Part shown: positions 1 to 64,000 of the stretch, piece by piece
Layout: each line of letters starts with the position of its first letter
Position numbering within the stretch: position 1 is the first letter of the stretch
Assembly: GCA_002897115.2 (NCBI GenBank)
Contig: BCIH01000001.1
Span: 1,850,039 to 1,914,038, forward strand
Source of the DNA: Prototheca cutis
Lineage: Eukaryota; Chlorophyta; Trebouxiophyceae; Chlorellales; Chlorellaceae
Length of the DNA stretch: 64,000 nt
Direction of reading: 5' to 3'
Made by a program: the position numbers and the translations under genes
The notes under the pieces: generated by a model
Databases searched by the model: none
What the model was told of the DNA's origin: nothing
What the model saw: the letters and a program-made list of their open reading frames with translations, nothing else

Positions 1-743
1 CCAAAAAAAAAAAGAAAAAGAAAAAGAAAACATAGCCACCCCAGCCCCACACTCACCTTCCCCGTGACTTCCATGCCCTCGTAGACGTTGACGTCGATGG
101 CCGAGTGGTGAGTGGCGGCACTGATGACATGCTTATGTCCTGGGTCAAACACGATGACATCGGCGTCGGAGCCCGGTGCGACGGCACCCTTGCGGGGGTA
201 GATGTTAAAGGCCCGGGCGGCGGCCGTGGAGACCATGCTCACAAACTGACTGGGCCCCACGAGCCCGCCGTTGACCATCACCTCCCAAGTCACGTGCAGC
301 CGCTCCTCGATCCCATTGACACCATTGGGAATCACCCGGAAGTCGTCCTTGCCCGCGGCTTTTTGTGTTGAATTAAATACTGCATGGTCTGTTGCCACAA
401 TCTTTTGTCCGCGTCATGTGAGTGGGGAGGGTTGAGTGGGTGGGTGAGTCATTGGCAAGGAGGAAGGGTCCCTGTCTGGGCCAGCGGTTCCCTGCAACGA
501 GTGACAACACTCCCACCACCACATGGTCCGACACCCTCCCCAAACAACTCACTCACAAATCAACAGACCTGGAGCACCCCCCCTGCGAGGGCAGCACGGA
601 CGCTGGCACGGTGGACAGCGGAGCGTATGGGCGGCGACATCACCGCAGCCGCCGCTTCGGTGAAGTTGGGGTTCCACATCGCGTCCTCCGTCAGGGTGAT
701 GGCCGAAGCCACGGTCTCGCCCACGATGTGCTGGCCCCGGCGC
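1..743 (-). CDS. Dihydropyrimidinase, C-terminal exons (partial)
   Basis: Hydrolyses dihydropyrimidines to N-carbamoyl-beta-amino acids in pyrimidine catabolism. Two exons are clear. Exon 743-569 encodes GQHIVGETVAS and AMWNPNFTEAAAAVMSPPIR. Exon 401-57 encodes IVATDHAVFNSTQKAAGKDD, IPNGVNGIEERL, AFNIYPRKG and GSDADVIVFDP, all typical of the C-terminal half of the hydantoinase/dihydropyrimidinase family. The splice joins are in phase (VLQ|IVAT), and exon 2 ends VTGK before a gtgagt donor at 56, so the 3' end lies beyond the left edge. The N-terminal two thirds, with the metal-binding histidines, should lie above 743. It is not found before the next gene at 2016. A 94-base G run sits immediately upstream, so this may be an assembly break or a broken gene. 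Confidence 0.85.
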
Positions 744-828
744 CTGGCGTAGAATTTTGTAGTTGCGAAATCATCATTGCAAAGGAGAGTGAACGATACC
801 TTCTTTTTTTTCTTTTTTTTTCTTTTTT

Positions 829-830
<2 letters not shown>

Positions 831-924
<94 letters not shown>
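831..924. repeat. Poly-G tract, 94 bases
   Basis: Uninterrupted G run on the + strand preceded by a T-rich pyrimidine stretch (801-830). All ORFs across it are glycine or proline homopolymers and are not genes. It lies just upstream of the last recognisable dihydropyrimidinase exon, where that gene loses continuity. Confidence 0.95.
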
Positions 925-926
<2 letters not shown>

Positions 927-1062
927 GCTGCCGCTGGCGCTGGCACCGCTTCTGCATTCCATGGAACAAGGACAGTGTCTGCATCATCGGCGAACATCCA
1001 GGGTTGGTCAGACAAGACGCAACGTCGTGGATGTGCCAATTTAAGCCATGCCAGCCACGCAC

Positions 1063-1288
1063 GTAATGGCGAGCAGGGCCTGGCGCTCTCGATCCGCGGC
1101 TTGAAAGTCCCAGTCCAGGGTGGTGGTAAGCGGGTGGGTGTCCTGAATAGCCTGGCGCAGGGCAGACTCCAGGAAACAGGTCCGCTCCAGGGCTGTGATG
1201 ACACCCAAGGCATCCAGCTGGCCCTCCTCATTGACCAGGGAGGTGCGGGCCGATTGGCTGAGCCAGCTGTCTTCCCCCTGGGGCATGC
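1063..1288 (-). CDS. Putative exon of an unidentified gene
   Basis: An open minus-strand segment has a good acceptor (gttgcag before 1288) and donor (GTGCGTGG after 1063), matching splice sites used elsewhere in the window. It encodes about 75 residues of ordinary globular composition, including VNEEGQLDALGVITALERTC and TTTLDWDFQAADRERQALL. I do not recognise the family; it does not fit dihydropyrimidinase. A further open stretch at about 1440-1378 (SHDTVLKGYWDPIFKTS) may be an upstream exon. The segment is boxed in by the poly-G (831-924) and poly-C (1682-1828) tracts and could be a fragment of another locus. Confidence 0.35.
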
Positions 1289-1677
1289 CTGCAACCCCAA
1301 TTGCCGGTGGCCGCGCCAGCGGAGCACCCGGCGAAGCCATTTCCCGGGCTCAGGAATCAGATGCAAGCCTCGATATGGTGATGGGATGTCTTGAAGATCG
1401 GGTCCCAATACCCCTTTAGCACGGTATCATGCGACAGGGACAGGATTGCGGTGGGCGACAGCTGCGCGTGTGCTGTGTCGGGGTTGCCCGGCAGGGCACA
1501 CCGAGGGGTCCTTTAGACGGCTCGCACGGCCTCGCTCAATAACACACCGATTGTCTTCATGATGCAAACGACTGAAAATGCCAGCTGCTTGCCCATGACA
1601 GGGCCTCACTGCCCAGACTGCAGAGCGATCGTCGACGGAACTTTCAAAATTGCGTTGCGGAAGAAGAAATCGAATCT

Positions 1678-1830
<153 letters not shown>

Positions 1831-2015
1831 GAGGGTCCTGAGATGAGATGAAACCCGGCACAAACAATGTCACCAATGATAGGTAGATTTTCTACAGCAG
1901 CACCAGGGTACAGGTATGCAGCAACCCTGGCAGAAATTCATCGTTCAGAGCAATGCGATGCCGTCGCCATGGCCATTGCCATGCCAACCCCCCTCCCCGG
2001 CCCTGCAGACATGCC

Positions 2016-5000
2016 TCAGTCGCGGCCGTTCCAGGCATCCTGCATGACTCGGTGCGTGTTTGCCAGCTGGCCCTGCGCCGCCCAAGAACCTCGCGGCTGC
2101 GGGGCGACGGGCTTGGTCCACGAATTACGAGCGGCCGCCCGGTCCGATGTCTCCCGCTGGAAGGCTTGCAGCGACTGTGCCTTTTTGCCGCCTTTCTTCC
2201 CTTCCTTTTGCGGGGACGGCGCAGACGAGGATTCGGCGGTTCTGCTGCCAGCGGTGCTGGGTCGCACGGGGCCCGTCGGGGCGGAGGGCAGCGCCGGGAA
2301 GTCATCGACGCCGCCGCCCGCCGCCAACGACGGACTGCTGCTGGACCGTGGCAGGGCGCCGGCGGACAGTGCCTGGTCCGCCGACGCGGCATTCCCCCAC
2401 GTCGTCGTGGACTGTGCTGGGGGCCCGGACCTTTGGTTGACATTCACGCCACCGCCTGCTCCATTGGCCCTGGACGCACCGGCGTCCTCGGGCTCCGGGG
2501 TCCTCGCACTGGTGGCCCTGGCGCCTGCCGTGCGCCGGGCTTCCACGGCCGCCACCTCTGGAGGCACCCACCCCGCCCTCTGTGGTTGGCGAAGAGGGTG
2601 AACAGGGTGGGTTTAAGCTGGACTGGTCCCGTCTGCATGATGTCCACCAAGTACTGTACACAACCGAGATCTCTGCTTGCAGAAAACAGAATCAAAAAGA
2701 CAAACAAAAAAAACAAACAATAGCCTTCCCCCACCAGACACAACAACTCCCCACCCGCTTGGCTTTAGAGTACCGGGCTGCTTCGGCACGGAGCTCCTCG
2801 CCCTGGGCGCTGTCGGGCGCGCAATCGGCCATCTCCGGTATCAAACCCAGCAAGCCCAGCGAGTCCAGGGCCGCGGCGTACTCGCCATGCGGCAGTTCCC
2901 CGGCCGCCCAGGCTGCAGACATCGATTTGAACGTCGAAAAGTCCTCGGGCGACAGTCGCGCACGCACGCGCGTCGCCAGCGCACGGTGAGCGGCCTTTTT
3001 GCGCTCAAGGGCTGCCGTGGCGAGGAGAGCATCCCGGGCCTGCGCCGGCCGCTCTGTTGTTGCACGGCCACCGGCGGATGGTGGCGCGGGCGGCCGCGCC
3101 GGCCGGCCCTGAGCAGGCTTGGCCGGAACAGCCTTGGTGCCGAGCAGCGTGGGAAAATCGGCATCCGATGGCGGCGCCTGCCGGGGCACGAGCGCAGCAT
3201 CGCTCTGCCGCTGCCGCTGCCTGGCATCGGCAGCGGCCTGTGCGCGGCGGGCGGCGGCCGCAGCGGCGCGCTGGGCCGCCGTAACGGGGACGTCTGTCGG
3301 CGGCGGGCTGATTTCCTGGCTGGAAGGCCGGCGCGGCAGGCGGGACACACGGAGGCCGGCTAGCAGCGCCTCGTCCTGCTCCTCCCTCGACAACATTCTC
3401 CATGGACCCGAGAACTCTTCTCTGCCGGCTGATGCCTGCAGCAGGTGCGCGGCCGCAGCGGGTGGCTCGGCCCTGGTCGCTGCCGTCTCCACTGGCGCGG
3501 CCGTCGTCCCGGACACGTCTGTCGTTCCAGGCGTAGCTACTGACAGGGCTGGGAAGGCCTCTGGGCTGGGCCGGGTAGCATTGTTACCGCCCCGAACTGC
3601 CCCACGGCCTTGAGGGCCAGCACCTCCACGCAAAACAGAGGCAGCTGTGGCAGCCTGGCGTGCGTCCAGCCGCCGGCGCGCGTGCTTGCTGCGGCTGGGC
3701 AGGGCCGGGAAGTGCGAGGCATCGAGTGCCGCGCCGCCCGCGCCGCCCGTAACGGCACCGGCCCAGCGCGTGGATGCACCGATGGCGCCAGCCATCGTCG
3801 CCGTGCCCCCTGTGGCCGCGGGGAACTCGGCCTCGCTCTCAAAGCTGGGTGTGGGATCGTCAGCACCGGCGACAGTGCCGCTGTCGCCGGCCGTCAGACC
3901 CAGACTGGCCTGCATGGCTGCAGCCAACGCCGCGTTTTCCTCGGCCTGGCGCGACCGCGCAAACCGGGACGCCACGCCCCCGGCCCCGCCGCCAATCGTC
4001 ACGCCCGAACGCATCGCCGCAGGCGCTGCGGTCACGGTACCGCCAGACGTCGAGGCGCCCTGCCGGTTCCGCTGCTGGTACTGCACCATTGGTAATCGGT
4101 GGGTTGGGGTGGCGGTGTGGGTCAGAGGCATTGGCATTCAGGACGGCGAGAGCCTTGGGTGGGCGCCAGGAGCGAGAGCAGAAGACTGGCTGAAGACACA
4201 CAACAGCAGGCATCCCCACCTGCACAACGCAATCACCTCCAACCCCGGCCGACGGTTCAACACACCAAAAGGAAAAAGTTCGGCTCACCCACCTGGAACT
4301 CGACGGGGATGGACAGCGCCGCACGGCGCTCTGCCTTGCCCAGCATCTCGCCGTGCTCTTTGACGGTGTGCTGCCGCAGCTCCTGCACAGCGATGGGGGA
4401 TGTTGTCGGGGGGGGGGGGGGGNCAAAAATCCCCATGCACTCCGCCAGTCCTGCGCAAATCGACACCAGGACACACGCTCTCACCGCGAGGCTCGTGAAA
4501 ACCACAAACTTCTTCTCCAGGCACTCTGGGTGCTGGCAGGGGTAGTGGTCCTGTGCAAAGTGGTCTGCATGCGATAGGAGATTTTGGCAAGGGGCGAGGG
4601 TGCGTTGGTGAACGGTCTAAGGGCGTGGGCGCTGGTACCGGCACCTGCTCGACTCGGGACAGGGCTGCTGTGCATCGCACGGACCAGCTTGTTGACCGTT
4701 TGCATGCACAAATGCCAGCCCATTCCGCCACACCAACACCCCTCTCCTCCCCTTCCTCCAGCCAAACAATTCTGCACAACAAGAAAACAGTTCCGCACGC
4801 ACTCTCGAGATCGGCGTAGTCGCGGTAGTAGACATGCTTGGTGGGGTCCGCCCGACGGCACAGGAAGCACTGCTCGTGGTCAGTGTGCATGTGCACGTAG
4901 AGCTCGGCGTCGCCGTAGAACCTGCGGCGACAGAACCGGCACTCCGGGTGGCCCCGAAACCCTGCCTCGGCCAGCGGTCCCTCGGCATCGCCGGTGCGGC

Positions 5001-5612
5001 GGTGCTGGTCCAGGGCCTTGGGTTCGTAGAGCACCTGCTCCCCGACAAATACCTTGCGGCCCTCGAGGCACAGCTCGCAAAACTGCAGGCCCACCGTCTC
5101 ACGCAGCAGCCGGCGCAGCGCGGCCAGCGAGCCGCAGGTGATGCTGGCCCCATCCTTGCCCGTGAGCTTGGGGTGGGAGTAGCTGCACAGTTGCTCCATG
5201 GACTCGTAGTGCTCCCGATCGTCAAAGTAGGCCTGGGCCTGGGACAGCAGCCAGACCGAGCCGGCTTCAACCCGGTCCTGTTGGTTGCGGAAACGTCGAC
5301 GGAGATCAGCCCACGTCCCGACAATTCACTCGCATGAATAGCAATCATGTCATGCCACAACGGACAGCCATGCCATGCCCGGACACCCACCGGTAAGTCT
5401 TCCCAGTCGTCCGCCGACAGCACGGATGTGTAGTGGCCCAGGGCACGCGTGACGAACACGGCGTGGCATTGCTGCTGGCACAGCACGCAACGTGGGTCCT
5501 TGATCACGGTGCGCAGTCGAAGTACACACTTGGAGCAGGCATCGCGGTGCCCACACGGGCCGTACGCCGTGAATACCAGGGGCTCCGCGCACACGATACA
5601 AACGTCCTCCAT
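2016..5612 (-). CDS. Hel2/ZNF598-like RING E3 ubiquitin ligase
   Basis: In yeast and animals Hel2/ZNF598 detects collided ribosomes and ubiquitinates 40S proteins to start ribosome quality control. The start at 5612 (MEDVCIVCAEP) opens directly into a RING finger: C-x2-C, CGHRDACSKC and CVLCQQQC. Next come YFDDREHYESMEQLCSYSHP and CELCLEGRKVFVGEQ. The C2H2/LIM-like zinc fingers of the family follow: HPECRFCRRRFYGDAELYVH, CFLCRRADPTKHVYYRDYAD, then HPECLEKKFVVF at about 4520-4480 and KEHGEMLGKAERRA. The remaining half (4100-2016) is low-complexity Ala/Gly/Pro with short conserved pieces (LVDIMQTGPVQLKPTL, NSWTKP), as in the disordered family tail. At least six introns; the one near 4420 holds a 15-G run and an N. 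The stop is TGA at 2018-2016. Confidence 0.85.
4408..4423. repeat. Short poly-G run ending in N
   Basis: Fifteen Gs followed by one undetermined base, inside an intron of the Hel2-like gene. It is the same homopolymer type as the long tracts elsewhere and shows that such runs disturb base calling here. Confidence 0.9.
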
Positions 5613-5993
5613 CACCCCTCGTCTTCCCGCTGATCGATGCCGGGTAGAGCCATCAACAATGAAGCCCCACAGAAATGCATCGCCATGGGTTTTCGAGGGA
5701 TGCATGCCGCCCACGGGTGGTGGTTGCGGACGGGAGTGCCTCCCGGAACCTGTGCTGATGACCATATTTCATTGTCCTGCCCTGGGGTTGGGCTGACCGG
5801 GGCACACCTTCAGACACGCAGTTCTCTGCTTAGCATATACATTGTTACACCATGTTGCACGTGCACACCCTCAGCTCTTGTCAAAGTAGCTGCAGGCTCA
5901 TCGGCATGGCTCCTCCCCCGGCGGGACAGGGACGCGCGGCGGCAACCTTCCCGCTACTGGGGCTCGCAATTCTTCTGCTGGGCTCGAGACACA
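5613..5993. other. Intergenic, 5' of Hel2-like gene
   Basis: About 380 bases between the Hel2-like start and the 3' end of the NDUFA7-like gene, both on the minus strand. It should hold the NDUFA7 3'UTR and the Hel2 promoter. I see no gene, repeat or clear TATA element. Confidence 0.6.
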
Positions 5994-7096
5994 TCACAAC
6001 GTGTACCTGCAGAGTGCACGCGGCGCATGGTATGTGATGCACATCCCACGCCCGGGCATTGAACCAGTTCCCAACTCCCCCGCTCGCTTGTTCGCCCTCG
6101 AACCCCTCCCACACACACAGAAGGCCAAACCACTGCGTACCCGTTGTTGCTCTCCTCCAGAATGTGCATCGTCTTTGGCTGCCACCGCTTGCCTCGAGTC
6201 GGTGCCTCAGACAGGGCCTGCAAAGCATTGGGGTGCCGTGTCCTCAGAAAGAGGTATGCGCGGTGCCATCATCAATGCCACTGTGCACGACCCCGTAGAA
6301 CCATGCGCCCACACCCCCCTCGTCTTGTCAACCAGAAAGAAAGAAAGAGCCCGCACGCACATCCAGGGCCTTGGCGTTCTCGGCGACGCTAAAGTTGTAG
6401 TAGTGGTGCTTGATGTAGCCGCCGGGAAGGTGGGCACGGCGTGTGTCCCGGGCTGCAGAGGGGGTCAGGTCAAGATGATATCCCCGACGCGTCACTCCAT
6501 AGGGAGCTTGCATGCCTGCAAGGACTCCACCTTCCACCAACAAACCATCCATCACTTGAACTCACTATAGTACTTGATGTCGTAAACCTTGTCGCTGTCA
6601 GCCCCAGGAACAAGGGCACGAGGCTGGCTTCTGCGGTAATGGTGGGAGTCGACCCGGGGGTTGTGAGCACTGGTTGCAGTGCCCCAGACAGGCAAAATCT
6701 TGAACTCTTCCTGCCTCTATCGGGGCACGGCAGTCCCATGCATGGACAGCACAGCGCTCCATCCAGTGGCGCAAGACGCACTGCCTCAAATGCCTGCCCA
6801 CATGCCCCACCACTCAGGCGGGCCCCAACACGTACCCTGGGGCGGGAACCCGATACTCTGTGGCCATGTTCAGATGGTTCTGGTACTCAGCACCGGACAC
6901 GGGCCCCGTAATCTGCNCGGCGAAGTGGACGGAGCGTCACAGAGCGTACGGCCTGGACCGGTTCCGTCACAGGCCAACCACACCCGACTCTTCAGCGCCG
7001 TGAGGATTACAAACGTGCATCGATACATACCGCCCATGGCGCCTTCGCTCCGCTGAACAGGTTCTTGAACCGCGCGACAAGGCCGGTCTTCGACAT
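5994..7096 (-). CDS. Complex I subunit NDUFA7 (B14.5a)-like
   Basis: Accessory subunit of mitochondrial NADH:ubiquinone oxidoreductase. Six exons (7096-7031, 6912-6836, 6594-6566, 6452-6361, 6217-6141, 6006-5994) join in phase to 117 residues; human NDUFA7 is 113. The N-terminus is MSKTGLVARFKNLFSG. The best family hallmark is KYYTRDTRRAHLPGGY, matching the YY-x-TRD-x-RR core of NDUFA7. ITGPVSGAEYQNHL precedes it and RWQPKTMHILEESNNGYTL ends the protein. Exon 3 is a 29-base microexon. One N (6917) lies next to the exon 2 acceptor. It diverges from ARL1, with 365 bases between the starts. The assignment rests on motif and length, not on an alignment. Confidence 0.7.
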
Positions 7097-7461
7097 CCCT
7101 GCTGGCAGACTGGAGCACTTCCTTCTCCGGGCTTTCCGGGCACACCAATGGTCCGCTGATAGAATACAATCTTCGACACAGTCGACAGCAGGTTTGGTGG
7201 GGCAGGGATTGTGGTGGGAGGCGGGCGGGGTCCTGAGGAGGTTGCGTAGTAACCCGGGCTTCCAGCGGGCAAGGTCGGCTGGACCCCCGAGCTCTCCCCA
7301 GGCCAGCTTGCGATCCGGGCCAGGCACCAAACAAGCGCGAGTCGTATTTCCAGGCAGCCCCTCCGGCTGCATGCCAGTTATATAGGAATGAAAATACATG
7401 TGCCTGGGGGTTGAGGGAGGCGCTTGAGGACCAGGATCTGTTTGCCGAGTGAGAGCCCCCA
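7097..7461. promoter_or_regulatory. Divergent promoter region, NDUFA7-like / ARL1
   Basis: 365 bases between two outward-facing start codons. It must contain both promoters and 5'UTRs. ORFs here are shadows; no convincing core element was recognised. Confidence 0.5.
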
Positions 7462-8353
7462 ATGGTGCGCCGGTGCCCCTACCGTGCCGGGGGTGCTGGT
7501 GCGATCTGGAAGGTCCCATGACGCGCTTGGGCATTTTATGTACATACGCACTTCCATACAACCCTACAGGGGCTTTGGCTGTCGCGGCTGCTGTCCCTCT
7601 TTGGAGACACCGAAGCCAGGATCCTGGTGCTGGGCCTGGACAATGCCGGCAAGACCACCATTCTGTACCGCCTGCACATGGGCGAGGTGGTCCAGACCAT
7701 CCCCACAATTGGGTTCAACGTGGAGACGGTGACCTACAAAAACATAAAGTTCCAGGTCTGGGACTTAGGCGGCCAGACCAGCATCCGGCCCTACTGGCGC
7801 TGCTACTACCCGTACGCTTTATGGCGGTGTCGTTGGGAGCTGCTAGAAAGATATTTGGTTGGTTGGGTTGCGCTTTAGAATGTTTGAATGTGTTTGTTTG
7901 TGGGCAGAGGTAGGCACGAATGGTGTCAGGCCCCTCTGTCGGCCGGGCCTGTGTACTGTATCGCACCATCCCCCGCATTCACTGACATGACCCCCCCCCC
8001 CCCCCCCCAACACACACCTCAACGTACCTCAACACTCCCCCTACCAATGCAACAGGAACACGCAGGCAATCATTTACGTGGTGGACTCGTGCGACGCGGA
8101 GCGCCTGCCCACCAGCCGGCAAGAGTTCCAGGCTATCCTGGCCGAGGAGGAGCTGCGCGGTGCAGCCCTGCTGGTGTATGCCAACAAGCAAGACCTGCCA
8201 GGCGCGCTGGATCAGGCACAGGTGGCTGAGGGGCTTGGGCTCAACGGCATCCGGAGCCGGCCCTGGGCCATCTACCGCACATCGGCCACCAAGGGCGAAG
8301 GCCTGTTTGAGGGCCTGGACTGGCTGTCCACCACACTCAAGGCGCGCTCATGA
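7462..8353 (+). CDS. ARL1: ARF-like small GTPase ARL1
   Basis: Golgi/trans-Golgi GTPase that recruits GRIP-domain tethers. Exons 7462-7464, 7570-7811 and 8056-8353 give 180 residues; ARL1 is usually about 181. Visible motifs: P-loop GLDNAGKT, switch [13 protein letters not shown], switch [23 protein letters not shown] and SATKG (the SAK-type box). The start is inferred: exon 2 begins [16 protein letters not shown] straight after an acceptor, and an ATG followed at once by a gtgcgc donor at 7462 supplies the initiator, so the protein starts Met-Gly with Gly2 available for myristoylation. The first coding exon would then be a lone ATG. An 18-C run lies in the second intron. Confidence 0.9.
7991..8008. 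repeat. Poly-C run, 18 bases, in ARL1 intron
   Basis: Homopolymer inside the 244-base second intron of ARL1, shortly upstream of the acceptor, so it may act as part of the polypyrimidine tract. Confidence 0.9.
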
Positions 8354-8790
8354 CGTACAACAAACGGCGTCTTATTCGGTCCCCTCTCCCTGGGCCCACC
8401 AGGCTCGACGAGTGGGCCGGCTCCCCTCTTTCTGTGCCGTTGCTGCTGACAACTCTTCCCCTTTCTAGGACAGACAAACTGACCGACTAAACCTTCGTGG
8501 AGAAATTAAAGCAAAGGAGGGAGGGTCGAACAGTCTTTGGTCACGTGGGTCCGAATGATCGGGGGTGGGGTACGATCCCAGAGAACCTGGGGGTGCACCC
8601 CACGAGAGATCCACGAGGGTAATCCAGAAACAAACTGGCCTCACAGCTCATGTTCAATGGTGCTGTTCCGCAGGCCAAAGCCAGCGGAGTATATTGGTGA
8701 TAAAATCATACAAGGTGGAGCGCCTGGGAGGGGGACATGCAAGGGGGGGGAGCTTGGTTTTGCGATCAAAAGGCAGCGGTCTTTTGCCAG
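8354..8790. other. Intergenic, downstream of ARL1 and of the Fanzor ORF
   Basis: Convergent 3' space of about 440 bases between ARL1 (+) and the Fanzor-like ORF (-). The part next to the Fanzor stop (8790 downward) is where a TnpB-type element would encode its guide RNA scaffold. I see no obvious long hairpin and no second copy in the window. Confidence 0.5.
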
Positions 8791-9450
8791 TCAGGACCAG
8801 TCTCTCCCCAGGTGGTGGATGTTCCGCGCGGCGTTGACGTCGCGGTTCCACACCACGCCACAGCTCTGGCACTTGAGGATAGTGTACGTGTTCCGGGCGG
8901 TGCTGCATCCACCCAGGCGCGTATGCGCCTCGCACGCCGAACAGATCTGCCGCGTTGCGCGTTTGGGATCGGCGTGACCAGCAGCCCATCGACATTGTGC
9001 ACGTGTGCATGCGCCTGCCCTGCTCCAACCTCCCCAGGCACCTGCTCGCCAGGCCCACTGCCCACACCCATCCAACCCCGCACCCACAAGACACCCCCAC
9101 ACGTGCGCAACCACCCCAGCGCGCGCCTGCGACGTGCGGAACTCGTCGACCTCTGTCACCAGCAGTCCGTGCGCCTCCCGCATGCGCTTGGCCCAGCGGC
9201 GCCACCCCAGGCTCGGAGGATGACCGGGTGAGTTCTGCCTGAAGCTGGCATTGCCCATGAACACGACTAGCCTGCTGGGCTGGTGCCCTGTGCAGGCAAT
9301 GACGTCCTTGATGGATTTGTCCATGGCCATGTACCTCATCATGTACACATCAAACGCGGCCTTCCTCCATTTGTAGCTGCAGGTGACGTCGAGCAGGGCG
9401 CCGAACGAGAAACCGGCATAATCGCGGAGAGACAACTCCCATTTGCATCC
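8791..9450 (-). CDS. Fanzor-like (eukaryotic TnpB family) nuclease, C-terminal half
   Basis: Fanzors are RNA-guided DNA nucleases related to transposon TnpB. This open segment carries the family's C-terminal signature in order: RLVVFMGNASFRQNSPGHPP, then VTEVDEFRTSQ (catalytic Glu region and conserved TS), then a zinc ribbon CSAC...LKCQSC, then GVVWNRDVNAARNI (RuvC-III Asp). Between TSQ and ICSAC lie 180 in-frame bases (9126-8947) that look like an unspliced CAG|GC-AG intron; removing them restores family spacing. Upstream the frame meets a stop at 9453. No RuvC-I motif or ATG start is visible, so either 5' exons are unrecognised or the copy is truncated. It lies between ARL1 and the four-TM gene. 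Confidence 0.75.
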   Translation of the reverse strand, partial: GCKWELSLRDYAGFSFGALLDVTCSYKWRKAAFDVYMMRYMAMDKSIKDVIACTGHQPSRLVVFMGNASFRQNSPGHPPSLGWRRWAKRMREAHGLLVTEVDEFRTSQARAGVVAHVWGCLVGAGLDGCGQWAWRAGAWGGWSRAGACTRAQCRWAAGHADPKRATRQICSACEAHTRLGGCSTARNTYTILKCQSCGVVWNRDVNAARNIHHLGRDWS

Positions 9451-9930
9451 TCAATCCCCGAAATAGCTTCATTATCTTGATTTCTGGAGTTGACAGGCGT
9501 TGCAAGGGCCTACACGCGCAGTTTGGTGGCTTCTTTCTCGGCAGCTGAGCAGACCCCGAACGTTGAAGGGTGATTGCCCACGAGCGCGCTCCTTTCTTAC
9601 CCCGCCCTGTTCTCAGACTGGTCTTTTGGTGCGGAATAAATATTTTCGCGCGGCCGTACAAGGGGGTGCTGCGCGGAAGGGCCTGAAAAGGATTTGGGAG
9701 ATTCGTGCCATTCCCGAATAATCTCCCGAACCGCGACCGAACCGCGAGAGCGAGCTCGGAGCCCCGAGGAGCAGCAGGAGAAGTCACCTTCGGGCACAAG
9801 AGAAACTGCTCTACACATACCCATTACGTTTTGAAGAAAGCTAAGGACGTTGAGCATCCAAGGGATCACCTCCACTCCGGGAATTTCGTTCCCCTGGCTT
9901 GGCCGAAGCCGGGCCGCGAGTCGCTCCAGC
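9451..9930. other. Region between Fanzor ORF and four-TM gene
   Basis: 480 bases that would hold 5' exons or promoter of the Fanzor-like gene and the promoter of the four-TM gene. Minus-strand ORFs here (for example PRKKPPNCACRPLQR) show no recognisable Fanzor N-terminal or RuvC-I motif. Confidence 0.45.
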
Positions 9931-10428
9931 ATGAAGTCGATCACCTGGATTTTGACCCTCTTCTACCTCCTTCAGGTGCGCGTTATGACTTTGTAATGTG
10001 ATTTTGTGCTGCGTGGCCACGGTCCCATGGCGGTCAGTGGTGCGCCAGGCCCTGACACGCTTTGCGGACACCCCCGTGCGCGCACCCCCGCAGGTTGGAC
10101 TGGCTGCCTATGTGCTCGTGGCGACGGCCATTCACCTCCAGGGCATCACCTGGACGGATGTCAACTCTGAAATTGTGGACACGGTGAACAATGCCCAGTG
10201 TCTGCTGGGCAGCAACATGAACTCTACCAGCCTGTGCACCTACACCTACATCGTGGCCGGTGCTTCCATTATCGCGTCGATCCTACTGAGCATCGTGCTG
10301 GTGCGTTTCCCTATAATTGCTCGGAGTGTTGCGCTGTGGAGCTGGAGGTGCATGCTTGTGCGTGATTCATGTGCTAGTGTTCAAAGCGAGGGCATGCCAT
10401 TATCCTGGTTGTGCGCACGCGTGTGTAG

Positions 10429-10481
<53 letters not shown>

Positions 10482-11258
10482 CGCGTGCGATGGTCCTTAG
10501 AGCATGGGGAGGGGCCTTCAGACCAACCATCTTCTCTGCCCACCGTGACCGTCCACCTCTGCCTGGCGATGGGGTGCAGCCTGACGACGGGCTGATGCCG
10601 ACCGAGGACCCTTCACACGATGCCGCAGTGTGTGACCTGCGAATGCTGCGGCCGCGGTTGCCGGGGTCTCGTCGACGCCATTCTTTCGGGGGTGGGCGCA
10701 GGCTGGTGGGCCATCGCGGGAGCAGTCTTGACCCGCTACGGAGTCCCCGCCAATCAGGACGGCTGGCCGCAACAGGTGTGTGTGTGTGTGTGTGTGTGCT
10801 GATGTGCAACCAGGGTGGAGGGGGTTTGATGATAGAGCATGGCTGCTGATTGAACAGACCCGGTTGCCGACATGGCAGGGCAGTTCTGACGAGGGCTTTC
10901 ACAGCGGTGTGACCATAATCCCTTGTGTATTGGCGCCCATCCTTCTTCCCGACCCAGATGGACTTCAAAGAGAGCCCCCCCCCCCCCCCCAATCACATCC
11001 ACACACAATGTTCCCATGCAGAGCTGGCGGGAGTCTGTGTTCATCAGCGCATGGGTGATGGCTGGGCTGTTTGGCGTTCCAATCCTGCTGCACCTGTTCA
11101 ACTGCTGCGGGCGGCGGGAGGAGGCGATCGAGGGCGACGCCCGCGCTTTCAAGCGCATGAAGGAGGAAGAGAGCATGCGCACTGCCAAACTCGCAGCACA
11201 GCGGACGCGCTACGGGCAGTTCCAGACAAACCCCCAGCCCTACAGCACGGCCGTCTGA
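9931..11258 (+). CDS. Four-transmembrane protein, function unknown
   Basis: Exons 9931-9975, 10094-10300, 10629-10775 and 11022-11258 are all in phase 0 and give 211 residues. Hydrophobic segments: about residues 5-25 (ILTLFYLLQVGLAAYVLVAT), 66-84 (YIVAGASIIASILLSIVL), 96-118 (VDAILSGVGAGWWAIAGAVL) and 137-160 (AWVMAGLFGVPILLHLF). The first loop holds Cys and NST (possible glycosylation). CVTCECCGRGC after TM2 and NCCGRR after TM4 are Cys clusters that could be palmitoylated. The C-terminal tail is basic and charged. The layout resembles MARVEL/tetraspan proteins but I cannot name a family. Intron 2 holds a 48-G run, and intron 3 opens with a (GT)n repeat that includes the donor. Confidence 0.75.
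10431..10478. repeat. Poly-G tract, 48 bases, intronic
   Basis: Uninterrupted G run inside intron 2 of the four-TM gene, G on the transcribed (sense) strand. Exons on both sides join cleanly, so this tract appears to be a genuine intronic insertion and not a misjoin. Confidence 0.95.
10776..10798. repeat. (GT)n microsatellite at a splice donor
   Basis: Dinucleotide run that begins exactly at the donor of intron 3 of the four-TM gene (aacag|gtgtgtg...). Several overlapping donors are possible. Confidence 0.9.
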
Positions 11259-11669
11259 GCTGGCGGTGACGTGGCTCTATGGACCAAGGTCAGCAGAAAG
11301 CCTTGGCCTCCCCAATTTACCGCAAACTCGCTGCGCAGCTCCAGGACCTTGGAGCGGGTGATGTGCCCTCTTTTTGCTTGCCCAGCGGGCGTGCATGCTG
11401 GCACAAGCATTCGCCGCCTGGCATCCTTGCCTCCTCCTCCACACAACCGCCCCGGGCATCGCCGATGTTCGGTCTGGCTGGACAGAGCTCCCCGCGTGCA
11501 TGCCCTGGCGATGCTTTCTTTTTCGGCTTGGATTTGATTGATGGCTTATCAGCTTTCCCAACCCCTGTGCTTGGCGTATCGACTAACCCGTTCATTGCCT
11601 TGATGTATTGATGTGCGCATCCCTCGAGAAGGCATCGAGCATGGCAATGGGTGCCCTGCAACAACAACT
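11259..11669. other. Convergent 3' space
   Basis: About 410 bases between the four-TM gene (+) and the glycyl-tRNA synthetase (-). It should hold both 3'UTRs; no gene or TGTAA signal was found on either strand. Confidence 0.55.
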
Positions 11670-14600
11670 TCAAGCCTGGCACAGGACCAGCAGGCCTTGA
11701 AGCTCAGCTGGGTCAATCAGGTGACCCGGCAGCGCTGCAACCCGGTGCAGCAGGGCCAGGCGGTTGACCCTCTGTGCCTGGTCTTCCGTCAGCACGAGCA
11801 CATCGTCCATAAAGGAGGCTAGGGGGGTCACCAGCTTCTGACCAGCTTCCACAAACTCGCCCACAGAGCCGTCGGCCGTAACCTGCGTTTGATGGCACAG
11901 CCCAGGATTGATGCGCAGGGAAATGACTGCCAACTTCTTGTGCATCGCAAGAGCAACAAGCACATCCAGGGATAACACCAACACACACCATGGATTCAGC
12001 GGCAAGCACGGCCTCGTAAAGTTCAGTCTCTTGCTGGTGCTGGAAAAGGGACGGGTCCACCTCGCTGCAGCCGCCTGCATCCTGCTGGCTGCGCAGCAGC
12101 CTTGCCGCCCGGTCAACCGAAGCCAGCACTGGTTCCAGCGTGCAGGGCCGCCGTGCCGCTGCAGCCTGCCATTGTTGTTGCAGGGAATTGTCGTGTGCTT
12201 GTGGGAGTGTCAATGTCCCAGTCATGTGCGCCATCACATCCAGCGGCCCCCCCCCCCCCAAAAAAAAGAAAGAAAGAACACCGCTAACCAGTCAAGCAAG
12301 CCACCTGCACAACTGCTACTACATATCCCTCACTCCGGTCCCCGGACAACAAAGCCCCGAAACTCACTGCAAAGTCATGCACTGTATTGGCAGCCAGCAC
12401 GGGGTCAAACCCTCGCACGCCCAGGACTGCCCGGACTGCCTCCGGGGGTTGACCCTCTTCCAGCAAAACCTGCTCCAGCCTCCTGTCATTTAATTTTTTG
12501 CGTTGGGCGGGTGGACCAGGCTGGTACTGGGTTTCCATCAGGCTTGGAAAGGGCAACAGTCTCTGGGAGTGCATTGATGTGCAGCACATGTGCCCAGCGA
12601 CTACGGGCTGACTGCTCTTACCACCCGTGCACACAGCAGTCGCAGAATCATGCAACCCCGGCATCACCAATGTCAGCATACCTGGTGACAAACTGCATGG
12701 CTGCCTCAATGGCGGCATCATCTGCGACCACGGGCAGCTGCCCGGAAGCTTCCGCGAGCAGCTCCCGGAGGTCCAGACGCGCGTCGTGGCGGCGCAGCGT
12801 GCTCAGCAGGCCAACAGCTGTCCGCCGCAGGGCATAGGGATCGGCGCTGGCTGTTGGAGCGCACCCAACTGCAAACAGACCTGCCAGCGAGTCCAGCCTG
12901 CAAAACGAGTCTCGATGCATGCTGTGGTGATCAACAGATCGCAGCGACTCAACTGCACGGCTTGGCCAGGCAAGCGCAAACCAGTGTCCCACGGTATCCC
13001 ATGCCGTTTCATGTCATCGTTGGGCTTCCTTCATTAAAAAGAACACCCTGAAGCTTCAGACCATGGTCCGCCCCAGTCATTTGCCAGTCATAGCACCTGT
13101 CGGCGACGGCCAGAAGGAAGCCCGGCTGAGATGCCGCCAGTGCATCCCCCGCAAAGCGGGGCAGCACGGCCTCAAACACAGCTGCTGCGACCTCCTCGGG
13201 CTGCCCTTCCACCAGGGCATAGTGCCGTCCCATCACACCTGGCATTGGTGTGATCATGTAACACGGTTTGCACTGGCGTTGCTGTTCTCTCCCCTTTGGG
13301 GTTTCAACACACGGATTGTTTCGTGGCTGCCGGATGCGATATTATTCCACAGCATTGCAGGGACAGCATGCCTGAAAAATAGTGTCCAGCGCACCCAGCA
13401 TTCAGCCACAAGATTCTTCCATGCTTTCCTTTTGACACACTCCGACCCTGGCTGCTCACCTGCCAGGTCGGTCAGTTCCGTCACCATGGCCGTTGCCAGG
13501 TCGGCATTGAACAGCTGTCCTGCCTTCTGGGCGATGGATTCCGGTCCTGGAAGCCCGGGAGAGTAGGATGCGTCATCTTTGATGCTCTGGCATGTCTTGA
13601 ACGAGAGCTGTACCGCCCAGGCCCCACCCACAAAGTATAGAAGCTCATGCTCGCATGCAGTCATTGCACAGCTCTGGCAGCTGCAACAAGATTTAAACCA
13701 CCTTGCCCACACAAGACAGAGAGGATATAACACCTTTCATTGCCCACCAGCCCTGCACACCTCCTGCAAGGCCACTGGCGGCTGCCACGCGGGGAACCAG
13801 TCTGCCAACGCGGTCAGCCTTGTCCAACATTGAGCCTAACTGTTGCTGGAATGTCATCCGCGCCAGCCCTTGCCTGTGTGAGACGTCGGCGGTGTAGTGG
13901 ATGCATGAATGCAGGTGCTTGCCTGCTGGGTTGGGTGACATCACACACCCCTCCAGCAATGGATTGTCACAGGCAAACCAGGTGCGTGCTTGCATTCATG
14001 CATACGTGCGCTCCCCCAAACGAAGCAGCAGCACCATGCACCTGTGATCCACGAGCTTTTGCCGGAGATCAGAGGTGTAGAAGAACCGGGCGTCTTCGAA
14101 TCTGGCAGTCAGCACAGCCTCGTTCCCGGAACGCACGGTGGGCACATCCACGGTGCCATTGGCCACGGTGACAAAGAAAGGAAGAAGATCGCCTGTCTCA
14201 GGGTCTTGGACTGGGAAGTAGCGCTGATGCTTGCGCATCACCGTCGTCAGCACCTCCCTGCAGCGCACGGTCCAGTGGGGCGATTGGAGCGGCAAACAAC
14301 ACCTGTCTGTCAACATGATGATTGCCGGGGAACACCTGTTTCCTGGAGTTCAGGTTCCAAATCACGACTCCCTTGGCCTCTGCATCCATGCCCATAACAC
14401 CACCCACTTTGGGAGTTGGAGAAAGTCGGGGTCAAAGGAGCCCAGGATGACGGTCGGCGCCTCCACGAGGTTTGTGACCTCAGCCAGTAGCCCTTCCTTG
14501 GCCGAGCCCGGGATCATGCCTGCAGTGTGCAGTTGTGCAAAACGGAATAGCACGCTGTATATCCACCCCGCCTGGGACGACACTGAGCATGACCCTGGCA

Positions 14601-17600
14601 GAATCGAGCCAGATGTGACTCTGCTTGGCGCAGTGTCATGAACCACCCGCAAAGGGCAGTCTCTCTCGCCCACAAAGGAGCATGAATCGGGCACTTGCCT
14701 TTGCGCTCGGCCGCTGCCTCCTGCGCCTTGGCCCAGATGCTGCTGCTCCTGGCCGCGCCATCCAGAACGATGCCGGCTGTGCCAAGCTGTCCCAGATATT
14801 CATCCGCATGCTCAATCTGCGCAGCATTTGGCACAGCAGCTGGGGTGGGTGCGACCATTCATAGGCTCTGTGCACATAGCAGTTTGATCAGAGCATGATG
14901 TTGGACCATCTGTGCGGTGGTTGTGCAAAAGAAGACCTGTGCTTCTGGGTGATCGGTGCTTCTCAGCAGGCGTGTCGTGTTCCCGCTTTCCAAGCCCGCC
15001 CACTGGAATGGCACAACAGCAGGGCCGTGCATGGTCAACAGCCAGCGGGCCGGTCGTGAGAAGGCCGGTAGTCCTGGCAGCCACCTCATGCTCTTCTGGA
15101 AGCTGAGGCTGGAAAGCAGTCCGGGGATCTCCTCGCTCAGAATCTACGGGGAAGAAGGCGGCGTGCAAGGGGAAGGGGTATGATCCTGGCAATTTTTTGG
15201 CCAGCCAGCGCAGGTGCAAGCCGGACACGCCAGGTTGCAAACTTGCATTCTACCTCTCCCTCCCCAACCGCACGGCACCTCATGCGCTGCTGCCTGCGCC
15301 CGCTCGACTTGTGCCCAGACATAGCTCACTCCCTTTGCGTCTGGCTCCGTGAAGACGTCCTCGACTGCATGGCAGCGACGGTCGATGGAGTGTGAACGCA
15401 TGGGCAGGCAAGGCAACGTGCCACTGACAGCAGACAAACCGAAAGACAAAACTGCAGGAACCAGAGTGTGAATGCACCTGGGACACCCTGCTTCCTGCAA
15501 AATCCATGCAGGGCAGGCGTCGGCTTGCCAGAGCCATCAAAGGCAACCGCGGCCGGCGGCCCGCGGAGCCGCAGCGCTGACGCTGTCTGATGGGGTGCAA
15601 GCCCCGTCACCAGCACCGTCAGGCGACGGGGCGTGCCCAGCACTTTGACCTCCCCATGCTGCAGCCTGGAACGCTGCAGCAGCAGTGGTACAGCCTTTTG
15701 TAGCTGCTCCAGTGCGCTTTCCAGTTCTTCGGGTGGCAACTCCTCGCAGCCCAGCTCCAGAAGCAATGTTGCCGGCTCTGTCGGCAATTTCGACACGACC
15801 GCTGCCTTGGAGGCAGCGGCTGGCCCTGCACCAGTCACATTTCCGGTGACTGGCTGGACAATGCCCAAGGGGAATCCCTGCTCCTCTCGCCGGGCCCACC
15901 ACAGCTCTGTTGCGAGTGACGGAATGGCAGAAAAGGTTGGGTACAGAGCATAGCTCTCTTCACGCTGGAGTCATCCTGACGACAACGCGTCCATGTCAGT
16001 GATCGTGCTCCAAGAGAAGCCCCATGAGAAACCCCATCACACGCACACGAACACACACACTCCCACCAGCTGTCTGGCGGGCCAGGTTCCGCAGCGCCGC
16101 AAAACTGTTGGCACGCTCCGTGACGCCAACCTGTGCAGGTGGAAAGAAAGAATGGTACATACATGCATGTGTAGTACGGCAAAGTTGCTGTACGGCAAAG
16201 GCCAGGCCTGCCCTTGGGAATGCACGAGCTCACAGTGGGGCAACCTCCCTGCGTGCCGACAACCAGTGCAGCGACATACCGCGCCGCGAGCATCAAGAAT
16301 GTTGAACGTGTGAGACAGCTTCAGGAGGTGGTCGTACGCAGGCAGGGGCAACCGCAGTCGTAGCAGCTCCTTGGCTTCCTACAGATTTCGCGGGGAGATC
16401 AATTTCTTCTATGTGTGCGCGGCCCGTGACAATAGGACCTTGGAATCCCCAGTAGCAGACCGGACAAGCCAGAGAGACTCCGTTCCAGGGAAAACAACCC
16501 CTGTCCCCCTCCATCAAGACACGCCTTTTCAAACAAATGGAACCTCTCTTGCTGGTTGGCCACGTCTGCTTCCTTCAAGTTGAATATGCTCATCTCATGC
16601 TCATTCTGTGATCGGAATACAGTGTATCAGTCTTTGAGGTTTGCTCGACTGAACAGATCAGGGGGTGCTACCAGTCCAACAGAGCATAGTCCCCTGTTCG
16701 GTTCTTCAGGCAGGAAGAAATGGGAGAGCATTCCCCGGCTCCTCAATTACCTGAAGAAACATCTCTCCATATGTCAGCCCCTCGCTGTACTGAATGTCCT
16801 TGAAGTGTTTCACACCCTGCAACGTTTTGTGTGCGTACGTGGAACAAGCAGTAAGGCACTGCCACTCTGGTCCTCAACAAACATGCAATGTGCTTTCTAG
16901 GCTGGTGATCCATCCAAGGTGGCAGCCCTCATCATCAAATCTCTCGTAAAAACTGTGCACCTGGAGCGCCATGATGATCCGCTCCAAGCCGTATGTGATC
17001 TCCACAGAGGGAACTTCCAACATCTTGCCGCCAGCCTGTGGGGCATGGGTGCCGGTTCATTTCGGAATCCTTCTTTCTGCATTCACGTATGCAACCACGA
17101 ACAAGGATGTCGTTCAGGACAATTTCAGACAGATATCCTGTTTGTCCTTGAAGCCCCACCTGCTGGAAATATGTGAACTGGGTCACCTCCATTCCATTGA
17201 GCCAGACCTGAAGCACGCATCGAAGGAGGTAGGGATCTATGTGTGCACGCTCGTCTGTGCCCAGAACGAAGCTGTGCACACCCGGCCCCGCACGGCAACA
17301 TGTGGACAACTCCCTCTGTACTCCGCACCTCCCAGCCGAGGCCCCAGGCACCGAGCACAGGGGACTCCCAGTTGTCCTCCACAAACCGAACCTGCATTAC
17401 TGGGCATGCAGCGTTTTGCTTCGACCTGTACAGTGGCGTGGGCTTGTTCAGGGACACAGTCAGACCGCGTCCTGTCCCGTTTCCCATTTCCAATGTGCCA
17501 GTCACCCACATCATGCTTGCGTGTGTCGACACCAAGGGTGTGGAGGGATTCCAGGAAGAGCTCCTGAGCATTGCACGGGTCTGGCTTCAGAATGACCTGC

Positions 17601-18389
17601 ATGTGCAGGAGAGGGTGGGGATACTCGGATTGATCAAGACTTGTGGACAAACGAATGGATGGATGGATGCATTCCATGAATGACAGGGGCCCAGCTGTGT
17701 TCCCGCCCATCATGCTGCATGCATTCACAGCACATGGCTACCGGCCATCAGCGGAACGCCTTGCTTTCCACCTCACCTGGAACTGGGTATGGCGCTGAAC
17801 ACGGTTGGGGTTGAGCCCGTATCGCGAATCATCCGGCCGAATGGATGGCTCGACGTAGGCCACCTTCCATGGCTCCGGTCCCAGCACCCGCAGAAAAGTT
17901 GCAGGGTTCATGGTACCCGCACCCACCTACACATTGGATTCAGGAAACCCAAGGAGATGGGTTAGCCACTGCTTCATCTCTCACCAGAACGCGGTCGGTA
18001 TGCCCGTCCTCAACGCTTATGGCACCCAACACTTATACACACCTGGCCAGTTCCAGACACCTTCAAACCCCGAAGCGACGTACTTCTGTGTTGTGGGGTA
18101 GCCATATCGCGCAGCCATGGCTGGACCAAAAGGATTGGAGTCGAGCGATGGCGTCCTGAAAGGTGACGTGCTGGGCAGCCCCGGTACTTGTGTCTGGTTC
18201 CACAGGAATAGCAGTGCTCTGCCATCTCGCCAGAGATCCAGGGTTTGTGGACGGGTATCGGACGACACCGTCAGCATGAGAACATCTCAATCGCCATGGT
18301 TTGGAAACAGGCCGAGCAGGGGCGCGCGGCCCGACCAGGCTCAGCACCGGCAGGCCCAGAGCCCGGAAGCTCCAGCCCAGCCGCTGCAT
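11670..18389 (-). CDS. Organellar glycyl-tRNA synthetase, fused alpha-beta (bacterial type)
   Basis: Charges plastid and/or mitochondrial tRNA-Gly; land-plant EDD1 has the same fused form. The ATG at 18389 ([20 protein letters not shown]) opens a basic transit-like leader. Alpha catalytic part: [135 protein letters not shown]. The beta part starts near 15870: [37 protein letters not shown], then [19 protein letters not shown] and [13 protein letters not shown]. It ends [20 protein letters not shown]. More than fifteen introns, many near 150-300 bases. The start replaces an upstream in-frame TTG. Confidence 0.93.
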
Positions 18390-18729
18390 GGCCCGCTGCT
18401 GCCTCAGCCTACCGTACACTGCACATCCCAATGGCTATTTGACCGTGCATTACGGGCGTTACTGTTTGGGCGGAACGCCAGGGCATATGCATATGCGTTG
18501 GTGCCACATTTCGCATGTCGGTGTGACAATTCCCTTCTTCCGCTCCATGCACAGCATCACCTCGTGAGGTGGGTGGGGAATGTGGACCCCAGCCATCACC
18601 CCCACCAGAAACGAGCCAAGCCGCTTTGGCCTTCCCCTCACGTGTTTGACATTCAGGTCACTGCATCGGTGTTGTCTGTCAGTGTACAGCAACAGGTGGC
18701 GCTGTGCCAAGGACCTGGTGGCACGAGCA
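18390..18729. other. Intergenic, 5' of glycyl-tRNA synthetase
   Basis: 340 bases between the TrmA-like stop and the synthetase start, both on the minus strand. Expected to hold the TrmA 3'UTR and the synthetase promoter; nothing else was seen. Confidence 0.55.
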
Positions 18730-20945
18730 TCACTTCTGCTCCTGTGCCTCAGCTTTCCGCTTCTGGCCCCGGTGTGTCGGGCTGCCCTGCGGCGAGACGG
18801 CAGATGCCTCATCATTTGCAGGCGTCTTTTCGGGCTTGGGCACTCCCGGTTTCCGCTGCAGGTAGACCCCGCTCTCGATATGGCCCGTCCAGGGGAACTG
18901 GTCGAATACTGCAAATTCCTTGATCTCAAACGTGTCTGTCACCTTTTGAAGATTGCTGTGCAGCGTCTCTGTGTGTGTTTTGGGGGGGGGTGGTGCTGAG
19001 CGAGTGGTGTTAAGGGTTGTTTTTTTGAGAGTTCTGCATGAGGCACGGTGCGCTGGCCGAGCTGCATAGTGCTAGGTGCTGGTGCATCAGCCGGTCGGAA
19101 CCCCGACGCTTCTCAAAAGCACGCATGCCGTCTCCCCAACTGTCCAGCAACGCCCCCAAAAAACAGTCTCGCCTGGGTTGCAGCTAATGTAGATGACGTT
19201 GTCAAACTCTTTGGTGAGCTCCAAAGTCCCAGGGTCAAGTCCCGCCCGGGGCGGGTCCACCAGCAGTGTCTGGAAGTCACAGGCCTTCAGATCCAGGCCC
19301 TTGAGACTGCACGCGAGTCATGGATGCAGTGCAGGATACGTTTGATGGGTGGAACGTTCCTTGATATGCATTCTGCTACTTCTGTCCTCCCCTTTCCCCT
19401 GCAAATGCCCGGCTCCTCTCCTCCTGCTCCCCCTTTCGTCCACCCTCCAACACACTCACCGTTCCATACGTTTGCCCGAGTGCCAGGCGTCTGTGAATTC
19501 CTCGGAGCGCATGCGCGCCACAAAAACGTTCTTAACATCGTTGAGCTCAAAGTTGCGGCGCGCAGCCGCCACGGAGGCCTTGCTAAGCTCGGTGGCTACG
19601 ACCTTCCGGAAGCAGGGCGCCAGCGCCGCTGTGAAATTGCCGTTTCCACAGTAAAGCTCCAGCAGGTCGCGGCCCTCGCTGCCCGCAGCCACACGATGTG
19701 CCCAGCCCAACATTTGCGCCGCGATGGCCGCATTAGGCTGCGAGAAGCTGGCCTCGACCTGCAAGTACCGCAGTCGTCGGCCATCAATCTCCAGCACCTC
19801 CTCCACCTCATCCGCATCCAAACACACCTTTTGGCCCCTGCATGTGTGTTGATGTTGGGGGGGGGATCAAGAGTGCACTTGAAAACATGGAATGGGCAGA
19901 AAGGTAGGTACGCAGCATCAATTCAAAGGGCGGCCCCCCAGCAAAAACTTTTCTGCTGCAACGTGCAGATACTACCCACTTGCTGCGGCCGATGACATGC
20001 ACGACCGGTGCTGCTTCGACGGCCAGGACCTCCCGCAGCTTCTGCGCAGCTTCCTCCCACGCCGCAGCCAGCTTGCGGTGGTATAGCAGCGTGACCATGG
20101 CCTGCCCACTCAGCGTACTGTGCAGGTTTACCTGCATTGCAAGGTTGAAAATTGCAACACGCCAATGGTATCAGATGGATGGTCATGCCGTTGTTGAACG
20201 GGGGAACATGCCCCATTCGCATTGCTGGCTGGATTCTGCCAACTCAGGACACAGGCAACTGCGACAGGCAAAAGTCAAAATTTCAACACCCCTAGCAGTA
20301 CCTGGAACAGTTTGGTGCGGAGCTCGTTGTCCTTTGGCAGCTCCCGCAGCAGGATGGTCATGAGCTTGTTGCAGAGCTCCGAGGCCACGGGGAACTGCTC
20401 CAGGCTCACCGCCACTCTGTCCCCGCTTTCCGGGTGCTTGTCAAACATGCGAAAATGCAGCGCTGCCCCTTCATGCCAGATGTTGAACTCCGTCCTGTGG
20501 TTGGGGAGGGGCAGTGGTGCTTTGAATGTGGAGTTCAGGATGCGGGGTTGCACCAGCCACGCACCCATATTACTGTTGATAACCTCACTCAGCTACCATC
20601 TTTCGCCCCTTTCCACAAATCTAACATCAAAAATCCCATGCCTCACCTCATGCGAAAGTGTTTGGCTGGAGAGCGATGGACCTTGAGCTCCGGGTGGGGC
20701 AGGTCGCTGAAGAGCTCCCCCAGCCGGCGCAACTTGGCGGCCAGCTGCTCCTCGTACTGCGACTCGTCGATGCTCGTCAGCACGGCGCTGTACTCCACCG
20801 GAGCTGCATGCGTCACTGTTTTGCCCATGGCTGCAGTGCCCAGGCAGGAGCGGTGTAGGGCGGTGCCAGGCCGCAGCGCCCGCAGGACGGCCGGACCTGG
20901 TTGGGCGGTTCGACACGCGACTCCCAGGGAACGCGCCAGCAACAT
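18730..20945 (-). CDS. TrmA-family tRNA (uracil-5-)-methyltransferase
   Basis: SAM-dependent enzyme that makes m5U (usually U54) in tRNA. Order along the protein: [20 protein letters not shown] and [18 protein letters not shown] near the N-terminus, [19 protein letters not shown], then the SAM site [20 protein letters not shown] with [17 protein letters not shown]. The catalytic region near 19280-19170 includes the DPPRAGLD segment and YISCNP (nucleophilic Cys). The C-terminus carries [20 protein letters not shown], the TrmA hallmark. The tail is charged ([12 protein letters not shown]). The ATG at 20945 ([18 protein letters not shown]) gives an organelle-type leader; the downstream MGKTVTHA is an alternative start. 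About five introns. Confidence 0.88.
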
Positions 20946-21341
20946 GTACAATATGCAATCAATGGTATTTTACATACCTACTCGATCATACGATTTTAGA
21001 GCACCGAGGTGCCCATGCATGGCAGGCTTTTGGGTGTGGTGCGTGAGCCAACAACTGTTGCGATGTCCAGCTTTTCGGGATGCCCGGTCATTGCCGACAG
21101 AAGTCCACGAAGCCCCCATCCACTGCCAGTCGGGGTTGAGCACCTTACAGTCCCCTGTCGCGCTCACACGTTACCAACAGCCCACACACAATGTAACATC
21201 ACTCTCCTGGATTGCTAAACCCATCAAACACCGGCAACAGACGACAAACGAAATCTCTAGTCAGGAAGTGCAGCGAAGTGGGCCAGACTCACTGGCTGAG
21301 CAGGACCGCCGCCAGGCCCTCAGGCCCTGCACTCCCATCCA
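20946..21341. other. Intergenic with COQ9 3'UTR
   Basis: About 396 bases between the COQ9 stop and the TrmA-like start. A minus-strand TGTAA at 21149-21145 is a candidate COQ9 polyadenylation signal. Confidence 0.5.
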
Positions 21342-22854
21342 CTATTTCCTGTTGGAAAGGATGGAGAGGATGGAGGCAATGGTGCCATCCCGGACCGCAC
21401 CAAAGGTCTTGCCTGCCGCATCCAGGACGCCCACTGCGGTCATGGACCCCTCCACCGCTCGGTCCAGCGCCCCCCATGTGTCGCGCAGGTCGGAGCTGGT
21501 GTCGTTCAGCATGTAGAGTTCCATGGAAGAAAGCAGGCCAGTAATCACTGTACGCCGTCCATACCTGTGACCGTGGTGTGGGTTCAGCAGTAGGGGCGGT
21601 CATGTCAAGTTTGCATGGTTGTCCAGGCGATCAGGATGCAGTTGCAGGTGGGACGGACTCACGGAGCACATCCCAGGCACCCACATCAACCACACGCACC
21701 AGACGAGATCCTCGGATTCATCGCCCAGGCATCGGAGAATGGTGCCGGCTGTCTCGCTGTAGAGCTCCAGAACCTCCAAAGGGTTGCCGACAGCCGCCAG
21801 CGCACTCGCCCAGGAATCTGGAAGGCGGCGCGGTTTGCGGCGAGCGAGTGAGCCCTGCTGGACGCTCGCATCAGGCTCGTGTTCACACATCCCGACCATA
21901 CACGGGGAAAATCCCTCAACCCAACAGCCACTACCAGTGCGGACCTCGGTAGGGCAGGATGAGCTGGAGGTACTGGCGAATGGCGGTGGCAAGCTTGGCC
22001 CGGGGTGGCAGCAGATCCAGCTGCGTCCCTTCATCCAGAAGATCCTCCTCCAGCTCATAGTTGCACTGCCGGATGAAAGCCTGCATGTGAGTATGCATGC
22101 GCTTGCGTGGCGGAGTCCGAGGGATGCTGCAAAGGCAGGTGACTGGCGCTACACCGGAGTGATGGCTGTGGGCAGCGTCACCGAAACTGCAAAGGACCCT
22201 GAGTACGCACCAAAACACTGCTGCCTCAGGCTGAACGTCTCCAAAAAAAACCCTTTCCAGCAGTGGTCACCCACCTTGACGAGATCGGCTGGGTCATCGC
22301 CGATAAGAGCTGCTGCTGCCGGGGACAGGTTCATGTCTGTAGCCGCCTGGACCATGGCTTCCTGGCTCCAGCCCCTGGACGGCTGCGTTGTTGTCCGTAA
22401 CAAACGCCATCATTTTGCACTGTTCACATTATGTCAGGCCCGTTAGCGAGAGGAGCAAGGCATACAAAGCTGATCCTGCCTGGCACCAACCCCGGCAGAC
22501 CAAACCCAGAAGAGGAGCCCTCACCACATACTGCAGTGCTCGATCCAGCATATCCGCCTGGAGATCTTGTATGCTGTGCCGTGGTGCATGGTGATGCCCG
22601 CCGCTCTCGTCGTAGAATGAGGCGCCGGAGGGAGGTGGGGTCCTGCCGATCATGGTCTCCCATGTGACGCTCGTCTTGTAGGCCCCCCCCGGCGGAGGGG
22701 GCCTGTGACCGCTGCGAACCCCCAGGTGCTCCTCGCCGTCACCCTGCGCCGAGGTAAACCATGCAGCTTGCTGGACGCCGCGGGTGCACGGACCAAGTGC
22801 TGCAGGAAGCTCGCTGCAGGCCTTGATCAATGGCTGCAGTCGGAGGGCTCGCAT
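21342..22854 (-). CDS. COQ9: Ubiquinone biosynthesis protein COQ9
   Basis: Lipid-binding partner of COQ7 in mitochondrial coenzyme Q synthesis. The ATG at 22854 opens a basic amphipathic leader (MRALRLQPLIKACSELPAAL) ending near AAWFTSAQ, fitting mitochondrial import. Family signatures follow: QADMLDRALQYV, GWSQEAMVQAATDMNLSPAA, FIRQCNYELEEDLLDEGTQL, ASALAAVGNPLEVLELYSET with DESEDLVW, and ELYMLNDTSSDLRDTWGALD, which corresponds to the conserved lipid-pocket helix region. It ends ILSILSNRK. About six introns. It diverges from the oligoribonuclease gene. An in-frame run further upstream has no better leader. Confidence 0.88.
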
Positions 22855-23320
22855 AGTGGGATATCTGTTCCCGTGGCTATTTGCCTTCCACAGGCGATGC
22901 GCAATGTGACAACAATGAAACCCAAAAATGAGGGGGATTTTACACCCAACGAGCAGTGATGCCTGGAGCTCATGGGAATGTGGTTTGCTATGGCAAGGAA
23001 CGCCGGGTCTGTCGTGCGACACCTCTGCCGGGCCCCGGAATGACCTGACGACGGTGTCGAATACTCCCACGCCCAGTCCGCAAAGACACCGCCACGCGAT
23101 GGCATTTTGGAAACCATCCTCCCGCACTACTTTAATTGTGATGAAAATAACATGGTCGAGCCCAGGTGATGGCCCATACCTCCTGTCAGGCCCCGATTTT
23201 GCCGCTGTGGACGGCGGCGCAGCCACAGTGACGCTAAGCCCCGATCCGCTCGCCCCTGATCACGGCAATTGTTTTAGAAGGCAGTTGAGGCTACGCGACA
23301 TTCCATCGTGATTTTGTATC
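22855..23320. promoter_or_regulatory. Divergent promoter region, COQ9 / oligoribonuclease
   Basis: 466 bases between outward-facing genes. Both promoters and 5'UTRs must be here. The minus-strand ORF that crosses it is a read-through of the COQ9 leader exon. No specific motif recognised. Confidence 0.5.
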
Positions 23321-24303
23321 ATGAAGTCCAAGAATCCATTCGAGAGTCTGGGGGACCTGGGTGATGCCCTGCCGACGGAGGCTGAGCCTGAGGACAAGCC
23401 ACTGAAGCACCCCCTGGTCTGGATCGATCTGGAAATGACGGGTCTGGATTACAAGAGCGACGTCATCCTCCAGATTGCTGTGATCGTCACGGATGGAGAT
23501 TTGAAAAGAAAGTTTGTGGGCCCCGAGCTCACCATCCATCAGTCTGATGAGACGCTGGCAGCCATGGGCGAGTGGTGCAAGAATCAGCACGGCAAGAGTG
23601 GTTTGACCCAGGTGAGTGTGTTGCGTGGACGAGCGTCGCGGGGCTGCCTGCAGCACAAGCGTCGTGGGGCTGCCTGCGCCCTGCGCATTGCCATGCTCAG
23701 GGTGTGGTCATGACCAACCCACCATCACCTATCCCCCGCACAGGCGGTGAGGGAATCGAAAGTGGACATGGCCACGGCAGAAGAGAGGGTACTGGCCTTT
23801 ATTCAGCGGCACGTCACGGAACCTGGGGTGGCCTGTCTGGCGGGCAGCACCGTGCACACAGATCTCGCCTTTCTGCGTAAAGACATGCCCCGCATCGCCG
23901 AGCACCTGGACTACCGGTGAGATCAGGGAGTGTCAAGAGAACTCAGAGAAGCGACATTTTGAGGGCCCTGATGCCCCATCCCATCCCCCCTCCCCACGTG
24001 CAATGCAACACACAGCATCGTGGACGTGACAACACTGTGGGAGCTGGCCAAGCGCTGGTACCCAAAGGTGTTCAAAAACCGGCCAAAAAGAAACAGCACA
24101 CATACGGCCATGAGTGACATCAAGGAGTCCATCGCCGATCTAGAGCACCTCCGAACAAGGTCAGCTACAGGTTGCGCTGAGGGAAGTGGTGGGGGGGGGG
24201 ATGTGTGACGCAACGGCTGGCTGTGTATGGGCATTCTGCTGGCGACGGGCTGCTTGCGCCTCAAACCACTTCCCGCTCTTGCTGCCACAGGATGCTAAAG
24301 TAG
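23321..24303 (+). CDS. Oligoribonuclease (REXO2-like)
   Basis: 3'-5' exonuclease that clears 2-5-nt RNA oligomers, often mitochondrial. Exons 23321-23611, 23744-23916, 24016-24159 and 24291-24303 join in phase to 206 residues; family members are about 180-230. DEDDh motifs are visible: [10 protein letters not shown] (Asp, Glu), [15 protein letters not shown] (Asp) and [14 protein letters not shown] (His, Asp). The last coding exon is only 13 bases and supplies the final residues MLK. An N-terminal stretch of about 30 residues precedes the core and has no strong targeting signal. Confidence 0.93.
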
Positions 24304-24576
24304 GGGTTCTTGATCGTTGATGACTGCTCTCGAGCCGCCAAGCGACGGTCCTCAAAACAATTGACACCCTCAAACAAAACCCTTGTATGCTTCCGCCTCC
24401 CTTTCCGTTCAGGCTATTGTTGTTTGCACATCAGCGACGCACAAGTCACAGCACGCACGCAAGCAGCTGTGTGTGTTGAACAGCAGCAGAGGCAGCACGA
24501 TGCTGGGGCACAAGCAAGCTCGCCATGCAGGCAGTGGAATGCACGTCAAGCAGAGCACACCATCGAGCGTGAGCCC

Positions 24577-27500
24577 TCACTTGACAGGGGACACGGTGGC
24601 CATCCGCGCGCTCTTCCGGGCGCTGGCCACCTCGCCGCCTGTCTTGCCGTCGTCACCGCCGGCATCGGCGGAGGAGGCGGCGGTGACAGAGTTGGCACGC
24701 TTGCGGGCGCCCGCGCCGCCGGCCTTGCCCTTGCGCGAAGCGGCATTCCGCTCCTCCTCATCCTCGTTCTCCTTCTCGATCAGCCTGATCAGCGTATCCG
24801 TCCTCCGCGCCAACTCCTGTTTTTTTTACGTATGGGGGGAAGGGAAGGTTGTCGGTGGGGCAGCGAGCGCATGCAAACAATCAATCACAGTCAACAGACA
24901 AGTTTCCATTGCCAGGGACAAAACAACAGAACAACGCACCTGGCCCATCAAAAATCCCCCCCCCCTTTTCACACACACCACACGCGCACACACAGAGACG
25001 CATACCACCTCAACTATACCATACCTGGGGCGTGCGTGACTTGGCAAACCAGTCAAACCTGAACCTCCAGTTTGACCGGATCTCGGCCTTGAGTTCGTCC
25101 CAGGCGCCGTAGCCCAGCTGGTGCACCTTGCAGATGAGGAATCGATCCTCTTCTTCCGTGTAAGCCTTGCCCTTGGCCGGGCCATATGCGATGCGCAGCT
25201 CCTGCCAGGGGTTGCGGTATCGCTCCAGCTTGGTGGCGATGGCCGCGGCAATGTCGGCCTGCCGCTGCAGCCGAGCCTCGCCGCGCTCGACGTTTTTCAG
25301 GATGCGCTCGGCGTCGCTGAGCTCGTTCACGCGTGCCCAGAAGACCGCAGCGTATTCGCGGACCTCAGCCTCCGTCTTGCCCTCCACTTCGCGCGCAATC
25401 TCCGGCAGCGCCGCGCGACCGTGCTTTTCGCACGCGCGGACGAATGCGCCGAAATCGCGACGGCTCCAGTTGCTGAACCCCTGCTCCAGCAGGCGCTCGC
25501 GCTCCGCGAGTTGTTCTTCCGACAGAGGCTGCGGGTCCGAGTCGCTCGGCGCGGTCTCGCGGGCAATGGCCTCGTCGCTGGCGCCCTGACCCCTCAAAGC
25601 GGCCTCCTTCTGCGCGACGGCGTGGCGGTGGGCCTCGTAGGCCGCCTCGGTGTCGTACAGCGCGGTGAGCCGGGGGACATCGAAAAACTGGAAATCCTGC
25701 AGCGCGGGCATCTTGGGCAGGCGGGGCCCCGCGCCGCGCCCGGCCCGCGGCTCCTTGCCCTGAGCCTGCCTGAAAAACTCGTTCTCCGCGTAGCTGACCA
25801 CTCGCTTGCGCTTGCGCTCGGGCGGGTCGACCCAGTTGGCGCCCATCAGCGCCTTGAGCTGCTCCACCTGGTCGGCGTTCTCGCCCTCCCGGTCATCCTC
25901 GGCCGCGTAGTCGTACGCCGACAGCCCCCCGTCCATGGTGAACTTCATCGCCTCGTCGCTGAAAGATTGCAGCTTTTCATTCAGCTCCCGTGTCGTCGTC
26001 TCGCCCTTGGTCAGGATGGCATCAATGTCCTGGTCAGTGAGATTCGTGGTGTCTGAGGAGAAGACGAGTTCGGCGCCGTAGCGCACCATGGCCAGCAGGT
26101 CGTCCTTGTTCACGCCCTTTGTGTTTTCGACCAGGCGGCCCTGCTGGATGACCAGCGCGTCGAGGCGCAGCTTCTTGTACGCCTTTTCGATGACCTTCTC
26201 CTCGATCGCGTTCTCCACGCAAAAGCGAAACACCTGCACCTCCTTCTTCTGCCCAATGCGGTGCGCGCGGTCCATGGCCTGCAGATCCATCTGCGGGTTC
26301 CAGTCCGAGTCATACAGCACGACGACGTCGGCCGTGTACAGGTTGATGCCCAGGCCGCCCGCGCGGGTGGAAAGCAGAAACACAAACTGCTCGCTCCCAG
26401 GGGCATTGAAATCGTCAATCTGCGACTCGCGGTCCTCGCCCGAGGTGTTGCCGTCGATGCGGCAGTAGCGGTACCCCCGGAACAGGCAGTAGTCCTCCAG
26501 GATGTCCAGCATCCGCGTCATCTGGCTGAAAATGAGCACGCGCGACCCGCGCGACTGCAGCTTGGGCAGCAGCTTGTCCAGCAGCACCATCTTGCCCGAG
26601 TTTTCCACCAGGTGCTCCCCCGTGACGTACGGCGGCCCCGGTTCGGCGCCCTGGAACAGATAAGGGTGATTGCAGCACTTGCGCAGCTGCATCACGATGT
26701 TGAGCAGGCGCGAGCGGTCCGCGCCGCCCGTCACCGCGTCCATGTCCTTTTGCAACAGCGCGGCGTAGTACCGCCGCTGCATGTCCGACATGCCGATCTT
26801 CAGGATGGTCTCCTTCTTGGGGGGGAGCGACTTCTCCACGTCCGACTTAAGACGGCGGAGGAGGAACGGGCGCAGCACCTTGTGCAGCTGCTGCACGACC
26901 TCCGCCTCGGCTTCCTTCCCGGCCCCGATCTGGAACCATTCGTCAAACTTCTCGGCCGAGGAGAAGACCTCAGGCAGCAAAAAGTTCAGCAGCGCCCAGA
27001 GCTCGTGCAGGTTGTTCTGCAGCGGGGTGCCGGTGATGAGCATGCGGTAGTTGGTGTGCAGCATGCGAACGACGCGGGAGAGGATGCTGTTCTCGTTCTT
27101 GATCCTGTGCGCCTCGTCGATGATGATGTAGCGCCAGTGGAACCGCTTCCAGTGATTTTTCTCCTTGATCACCATCTCGTACGACGTCACCACGACGTCA
27201 AACTTGCCCGGCTGCGCGATGTGGTCCTTTTGGTGCTGCCGCTGCTCGGCGTTGCCGTGGAACTTGACCGCGCGAATGACCGGGCACCAGCGCCGAAACT
27301 CGTTCAGCCAGTTGTGCAGCGTCGACTTGGGCACAATCACCATGTGGGGGCCCGTGATGCCACGGAACTCGCGCAGGTACGCCAGCAGCGAAATGGTCTG
27401 CAGCGTCTTGCCCAAACCCATCTCGTCGGCCAGGATGCCATTGATGCCATTGTCGTACAGGTGAATCAGCCAGTTCAGACCCTGCAGCTGGTACTCACGC

Positions 27501-28399
27501 AGCTTGCCACCTGTGATCACCGAAGGCTGGACCGTCAGGCGGTGCGCCATCGCACCAGCAGACTCCAGACCCTCCTCGTCGCGGAGCAGCTCCTGATCCT
27601 CCATCTCCTCCGTCAGAGACGTGCCATGCCGGCCCTTCTTCTTCCGGATCTTTGCCGCGGTCGCGTCGGCAGCTGCCGCGGGGGCAAAGTGCTGGAACAC
27701 CTCCGCCTGGCGGAGCAGGAAGTCCAGGCGTTTGCGACCGCGGGCAGCCTGCGGGGAGTGTATGTGTGTGTTTGGGGGGGTTGGCAAAAATGTTTTGGCA
27801 GATGACCGGGTGTTGTGGAGTTCAGTAGCGGGGGAGGACATACCCCAAGCCCAGCCCCCAACCCTCAGCCACCCAAACACCCCCCAACGCACACACTGCC
27901 ACTACTCACGTCTCCCTCCGCGGCCTGGCGGTTCTGCTCCTCCCGCACTTTGTCCAGCTGATCACGCCTGGCCACCTCCATCTGCCTGAGGCGCTCGCGC
28001 TCCTTCTTGCCGATCGCCTGAGCCGGCGCGGAGGCCTCGCCCTGCGGGATCGGTTTGAATGGTTCGAATGAGGCCCTGCCAAAAACGGGCTTCTGGCTCC
28101 CATACCGACACATTTGAACGCCACATACACGCATATAGATCGCCTGATACGCAGCCGACCTCCAGAGGCACGGGCACCGCCGCTCTGTCTGCACCCAGAC
28201 CACCCTATCGCCCTCTCCCTGCTGCCAGACTCACCTCGCCCTCCTCCTCAGACGCATACTCCTCCATATCCTGCGTCGCTTCGTCCTCGGTCAGTTCGGC
28301 GTCCATGTCTGCCTCGTTGAAATCCTCCTCGGGAGCCACCCCCTCCGGGGCATCCTCCAGGGAGGAGGTGTCCTGGGGCTCCGGCTTCTCCTCCGTCAT
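24577..28399 (-). CDS. ISWI-type chromatin remodelling ATPase
   Basis: SNF2-family motor that spaces nucleosomes (plant CHR11/CHR17, animal SNF2H). The ATG at 28399 opens an acidic N-terminus (EDFNEADMDAELTEDEATQD). Exon 2 near 28105-27910 has FGRASFEPFKPIPQG. The large exon (about 27750-25025) holds the helicase: DEMGLGKTLQTISLLAYLRE (motif I), IIDEAHRIKNE (II), MLITGTPLQNN (III), LIFSQMTRMLDILEDY (IV), LLSTRAGGLGINL (V) and AMDRAHRIGQKKEVQVFRF (VI). HAND, SANT (GFSNWSRRDFGAFVRACEKH) and SLIDE modules follow. The last exon ends with RRTDTLIRLIEKENEDEEER and a basic Ala/Ser-rich tail. Full length, nothing missing. Confidence 0.96.
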
Positions 28400-28729
28400 T
28401 CTGCTGAGTTCACAGCCGCGCCAGCGGCTCGGGCCTCAGGGTTCTCGATTTTCCAATGAAATTGTGTCAGAATGATGCACCAGCAGCGGCCTGATCTGAT
28501 GGCGAACCAGTTTTGACAATCCGGGTCGCGTCCGTGCTCAAAAGTCTCTCGACGGGGGGCGGGAACGGGAATCCCAAAATCTCCAAATTCTCCCCACGGT
28601 CAGCTCGGGCCAGCAGCGACTTTGAATGGTGTTGAACAGCGCGATACCAGCGTCTTAACAAACACGGCTTCTCGATCCTAAATGTTGGCCTCTTGAGCCA
28701 TGGGATGGGACGGGTAGATGCCTGCAGAC
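28400..28729. promoter_or_regulatory. Divergent promoter region, ISWI / TBC gene
   Basis: 330 bases between outward-facing genes, containing both promoters. An open minus-strand frame crossing it has no family features. Confidence 0.5.
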
Positions 28730-31700
28730 ATGCTGGAAGCCGGGGGAGCGGAGTGTCGGACCCCACTCCCCAAGCCCGCCAAGCTGGTTGATAACTATGG
28801 CTTCGAGGTTGGCCTGGGCCCTTTCGGGACTGATCGTGAAATTTTTTTAGTGGAGATACTGATGTCATAACCTTCGTGTGACTGCTCTGTGGTGCAGATT
28901 CGGGAGGAGCTGGCGGAACTCTTCAAGGAGTACCAAGTCCAGTGGGAGGAGGAAGAACAGGAGAGGGTGCCCCGGTGGCAGGCTTTCCTGGATGACTTGC
29001 GCCAGCAGCACGATCAAAGGTAAATTCCACACCTAGATTTATGGTCGGATCAATAGGACCTGGCTTGGGGTGAGTGGGTGGGGGGAGGCAGGTGTATGAA
29101 GTGGTGGGGTGTTGCCCGGCCAGCCAGGCTGGGACTGGTGTGCTGGGCTTGCGCCCTTGAAGACGACCTTTTGGTCATTCCTTGCAGTCTGATCGACCTT
29201 GAAATGCATGCCATTTGATCCTTCAAGTGTATTTTTTTGGAGGAGGCCCGGCCTTTATCACGTACCCAGTATCCCCCCCCACTGCCACAAAACCTAGCCA
29301 ACACCACCACCGCCCACACAGCGGCTTGGCGCCTGTGAGCGACGCGGAGCTGGTGTCCAGGGTGCATGGTGCGTGGCGTGCAAGTCAGACGACGGCCGGT
29401 GCTGACACGGATTCCGAGGGGTTGCCAGAGGCCGATGTTGTGGTGGGGCAGCGGCTCGCGACCCTGGTCCAGGCTGGCATCCCTCGGGGCCTGCGCCCCT
29501 GGCTCTGGCCCTGTCTGCTGGGCACAGTGGAGCTGGCCGAGCCCGGGGAGTACGAGGCCCTGGTCGCCTGTGCCTTTGGCGAGGAACCCCCGGGGATGCC
29601 CTGTGCTGAGGACAGCTGTGCCTCCTCTGCCTCGGGCCTAGGAGAGGGAGCGGGTGGCCAATCTGTGGCTGGCTGCCTCTCAGCTCGTCATGACCCGGGC
29701 AGCAGCACTGTGATCCCTGCATACCAGCCCGAGTCCGGGGAACAGGACGCGGACGGTCTGGGCCCCGACCCGACCGCCGCAGAGGCCGTGACCCCGGCAC
29801 CAAGGACTGCGTCCGCCACACCTTTGCCATCGAGTGCCTCGCCAGCCACGACTGCTGTCCCTGTCGGCCGGATCGGTGGGTACACCCTGCACCGAGCAGG
29901 CAGTGCGACCCCGTCGTCTTTGGCCGGTGGCGCGGGCGACAGAGGGTGCGGCAGTAATAACATGACTGCCTCGGACGCCGGGCCGTGCACGCCGGCATCC
30001 ACCGGTGACGGTTCGCCGACCGGGTCGTGCAGTGCGCGGCGCAGTCCCCAGCACGACGAGTGGCTGGTGCAGGTTGACAAGGACTTGCACCGCACCTTTC
30101 CCGGGCACGAAGCCATGGACCGCCGGGGCCGCGCGGCGCTGCGCCGGGTTCTGGCCGCGTACGCAGTCCGCAACCCGGCGGTGGGTTACTGTCAGGGCCT
30201 CAACTTTGTCGCCGCGACATTTTTACTGTTCATGCCCGAGCGCGAAGCTTTTTGGTGCATGGCCGCTGTCGTGGAACGGGTGCTGCCGGGCTACTTTGAC
30301 GCGCGCCTGACGCTGCCGGCGCTCGACGCCCGCATTCTTACTTTCCTCCTGCGTGGCGCATTTCCCGCGACGGCCGTGCACCTCGAAGCCCTGGAGGTGG
30401 ATTTTGGATCCATGACCCTCCAATGGTATGCGGCCATGTGACTTGCCTTGTCATTGTCCTGAAGAGGGGGTCGTTAAAGTGGGGGAGGGATGAAAATCTG
30501 GCGTTGGCATCCACTATGGCAGCCCACCGAGCACGTTCCTACGAAATCAAGCCACCACAATTCCACTGCCTATCCCACTCGCGATAGGTTTCTGTGCATC
30601 TTTGTCAACTCGTTGCCGGCAGAGCCGTGTTTCCGTGTGTGGGACATGCTGTTCCTGGAGGGCAGCCCCGTGGTGCTGTTCCGCACGGTACTGGCGCTCA
30701 TGGACGGCTTTAATGTCGCGCTGTGCGCCACGTGCGAATCCAGCGATGCCTACATGCTGCTCCAGGGCATTGCGCCACTGACCCTGGACGGCAGTCGCCT
30801 GATCGACACCGCCGCCATCGGCTTTCGGCACATCCGGGCCAGTGCGCTCGACGTCCTCCGAATCAAGTTTGCCACCCAGCAGAGCGCACAGGTGCGCGAA
30901 TGCTGTTGGGCTGGGGGCGTTGTTGCTTTCCAGTCTGGCCATGGATCTGATGGTGTGGATCTGGCAAAACACACACGCTTGAACGCTGAAAATTGCACCA
31001 AACCCAAGCTGCATCCCCAACACATGATGCAGCCGTCGGTGGATCCGGATGCGGGGCATCACATCTCCTGGGATGCCGGGTCCGCACAGGGCCTGGAGAA
31101 GGAATGCGGTGCTGAGAGTGGGGCAGAGGATTCTGTGGACGCCTCGGATCCCAGCGCTGCAACTGATGAGGAAGAGGAAGAATATACCGCCAAGGGTGCC
31201 AGTGTTGCAGCAGAGGACATCATCCCGGACAGCGGCGTCCGGGGTCAGGAGGAGGGCGGCAACGCCACTGCTGCTGGTGCTCCCATCCAACCGCCATCCC
31301 TCGCCGGGACGCCTACCACTACAACAGAGGGCCAGACGAGTGGCACGCCTGACACAGAGCAGGCTCCCAGTCGGAGTGGGAGCTCCTTCTTTCGGCGCGC
31401 GCTGGACAGCGCCGCGCTGAAGACGAGCAAGCTGTCCCCAGGCATCGTACGGGCACTGGCGGCTGCCACCGAGGGCTCCGGCAAACCTGCGGTGCGACCC
31501 CGACGGCGAACTTTTTCTGCTGCGGCCGTGCTGCAGGCGCCTGGGCGACAGCTCTTTGCCTTTCTGGCCGACAAGGGTCGGCCCAGCGTAGCAGCGGCGC
31601 TGGAGGCCGCACGGCCTTCGCCCATGCGCACGCCCTCAAAGCCTCGGCTGAGTCCGGCGGGTGGCGGTGGCGGCGTCGAGGCGCGGGGAGCCCCACCTCG

Positions 31701-32487
31701 GGTGCCCGCTGCTGGCCCCCCTGCTCGCAAGGGCATAGAAGCGATGCATCCCCTGGCCGCCGCGCTGCCAAGGGCGCTGCGTCTGGGACGACGGTGCACC
31801 GAGGAGGAGACAGTGGGCGCACTGGAAGCGTCCATGCAGCTCTTGAGACGACACACCATTGCCTGCGAGACGAGCCCACAGGTGGATAGCAACAACAACC
31901 TGGATGCATTTTCTGGCCCCTCGACCGCCGATGAGGACGTCGCTGAAGCCACGGGCCTGTTGTCTGCACTGGAACAGCAGGTCTCCAAGGTCTCTGCGCT
32001 CAAAACGTCAAAGGTACTCAGTCGGTTGGGCAGCATTCATGACTGGCTGGGGTAGCTTTGTCGCTTGTTGACACCAGCGTCAAGAAAAGAAGCTGTCCTT
32101 TGGCATGAAAATCACCATCCATGAACCGATACCCCAGTTGTCTGTTTGCAAAAACTCTACCCCACTCAAAATTCCAGCACCCACCCACCCCCATTCAAAC
32201 AGGAGGCTCTGATCTCGGAGCTCAAGGCGCGGAATGAGGAGCTGTCGCGGCGGCTGCGCCAGATGGAGACGGCCAGGGTCAAATCGGCGTCGGAGCTGGC
32301 AGCCGCCCAAAAGGTGCTCGAAGGCAAGCGTGCGTCGTTGGCCCGGGTCAAAGCCCAGCTGGCGCGGCTCATGCAGGAGGCTGAGCAAGCCAAGCAGGCA
32401 GGGGCCGCTGGCGTGGGTGGCGGTGGCCAATCGCCACCAGGGTGCAATGTGGCGTCAACAGCTGGGCAGCAGCAGGACACCACATGA
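28730..32487 (+). CDS. TBC-domain RabGAP with C-terminal coiled coil
   Basis: TBC proteins stimulate GTP hydrolysis by Rab GTPases in membrane traffic. The N-terminus (exon from 28730) has DNYGFEVGLGPFGT, then exon 28898-29021 has EEEEQERVPRWQAFLDDLRQ, the plant RabGAP layout. The TBC core follows: GIPRGLRPWLWPCLLG (arginine-finger region IPxxxR), a long Ser/Thr/Gly insert, then DLHRTFPGHEAMDRRGRAAL, VGYCQGLNFVAATFLLFM (YCQG glutamine finger) and LPAEPCFRVWDMLFLEGSPV. The C-terminal exon (32203 on) is a coiled coil (LISELKARNEELSRRLRQME). A 141-base segment, 30892-31032, has splice signals but stays in frame without stops, so it could be retained. The first exon-exon join (at DREIFL) is the least certain. 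Confidence 0.88.
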
Positions 32488-32805
32488 GTCGTCCAGTCCT
32501 GCCTACTCAGCAGAGGCATCCCCGCTTGTCCGCGGCGTTGCGATGCTGCGCGCTGCATACCCCGCCGTCACCACCAAAACGTTGGCCCTTGAAAGGAGAA
32601 ACCTTCTGCTATGCTTTCTTTGTCCATCGTTTTGCCTTTTTCGAGGCACATGAATTGTATACTGCATTCCGTCTGTTTGTCTCGGCGACACGTGCGGCTG
32701 CTTTTCATGCCCCTCACTGCCTGTGCCCTCTCGTCCCACCGCAACCCTCTTCAATAGGAGCTCAGCTTGTTACAATTGGCACGGCACCCGCACCTGCGTG
32801 AGCAC
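32488..32805. other. Convergent 3' space, TBC gene / bL27
   Basis: 318 bases holding both 3'UTRs. A minus-strand TGTAA (32774-32770) serves bL27. No plus-strand TGTAA was seen for the TBC gene. Confidence 0.55.
32770..32774 (-). terminator. Putative TGTAA polyadenylation signal of bL27
   Basis: TGTAA, the usual chlorophyte polyadenylation signal, 32 bases after the bL27 stop codon on the same strand. Confidence 0.45.
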
Positions 32806-33574
32806 TCATGCCTGGGCCACAGCAGCGGCGTGCTGAGGGGTGAGCACCTCGATGCCAGGCAGGATGGAGACGACCCGCCGCTTCCTCAGCTTGTCAAAGC
32901 TGAACTGAATGTTTCCATCCACCAGCGCAAAGAGCGTGTGGTCCCGGCCCTGCAGATGTGGGGTAGTGGCACTGTGAGCCCTCAGCATCCAGTGCTGTCC
33001 CACGTGAAACAAGCTCCATGACCGGGACTTTGCCCCGCCCGACCGGCAGTCGGCCTGAGAACCCTGGAGTCCGCCCACAGCGCAGTGGTCCAGACCCCAG
33101 ATTTCCTCCAACCCGGATACGCACCATGCCGACGTTTGCCCCCGGGTGGAACTCGGTGCCTCGCTGGCGCACGATGATGTTGCCGACATTGCATCGCTGG
33201 CCGCCGTACATCTTGATCCCCAAGTACTTGGGGTTGGCGCCCTTGTTGTTCTGGGTAGACCCACCCTGCTTCTTGGAAGCCCACCGCAGCTGCTGGTACG
33301 CCGCGCTCTCAAAAAAGGACACCCTGCCACTGCAGCTCTCTGCTCGCAGGAGGGAAACGCACACCGGGGACAGGGGTCGTGAACAGGCGGGCCAGCGGAC
33401 ACGGGCATCCCCGGGGCCTGGCCCAGGACAGTGGCTCGAGGACCGCAGTCACCCCCGCAAGCATTTGCAGTCCGGTATCTCGACAAACATACCTTCAGCG
33501 CATTGCCGCAGCATTGGCGACAACGACTGCTGGATGCTGGTCAGGTGCCTCCACTGCCGACCCAGACTGGCCAT
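32806..33574 (-). CDS. Organellar ribosomal protein bL27
   Basis: Large-subunit protein near the peptidyl-transferase centre of mitochondrial or plastid ribosomes. Exons 33574-33493, 33339-33125 and 32949-32806 join in phase to 146 residues. The leader [20 protein letters not shown] is basic and looks mitochondrial. The mature part starts near [20 protein letters not shown], followed by [20 protein letters not shown] and [20 protein letters not shown], all bL27 hallmarks. The C-terminal extension ends in an Ala/Val-rich tail. Mitochondrial is favoured over plastid from the leader; not certain. Confidence 0.92.
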
Positions 33575-34033
33575 GGCGACTCTCCCGGCAGCACGTCACT
33601 CGCCGAGCCGTTCGTTCTGTAGATGGACTTGAAACAAATTTAACAGCAAAGTACTGCAATGCGACTGCCAACAAGCGAGGTAGAACAGGCTGGTTTTGTC
33701 TGTGACAAGACTGGGCTTTCCATTGAAATGCACGGCAGCCCCCCACCTGGCCCCTGATCCCCACCTCCTCCTTGAACAGCTGGGTGCCCCCAGATGTCAA
33801 CATTCTGCAATCAAAGGTAAATTCACACAAGGCAAAGGCGCAAAACTCGTACGTGCGGTACAGGTACGTATGCAAGGCATTGCAGGTGCCAGATGGAGCC
33901 ACATAGGGGGCCCTGAAGAGAGTGCGTCAACTACAGGCCCTTCAGCGGGCAGCTCGAAAAAAAAAAGACAAAACTTGCCCATGGTGCTTGCGCAAGTCGC
34001 AGTTGCACAGTGAAAGGGACAAGGCCGTTCGAC
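33575..34033. other. Intergenic, 5' of bL27
   Basis: About 460 bases between the bL27 start and the 3' end of the VASt-domain gene, both minus. A minus-strand open frame at 33902-33495 overlaps bL27 exon 1 and has no recognisable features. Taken as UTR and promoter. Confidence 0.5.
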
Positions 34034-37000
34034 TTACGGCACTCGCATGGACATTTGTTCCCGGAGGCCCCTGAGCTCCGTTGCCAATTCACGGAGTGCA
34101 GCTGCCAGCTCGGCGGCACCCCCATGCAGCGGCGGAGGCGGTGGCGGCCCCAAGCCACGCCTGCTCAGCCAGAGGGTCACAAGCTGCGCCAGCAGCACGG
34201 CAGCCACGCCCAGGACCCAGGCTGGCAGGGGCATGTTGTCCAGCCGTGAAATCAGGCCAGACGGCTGCACTTCTTCGGCCGCGGACTCCGGCGGCTCCGC
34301 GGCTTCTGCACGCTGTCCGGGCTCTGGGGAGGCGGCTTTTTCTGCCGGTCTCGACAGCTGTTCTCGGTCACCGCTCAGCCAGCGTTTCGCCTGCAGTCCG
34401 CAGGGGTGTCAGGAGCGGGGTCGGGTCACCTCACCTTTCAATTCCAGAGAAGAAACTTTCCATGGCTTGCCGTCGCGCCAGGCGCCGGCCTTGCCCCCGT
34501 TGACCAGTACGAGCGCATGCAGCTGGGCGGTCTCCCCTCGGCAAGTTCCTTGGCGAGTTTCAGCGCCCTGCATAGCGCCAGCATCCGCTGCCACACTGTG
34601 CAATAGCAAAATGTTTCGACTCCCAGACACACCCAAGCGAACGACGCACCATGTCGCGCCAGGCGGTGTACGAGTTGATGCATCCCTCGCGCACGCCCTT
34701 TTCGATAAAAGCCTTCCACATTGTCTTCTTGGAAAAGGGCACCTCCACAGTGATCTGCACCCTGCACGTCTCGGCGCTCACCGGGGTCACATCCCAGCGC
34801 GAGTCCACCTGGAAGGTCATGTAACGAAGATGGGGCAAGTGGGAATTCCGGATGCTCTGTGATGGCACGTGCCTTGGCTCTCTTCTCGACTCCCAATGAT
34901 CTTGCTGTGCCGGAGGGGTCCCCAAGCACCCCTCGCCCTGCCTAAGAAGCCGCCCTCTACCCGCCTTGTTATACCATGGCAACCCTTGCTCCACCATTCT
35001 CACCGTGAAGTGGTCACTGTAGGGGATGTCATTCATCGTCTGCGAGGTCTGGAACAGCAGCCGTTGCCCCGAGTACACCATAAAGCGCTGGGCCTGGACA
35101 CAAAGCGTCCTGTCCGGCCCCATCCGCGACTTGACAGCCGTCACAAACTGCATGTCCCTGACCATGCCGACCTGGAGCAGAAGAAAGAGAGAATTGCCTG
35201 ATTGCAGTGGCCGCAGGTTTCTCAGTGCTGCTGGTGCGCGTGCATGGGGGCCCAGGCCCCCAAGCAGGGCAAGCCCCTTCCCCCAAAGATGGAAGGACAG
35301 CTGTGCCTCACACCCCCTCCCTACCGTGCTGTGCTTCTGCCACTTGGTCAGCTTGACGCTTGTGTCGCCTCGGGAGCGATGAAAGTCTTGAAAGAAGGCC
35401 GAGCCATTGGACAAGAAGTTTTTCCAAAACTGATGTGTCGAGCAGGGGAGCTCGTACTCCAGCGACGTGTGTGCGGCCTTGGACACCGGAGGCGGCTCGC
35501 CCAGGGCATCGGCGAAACTCAGCTCCGTCCGCTGCAATTGGGAAAGGGCGGCGGGGAAACATGGGCAAGGCTGTGGCAATGAGAACAGGCATCCCGCACG
35601 CATGCTATGCCCTCGCTGTGAAAACAAATCCCACGAAACTCATTCTCCACACACAAGTCCCCACCTTGAGCACTTCCTCATCCGAAATCGCCTCAAAATC
35701 GTCGTCATCATCATATGTTGAAGGCGTAACGGACTTGGTGCCGGAGTCTTTCCGAAGGCGTTCGCCACTTCTCGAGGAGCGAGTGCTATCTGCAGGAGGG
35801 GCGGGGCCACTACATCATCGGGTGAGCGTTGAAATTGTACTCTCGTCACAAGACGGCAGTCAGGATTTGAAACACAAACATCGGGAGCTTCCTGTGCTCG
35901 CGTCGACACCCCCCCTCTCACCGCCCTGGGGGCTTGAGACGGAGGTTCTGCTGATGCCGACCTTTGTAAGAATTTTTTTCACCGGCTTTTTCAGACCCGC
36001 CAATGCCTCCTCATCGCTGCTGCCACTCGAGTCGGACTCGGGGGCTGCCGTGCTCTGCTGCCGCCACAGGTGCATGATGAGCCTGCATGCGTGGGTTGCG
36101 AGGGTGCATGTCAGGGGCTGCCCCGGTCAGGGTCCGTTCCAGGACAGAGCCGTCCGGGCCAGATGTGCCTTCAGAGCGAGCTGAGCTGGCGCGTGGAGAC
36201 CCCACCCCATACACGAGGGACGCCATACCGACCCATGCTCCCTACTTGTAGGCATCGGCTCTGTTGAGGAAGCTGGTGAAGAAAATTTCCTCGTGGCCCC
36301 ACTTGATCCGCAGCGAGTTGGGGAACCCAACGTTGGACTCCTTGGAGACGCTGGTGATATCCTGCAGGGCATGGCGAGGTGAGCGGACGTCGTGCTGAAG
36401 GGTGCGCTGCACGTTGGCGCATCCCACTCAGGCAAGGCGGGGCGTCTGTTGTAAATGAGGAGACCAGCAACCAGCAAGGCCCTGCGGCAACCCTGTGATC
36501 ATGCCAGCTCCTCCCACCTCACACCCGCCTTGATAGGGATGCAGTAGTATTTGTGGTGCCCAAACAGGTTGCAGTGAAAGGTTATGTGCTTCTCAAAAAT
36601 AAACATCCGGCCCTGCTTGAGGACACGCCTTTGGACAGCACAGAGATAGTCCTCCAGGAATGTCTGCACGGGTGGGTTTGACAATGGCAGCGGTGGGTCC
36701 CCAAGGCTGTGGGTGTGTCGGGAAAGGTCAGGGCTCCTGGAACTCTCGGCAAGGGCAATACATCTTGCATGAGGACATCGCTTCAGGTGCCAGGCTGTCG
36801 CGGGGTCCCTCCCACACCCTGTCGACGCACCTCTCCAGCAGGGATCCCACACTCCTCCCTGATGCCATCGACTTTGCGCAAGGTTCGGGAGACCTTGCTG
36901 AAGCTCACGCGCCCCAAGTCCGAGGTGCCGGACACCGAGTCCCGCACAAGTTGAGATGCACTGAGCTTGTAAAGCAGCGGGGCGGACTGGGAGGGCACGG

Positions 37001-37085
37001 TCTCGACGGCCAGGTCCCCGGTTTCGCCCGACAGGCTTCCGGCCGTCCCAGGGGAAGCAGGCATTGTGTCGTCCCCAGGACCCAT
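34034..37085 (-). CDS. GRAM-VASt-TM protein (Aster/LAM sterol-transfer type)
   Basis: Proteins with this layout sit in the ER at contact sites and move sterols between membranes (yeast Lam/Ltc, animal GRAMD1, plant VASt proteins). GRAM domain: LEDYLCAVQRRVLKQGRMFI, FEKHITFHCNLFGHHKYYCI and RIKWGHEEIFFTSFLNRADA. VASt domain from about 35600: SYEYELPCS-like start, DTSVKLTKWQKHSTVG, MQFVTAVKSRMGPDRTLCVQ, MNDIPYSDHFTV, WDVTPVSAETCRVQITVEVP and FSKKTMWKAFIEKGVREG. One TM segment, PAWVLGVAAVLLAQLVTLWL, lies about 60 residues before the end, with a short coiled tail after it. The start MGPGDDTMPASPG at 37085 is the first ATG in the leader exon. More than eight introns. Confidence 0.85.
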
Positions 37086-37534
37086 TGTTCCGAGGGGCTC
37101 CTCGTTCACGTATCGACACGACTCGTCATTATGATGCCCGAACCGACGCAAAGGTGGGCTGGGGTGGGGGGGATATACCCATCCGACGCAACGCGTAGCA
37201 ATAGAATTCACCCTACCACCGGAATCACCAAATTCCCACTCAGTCAATCAACTTTCCAAGATCGCCAGGCAGAGCTCTGCTGGCAATTGAGCGATGGTCC
37301 CCTCGATCTCGACTTAACTAAATGGAATGAAACGTGGCGAGACATCCGTGTTGGCGAGGGCGCTGCTGCCACCTGCTGGTCAGCCTGATTTGGGGTCCTT
37401 CGGACCGGGTCCCACAGTCACGTGGCTCCGCAGATCCCCGTCGGTGACCCGTCGCCCTTGGGCCGCGCTCCCTCTGGCACTCCAGCAGAACAAACACCGT
37501 TCTACACACCACTTGTCATACATGGACGCTCCAT
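37086..37534. other. Intergenic, 5' of GRAM-VASt gene
   Basis: About 450 bases between the VASt-protein start and the SecE stop (both minus). Promoter of the former and 3'UTR of the latter are expected. No gene or repeat seen. Confidence 0.5.
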
Positions 37535-38300
37535 CTAGGCATACAGCCTGTCTGCCACGCTATCAAAGAGGGCGTTGAGCGAGCTAAACAGCATGGCCGA
37601 TGCCGCAACGACGAGGAGAACCAGGGAGGTGCTGTGCAGCGTACTTGACAAGCTCGGCCAGTGCACCATCTTGGCTTCTTCCATAACTTCCTGGATGCCA
37701 GTGGGTTGTGCCAGCCAGTGATGCCATGGGCTGAGTGCAGAGATCCCATGACATGAATCCCATGACATGGGATGGACGCCAACACCACTGGGTGACAGCA
37801 CACAGAGCCCACATCATGGCCCTAGCGTCAAACGCACCATGACAATGGAATGCCATCGTTCTGGCGGTTTGCATGTGCTCCTTTGTTGTGGGTCTGATGC
37901 ATGGCCCGCCTGCAGTTGGTCTTGGCAATGGGCACTCTGATGCTGCCTGTTTCATGGACAAGCGGCAAGTCCTGCATGACCAGGAGACATCAAGCAATGT
38001 GTACAGACAAGCACCCCCAGAACATGCCTGCAACTCGTTCAGTCGACTCTGTTGGTGAGAAGTGCTGGACGCTCCAGATGGAGGGGCATCAGGGATGGAA
38101 GTCTCTGTTGATTCATGCACCCTCTGGTTCTTCCCAGAAGCGCAGGTCTGCACATACTCGGCTTTGAGCCTGTTCCATGTGCGTGGTGGCCGTCCCGAGG
38201 GCTTGAACCCGGCCCAGACCCCGGTTCTTGCTGGGGAAGGCCTCACCACAGGCAAGCTTGATGCTTGGGCCAGCGACTGCGCGCCACACAAGCTTGTCAT
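37535..38300 (-). CDS. Plastid preprotein translocase subunit SecE
   Basis: Essential small subunit of the thylakoid SecYE channel. Exon 1 (38300-38028) encodes a Ser/Ala/Pro-rich, acid-poor leader typical of chloroplast transit peptides. Exon 2 (37690-37535) encodes the SecE core: EVMEEAKMVHWPSLSSTLHS (the conserved E..KV.WPS amphipathic helix), then one TM segment, TSLVLLVVAASAMLFSSLNA, and a short end. Together they give 142 residues. The exons join in phase only if the 337-base intron starts with GC (TTGCAG|GCATGT); no GT donor restores the frame as neatly. It diverges from the DEAD-box gene. Confidence 0.82.
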
Positions 38301-38602
38301 GCTGGTTTAACGTAAAAAATTTCAATGCTGAGTATAAATGTGTGTTGTAGGACTACACCGCTTTTCATTGGTCCCAGTTGTCCATATCTTGTCCATTGAC
38401 CTTTCACAGAGGTCCGAGGCCATTACGCATTTTCCCGCCAGGGTTGTCCACCTGCACCAGCCCCGTGCAACGGGGGGGCCAGCGTCTTGAAAATTCCAGG
38501 CACGGTTGGGCACGGGAAGCTCGCATAAACTCTTTTTTATATTGTCCATTTTTCCTGGCACAAAATCACGCTATACACTTGCTTGAACAGCGTGCCGCAA
38601 AG
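38301..38602. promoter_or_regulatory. Divergent promoter region, SecE / DEAD-box helicase
   Basis: 302 bases between outward-facing start codons. AT-rich patches such as gtataaatg (38332-38340) and cttttttatattg (38531-38543) are the best TATA-like candidates, with the first on the + strand. Confidence 0.45.
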
Positions 38603-41983
<3,381 letters not shown>

Positions 41984-42056
41984 TAGGCTGGAGGCAGGAA
42001 CAGTGTGTATTTTTTCCCGCATTCTCTTTCATAGGACCGGACAGTATTGAACTTTG

Positions 42057-42061
42057 TGTAA
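42057..42061 (+). terminator. Putative TGTAA polyadenylation signal, DEAD-box gene
   Basis: TGTAA, 74 bases after the helicase stop codon, in an AT-richer 3'UTR. This is the standard chlorophyte signal. Confidence 0.45.
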
Positions 42062-42165
42062 CATGTGATGCGCTCCAGATCAGCAAGTTGCGAGGGGCCC
42101 CCCATCCCACCGGTGGTTGAGCAGACAATCCCCGGGTCGAACAGAAAACCCAAATATCATGAAGA

Positions 42166-42525
42166 GCAAAAATAGTGCCACCAGCTCAGCCAGCAACAGC
42201 GTCACATCACCCGGGGGGTTGCTGGGCATCCCTGATGGCTGTGAATTGTCAACCCCCCACAGGGCAAGAGGAAGGTGGACCACCTCAATGATGGACCACC
42301 AAGGTGTGACAATTGTCGTACCAGGCTCAATTTCCAAAGCCTTCTAAAACCTCCTTGCAAGACCTGTCCTGCTGCCAAGAAGGAACCCAACCCATTCTCT
42401 GAGCGGCGTGGCCAGGGAATGCGGGGGCAAACAGGCAATTTGTTTGGGAGACATGCCCTTGCTGTGCAGGTGGGAGTCTTCTGACGAATCTTGAGAAGGT
42501 TTCATCATTTTTGCCCTGCCCTGTA
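42166..42525. repeat. Dispersed repeat, copy A
   Basis: Two arms match a second copy at 49526-50115 in the same orientation. Left arm 42166-42300 contains ccagctcagccagcaacagc, ggttgctgggcatc, gtgaattgtca and caatgatggaccacc. Right arm about 42363-42525 contains gctgccaagaaggaaccca, ttctctgagcg and ttgctgtgcaggtgggagtc. The 62 bases between the arms replace about 300 bases in copy B that carry a Fanzor-like end. By eye the arms are roughly 85-90% identical. Copy A therefore looks like an internally deleted (non-autonomous) member. Confidence 0.8.
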
Positions 42526-42927
42526 GCGTCCCAGTCAGGCGATCCCCCGTACCATTGGGCACTCCACGGCTAATCCCTACACGACCCTGTACTAACTGTA
42601 AGCCTTCGCTACAAGGCTACAGTACTGCGCTCGTGATAGGATCATGTAAGAATACCCACTGAAGGGATGGGACAAGGATGGAGTAATATAACGGTCGGGC
42701 AACCTCGGGAACAGGAAGAAAGGTTGACAAGATCAGTTGGGCGCTACATGCCCAAATACAGTTCGGCTGTGCTCGCCTCGCACGCCTCATTCGCAAGGCA
42801 CAGGGCATGCAGCTGCATGAAGCTTGTCAACAGTTGATTGTTTGCGTCAATAGCATAGCTTGGGAGAAGCAAACGCGCTCCTACCGTGCCAGTTGCAGCC
42901 AACCACCTCGAGGCTCCTGTGCTCGCC
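42526..42927. other. Intergenic, 5' of UDP-glucose 4,6-dehydratase
   Basis: About 400 bases holding the dehydratase promoter and 5'UTR. Nothing else recognised. Confidence 0.5.
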
Positions 42928-45008
42928 ATGGCGGTCGAGGAGTACCAGCCCAAGAGCGTTCTCATCACTGGCGGAGCCGGATTCATTGCTAGTCATGTCA
43001 CCATTAAGCTGGTGAAGCGCTTCCCCAATGTGAAGGTAGGCGCCCTTGGTTGGGAGCTGCGCCCTGCCATCTAGATCTCAGCCGGGCTGCAGCCAGCGCG
43101 TGCACTGCACAGGCATGCAGCCCGGCAGTCGATGATTGATGAATGTGACACGCGGAAATGTCGCCGAGATCGGCGCGGGCATTGCCTGATCCTGGGGAAT
43201 GTCGCCCACGTGCCATTGGCTCATGCGTGAACCACGCTGCAAATACCCTCACCCAGATCGTGGTGCTGGACAAGCTGGACTACTGCGCTACCCTGGAGAA
43301 CCTGAAGTCGGTCAGCAACAGCGCCAACTTCAAGTTTGTCAAGGGAGACATCCAGAGCACGGATCTGCTGGTGCACATCCTAGAGACTGAGGAGATTGAC
43401 ACGATCATGCACTTTGCCGCCCAGACGCACGTCGACAACTCCTTCGGCAACAGCCTGGCCTTCACCATGAATAACACGTATGTGCGATGGGCATGTTCAT
43501 GGCTGTGATTACCCACCTGAAATGCTGCTTGAGTACCGATGGGCTGTTTGTGTCCTGGGCTGGTGCTAGTTTGAAATGCACTCGCTGCCAAGTGCCCGAC
43601 ACCCACCTTCCGTGACCCCATCAACATGCAGATACGGCACACACGTCCTGCTGGAGTCTGCACGCCTGTACGGCCGCATCCGCCGCTTTGTGAATGTGTC
43701 GACCGACGAGGTGTACGGCGAGACGTCGTTGGGCAAGGAGGAAGGCCTGAACGAGGCCTCCCCCCTGGAGCCCACCAACCCCTACTCGGCGGCCAAGGCC
43801 GGTGCAGAGATGATGGCCCGCGCTTACCACACCTCCTACAAGCTCCCCGTCATTGTCACGCGCGGCAACAACGTCTACGGCCCGCACCAAGTATGCAGTT
43901 TGTGGTGGGGTGGTTTCAGGGTCTTGCAAAGTATTTGGGCATTCTGGATGTTTTCTGTGATATTCTGGGCTCCCACACCGGCGTCTCACCTCACCAACAT
44001 TCTACACCTGCAGTTCCCAGAGAAGATGATCCCCAAGTTCATTCTCCGTGCCTCGCGCGGCGAGGACCTGCCCATCCACGGCGACGGGATGTCTGTCCGC
44101 TCGTACCTGTTTGTGGAGGATGTCGCTGACGCATACATTGTGGTGCTGCTCAAGGGAGCGGTGAGACACTTGTTGGCTGGTGGGACGTTGCATGGCCTGC
44201 TTGCGTATGTGTGTGTGGGGGGGCGGGGGGNNNNNNNNNNNNNNNNNNNNNNNNNNNNNNNNNNNNNNNNNNNNNNNNNNNNNNNNNNNNNNNNNNNNNN
44301 NNNNNNNNNNNNNNNNNNNNNNNNNNNNNNGGGGGGGGGGGGGCAGGGGGGAGATGGCTGGGCTGATCTGATTGGAAAATGCTAACCCACGCAAAATCCC
44401 AAAGATCACCATGTGGACACCGAATGTTGCTGCAGCCGTTGTCACATGTCTTTGCCAGTGCATTGTGGCCCACCCCCTGCATCCTCAAGAACCCGTCTTT
44501 CTTTGGGTCGGCACAGCACAGCAGCAGTGATGGGATGCTGTGGGCCGTGCAGAGCCATGCGAGGATGTACCTCCCACAAATCTCACAATAATTCCCACCA
44601 CGGACCAGCCCTCAACCCTCCCCCCCCCAATCCCACACTTGCCTGAATATCCATGACCCGTCCCCACCGTCGCAGGTGGGCGAGACATACAACATCGGCA
44701 CGCAGAAGGAGCGCACGGTGGTGGACGTGGCACGTGACATCGCCGCGCACTTTGGTCTGTCCAAAGACCGCATCGTGCATGTGCGCGACCGCGCGTTCAA
44801 CGACCGCCGCTACTTTATTTGCGACAAGAAGCTGCTGGAGCTGGGGTGGAACGAGGGAACGGCGTGGGAGGAGGGTCTCCGCCGCACCATTGACTGGTAC
44901 CTGAAGCACGGCGAGCCCACGTACTGGTCCAACGGCAACATGGAGGCTGCACTGGTGGCGCACCCCTCCCTGCAGCACTCCACCGCTGTCCCCGTCCGCA
45001 TCCACTAG
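42928..45008 (+). CDS. UDP-glucose 4,6-dehydratase (RHM N-terminal type)
   Basis: NAD-dependent SDR enzyme that makes UDP-4-keto-6-deoxyglucose, the first step to UDP-rhamnose for cell-wall and glycan use. Exons 42928-43035, 43257-43477, 43632-43890, 44014-44160 and 44676-45008 give 355 residues. Motifs: NAD site VLITGGAGFIASH, HFAAQTHVDNSFGNS, STDEVYGE (catalytic Asp-Glu), NPYSAAKAGAEMM (YxxxK), RGNNVYGPHQFPEKMIPKFI and RSYLFVEDVADAY. It is a stand-alone dehydratase: the C-terminal epimerase/reductase half of plant RHM is absent, so another gene must finish the pathway. The start is the ATG at 42928; a GTG further up is not needed. Intron 4 contains an assembly gap. Confidence 0.94.
44222..44343. 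repeat. Assembly gap (100 N) flanked by poly-G
   Basis: Exactly 100 Ns at 44231-44330 with G runs on both sides, inside intron 4 of the dehydratase. The round length suggests a placeholder; the true tract length is unknown. Confidence 0.95.
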
Positions 45009-45746
45009 AGGGTGTGGTGTGGATGGATGAATGGATGGATCCCTTCACGGGGGCTGTGGCGCCGGCCTGGGAGTGCTCTTGGCCAGCGGTCTTGGGCATG
45101 CCCCGGAGGGCCATTCGCGCACCCAAAAAATCGGCCCCTAGCAGGCCCCTGCAGTCGCACCGTGGCTCTGCCTAATCCTCTCCTCGCCCGGCGTGTCGGC
45201 ATGGGGGAGCGCCGGCCCTGGGAGTACCTTGTGGCCGGCCACCATGCATGCCAGCCGGCCTCGTGATGGATCGACCCCCTTGTGTGCGTTTCTTTTGCTT
45301 CAGATTTTCTGTCTGCTCTCCCTGTGTCCCCTAACGCAATCCTGTGCTTCTTTGCCGAGGTCCCTGTAAAACACATTGGTTGAGCGTCTGTCCGCACCAG
45401 TTGTTATCATTTGGGCCACAGAGGATGGGTGTGCTCATCAGATTCCGGGGGGGAGTGGCCATGTGTGCACCTGCCCCTGGGGATTGATTCCGTGCCCGGG
45501 ACAGACAATAATCGTGCCGAGAGAGCTGCAAATTGCAGCCCCAGCCTGGAAACCGAGGGTCCGCTATGGAAACCATAATCAAACCAAAAAAACAAGCAGT
45601 TCTATCAAAACTGAACGCTACACAGCTGCACGCTAATGCAATATCGCTAGGAATTAAGGGAAAGCAAACATTGTGGTCTACAGTGTCTTCCGAAAACTGC
45701 TTCTGCTGCTGAGTGTCTTGACATGTGTTGCGCCCAGACTCAATGC
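45009..45746. other. Convergent 3' space, dehydratase / SDP1-like
   Basis: About 740 bases holding two 3'UTRs. A plus-strand TGTAA at 45365-45369 is a candidate end for the dehydratase mRNA. No gene seen. Confidence 0.55.
45365..45369 (+). terminator. Putative TGTAA polyadenylation signal, dehydratase
   Basis: TGTAA, 357 bases after the stop codon on the same strand. Confidence 0.35.
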
Positions 45747-48700
45747 TCACGGCGCGATAAAGTCGAGGCCCTCGGAAGAGGCACAGGATGCGAGGAGGGT
45801 CATCTCTCGCCAGGCATTCCTGGCAGCTGCAGCCAGATCGCTGTCCTCCGCTTCCAGGTGTTGTTCTCCTCCTTCTTCTACCACCAGGTCGGCATCAGCC
45901 CCCCCGGTGCCTGGCATCGGCAGCAGGCACTCCCGGTCGTCTGCCAGGGGCTGCAGCCGGGGTGCCGTTTGCGACAGTTCTGCAGCCGGTGAGGCGCGGC
46001 TGGCAGCGCCAAACACGGCGGCGGCCAGGGCTGGGCCTCCCGTGGTGGCTTCGCCGGTATGCAGTGCGCCAAGGTCTCCCGAGGACAGGCCGCCCCGTGG
46101 CGTGGCCGGGACCGAGGGCCCCACGCTCCAGCTGTCGGCGCTGGCCGTGCGGCGCAGCGATTCGAGGGACGCGGTGGGTGGCATTCCCAGCGCGGGCATG
46201 TGGAGCCAGGAGGGGAGGCCAGGACGCATAGCCATGCCGCGTTTGGGACGCAGTCCCCTGCTGCGAGGTGACATGAAGCTGGAGGTCGCGCTTGATCCGG
46301 GCACCGTTCGGTGCCCATACCCCGTTGCTGGTGCGACCACTCCCCCCGCCCTTGAGACAACCAGCAGGCCTTCCAGCGCGGCATCGATGGCCATTTCGAC
46401 GGCGCAGGCGGCGCGCATGGCAGTGAGCGTGCGCCAGGTCTTGAGCTGGCCCTCCTGGATGGCCACCGCGATTTCGTGGGCGGCCAGGTTTTGAGCTGCT
46501 CTGCCGACGCCCAGGGCCGTGACAGGCATGATCATGGTCAGGTCACCGCGCCAGGGCTGCGCCAGCAACTTGAGCACCGCGGCACGGGGAAACCAGGCGA
46601 GCAGTTGCATGCAGCGGTGCTTGAACTCGGTCTCCATCGCGATGGCCAGTCCCCGTGGCAGCAGGCGCTGCGCCGCCAGGATGGGCAGCAGGTACGGATT
46701 CGTCTGGCTGATCAAGAAATTGTTCACCCCAAAGATCTCCGACACACCACGCATTGGGAGATCGGCTTCCAGTGAGCCGTCCCTCCACCGCCGGCGCTGC
46801 GCTTCGGCTGTGGGCTGTTGGGATCCGGCCGAGCCGGGGGTGATGCCGGGGCTGCTGCCGACGACCACGGCTTGCACGGCACGTCGGCCGTCGGCGTCGG
46901 TCACCCCGGCGTGGGATGAGCCGGCACCAGCATTCGTGCCCCCGTCCAAGAGACCCAGCCGCACGACGGTGCCGTCGGGTCCCCTCGCAAGTAACGGCTG
47001 CGGCTCAAACAGCAGGGGAAAGGCCGAGGAGCACGCCACCGCGCTCCAGATCAACACATCGGGTGCAGTGAGGTAGTTCAAAACCCGCGGGGGCTCGTGC
47101 GTGTCGGCTGCACTCACCGCAACGTTCAAGATCCGGCCTGAGGTTGGTAGGACGGTGGAGCCGCGGGGGTTGCAGACTTGAGCCCGGGGTGCCCCGAAGA
47201 CTGCGTGGAAAAATGCTCGTACATCACTCCCAGCACGGCCTCGCTCAAGGAAACCACCCCACCACCCCAAAACGCACCAGAAATTGCATAGGCATCGGCA
47301 AACGTGGTGTCATCACCGTAGAGCCGGCGCAGGCTGGTCACAAAAGCCACCGAGTCTTGTGCCACACCTGGATGTGTGCCCGGTCGGTCGGCGTGGGTTT
47401 CAGACTGCTCGTGAACAAGAAGAAAAGCCCCTCGTTTCGTTCCGCGATGCGAATGCACAAATCAGTGGTTGGAGGTGCCTCCAGCCCACCCCCCCCAAAA
47501 AAGCGAGTCGGCTTCCACCTTTGGTGATGAGGTGCCGGGCGATGTGGAGGAGGGAGTTGTTGCTGAGCAGGTTCATGTCCAGTTCACCAGGGATCATGTC
47601 GAGCAGCGCAGCGATCTGGTTCTCTGGCCTCGTCGTCAACAAGCTTGCGGCTGTGTGAAAGGTGTGTGCGTTGTTTGCTTGCTTGGTTGGTTACGGGTGG
47701 CAGTTGGGAGACCGCCACATCAGCCCGGCCACATTCGCTGTCCCCGCCGACCCACCCCCAAAAAGGGTCACGCGTCCATTCAACAACTCACACAAGGCTC
47801 CAGCGCTGCTCCCAGACACGATGCGTGGCAGCAGATTCGACGTGAAAAGCGCGCGGATCACGCCCATATGGAAAAATCCAAAAGAGCCGCCGCCCGACAG
47901 AACCAGGGCCGTGCGGCCGTAGGCATGGCGCAGCTCCTTAAAGAAGGAGATCTTGTGATCCAACGGGAGCTCTGCGGCACAGGGAGGCCGACAAAAGGTT
48001 TGCCCTTCAGGTCACAGTTGCCGAGACAAAGTCATGCTGCAGCTTCGGGGCTCGGGCACTCCTGTTCCCCAAATTTCCCAGTTCCTTCTCTCCCCTCCCC
48101 CCCAACACACACACTCCCCCTCAAAACAAGCAAGCTTCCGCACCGGCTTCATGTGCCAAAAAGTCCAGAGCACTCTGGACCTCCTCCAGATACTCCTCCA
48201 GTATGGGCGGCACGGGGATGTACTGGACATGAGTGTCCAGGACACTGCGGCACGTTTGGACAGGTGCAATATTGTGGAATGGGGACTCTGGTGTTGTTGC
48301 TGTGACGTGGGCAGGCTCAGGCTCCACGCACCAATGCCATAAGCCAAGGCACGGAAGACAGGAACGGCCGCTCTCATACGCCGTCCATCCATCCATCCAT
48401 CCATTCTCCCTCTGCACCCACCTGACAAAAGCTCTGTAACAGCTCGTACGCCTGAGCTCGAGCCGCAGCAGGGACATGAGGTCTTCACAGTCCCCCGAGC
48501 CACGCAGCACCCGCAGCGCTGTGGTCATGCTTTCCAGCTGGGCCGCATCATCATCGCTCAGTTGCAGAGGCTCGGGACCAGCGCCATTGAAAGCGTCCCA
48601 CTGCTGCGCGGCATGCCGCCACTCCCTATCGTGGTGACGGCGTGGGTGACGGCGTTCAACAGGCATCACCCACAGTAGCCACCAGAGACTGTGGCTCGGA

Positions 48701-49158
48701 GGACTGCTTGTCGTCCTTACGACCCCCCCACATGCCATCAATTCGTATGCCGCCACGAGCAATCACATGCCCCCAACACAACATTGCACCCTGCCCGCTG
48801 CTCACTCGTAGCTGGAGGAGCTCCAGAGCCTGCGGGCCAGGACTCTCCGCTGGGGCATGGTGACGATGTAGCGCACGACATCAGCCAGCGTCCGGCCGGC
48901 ATAGTAGGCTGCCACCAGGAGGAGGAGGCCGTGCCAACGGCGAAAGTCCACTCCCCACAGGTGCTGCCTGCCGTCGATGAGCAGGGTTTTCAGCCTCGCC
49001 AGCGCCCAGCTCAGCCTTTCCACCAACTTTCGCAGCGCGCCGCGAGCCGCCGCCCCCAGCAGGGAGACCACACCCCGCAGGGTGCGCAGGTTGGCTGCCA
49101 GGCTGGCGCCGCTCGCTTGGGGGTGCTGCGGGGCACCCGCCCGACCGTTCCACTTCAT
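45747..49158 (-). CDS. SDP1-type patatin-like triacylglycerol lipase
   Basis: SDP1 (plants) and Tgl3/4/5 (yeast) start oil breakdown at lipid droplets. The start ATG at 49158 (MKWNGRAGAPQHPQ) is followed by a hydrophobic stretch near 48910 (WHGLLLLVAAYYAG). The N-terminal DUF3336-like region (DCEDLMSLLRLELRR, EEYLEEVQSALDFLAHEAGA) precedes the patatin domain: oxyanion loop LVLSGGGSFGFFHMGVIRAL, nucleophile elbow GSSAG, SNNSLLHIARHL, VLNVAVSAADTHEPPRVLNY, SAVACSSAFPLLFEPQPLLA, and the dyad Asp in WRDGSLEADLPMRGVSEIFG followed by NNFLISQTNPYLLP. A low-complexity C-terminal tail of about 200 residues ends at 45747. Introns include a (CCAT)n run. Ser-Asp dyad is intact, so an active enzyme is expected. 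Confidence 0.93.
48385..48405. repeat. (CCAT)n microsatellite
   Basis: About five CCAT units inside an intron of the SDP1-like lipase gene. Confidence 0.9.
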
Positions 49159-49525
49159 GACGCTCCCTGCAAATCCATAATCCGAGGCTGTCGATACCGG
49201 TTATGGGGCTTCTAGTTCTGGATGCCTTTCCAGGGGCCTTTCGCCTGCCCGGTACCGCCGTTCTCCGACACCACAGAATGCACCGGACGGATCACTTCCG
49301 ACTTGTCAGGCAATGCCGCGCCATGCTGCAAACACTGCGCATTGTGGGCATGATCTCGTGCAGAGCCCGCCCATGCATTTTTGTGAAGGGCTTGCCCGTG
49401 TCTCTGTGTTGGACACCGCTTGCGTAATTCCCTTTTTGCTGTGGCCCACCGGGCGCGCGGCGTGTTACGCCATCGTCATCACAGGAGAAATGATCGATCG
49501 AATGAGTTACAGAGTGCCATGCATG
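49159..49525. other. Intergenic, 5' of SDP1-like gene
   Basis: About 370 bases that should carry the lipase promoter. It is bounded on the right by repeat copy B. No specific element recognised. Confidence 0.5.
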
Positions 49526-49699
49526 GCAAGAATAATGCAACCAGCTCAGCCAGCAACAGCGTCACATCACCCCGGGGGTTGCTGGGCATCACTGGTGGCT
49601 GTGAATTGTCACCCCCCACCGGGCAAGAGGAAGGTGGACCACCTCAATGATGGACCACCTCCGGGGCTGTTTTTCCTTTCCCGGGGAAGGGAAGGAGCC

Positions 49700-49719
49700 C
49701 TGGGGGTTTCGACCCCCAG
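49700..49719 (-). other. Perfect hairpin downstream of the Fanzor-like fragment
   Basis: Seven-base perfect stem CTGGGGG/CCCCCAG around a 6-base loop, 44 bases beyond the Fanzor-like stop on the minus strand and within copy B only. It could belong to a guide-RNA scaffold; this is inference from position. Confidence 0.4.
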
Positions 49720-49762
49720 TTGGGAAGGCTGTAACCCCCCAGGATGGATGGATGGATGTTCA

Positions 49763-50029
49763 TCAGCACTGCGGCGCTGGGCGCTGGAAGCACAGAGGCC
49801 ACTGGCCGGTCTTCCGCAGGCTCTGCACGATGTGCCTCATGCTCAGACACGCCATCAAGTCTCGGTTCCAGAGACGATGCTCGCTGTTCGGGGGCCGGCA
49901 CTTCTCGTTGGTGCAGCACCAGCTGATGGCACACCGCTGTGAGTGTCTGCTCTCTGCATGACCTTCCCTGCTGCCAAGAAGGAACCCAACCCATTCTCTG
50001 AGCGACGCGGCAAGGGAATGTGGTCAAAC
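49763..50029 (-). pseudogene. Fanzor-like C-terminal fragment in repeat copy B
   Basis: The minus-strand frame is open from about 50029 to TGA at 49765-49763. It reads SWCCTNEKCRPP, then HRLWNRDLMACLSMRHIVQS, then GQWPLCFQR. This is the C-x-n-C zinc ribbon plus RuvC-III (NRD) plus G..P..F.R end seen in Fanzor/TnpB-like proteins. Nothing upstream supplies the RuvC-I or Glu motifs, and the right arm has stops in this frame before it, so it is a fragment. Its sequence differs clearly from the Fanzor ORF at 8.8-9.45 kb. The family call rests on short motifs. Confidence 0.5.
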
Positions 50030-50115
50030 AGGCATTTTGTTTGGGAAATATGTCCTTGCTGTGCAGGTGGGAGTCGACGAATGTCCAGAAGATTTCATCA
50101 ATTTTGCCCTGCACG

Positions 50116-50434
50116 GTACACTTGAAGAGGATAGAATGCAACGGGGATCAGCCCTAGTGATGAAAGGGGGAAACCACCAAAAGGAATGAGAGCAAGGACA
50201 GGCAAACCAGATGGTGTAGGAGTTGCTGCTGTCCATGAAATTCCTCAAACGTGAGGGATGCCATGGCACATGTGATTGCGATGCAGCACATACCGTTGGG
50301 CTTTGGAATCCCAGTCAACCATCCCAGTACAGGGATGGCTGCTTGTTGATTTTTTTTGCAAGAGGGTTGTCTCCTGCGGGGTGTCCCGGCTCCGGGCACT
50401 CTCGTCCTTTTCCGCGGTGCACACGCTTGCTCGT
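50116..50434. other. 3' flank of the CAMTA gene
   Basis: About 320 bases between repeat copy B and the CAMTA stop, expected to be CAMTA 3'UTR. No TGTAA on the minus strand was found. The minus-strand frame continuing past the stop is not homologous to ankyrin or IQ regions. Confidence 0.45.
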
Positions 50435-53400
50435 TCACATGACGACGTGCCTGTACTCGAATGTCATCTGGTTGCTGACGGGCACGCCATCGCCGAGTGT
50501 GAGGAACAGGCTGACGCTGCCAGGTGCTCGGGCCCGTGGCACGACGCACTTGATCACCTTTGAGTTCATGACCACCGCCGGAATCTCGACGTCGCCAAAG
50601 CACAGGTGCACACGGCGTGCCCACTGCCCTGCACCGCGCTCCACCTCGCCTGCATTGGACACAGGGTTGGCGTCAGGCAGTTGGCGAGGACGGTGGTTTG
50701 CATGGGAGTGCACGGCCCCGCGAGGCAGGGCTGCCGGGGGAAGTCCCATGGCCATGCACTCACCCACCCATCGTCTCCCCTTTCTGACCTGCAACCCCCC
50801 AAACCCAATCACACGCACCAGCGATGAACATCTTGTCACCGCCCAGGACCGAGCATCCGTCTGGCGTAAAGTCCTCGATGCGGAAGCGCAGGGCCGGCTC
50901 GACGTCGTCGCTACCTGCTGAGCTACATGCGGTGCCGCTGTCGGTGCTGCGCTGCGTCAGCAGCGCCCCCGACGACTCCTCCGCGATGGCCGCCGGCCTG
51001 GCAGTGGCAGCCTGGTGCGCCGCCAGCGCCGCGACCGCGTCGACCTCGTCGATGCTCATGTTTTTCAGCAGCGCGCGCGTCTCGGCCTCGCCGCCACCGG
51101 TGGGGGAGGACGTTGCGTCCCGCGCCCGATCGTCGGCGATCGGATCGGCGTCCATCAAACGGCCCGTGGACGAGCGGCCCAAGGAGCCGGCCCCCGCAGT
51201 CGTATCACCGTCAGCGGAACGACCTGTCAACGAGCGGCCGAATGCGCCTCCGGCATCGCTGGAGCTGCCGGAGCCGCGCTGGGAGGCGATCCAGGCCGCC
51301 AGAGACGTCGGCGCGGCGCCCGGCCCCCCTCCCGCCGTATCGACACGGGACTGGAACAGCGCTGCAGCGCCCGAGATGCTGCCCGGTGCGCGACGCGGCG
51401 GACCCAGGAACGAGGTGAACCGGAACAGTGGGTTGTGCGAATCAATCATCGCCACGTGGTCCTCGTCTGCGATGAGATCGTCCCCCGCAAGACTACCCCG
51501 TGCGGCACGAACCGGTCCCAGCTTGGCCGCACGGGACTCGCGAGCCGCTGATGCCGCCGCCTCACGTGGGGCCTCGGGGTCGGGCCGAGGTAACGCCGTC
51601 GGCGGGCGGCGCCGGGTCCCGGCACCTGAACTGCCGCCGCCGATGTCCGGGCTGCTGCCGTAGCAGGGGCGCACGTCGCTGCGGCCCCGGTCCGCTAGGA
51701 CACGGCTGGGATCGGAGCACACGCCCCGGAACACCTGGACCTGCACGCCTCCGCCACTGGATGGTGGTGGCGTGGCGAGGCCATCCGCGCCCACAGTTGT
51801 CGTACCGTGGGGCGATCCCGAGACGCGACCTAAATGTCCAGACGAATGGCCGCTGACCTCGCCGTCCTCATCGCCGCCGGTCACGGGTGACGGCTGCAGC
51901 TGGCCCGACACCGTGGCCGTCGTAGCCGCCGCCGACGCCGCCGCTGCTGCGGCAGCAGCCGCTGCCATGGCAGACGACGAAGAGAACCCTTCAGGCTCGC
52001 TCTCGGTGCGCCCATCGCTGAGGACGCCGTCGGTCCGTGCATCGTCGAGCTCGTCGCCTGCCAGCGAGGACTGGACCGAATGGCGGCGGACTTGCTCGCG
52101 TCGCTGCAACGCCGCACGCTGGCGCAGGTAGTCCTGCAGCCGTGGCGGCGACAGCGACCCCGCCGCCTGCTGAGACTCTGAGCCCTGCTGCGAGGATGCG
52201 CCGGCCGCCCACGAACCCTGGGCGTTGTTCGTTCCTGGAAGCTCCACGATCACCCCGGGGGAAGCGGCGGTGACCGCCATGGCTCCACCACTCGACGCCA
52301 GGCCCGGTCGACCGCTGGCGCCGACAAAGGCGATGCCCGCGGATGACGTCATGCGTGAGGTGGGTGACACGGCCCCCGGGTCGAACACCTTCGAGGGCGA
52401 GCGCGAGGCCTCTGGCCCCACCGGCTCGTCGTCGTCGTGGGCAGAGGGCCAGGACGTCAGACTAAATTCCAGCTGGCCCCGCATGGATGGCCCCGCGCCG
52501 GCCTGCGCGGCCCAGAGCTCCATGAGCCGGCCCACGCCCGAGGAGGTCCGGCGGTCGGCGGCCGTCATGCTGGGAACGCGCTGCGGCGACAGCATGAGTT
52601 CCAGGCTCGACATCACGCCACTCCCTGCCACGGGCGCGCCCTCGTCCAGGGGCAGGCTTCCAGTCGTCAGGCTGGCGGCAGCTGCCCCTCCAGCAACTGT
52701 GCCACCGCCCATGCCACTCAGCGACAGGTGCGGGAACACCGCACGAGCAAGCTCCGCGTCGCTGGCCGAAAAGGACAGCTGCTGCAGCAGCTGACGCGCG
52801 GGGGAAGGCGACCCCGCGGGTGCGGCACCTGCCCCGCCACCAACACCAGCGCCAACGCCACCAGCGGTGGCGCTGTTGAGCGACCGTTCCATCGGCCCCC
52901 CAGGAGGCCCCGGTGCGGCCTCCATCTGTTCGGCTAAGCTGCGCGAGATGTACAGGACACCCGGCATCGGCCGCGTCGTCGCGAGCGAGCCGCCCTCGGG
53001 GCCCTCGCCTGCAACCAGCGCCGCGTCCAGGTCGCCGCTCTCCGCCCCAGACTCCAGCGCCTGGATATACTGCCGGCTCAGCAGCTCGTCAAACGACGCG
53101 CCGCTGGGCTGGGGCCAGTACCGAGCCCCGGGCGCCAAGGCCTCCGCGTCGTCCACCTGGTCGAGCTGCCGTGGCGGCCGCCGGGCTCCTGCATCCCTGA
53201 GCTGTCGCTGCTGCTGCGGTGCGGTGGAGGCAGCCCGGTAGGCCGCGCCATGGGCCCCAACCACCTGCTGCTGTGGATCATGCTGATGTTGACGCTGATG
53301 CACTGCGCCAGTCGGCGGAATGCCTCCCACCGTGGCAGCAGCGGCAGAGGCCTCGGCATGGGCCCGACGGGCAACATCCGAGGGCATGCGGAAGAGCGGC

Positions 53401-54912
53401 GGCACGGTGCCGCCCGCGGCGGCGGCCGCGGCGGCCCGCCACTGCTCGTCCAGCGAGGGCAGGCCCTCGACCGTGCCAGGTCTCACCCCGCCAGGGCTCA
53501 TCAGCATGTCCAGACCAAAACTGACATCGGAGGGGAAGCGAGGCAGCGCGCTGGCCTGTCGGTCATCCACCGTCAGGCCCGGCACCGCTCCAAATCCGGC
53601 GCCCGCGTGCGCCGGCCACGCCGCATGCAGGTCTGCGTCGCCCCCCACACTCCCGCGTTGCGAGTGCGGCTGGTGCGAATGCAGTGGAGCCGAGCCGTGG
53701 TGGTAGTGGTGGCCGTACGGGGCCGCATGGGCACCAGGCACTGCCACCGCCATATTGGGCCCAGTGCTGCTGCTGGCACCGCCCTGGGACGACATGCCCA
53801 GGCTGCTGGGCTCGTACTCGGTGTCTGCCTGGCTGGCCTGCCCCGCCAGCGACCCGTCCGTCCCCAGACTGTCGTCGGCAAACAGCTCCGCGTATCGCGC
53901 GGGCCGCCCGCGTGCGGCACGCTGGGGCCGGCGTGACCGGCCATCAGCCCAGCCGTCATCGTCATCGTACATGCTGGGGCTCATGCGCTTCAAGTCCCCG
54001 GCCCCGGCCTTTTGCGTCCGTGTGCTCGTCGTGCAAAGATAATGCACCAGCACCGCATAGTCCAACTCGCGCTCCAGCAGCCAGTAGCACCGGCGCTGTG
54101 TGCGCGCGTGTATGGAGTGGAGGGGGGAGCACGTTGGGACGGATTTGAAAGAGACATTGAAACAGGGAATCAGTCGAGTGCGGACGGGGCCCCAGGTAGG
54201 CCTCGCGGGCAAGGGGGGAAACTGATGCGCCCTTGCAAACAGACAAGCAACATCCATGCCAACAACAAAAATCTGTGCCAGCTTCAAAGGCGCTGCGGCA
54301 GAAGGACCCAGCACCAAAAACAATTGACAAGCACCTGCAGGAAGTTCTCCTCGTCGGCATGCGCATAGTAGCAGTTGAGCCGCTCGACGTTGCCAACCTT
54401 GAGCTTCTCGTGCGTCTCCCGGATCGTCTTGTTGTCTGGGCGCAGGATGTGGTGTGGGTCCCACATGAGTCGGCGGCTCATGTCTGAGCGGCATGAACCT
54501 GTCTCAAACCTCCTGAACCCTGTCACTCCCATTCCCACGCACCAGGCTTCCTTCTCCACCTGTGCCCGTCCTTGCGAAAGGTCCGGCATGCCGTCCTGTT
54601 GACGAGGAACAGCGTGCCACCTGCATGGATTGTGAGGGGCAGCTGGCGGTTGTGGGCACCGGCTTTGCCTGCTGTGGAGGGTTCATGGTTCATGCCAAGA
54701 GAAGGGCGGAGGCTTTCCCGCAACGCACCGTCCGGCAGCTCTGGGGCGCTCCCGGAAAGGGGCAGATGGCCGTCAACAGCCAATTGCAGGAGTTCGAAGA
54801 CCTCGTTGTTCTTGAGCCATGACGTCCTGGCCTTCCGCACGATGTCCTGCGTGGCCTCCGGCACCTCTGCCGAGTCGGGGTCCAGGGGCTGTGCGGGCTG
54901 TGGCATGGTCAT
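50435..54912 (-). CDS. CAMTA-type transcription factor lacking ankyrin/IQ regions
   Basis: CAMTAs are plant/animal CG-1 transcription factors normally regulated by calmodulin. The start ATG is at 54912. CG-1 DNA-binding domain: ARTSWLKNNEVFELLQ, GGTLFLVNRTACRTFRKDGH with RWRRK, THEKLKVGNVERLNCYYAHA, and RRCYWLLERELDYAVLVHYL. A single very long exon (about 54095-50820) encodes roughly 1090 residues of low-complexity Ser/Gly/Ala/Pro sequence. It is followed by IEDFTPDGCSVLGGDKMFIA and the IPT/TIG domain (VHLCFGDVEIPAVVMNSKVI, CVVPRARAPGSVSLFL). The ORF then ends NQMTFEYRHVVM with a stop, so the ankyrin repeats and IQ calmodulin-binding motifs that follow TIG in land-plant CAMTAs are missing. 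Confidence 0.88.
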
Positions 54913-55492
54913 GTAATTTAGGAGAAAGAATCGGGGGGGGGTTCACAGGTCAGTGCCCGCGCGCCGGTTCCCAGACGAGCCTGGGCATCAAGCCAGCAAC
55001 GTCAAACCCCATGCACAAGGGGCTTCGCAGGGGACGCAGGGCAAGGGCGTCTACGACGCGCAGGGCAGGTCCCGCAACCCGGGGTGGGCAATTTTAATTA
55101 CAAATGTGCTTCCACCTGACCCAATAAACTTGTTGTGACAGCCTCCGATTCGCTGTCCGGGTACGAAACGCGTCCGGTAAATGAAGGCACCCGGGGCCAG
55201 GTGGAAAATTCGTGATAGGCGGCACCTTCCGCTGGTGTCCAATGGACCGTGTGTGTGTTGGAGGCACCCTTGGCCCTGCCAACATCCTCCCGCCCTGGAA
55301 CAGCTGTCAAACTGTGTCATGTGTGGTTCGTCGCCCCAATTCTCAGGTGCCCCGACGCAGGGTGTCCCCGGATCTTCGAACGCGGATCCGAGGCTGAGCC
55401 AGGTTCGCGGAGCGGAGTCCTAGACCGCGGTTGCCGACAGCTACCTGTGCGCATGATGAGTTATTCTCCCCCTTTTTCGCATCTTTACATCC
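54913..55492. other. Intergenic, 5' of CAMTA gene
   Basis: About 580 bases between the CAMTA start and the FtsJ-like stop (both minus). It should contain the CAMTA promoter and the FtsJ-like 3'UTR. ORFs here show no family features. Confidence 0.5.
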
Positions 55493-57080
55493 TCACGGCA
55501 GCACACATCCGTTTACCTCGGGCTCATTCAGGCCAGAATCTTCCTGAAGAGCGGCATGGTTGTCGCCGCCGCCCTGGCCCTTGGTGGCGAGGCAGGTGCG
55601 TTCGTGCGCCGTGTTGGCCAGCAGCCAGACAACCTCAATCCCCTCGAACCCCGCCAGCTCCGGGCATGTTTTGGGATCCCAGACCTTGTCGCGCGAGCGC
55701 GAGAAGAACTTGAGTGTCAGGACCAGCCTGCCACCCGGGCGGAGCAGGGGCAGTAGGGGTGCCACCATCTTGACCATGGCAACAGGGTGTTTGTTCATGT
55801 CGGAGACCAGCAGGTCGGCACGCCCTCCCCAGGGCGCCAGTGCGCACTGGATGGCCGGCACCGCGTCCTCGGCCTTGGCCCGCACGTGCGTCAGATTTGG
55901 CAGGGCCAGCGCCGCAGGGCTCATGTCGGCGGGGTCCACCGACACTACGTGCGCCATGCTTGCCGCCAGCAACGTGGACCAGCCTCCGGGCGAGGCTCCT
56001 TGAAGTGGATAGGAGCATGGGGTGGGGGCCGGGTCGGGTACGTGTCTGGAGGCGCCACCGGGTGGTTGGCAGGAGTCGCAATGCTCGGTGTGGGGCCGGC
56101 TGCTGCTGTCAACAATTTCCCCCCCTCCCACAACACACCCACACTGACATAACTCCAGCACAAACAGGGTCCGATGCACACTGTACTCCATCACCGCTCC
56201 ATTACACCATAACCAACAACAATGGGACACTGAGACAGCCAGCACTCACCGAGGTCGATGGCCACGCCGCCGCGGGGCTCGTGCCTGATCCATGCGAGCG
56301 CTTCGGCCAGCTTGGAGGTCGCCTTGCACAGCGGCCCATCCAGTCGTGGCCGTGTGAAGGCAGTCATGCGGAACATGGTCTCGGTGGGGGCCAGGCACCA
56401 CGCGACCCCGGCCTCCGTCTCCACCACATCCAGCACATGCGTGTGGTCGACCGGCTGAAGGTCCCATGATAACGGCAGCTCCTCCTGCAACAGGCTCACG
56501 GGGGAGGCTGGTATGGTGCCAGTTTCCAGACAGGGCTGCCCCATCCCTTGTGCAGACTGGGGCAAGAGTGCAAAGGCCCAAACATTCGGTAGTGGCTCGA
56601 GCAAGCAGCGGCCCAAAACGCACGGCAGCTACTACCGCGCCTTCCCCGCCACTCCAACGCACCGCCAGCCACTGCTCAAGCTTGCGGGGGAAGCACTGCA
56701 GCCGAACACGGCCCTGCGGCACCGGTGTCGCTGTCAGCAGCCTGACCATCTCCTGCATGCCAGTGCGAGAGTTTGTGTGGCGCGCTCGTCCCAACCATTC
56801 AAGAGTGGAGGATGGCAGCCTAAACACGCCATCTCAAAGTGCAGTTGCAGAATAATGTCCAGAGGTCTCTGGCTCCAACACAGTTTCCCAAACCCGAACG
56901 GCCCTCACCTCCCGACGGGCGGATCGGCTGGTCACCCAGTACACTCGCATGATGGCCCACTCGATGACCGAATCACGCAGCCAAGCTTCAAATTCCACGC
57001 GGGACTTGCGCATGCCCTTGAGTACAACCAGGCACGGCCCGACATAGTCCGTCCTGGGGCCTACCTCCACAGCCTGAGGC
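55493..57080 (-). CDS. FtsJ/RlmM-like rRNA 2'-O-methyltransferase
   Basis: SAM-dependent ribose methyltransferase. The Rossmann SAM site is DLGASPGGWSTLLAASMAHV (split by an intron after DLG). The K-D-K-E tetrad of the FtsJ/RrmJ fold is visible: Lys in CKATSKLAEALAWI, Asp in ADLLVSDMNKHP, Lys in RLVLTLKFFSR and Glu in ANTAHERTCLATKG. The N-terminal part (RVRLQCFPRKLEQWLAV, VLDVVETEAGVAWCL) fits RlmM-like proteins better than short FtsJ. It ends NEPEVNGCVLP. The 5' end is uncertain: an exon near 56990-56900 (VEFEAWLRDSVIEWAIMRVY) may belong, and I found no clear ATG. Confidence 0.75.
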
Positions 57081-57944
57081 GGTTGGGGGCCAAGGAAGCA
57101 TTGGGATGGCCAGCACCACGCCTGACTCAATACGCACGTGCAAAGCCTATGTCTGACATCGAATGTCTGAGAGGGGGACCGTAGAACCTCCAAACATGGT
57201 CGCCCTGTGCCCGAATAAGAATTGGCCTAGAACGGGAGCCCGAGACGCACCTCCGACCCGCATCCCTCGGGGAAGAATGTGCCCGCTCGATGGAGCATGA
57301 CACAACGCCATGCGTGTGTTTGGGACTGAAACTGCACGACTGCATCTGCCTCGGGGGTAGCAAGGCATGCCTCCTGGGCAGGAGAGGGAGCCCCACACAT
57401 CGAGCGTGGCGGCGGGGAGTCGCCGCAACAGGTCCTGTCCTGCTCTTCTCTACTGTGAGCTTCTCCTCTCTGCCAACAAAAATTCAGAGTACATGTAACA
57501 TGTCAATGAAATAGTCCTTTCAAGTCTTCGGTCCTTGAAGAGCGCGGGTGGAGAAGCTCGCAAGTACACGGCAAGTCGGCTTGAACGGGCCAAGGGGCCC
57601 AAGGGCGAGGGCAAAGGGCAGGGCCCATCCCCCTCCAGCTGTAGTGCGGCGCCAAAAAGGAACCAGCACATGTGCTCACTCATAATCTTCCCAATGCACG
57701 GAACGTAGTCATTGCTGAAAAAAAATGGCGGGCAGACTCCAACGCCTCTGCTCCCACTGGTCCCGTCACGATGTGAGGTGGAGACCCTGTTCTGCAAAGC
57801 CCTTCCTCGCCTACATGACAGCAGGCAGGGATGGCACCCAGTCATGTGCTGCGGCAGCAATCAGTTACAAACATTTGCAGGGCTTTCCTGGCAGAGGCAG
57901 GACTACCAAGCATGGGTGCATTCACAGTGGCACAGCCACTGCTC
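57081..57944. other. Intergenic, 5' of FtsJ-like gene
   Basis: About 860 bases between the FtsJ-like gene and the Sel1-protein stop, both minus. It may hide 5' exons of the FtsJ-like gene. No recognisable protein or RNA feature was found. Confidence 0.4.
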
Positions 57945-58509
57945 TCAAATCTCGCAGTATACGCGGTGCATGCGGTACCCCCTCCGCCGTGCCTTCTCCA
58001 TCCACTCCCTCCCACGCTCGGGGTTTGCCTTGCATCCGTAGCCCTCATTCAACATCTGACCCAGCAGCGCAGCGGCTTTCTGCGCATGGCCGTGCGGCAG
58101 CGATGGCAGCGGTCGGCGAGGAGGGAACCAGCGCATTCGCTGCATCGGCAGTGCCCACATCGCACGTGTGCATGCACAGTCACACCTCCCATGCCAAGAC
58201 CCAGCAACAACAGCCTATTAAATGCATCCAAGCAAAGCCATCACCAAAAGCCACTCCGCCCATCCAGCGTACCAAGTCTCCTCGGAGTGCTTCCCGCTCA
58301 GTCTCGGCATACCACCGCTTGAGCGCATCTTCAACCACGATGCTCAGCTTCTTGGGCCCGCCGATGACCACTCCTTCCGGGCTCAACACCGTGGAATCTG
58401 TTGCGAGACACGCAGGGGGAGGCTCAGTTCCGCGGGCGACATGTCCTGGGGGTTCAAGGCGAGGACCTTCCCCATCCATTCCAGCCGGCTGCTCACCCTT
58501 CGTGGACAT
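57945..58509 (-). CDS. Small Sel1-repeat protein
   Basis: Sel1-like repeats are TPR-like scaffolds for protein interaction. Two exons. The first (58509 to about 58250) starts MSTKGEQPAG and has VVIGGPKKLSIVVEDALKRW and YAETEREALRGDL before a gtacgc donor. The second begins KAAALLGQMLNEGYGCKANP and ends ERGREWMEKARRRGYRMHRV-YCEI. Only one Sel1-type repeat is obvious (A..LG.M...G.G...d...a..w...A...G). About 120 residues in total. Function unknown. It diverges from RPB9. Confidence 0.7.
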
Positions 58510-58985
58510 GGCGGGTTTGCGCGTGGCTCCACACAAGTAATGACTTCTAATGAGCGCGACACGAGCCGCAAAGGCTCCGCGCGGGATCGCCGGTGCCCAG
58601 GGACCGGAGGTCTTGCACGCACTCGCCGTCACGACTGTCCCCTCCACCAGTCCTGTCCGGGCACACTCTCGACGCCCCAAAATATATCGTGCCGAATGGT
58701 TATGGCTGCACCAGTGTCCCGTAAGCCAAGCTGATATGCATATGGCCACTGCGGTGGGGCCATGTCTTCGTGGGAGCCTGGGACGGCCTTCGATCCATTT
58801 CCTTCATCTGGAAATGCGAGCTCGAGTTCCTCAGCATGGCATGAAGGGAGCCCCTGGGTGACAATGCAAACTGATAGACAGATTTTTAAATTGACATTCA
58901 GATCGTGGGCATCTGCAAAATCTGGATTGTGCAGTTTGGTGGTGAGCAGACCGCGTGGGCCATCACCTGCCGTGCCGAGGCACAG
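58510..58985. promoter_or_regulatory. Divergent promoter region, Sel1 protein / RPB9
   Basis: 476 bases between outward-facing start codons. An in-frame GTG extension of RPB9 runs into this region but is not needed. No TATA element stands out. Confidence 0.5.
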
Positions 58986-59528
58986 ATGACTGGGCCGAAA
59001 CTGAAGTTTTGCCCCGAGTCGAACGACCTTTTGTACCCCAAGGAGGACCGAGCGAACAGGAAGCTCGTGTATCAGTGCCGGAACTGCCCGTATGTGGAGG
59101 ACGCAGACCCTAGCGACTGGTGTGTGTACAGGAACGAGATCCAGCACAGCTCCAAGGAGAAGCTTGTCGTCCTTCAGGCGAGCAGACTTCGGGGGCCGTG
59201 GTGGTGATGCAGGCGATTCGAGATTATAATCGGGGATGCACCTTTTGGTGGGAGCGCAGCGATGGAGAGAGCGGACCATGCCGAGGAGAGGGAGTCTGTT
59301 GTGGTGCGTGGTGTCTAGGCATTCACGAGCTCACAGTCTCCTTTCACATGTGCACTGTGTGGTCCACAGGATGTGCGGGCGGACCCTACGCTGCCACGTA
59401 CCAAGGACGTGCGTTGCCCGTCCTGCGGGCACAACGAGGCCGTCTTCTTCTCCGCCAGCACGGAAGAAGGCATGACACTCTTCTTCAACTGCACAAGCTG
59501 CGGACACCGGTGGCGGGACTATGTCTAG
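58986..59528 (+). CDS. RPB9: RNA polymerase II subunit RPB9
   Basis: Small zinc-ribbon subunit that supports transcription fidelity and start-site choice. Exons 58986-59177 and 59370-59528 give 116 residues, the usual size. Zinc ribbon 1 ([26 protein letters not shown]) lies in exon 1. Exon 2 holds [20 protein letters not shown] and the TFIIS-like ribbon with [14 protein letters not shown]. The first Cys pair is unusual: FCPESN has one Cys where many homologues have C-x2-C. Exons join in phase 0 only with a GC donor (CTTCAG|GCGAGC). It ends 43 bases from the convergent ciliary-protein gene. Confidence 0.93.
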
Positions 59529-59570
59529 CATAGAAGCTGCATGCAGGGATACGCTGCCTTTATCCGCCGG

Positions 59571-61529
59571 CTATGGAGGTGGTCGGCGGTCCTCGGGAGC
59601 CCTGGCAGCACCTGGTGGCTTTCCCAGCACACTTCGAAACATGACTTGGCGAGTGCTCTTGAAAGCAGGCTGCTCGGCCCTCTGCCTGATCCTTTCCAGT
59701 CGAGCCTCCTGCATGGATTTTGGGTCGATGGTTGCGAGTCGGTTGATCTTTCCGATGTTCCTCCCGGCGAGGCACGAGACGACACTTCCCGAAGAGCTCC
59801 GTGGGGGTGGCTCTCAGCAAGCCACTGGACACTCACGTAAGCGGCGGCCGCTGCTCTGAGCTTCTCTTTCCTTTCATCCTTTCGCCTCTGGCTCGCACAC
59901 CGGAGCTCGCTGCGGCCGGCGGCATCCCAGCCTATTTTGGCAGTCACCTCTTCAGTCACCCAGTGGAGGAGGTCCTGTGGGTGAGCAAGGGTGAGAAATG
60001 TCGTGGCCAGTGCCTTCTGATGGCCGGAGGAACAAACGACAGGACCAGGGTCGGTGCATGACAGAGATCGGCCAAAGCCGCATGGATTGGAAGCACTGTA
60101 AGCAGAACAAACCCAGCCTTTTCCAGACGGACCTCGAGACTGCATGTTGCACCAAAGATGTCCATGGGCGTGCATGGGACGCCTACTCTCTTGCAAGCCG
60201 CAGCAAGCCCGGAGAGCAGGCCGGGCTCAGGGGTCAGCCAGCCTTCCTGGGATGCATGCTCCCCTCCTTTGGCTGGCAGCACTCCCCGTGGCTGACTGGG
60301 GCTCTCTTCCTCCAGGGCTGATGCAACACGGACCACCTCGGCCTGCAGGGTCCGGAGTGCATCCTGACGCCTCTGGTCCTCTGCCCGTGCCTGCACGCGG
60401 ACCTCTGCCAGATGCGACTGCTTTGCTGCGAGGCAGCGAATAGCATGCCGGGCCCGGGCCTCGTTCACCTCGAGCAGTCGAAGCAGCTGTTCGGGAGCAG
60501 CGAAGAACATGGGCGGCAGCGCCATGTCGCTGAAGCCCGGTCCCAGCTCTGGCGGCGGCGCCGGTGCGGTGGCTGCCTCCGCCCTGGACACCCGCTCCTC
60601 ACATGCATGCACCGTGGCCTGGCTTGCCTTGTATGCCTGTTGGGTCCTCGCAACTGTGACGGCTGCACGCGCCGCCTCCAGCGCTTCTCGAGCCGCCCGC
60701 TTCTCGGCATCCACAGCCGCAGCCGCCTTCTGCCAGGTGGCCACCGCTGTGGCACGCCCCTCTCGTTGGGCTTCAGCAAAGGCAGCCATGTGCCGGGATG
60801 GCGTGACCGAGTCTAAAAATATCCTGGCCCTTTCCGCTTCCGCCACCTGCTCTCGCAGCTGCTCCAGCTGGACGTACACGTCCTCCGCCGCACTCTCCAA
60901 CTGTACGACTTGCTCTGCTGCAGCCATGCTCTGAGCCGCTGCCCCCGCCGCAGCAGCTTCGGCGGCTCTTGTTTTGGCATCATCCTCGGCCAGATGGGCT
61001 GCAAAACGTCTCGTGTCTGCCGCCAGAGTTGCTTCCGCATCCTGCGTTGGTGAAGAGGGGGTGGTACGGGTGGCGGGATGGAAGGAGGAACAAGTGCCCT
61101 GATGTACGACCTCTCCTTGTGCATTAATGGCCCGGGGGATTAGACTCCAATGCACCCCAGCCAGATCATCAAGGGCTAAATTATCCCAGTACCCACCTCC
61201 ACCGCTCGTTCATGCGTGGCAATGTGCGTGTGCATCCTTCCCAATTCCTGACGCCGCTGCTGGAGTTGATCCTGAAGCAGCGCCGTCTCCCGTCCCCTGG
61301 CCACCATGTCCTTGACCGTGCTGCTTGGACGATCCACGGGCCTCGAGATGGTTTGCAGAGGGGTTGCCGGACCACGACGGCCTTGGACCTGGCAGCCCTC
61401 CTCCGCCATCGAGACGGTGGAGGGGACGCCATGCTCGATGGGCTGACGGCCATCGGTCAAAGAGGGCACAGCTTTCGGGCCAGGTCTCAGAAGATCGACA
61501 TTCCCTGGTATGGCCACTCTTGATGCCAT
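59571..61529 (-). CDS. MIA1/CFAP100-like (CCDC37, DUF4200) axonemal protein
   Basis: In Chlamydomonas MIA1 pairs with MIA2 in the modifier-of-inner-arms complex at the base of axonemal dynein f. The start ATG at 61529 precedes a non-conserved leader, then ETALLQDQLQQRRQELGRMH. The DUF4200 coiled coil matches CFAP100 order: DAEATLAADTRRFAAHLAED, then EQLREQVAEAERARIFLDSV with the following TPS, then LPPMFFAAPEQLLRLLEVNE (compare the conserved YF-x-x-PEQLL stretch). A later exon has DLLHWVTEEVTAKIGW and SQRRKDERKEKLRAAAAAY. The last exon has RQRAEQPAFKSTRQVMFRSV and ends PEDRRPPP at 59571. At least four introns; no stop or frameshift in the recognised exons. Confidence 0.75.
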
Positions 61530-61920
61530 CTACGCGTTGCCGTACTGTTTACTATAAATCCTTCTCGAGCGGTACCATCATAGGGGTGTGGCTGTGGATT
61601 TCCGCTGGCTGCCCGAGCGTGCCATGTCGACATGGCAGTCGGCGCCAGAACACCCGATCGAGCTAGAGAACCATCGAGTCGTTCAGCATGATCATGTTTC
61701 GTCACTGGTAAACATTATTCTCACGCTTGCAGCGAGTCACGCCAGCGTCGCAAAGATTGCCGACATCCCACTTTCGGATGGCAAACACTTGTGGAGAGGG
61801 AAATCGTGCGGTTGGGTCGGTGGCGCCACATTTTCGTTGTCAGAACCAGACCTGTTGCCTGCTGAAAACTCAACTAGCAATATAATTTACGGAAGAACCG
61901 TCGACAACTCTCGGCGGACA
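61530..61920. other. Intergenic, 5' of MIA1-like gene
   Basis: About 390 bases, AT-richer than its surroundings, between the MIA1-like start and the alpha-galactosidase stop (both minus). Promoter and 3'UTR are expected; no further element seen. Confidence 0.5.
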
Positions 61921-64000
61921 TCAAAACTGCACAATGGCATGCACGGGTCGATCAGTGACAGTGTCTTCCCAGTGCGGATCGTAGATTGGTTGGCCATGCC
62001 AAGGTCGCCACCCGTCGTCCAGCTGCCTCGCGAGCCCCCGGCGTGCTGACGGGGCGGCCACGGGGGTGAGCCGCAGCACCAGCACATCGTGCGGGGGAAC
62101 GTAGGCAGAGAAGCCCCGCCGATGAGCGCCCAGCTTCTTCCCCTTGAAAGCGTTCTGCACCGCCATCAGAGTCATGTCCGAGTAGCCCAGCTGAGTCCAC
62201 CGTACTGCATGTGTGTGTGCACGTATTCATGGACAGTGCTGGCATGCGCTCAATTCGTCATGCACCACATGGACTTGAAGAATGGACGCATGTGCATCGC
62301 TGCAATACCAGGAGCAGCGATCGCTCATACACAGTTACATGGCCGGAAGAGAATTGAGGCCCCAAACAAACGCCTGTACCCGAGATTTGGGCACCGGGCA
62401 GGCCTTCCTCTGGCCGGGCCCTGTTGAAGAACACGACGGCTCTGTCGCCCCCAGCCAGAGGTCCAGCGTACACTTCCTTGGATCCCTGAATCAGAGGGCA
62501 ATATAAATGGGTGAGTTGGGTGGGCTCGGCACCGTGCCCGCATGCAGGTGCAGCACTCCGAGTGTGGATGGACCAATCCTCCAGAAGGAGAGGAGATCCA
62601 TCATCAAGTGTGACCATAAGCTCATGCAATTTCCTGACGCGCAGGCCGTGTGGCGAGGAAGGCAACGGAATATCACGCCACCCTTCACAAGTCACACCTG
62701 TTTCCAGATGAGGTCTCCGGCAACGGGCAGCTCGTCTTGGTGCATGGCAATCACCTCCTTGGCTTTGAGAATCGCGAGCGCCTCCGGGGCAATGTCCTGG
62801 AGCCTGGTGCTGATCATGAGCGGCGATCGCAGCAGCGCCCACAGTGCAAAGTTGGCTCGTTGCTCCCCCAGGGTCAAACCTGGGTTGCCCACCTGTTTGA
62901 TGAGGAGTAGGCAGCGGTAGTGCGAGGGGGAGTCAACAGGAACAGCGGGGTCCTGCTTGCTCTGCTGTGCAGCCCCCTGTTTCAAACAGAACACCCGCAT
63001 CCATGGAAACAGTCAGATACCTGGAGCATGTCTGGGTCGTTCCAACCACCGGGCCCGGCATAGCGAGCCAGACCCACAGAATTGTCCAGGTTCTCCACTA
63101 GACTTGCCCAGCTGTCCGTGGAGTCGCCCGTGGTCCGCCATGAATGGCCAACCTGGGAAGCATGGGCAGCGACGTCGTGTCAGGGAGACTCGGAGCATAG
63201 TAACACCAAGCATTCGCTTCCAGCCTGCACTTCCAAGAAGCGGCTTCACATGAACCTCCCGGCCCCGTTGCACATGCACCAATGGATTGGTGCACCCAAA
63301 ATGCAGCTCCACATCCTCGCCCCAATCGGCAGTCACGCACCTTTGGCGCCCAGAGCCAAGGCTCCGCCACGCCCCACTCGCACAGGCTGTAGATGATGCG
63401 GCGGCCAGTGGCGTTCAAGGCATCACGCATGGCAACGTACCTGTTCCTCACTGGGTCGTCCTCCCTGGCATAGCAATTGTCATATTTGAGGTAATCGACG
63501 CCCCAGGCAGCAAACGAGGCTGCGTCTGCAGCTTCATAGCCCCGGCTTCCCGGGTAGCCGGCACACGTCTGCTCGCCGGCATCGGCGTACAAGCCAAATT
63601 TGAGCCCGCGACTGTGCACAAAGGCACCCAGGACAGCCATGCCAAGTGGAAAGCGCGCGTGGTTTGCAACCAGCGTCCCGTTTGTGTCCCGATGATGCTC
63701 CTGCCACGCGTCTACAGAGGATTTATTTTGTATCTGTGCGTGTGCGCGTGCGCGTGCGTGTGCGCTGTTTGCAGCTGCTGCTGCAGGGACGGGCCCTAAC
63801 CCTGACCTGGCCCCCCAAGCAATGATAGCATGCGGCCAGCGCCCATGCCGCCATATATGCAAACCGCAAACTCTGATATCACCAAGAAATACTGCCACTT
63901 GCCCTCCAAAAAATTCCCCACCGTCCACGACCAGGAACTCGTAACCCACATCCCGAAGTCCGAGCGAAACGAGAAGATTGGCGGTGGCCCTGACATCGCT
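61921..64000 (-). CDS. GH27 alpha-galactosidase (5' end beyond window)
   Basis: Retaining glycosidase that removes terminal alpha-1,6-galactose from oligosaccharides or galactolipids. The frame is open at 64000 with VRATANLLVSLGLRDVGYEF, so the signal peptide and first strand are missing. Family motifs: GLKFGLYADAGEQTCAGYPG, WGVDYLKYDNCY (nucleophile Asp in KYDNC), LCEWGVAEPWLWA, VGHSWRTTGDSTDSW, YAGPGGWNDPDML (acid/base Asp), NPGLTLGEQRANFALWALLR and SPLMISTRLQDI. The C-terminal beta domain includes GGDRAVVFFNRARPEEG and DVLVLRLTPV. It then carries an extra tail of about 40 residues (DDGWRPWHGQPIYDPHWEDT) to the stop at 61921. About six introns. Confidence 0.93.

Follow-up and report, generated by a model that had tools for sequence, protein, structure and literature searches.

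Fanzors carry a RuvC-I DPG motif and an alternative catalytic glutamate just before the zinc finger (Yoon et al. 2023, PMC10711439), and Bao and Jurka 2013 (PMC3627910) summarized their sequence as the pattern D-X(125,275)-[TS]-[TS]-X-X-C4-X(5,50)-RD. The closest described elements are those of Spizellomyces punctatus and Chlamydomonas. Saito et al. 2023 (PMC10432273) described ghost Spu-1 loci that lack the gene and retain the omega RNA region together with the two ends; Spu-1 has a conserved CA before its left end and the TAM CATA, and the sections of that paper available to us give no transposase inside the element. The Chlamydomonas CRe-1/2/3 elements show internal deletions, variable 5' ends and, following a fixed motif, duplications of ~7-19 bp; the same account also covers fungal Fanzor1 elements, which have 9-bp duplications and were assigned to MuDr (PMC3627910). 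In Auxenochlorella a Fanzor element is the most abundant repeat of the genome (Plant Cell 2025, PMC12636532); that paper was the only one found by our literature search on Fanzor and Prototheca.

We analyzed 64 kb of Prototheca cutis DNA (bases 1850039-1914038 of contig C1, G+C ~61%; the window) against a genome of 19.89 Mb in 23 contigs. With high confidence, we regard one locus in the window as a non-autonomous, internally deleted, ghost-type copy of a family of Fanzor-carrying DNA transposons, and by analogy it resembles the Spizellomyces ghost loci and the deleted Chlamydomonas elements closely enough to appear one more case of a known kind. Like the Spu-1 ghosts, as described in PMC10432273, the short copies have both ends and the right-end region without a working Fanzor gene and stand beside full-length copies, and no transposase was found inside the element in either family. 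Before the left end Spu-1 has a conserved CA, and some of our copies have YCG. Unlike the Spu-1 ghosts, to the extent that a comparison by description allows, the short copies here keep the last exons and an intron, have poor terminal repeats and are flanked by duplications of ~7-11 bp. With CRe-1/2/3 (Fanzor1) as described in PMC3627910 they share a green algal host, a Fanzor gene with exons and introns, internal deletions, 5' ends that vary, and variable duplications behind a target motif, which, again by description, is TTTT in Chlamydomonas and, in some of our copies, (T/C)CG. The Auxenochlorella repeat comes from a possibly related genus, and the available text of that paper (PMC12636532), with which we compared by description, describes neither deleted classes nor ends. 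The parts of the window copy are as follows.

About 8561 to 9713, minus strand: non-autonomous Fanzor-element copy of class B, ~1.15 kb (blastn to class-B and longer loci with common ends; the right flank diverges abruptly; ends refined by the imperfect duplication)
9399 to 9713, minus strand: 5' end segment of the element, which aligns with the initial ~300 bp of the longer copies (113 candidate places, 40 of them scored)
9396 to 9405, minus strand: deletion junction TTCGGCG/CCCTGC with ~2 bp of microhomology
9127 to 9398, minus strand: rest of the Fanzor RuvC exon (GNASF...VDEFRTSQ) by sequence comparison, with the alternative catalytic Glu codon at 9142-9144
8947 to 9126, minus strand: probable intron, GC...AG, 180 nt (splice bases kept, length out of frame in some copies, profile score higher once removed)
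8791 to 8946, minus strand: last Fanzor exon by PF07282, with the CSAC...CQSC zinc ribbon, the RuvC-III Asp (GAC, 8839-8841) and the stop TGA (8791-8793)
8561 to 8790, minus strand: right end with the 3' noncoding tail, which would hold any omega RNA scaffold (94 candidate places, of which 40 were scored; z=-3.0 for the fold of the last 150 nt)
8565 to 8603, minus strand: predicted terminal hairpin ending ~4 nt short of the right boundary (folds of five right ends and an 18-copy alignment fold)
9714 to 9723, minus strand: left copy of the probable target-site duplication, GATTATTCGG (9/10 identity to the right flank)
8551 to 8560, minus strand: right copy of the probable target-site duplication, GATCATTCGG, pairing with 9714-9723

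The open reading frame at 8791-9450 (minus strand) runs from stop to stop over 219 amino acids, and the motifs that had been read in it, GNASF...GHPP, VDEFRTSQ, CSAC...CQSC and WNRDVNAARNI, are present in the order claimed. The earlier note took them for the C terminus of a Fanzor/TnpB nuclease, and the profile check that it proposed agrees: the unspliced frame matched Pfam PF07282 (Cas12f1-like_TNB) with 46.8 bits and an E-value of 3.4e-12 (cut-off 26.3), which together with at least 151 matches in this genome (188 candidates, of which 150 were scored) places the assignment far beyond chance. A C4 zinc ribbon is followed by RD (CSAC...CQSC-GVVWNRD). The RuvC-I DPG motif of the published Fanzor description (PMC10711439) is absent from the window copy, which also lacks the D of the Bao and Jurka pattern. 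NCBIfam TnpB models gave E=9e-6 and weaker with the unspliced frame, under their whole-protein cut-offs.

The frame probably contains a 180-nt GC-AG intron at 8947-9126, between DEFRTSQ and ICSAC. We scanned 19 loci for both motifs and could measure the intron in 14. The GC start is present in all 14 and the AG end in 13 (L010 ends in AT); lengths range from 170 to 279 nt, and in four copies (L030, 182; L031, 194; L033, 170; L036, 173) the length is no multiple of three. Once splicing is assumed, the alternative catalytic Glu stands upstream of the zinc finger in DEFRTSQIC, with six residues between it and the first zinc Cys, matching the Fanzor description in PMC10711439. The spliced product of 141 residues also scored higher than the unspliced frame, with 57.3 bits (E=1.7e-15) against PF07282 and 40.3 rather than 25.2 bits against NF040570 (guided_TnpB). 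Its best relative among solved structures was the TnpB-like protein L79 (E=1.4e-4), with Parasitella Fanzor 1 at E=0.94; the unspliced frame found nothing below E=0.13 in the same kind of search, and a profile of the RuvC exon gave three weak matches (E 0.75-6.1), none of them a nuclease. A protein search with the 141 residues returned seven candidates, one of them a metagenome protein 92% identical over 47%. Searches of viral and genome contigs gave 60 and 18 pattern matches, of which none was confirmed, and residues 130-600 of the L007 frame found no usable relative among 7997 scored candidates. An AlphaFold model of the unspliced frame had a mean pLDDT of 41.7 and was discarded. A second Fanzor-like family, ~53-54% identical over the C-terminal half, was also seen (L025, G000:C12:290287; L026, G000:C7:276453).

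The suggested search of the same genome for fuller paralogues and shared ends yielded ten longer relatives, all of which we read (L029-L037 and L039), with ends in common with the window copy. Near-complete matches to the 219 residues were of two kinds, starting at query residue 1-3 or at residue 15-17, the latter being the longer elements. Seven of these have both ends mapped and measure 4.1-6.5 kb, another, interrupted by an assembly gap, spans 8.4 kb, and L033 and L036 are without paired ends; several longer copies contain runs of N. GIDPGRK, the RuvC-I motif, was present in all four longer copies in which the RuvC exon was aligned, three of which are 88-90% identical to L035, and in L035 174 residues separate its D from the TS of DEFRTSQ. 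In the 3' part of the Fanzor frame of six longer copies, pN/pS was 0.27-0.51 per 90-codon window, values that are not diagnostic alone because some antisense frames dip equally low; over the last exons of ten copies it was 0.31. One longer element (L029, G000:C5:1136700-1146600) has a 616-bp tandem duplication (97.6%) beside an assembly gap, which may be an assembly artefact.

Of the 40 left ends that were scored, 18 had a partner among the scored right ends, at distances of 1.12-1.17 kb (three), 1.78-1.89 kb (six), 3.2 kb (one) and 4.1-6.5 kb (seven), with one pair at 8.4 kb across the assembly gap. The second deleted size, ~1.8 kb, consists of ~1.5 kb of the 5' end joined to the last ~350 bp, as fully read in L040 and L041, which are among its six end pairs. 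As expected of this class, at least 56 among the matches listed cover only residues 160 onward at 60% identity or more.

The window copy is the element's 5' ~315 bp fused to its last ~840 bp, segments that lie about 3.0-5.3 kb apart in the longer relatives. The junction was read in nine copies (the window copy, L009, with L010-L016 and L038) and falls at the same point in all nine, with one substitution in L011, so that the deletion probably arose once and then spread. Recurrent independent deletion is unlikely, given a junction identical to the base with only ~2 bp of microhomology. Retroposition was also rejected: the intron is retained, and the genome search yielded one reverse-transcriptase match. 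The stretch GCKWELSLRDYAGFSFG at the start of the frame is, as judged by alignment, the 5' end of the element in a chance reading frame and not Fanzor. Both ends are homologous to those of the Fanzor element and no functional Fanzor gene lies between them, RuvC-I and the N terminus being deleted; with these gone, the window copy cannot make an active nuclease. We propose that a deletion of ~3-5 kb in an ancestral longer element removed, among other parts, the N-terminal half with the RuvC-I aspartate, and that the short form, in which the two ends and the noncoding 3' tail survive, would have been moved in trans by another enzyme to the places, at least nine, where it now stands, inserting with a target duplication of ~7-11 bp. 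Its tail may still yield omega RNA for full-length Fanzors.

The earlier note had placed a possible element-encoded guide RNA in the 3' flank, and the position holds up: the element ends at ~8561, the putative scaffold would lie within about 8561-8790, and a guide would begin just below 8561. In 13 class-B and longer copies, the tail 51-170 bp from the right end gave p=0.037-0.080 per 30-bp window versus ~0.105 in the intron, with 0.192 at 171-200 bp and 0.114 at 21-50 bp. When class-C copies are included, however, in a set of nine, the same stretch gave 0.093-0.161, no more conserved than its surroundings, which weakens the case from conservation and led us to grade the omega RNA reading down. 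In four of the five copies tested the terminal 150 nt have a more stable fold than expected by chance; z-scores against dinucleotide shuffles were -3.0 (window copy), -3.3, -5.0, -4.2 and -1.6, compared with -0.2, +1.8 and -0.9 for the intron, left end and exon of the window copy. A 19-row alignment folded at -52 versus -26 +/- 4 for 30 column shuffles, in which dinucleotides were not kept. RNAalifold of 18 copies gave -53.5 kcal/mol with a slightly unfavourable covariation term, and one of 48 predicted pairs was changed on both sides. The terminal hairpin is found in the minimum-energy fold of four of five right ends and in the centroid of all five, across three length classes, as well as in the 18-copy alignment fold, and it ends 2-4 nt ahead of the right boundary in the five copies. 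This arrangement is the one an omega RNA scaffold would show, though it could equally mark a transposition end.

It is possible, and we hold it tentatively, that the 3' tails of ghost copies are transcribed as omega RNA and load full-length Fanzors in trans, with every copy directing the cut at its own empty site. The fold scores, the hairpin adjacent to the boundary and the tail conservation in the class-B and longer copies are in line with this, as is the precedent of Spizellomyces ghost elements with working omega RNA scaffolds (PMC10432273). The near absence of two-sided pair changes, the loss of the conservation signal once class-C copies are included and a search of the tail against Rfam that found no match at E<=1 all speak against it, and a terminal hairpin may also serve transposition.

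The right end of the element is sharp (...GGGATCGTACCCCACCC), pairwise difference rising to 0.736 outside it, and the left end is looser, varying by ~30 bp in our own reading of the alignments. Exact flank duplications of 7-11 bp were present in 9 of 23 copies, compared with 15 of 506 mismatched flank pairs at 7 bp or more; the other 14 copies are without an exact duplication of that length. In the nine exact duplications the shared string begins with CG after T (seven) or with CCG (two), that is, with YCG in all nine; for comparison, 7.4% of the window's dinucleotides are CG. There is a slight bias in this sample, as L040 and L056 reach 7 bp only if a C is counted that may come from the element's C-run. 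A match of at least 9/10 between flanks was found in 5 of 24 copies (L015, L035, L037, L058 and the window copy) versus 1.45% of 552 mismatched pairs. The duplication of the window copy, at 9/10, is imperfect, and CG is absent before the insertion in this copy and in L058. As copies differ by ~10%, decay of duplications is to be expected, and other modes of insertion are also possible.

The enzyme that would move these elements was sought within them and in the genome. Eight frames of longer elements showed no recognized transposase domain. The duplication size roughly fits the 9 bp of Mutator, but the MULE transposase PF10551 had no match in the genome, in a search that responded in 3 of 14 controls; Helitron PF14214, hAT PF05699 and KDZ PF18758 also had no genome match, but these searches, silent in 14 of 14 controls, are uninformative. 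A minus-strand frame in the 5' part of a longer element (L030:2916-4059, HSLEDSVIDGLVRRYMLEDPHAAKDDLLRFTHSK...KKRKNGRRERSRQKYKRR) is a candidate second gene. Similar frames, partly interrupted, are present in at least L029, L031, L032, L034 and L039-L041, and the frame has no Pfam match at E<=1.

Alternatively, the short copies may be one-ended Helitron-like products, as proposed for Chlamydomonas CRe-1/2/3, with a fixed 3' end, a variable 5' end and variable duplications. The fixed right end, the ~30-bp variation on the left and the varying duplication lengths recall the comparable pattern in PMC3627910. We nevertheless find this doubtful: 3' ends are in excess in CRe-1/2/3 as described there, whereas first-look candidates here numbered 113 left and 94 right ends, with no 3' excess (40 of each scored, query lengths differing), no Helitron end was recognized, and the search for Helitron_like_N, silent in all its controls, gave no match. 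A more inclusive picture would have Fanzor persisting mainly as a swarm of fixed-size ghosts with a terminal omega RNA hairpin, each insertion supplying its own guide and full-length Fanzors patrolling empty sites in trans, with (T/C)CG as the TAM and with movement by Fanzor or the second minus-strand gene in place of a conventional transposase. Taken whole, this is unlikely.

The surroundings of the element had been described as a gene desert, which does not fit the neighbouring frames: one of the Arf GTPase family ends at 8353, ~210 bp from the right end, while on the other side a probable ORF, two tested pieces of which gave no Pfam match, seems to start at ~9931. The left end is ~215 bp before the probable ATG of this plus-strand ORF (9714-9931), so the element may sit in a promoter or 5' leader. 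A fragment at 49.8 kb, earlier taken as Fanzor-like, had no Pfam match at E<=10 and turned out to be part of another interspersed repeat of ~600 bp (49514-50120, minus strand) with sharp ends, a partial second copy near 42158-42424 and a WNRDLMACLSMRHI stretch that resembles Fanzor; these tests do not support the Fanzor label. This repeat is very abundant in the 20-Mb genome (40 of 375 candidate places scored by DNA, 150 of 391 candidates by protein). Long G or C runs at 831-928, about 1679-1800 and about 10430-10478 of the window are possibly sensitive to assembly.

We considered whether the truncated copies encode a selected short RuvC-II/III and zinc-ribbon protein, for example an RNA-binding regulator of Fanzor. 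The frame is free of stops over 136 codons in all eight class-B copies compared (one codon of L038 is partly gapped), and pN/pS between these copies is 0.42. Changes private to single copies, 21 nonsynonymous and 9 synonymous (L038 alone has 13 of the 30), match the expectation without selection (N 0.69, S 0.28, stop 0.04), so the constraint seems inherited from source elements; longer copies gave a similar ratio of 8:4, in a test of low power per copy. The frame moreover opens behind a stop just before GCKWEL, with its first ATG internal, at about residue 37. A functional short protein, hinted at by the pN/pS value and the missing stops, is thus very improbable and was rejected. In a tree of the right part, class B is split (three changes), L010 and L013 grouping with the longer L030 (100/99), although a single clade is not rejected (p-AU 0.138); in the left part class B is mixed with others (four changes). 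As class B is one clade in neither tree, recombination or gene conversion must be invoked, and inherited constraint plus mixing is the simplest reading of the remnant coding pattern. That the locus is an intact gene with 5' exons missed in 9451-9930, conceivable for a gene with introns, is scarcely credible, for 9399-9713 is the element's far 5' end rather than Fanzor exons, the RuvC-I exon of longer copies falls within the stretch deleted here, and two upstream frames had no Pfam match; of the two possibilities raised by the earlier note, truncation stands and unrecognized exons do not, the 3.0-5.3 kb gap and the shared fusion point indicating that the RuvC-I exons are deleted.

The internally deleted, ghost-type copy in the window belongs to a family that bears on what Fanzors do for eukaryotic transposons. 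The algal genome is compact and holds longer copies, two deleted sizes, readable insertion footprints and a folded tail, a concrete test set with a predicted scaffold, a guide predicted for each copy and a predicted TAM. Since transformation by homologous recombination is reported for Auxenochlorella and Prototheca (PMC12636532), such tests would be practical in this group.
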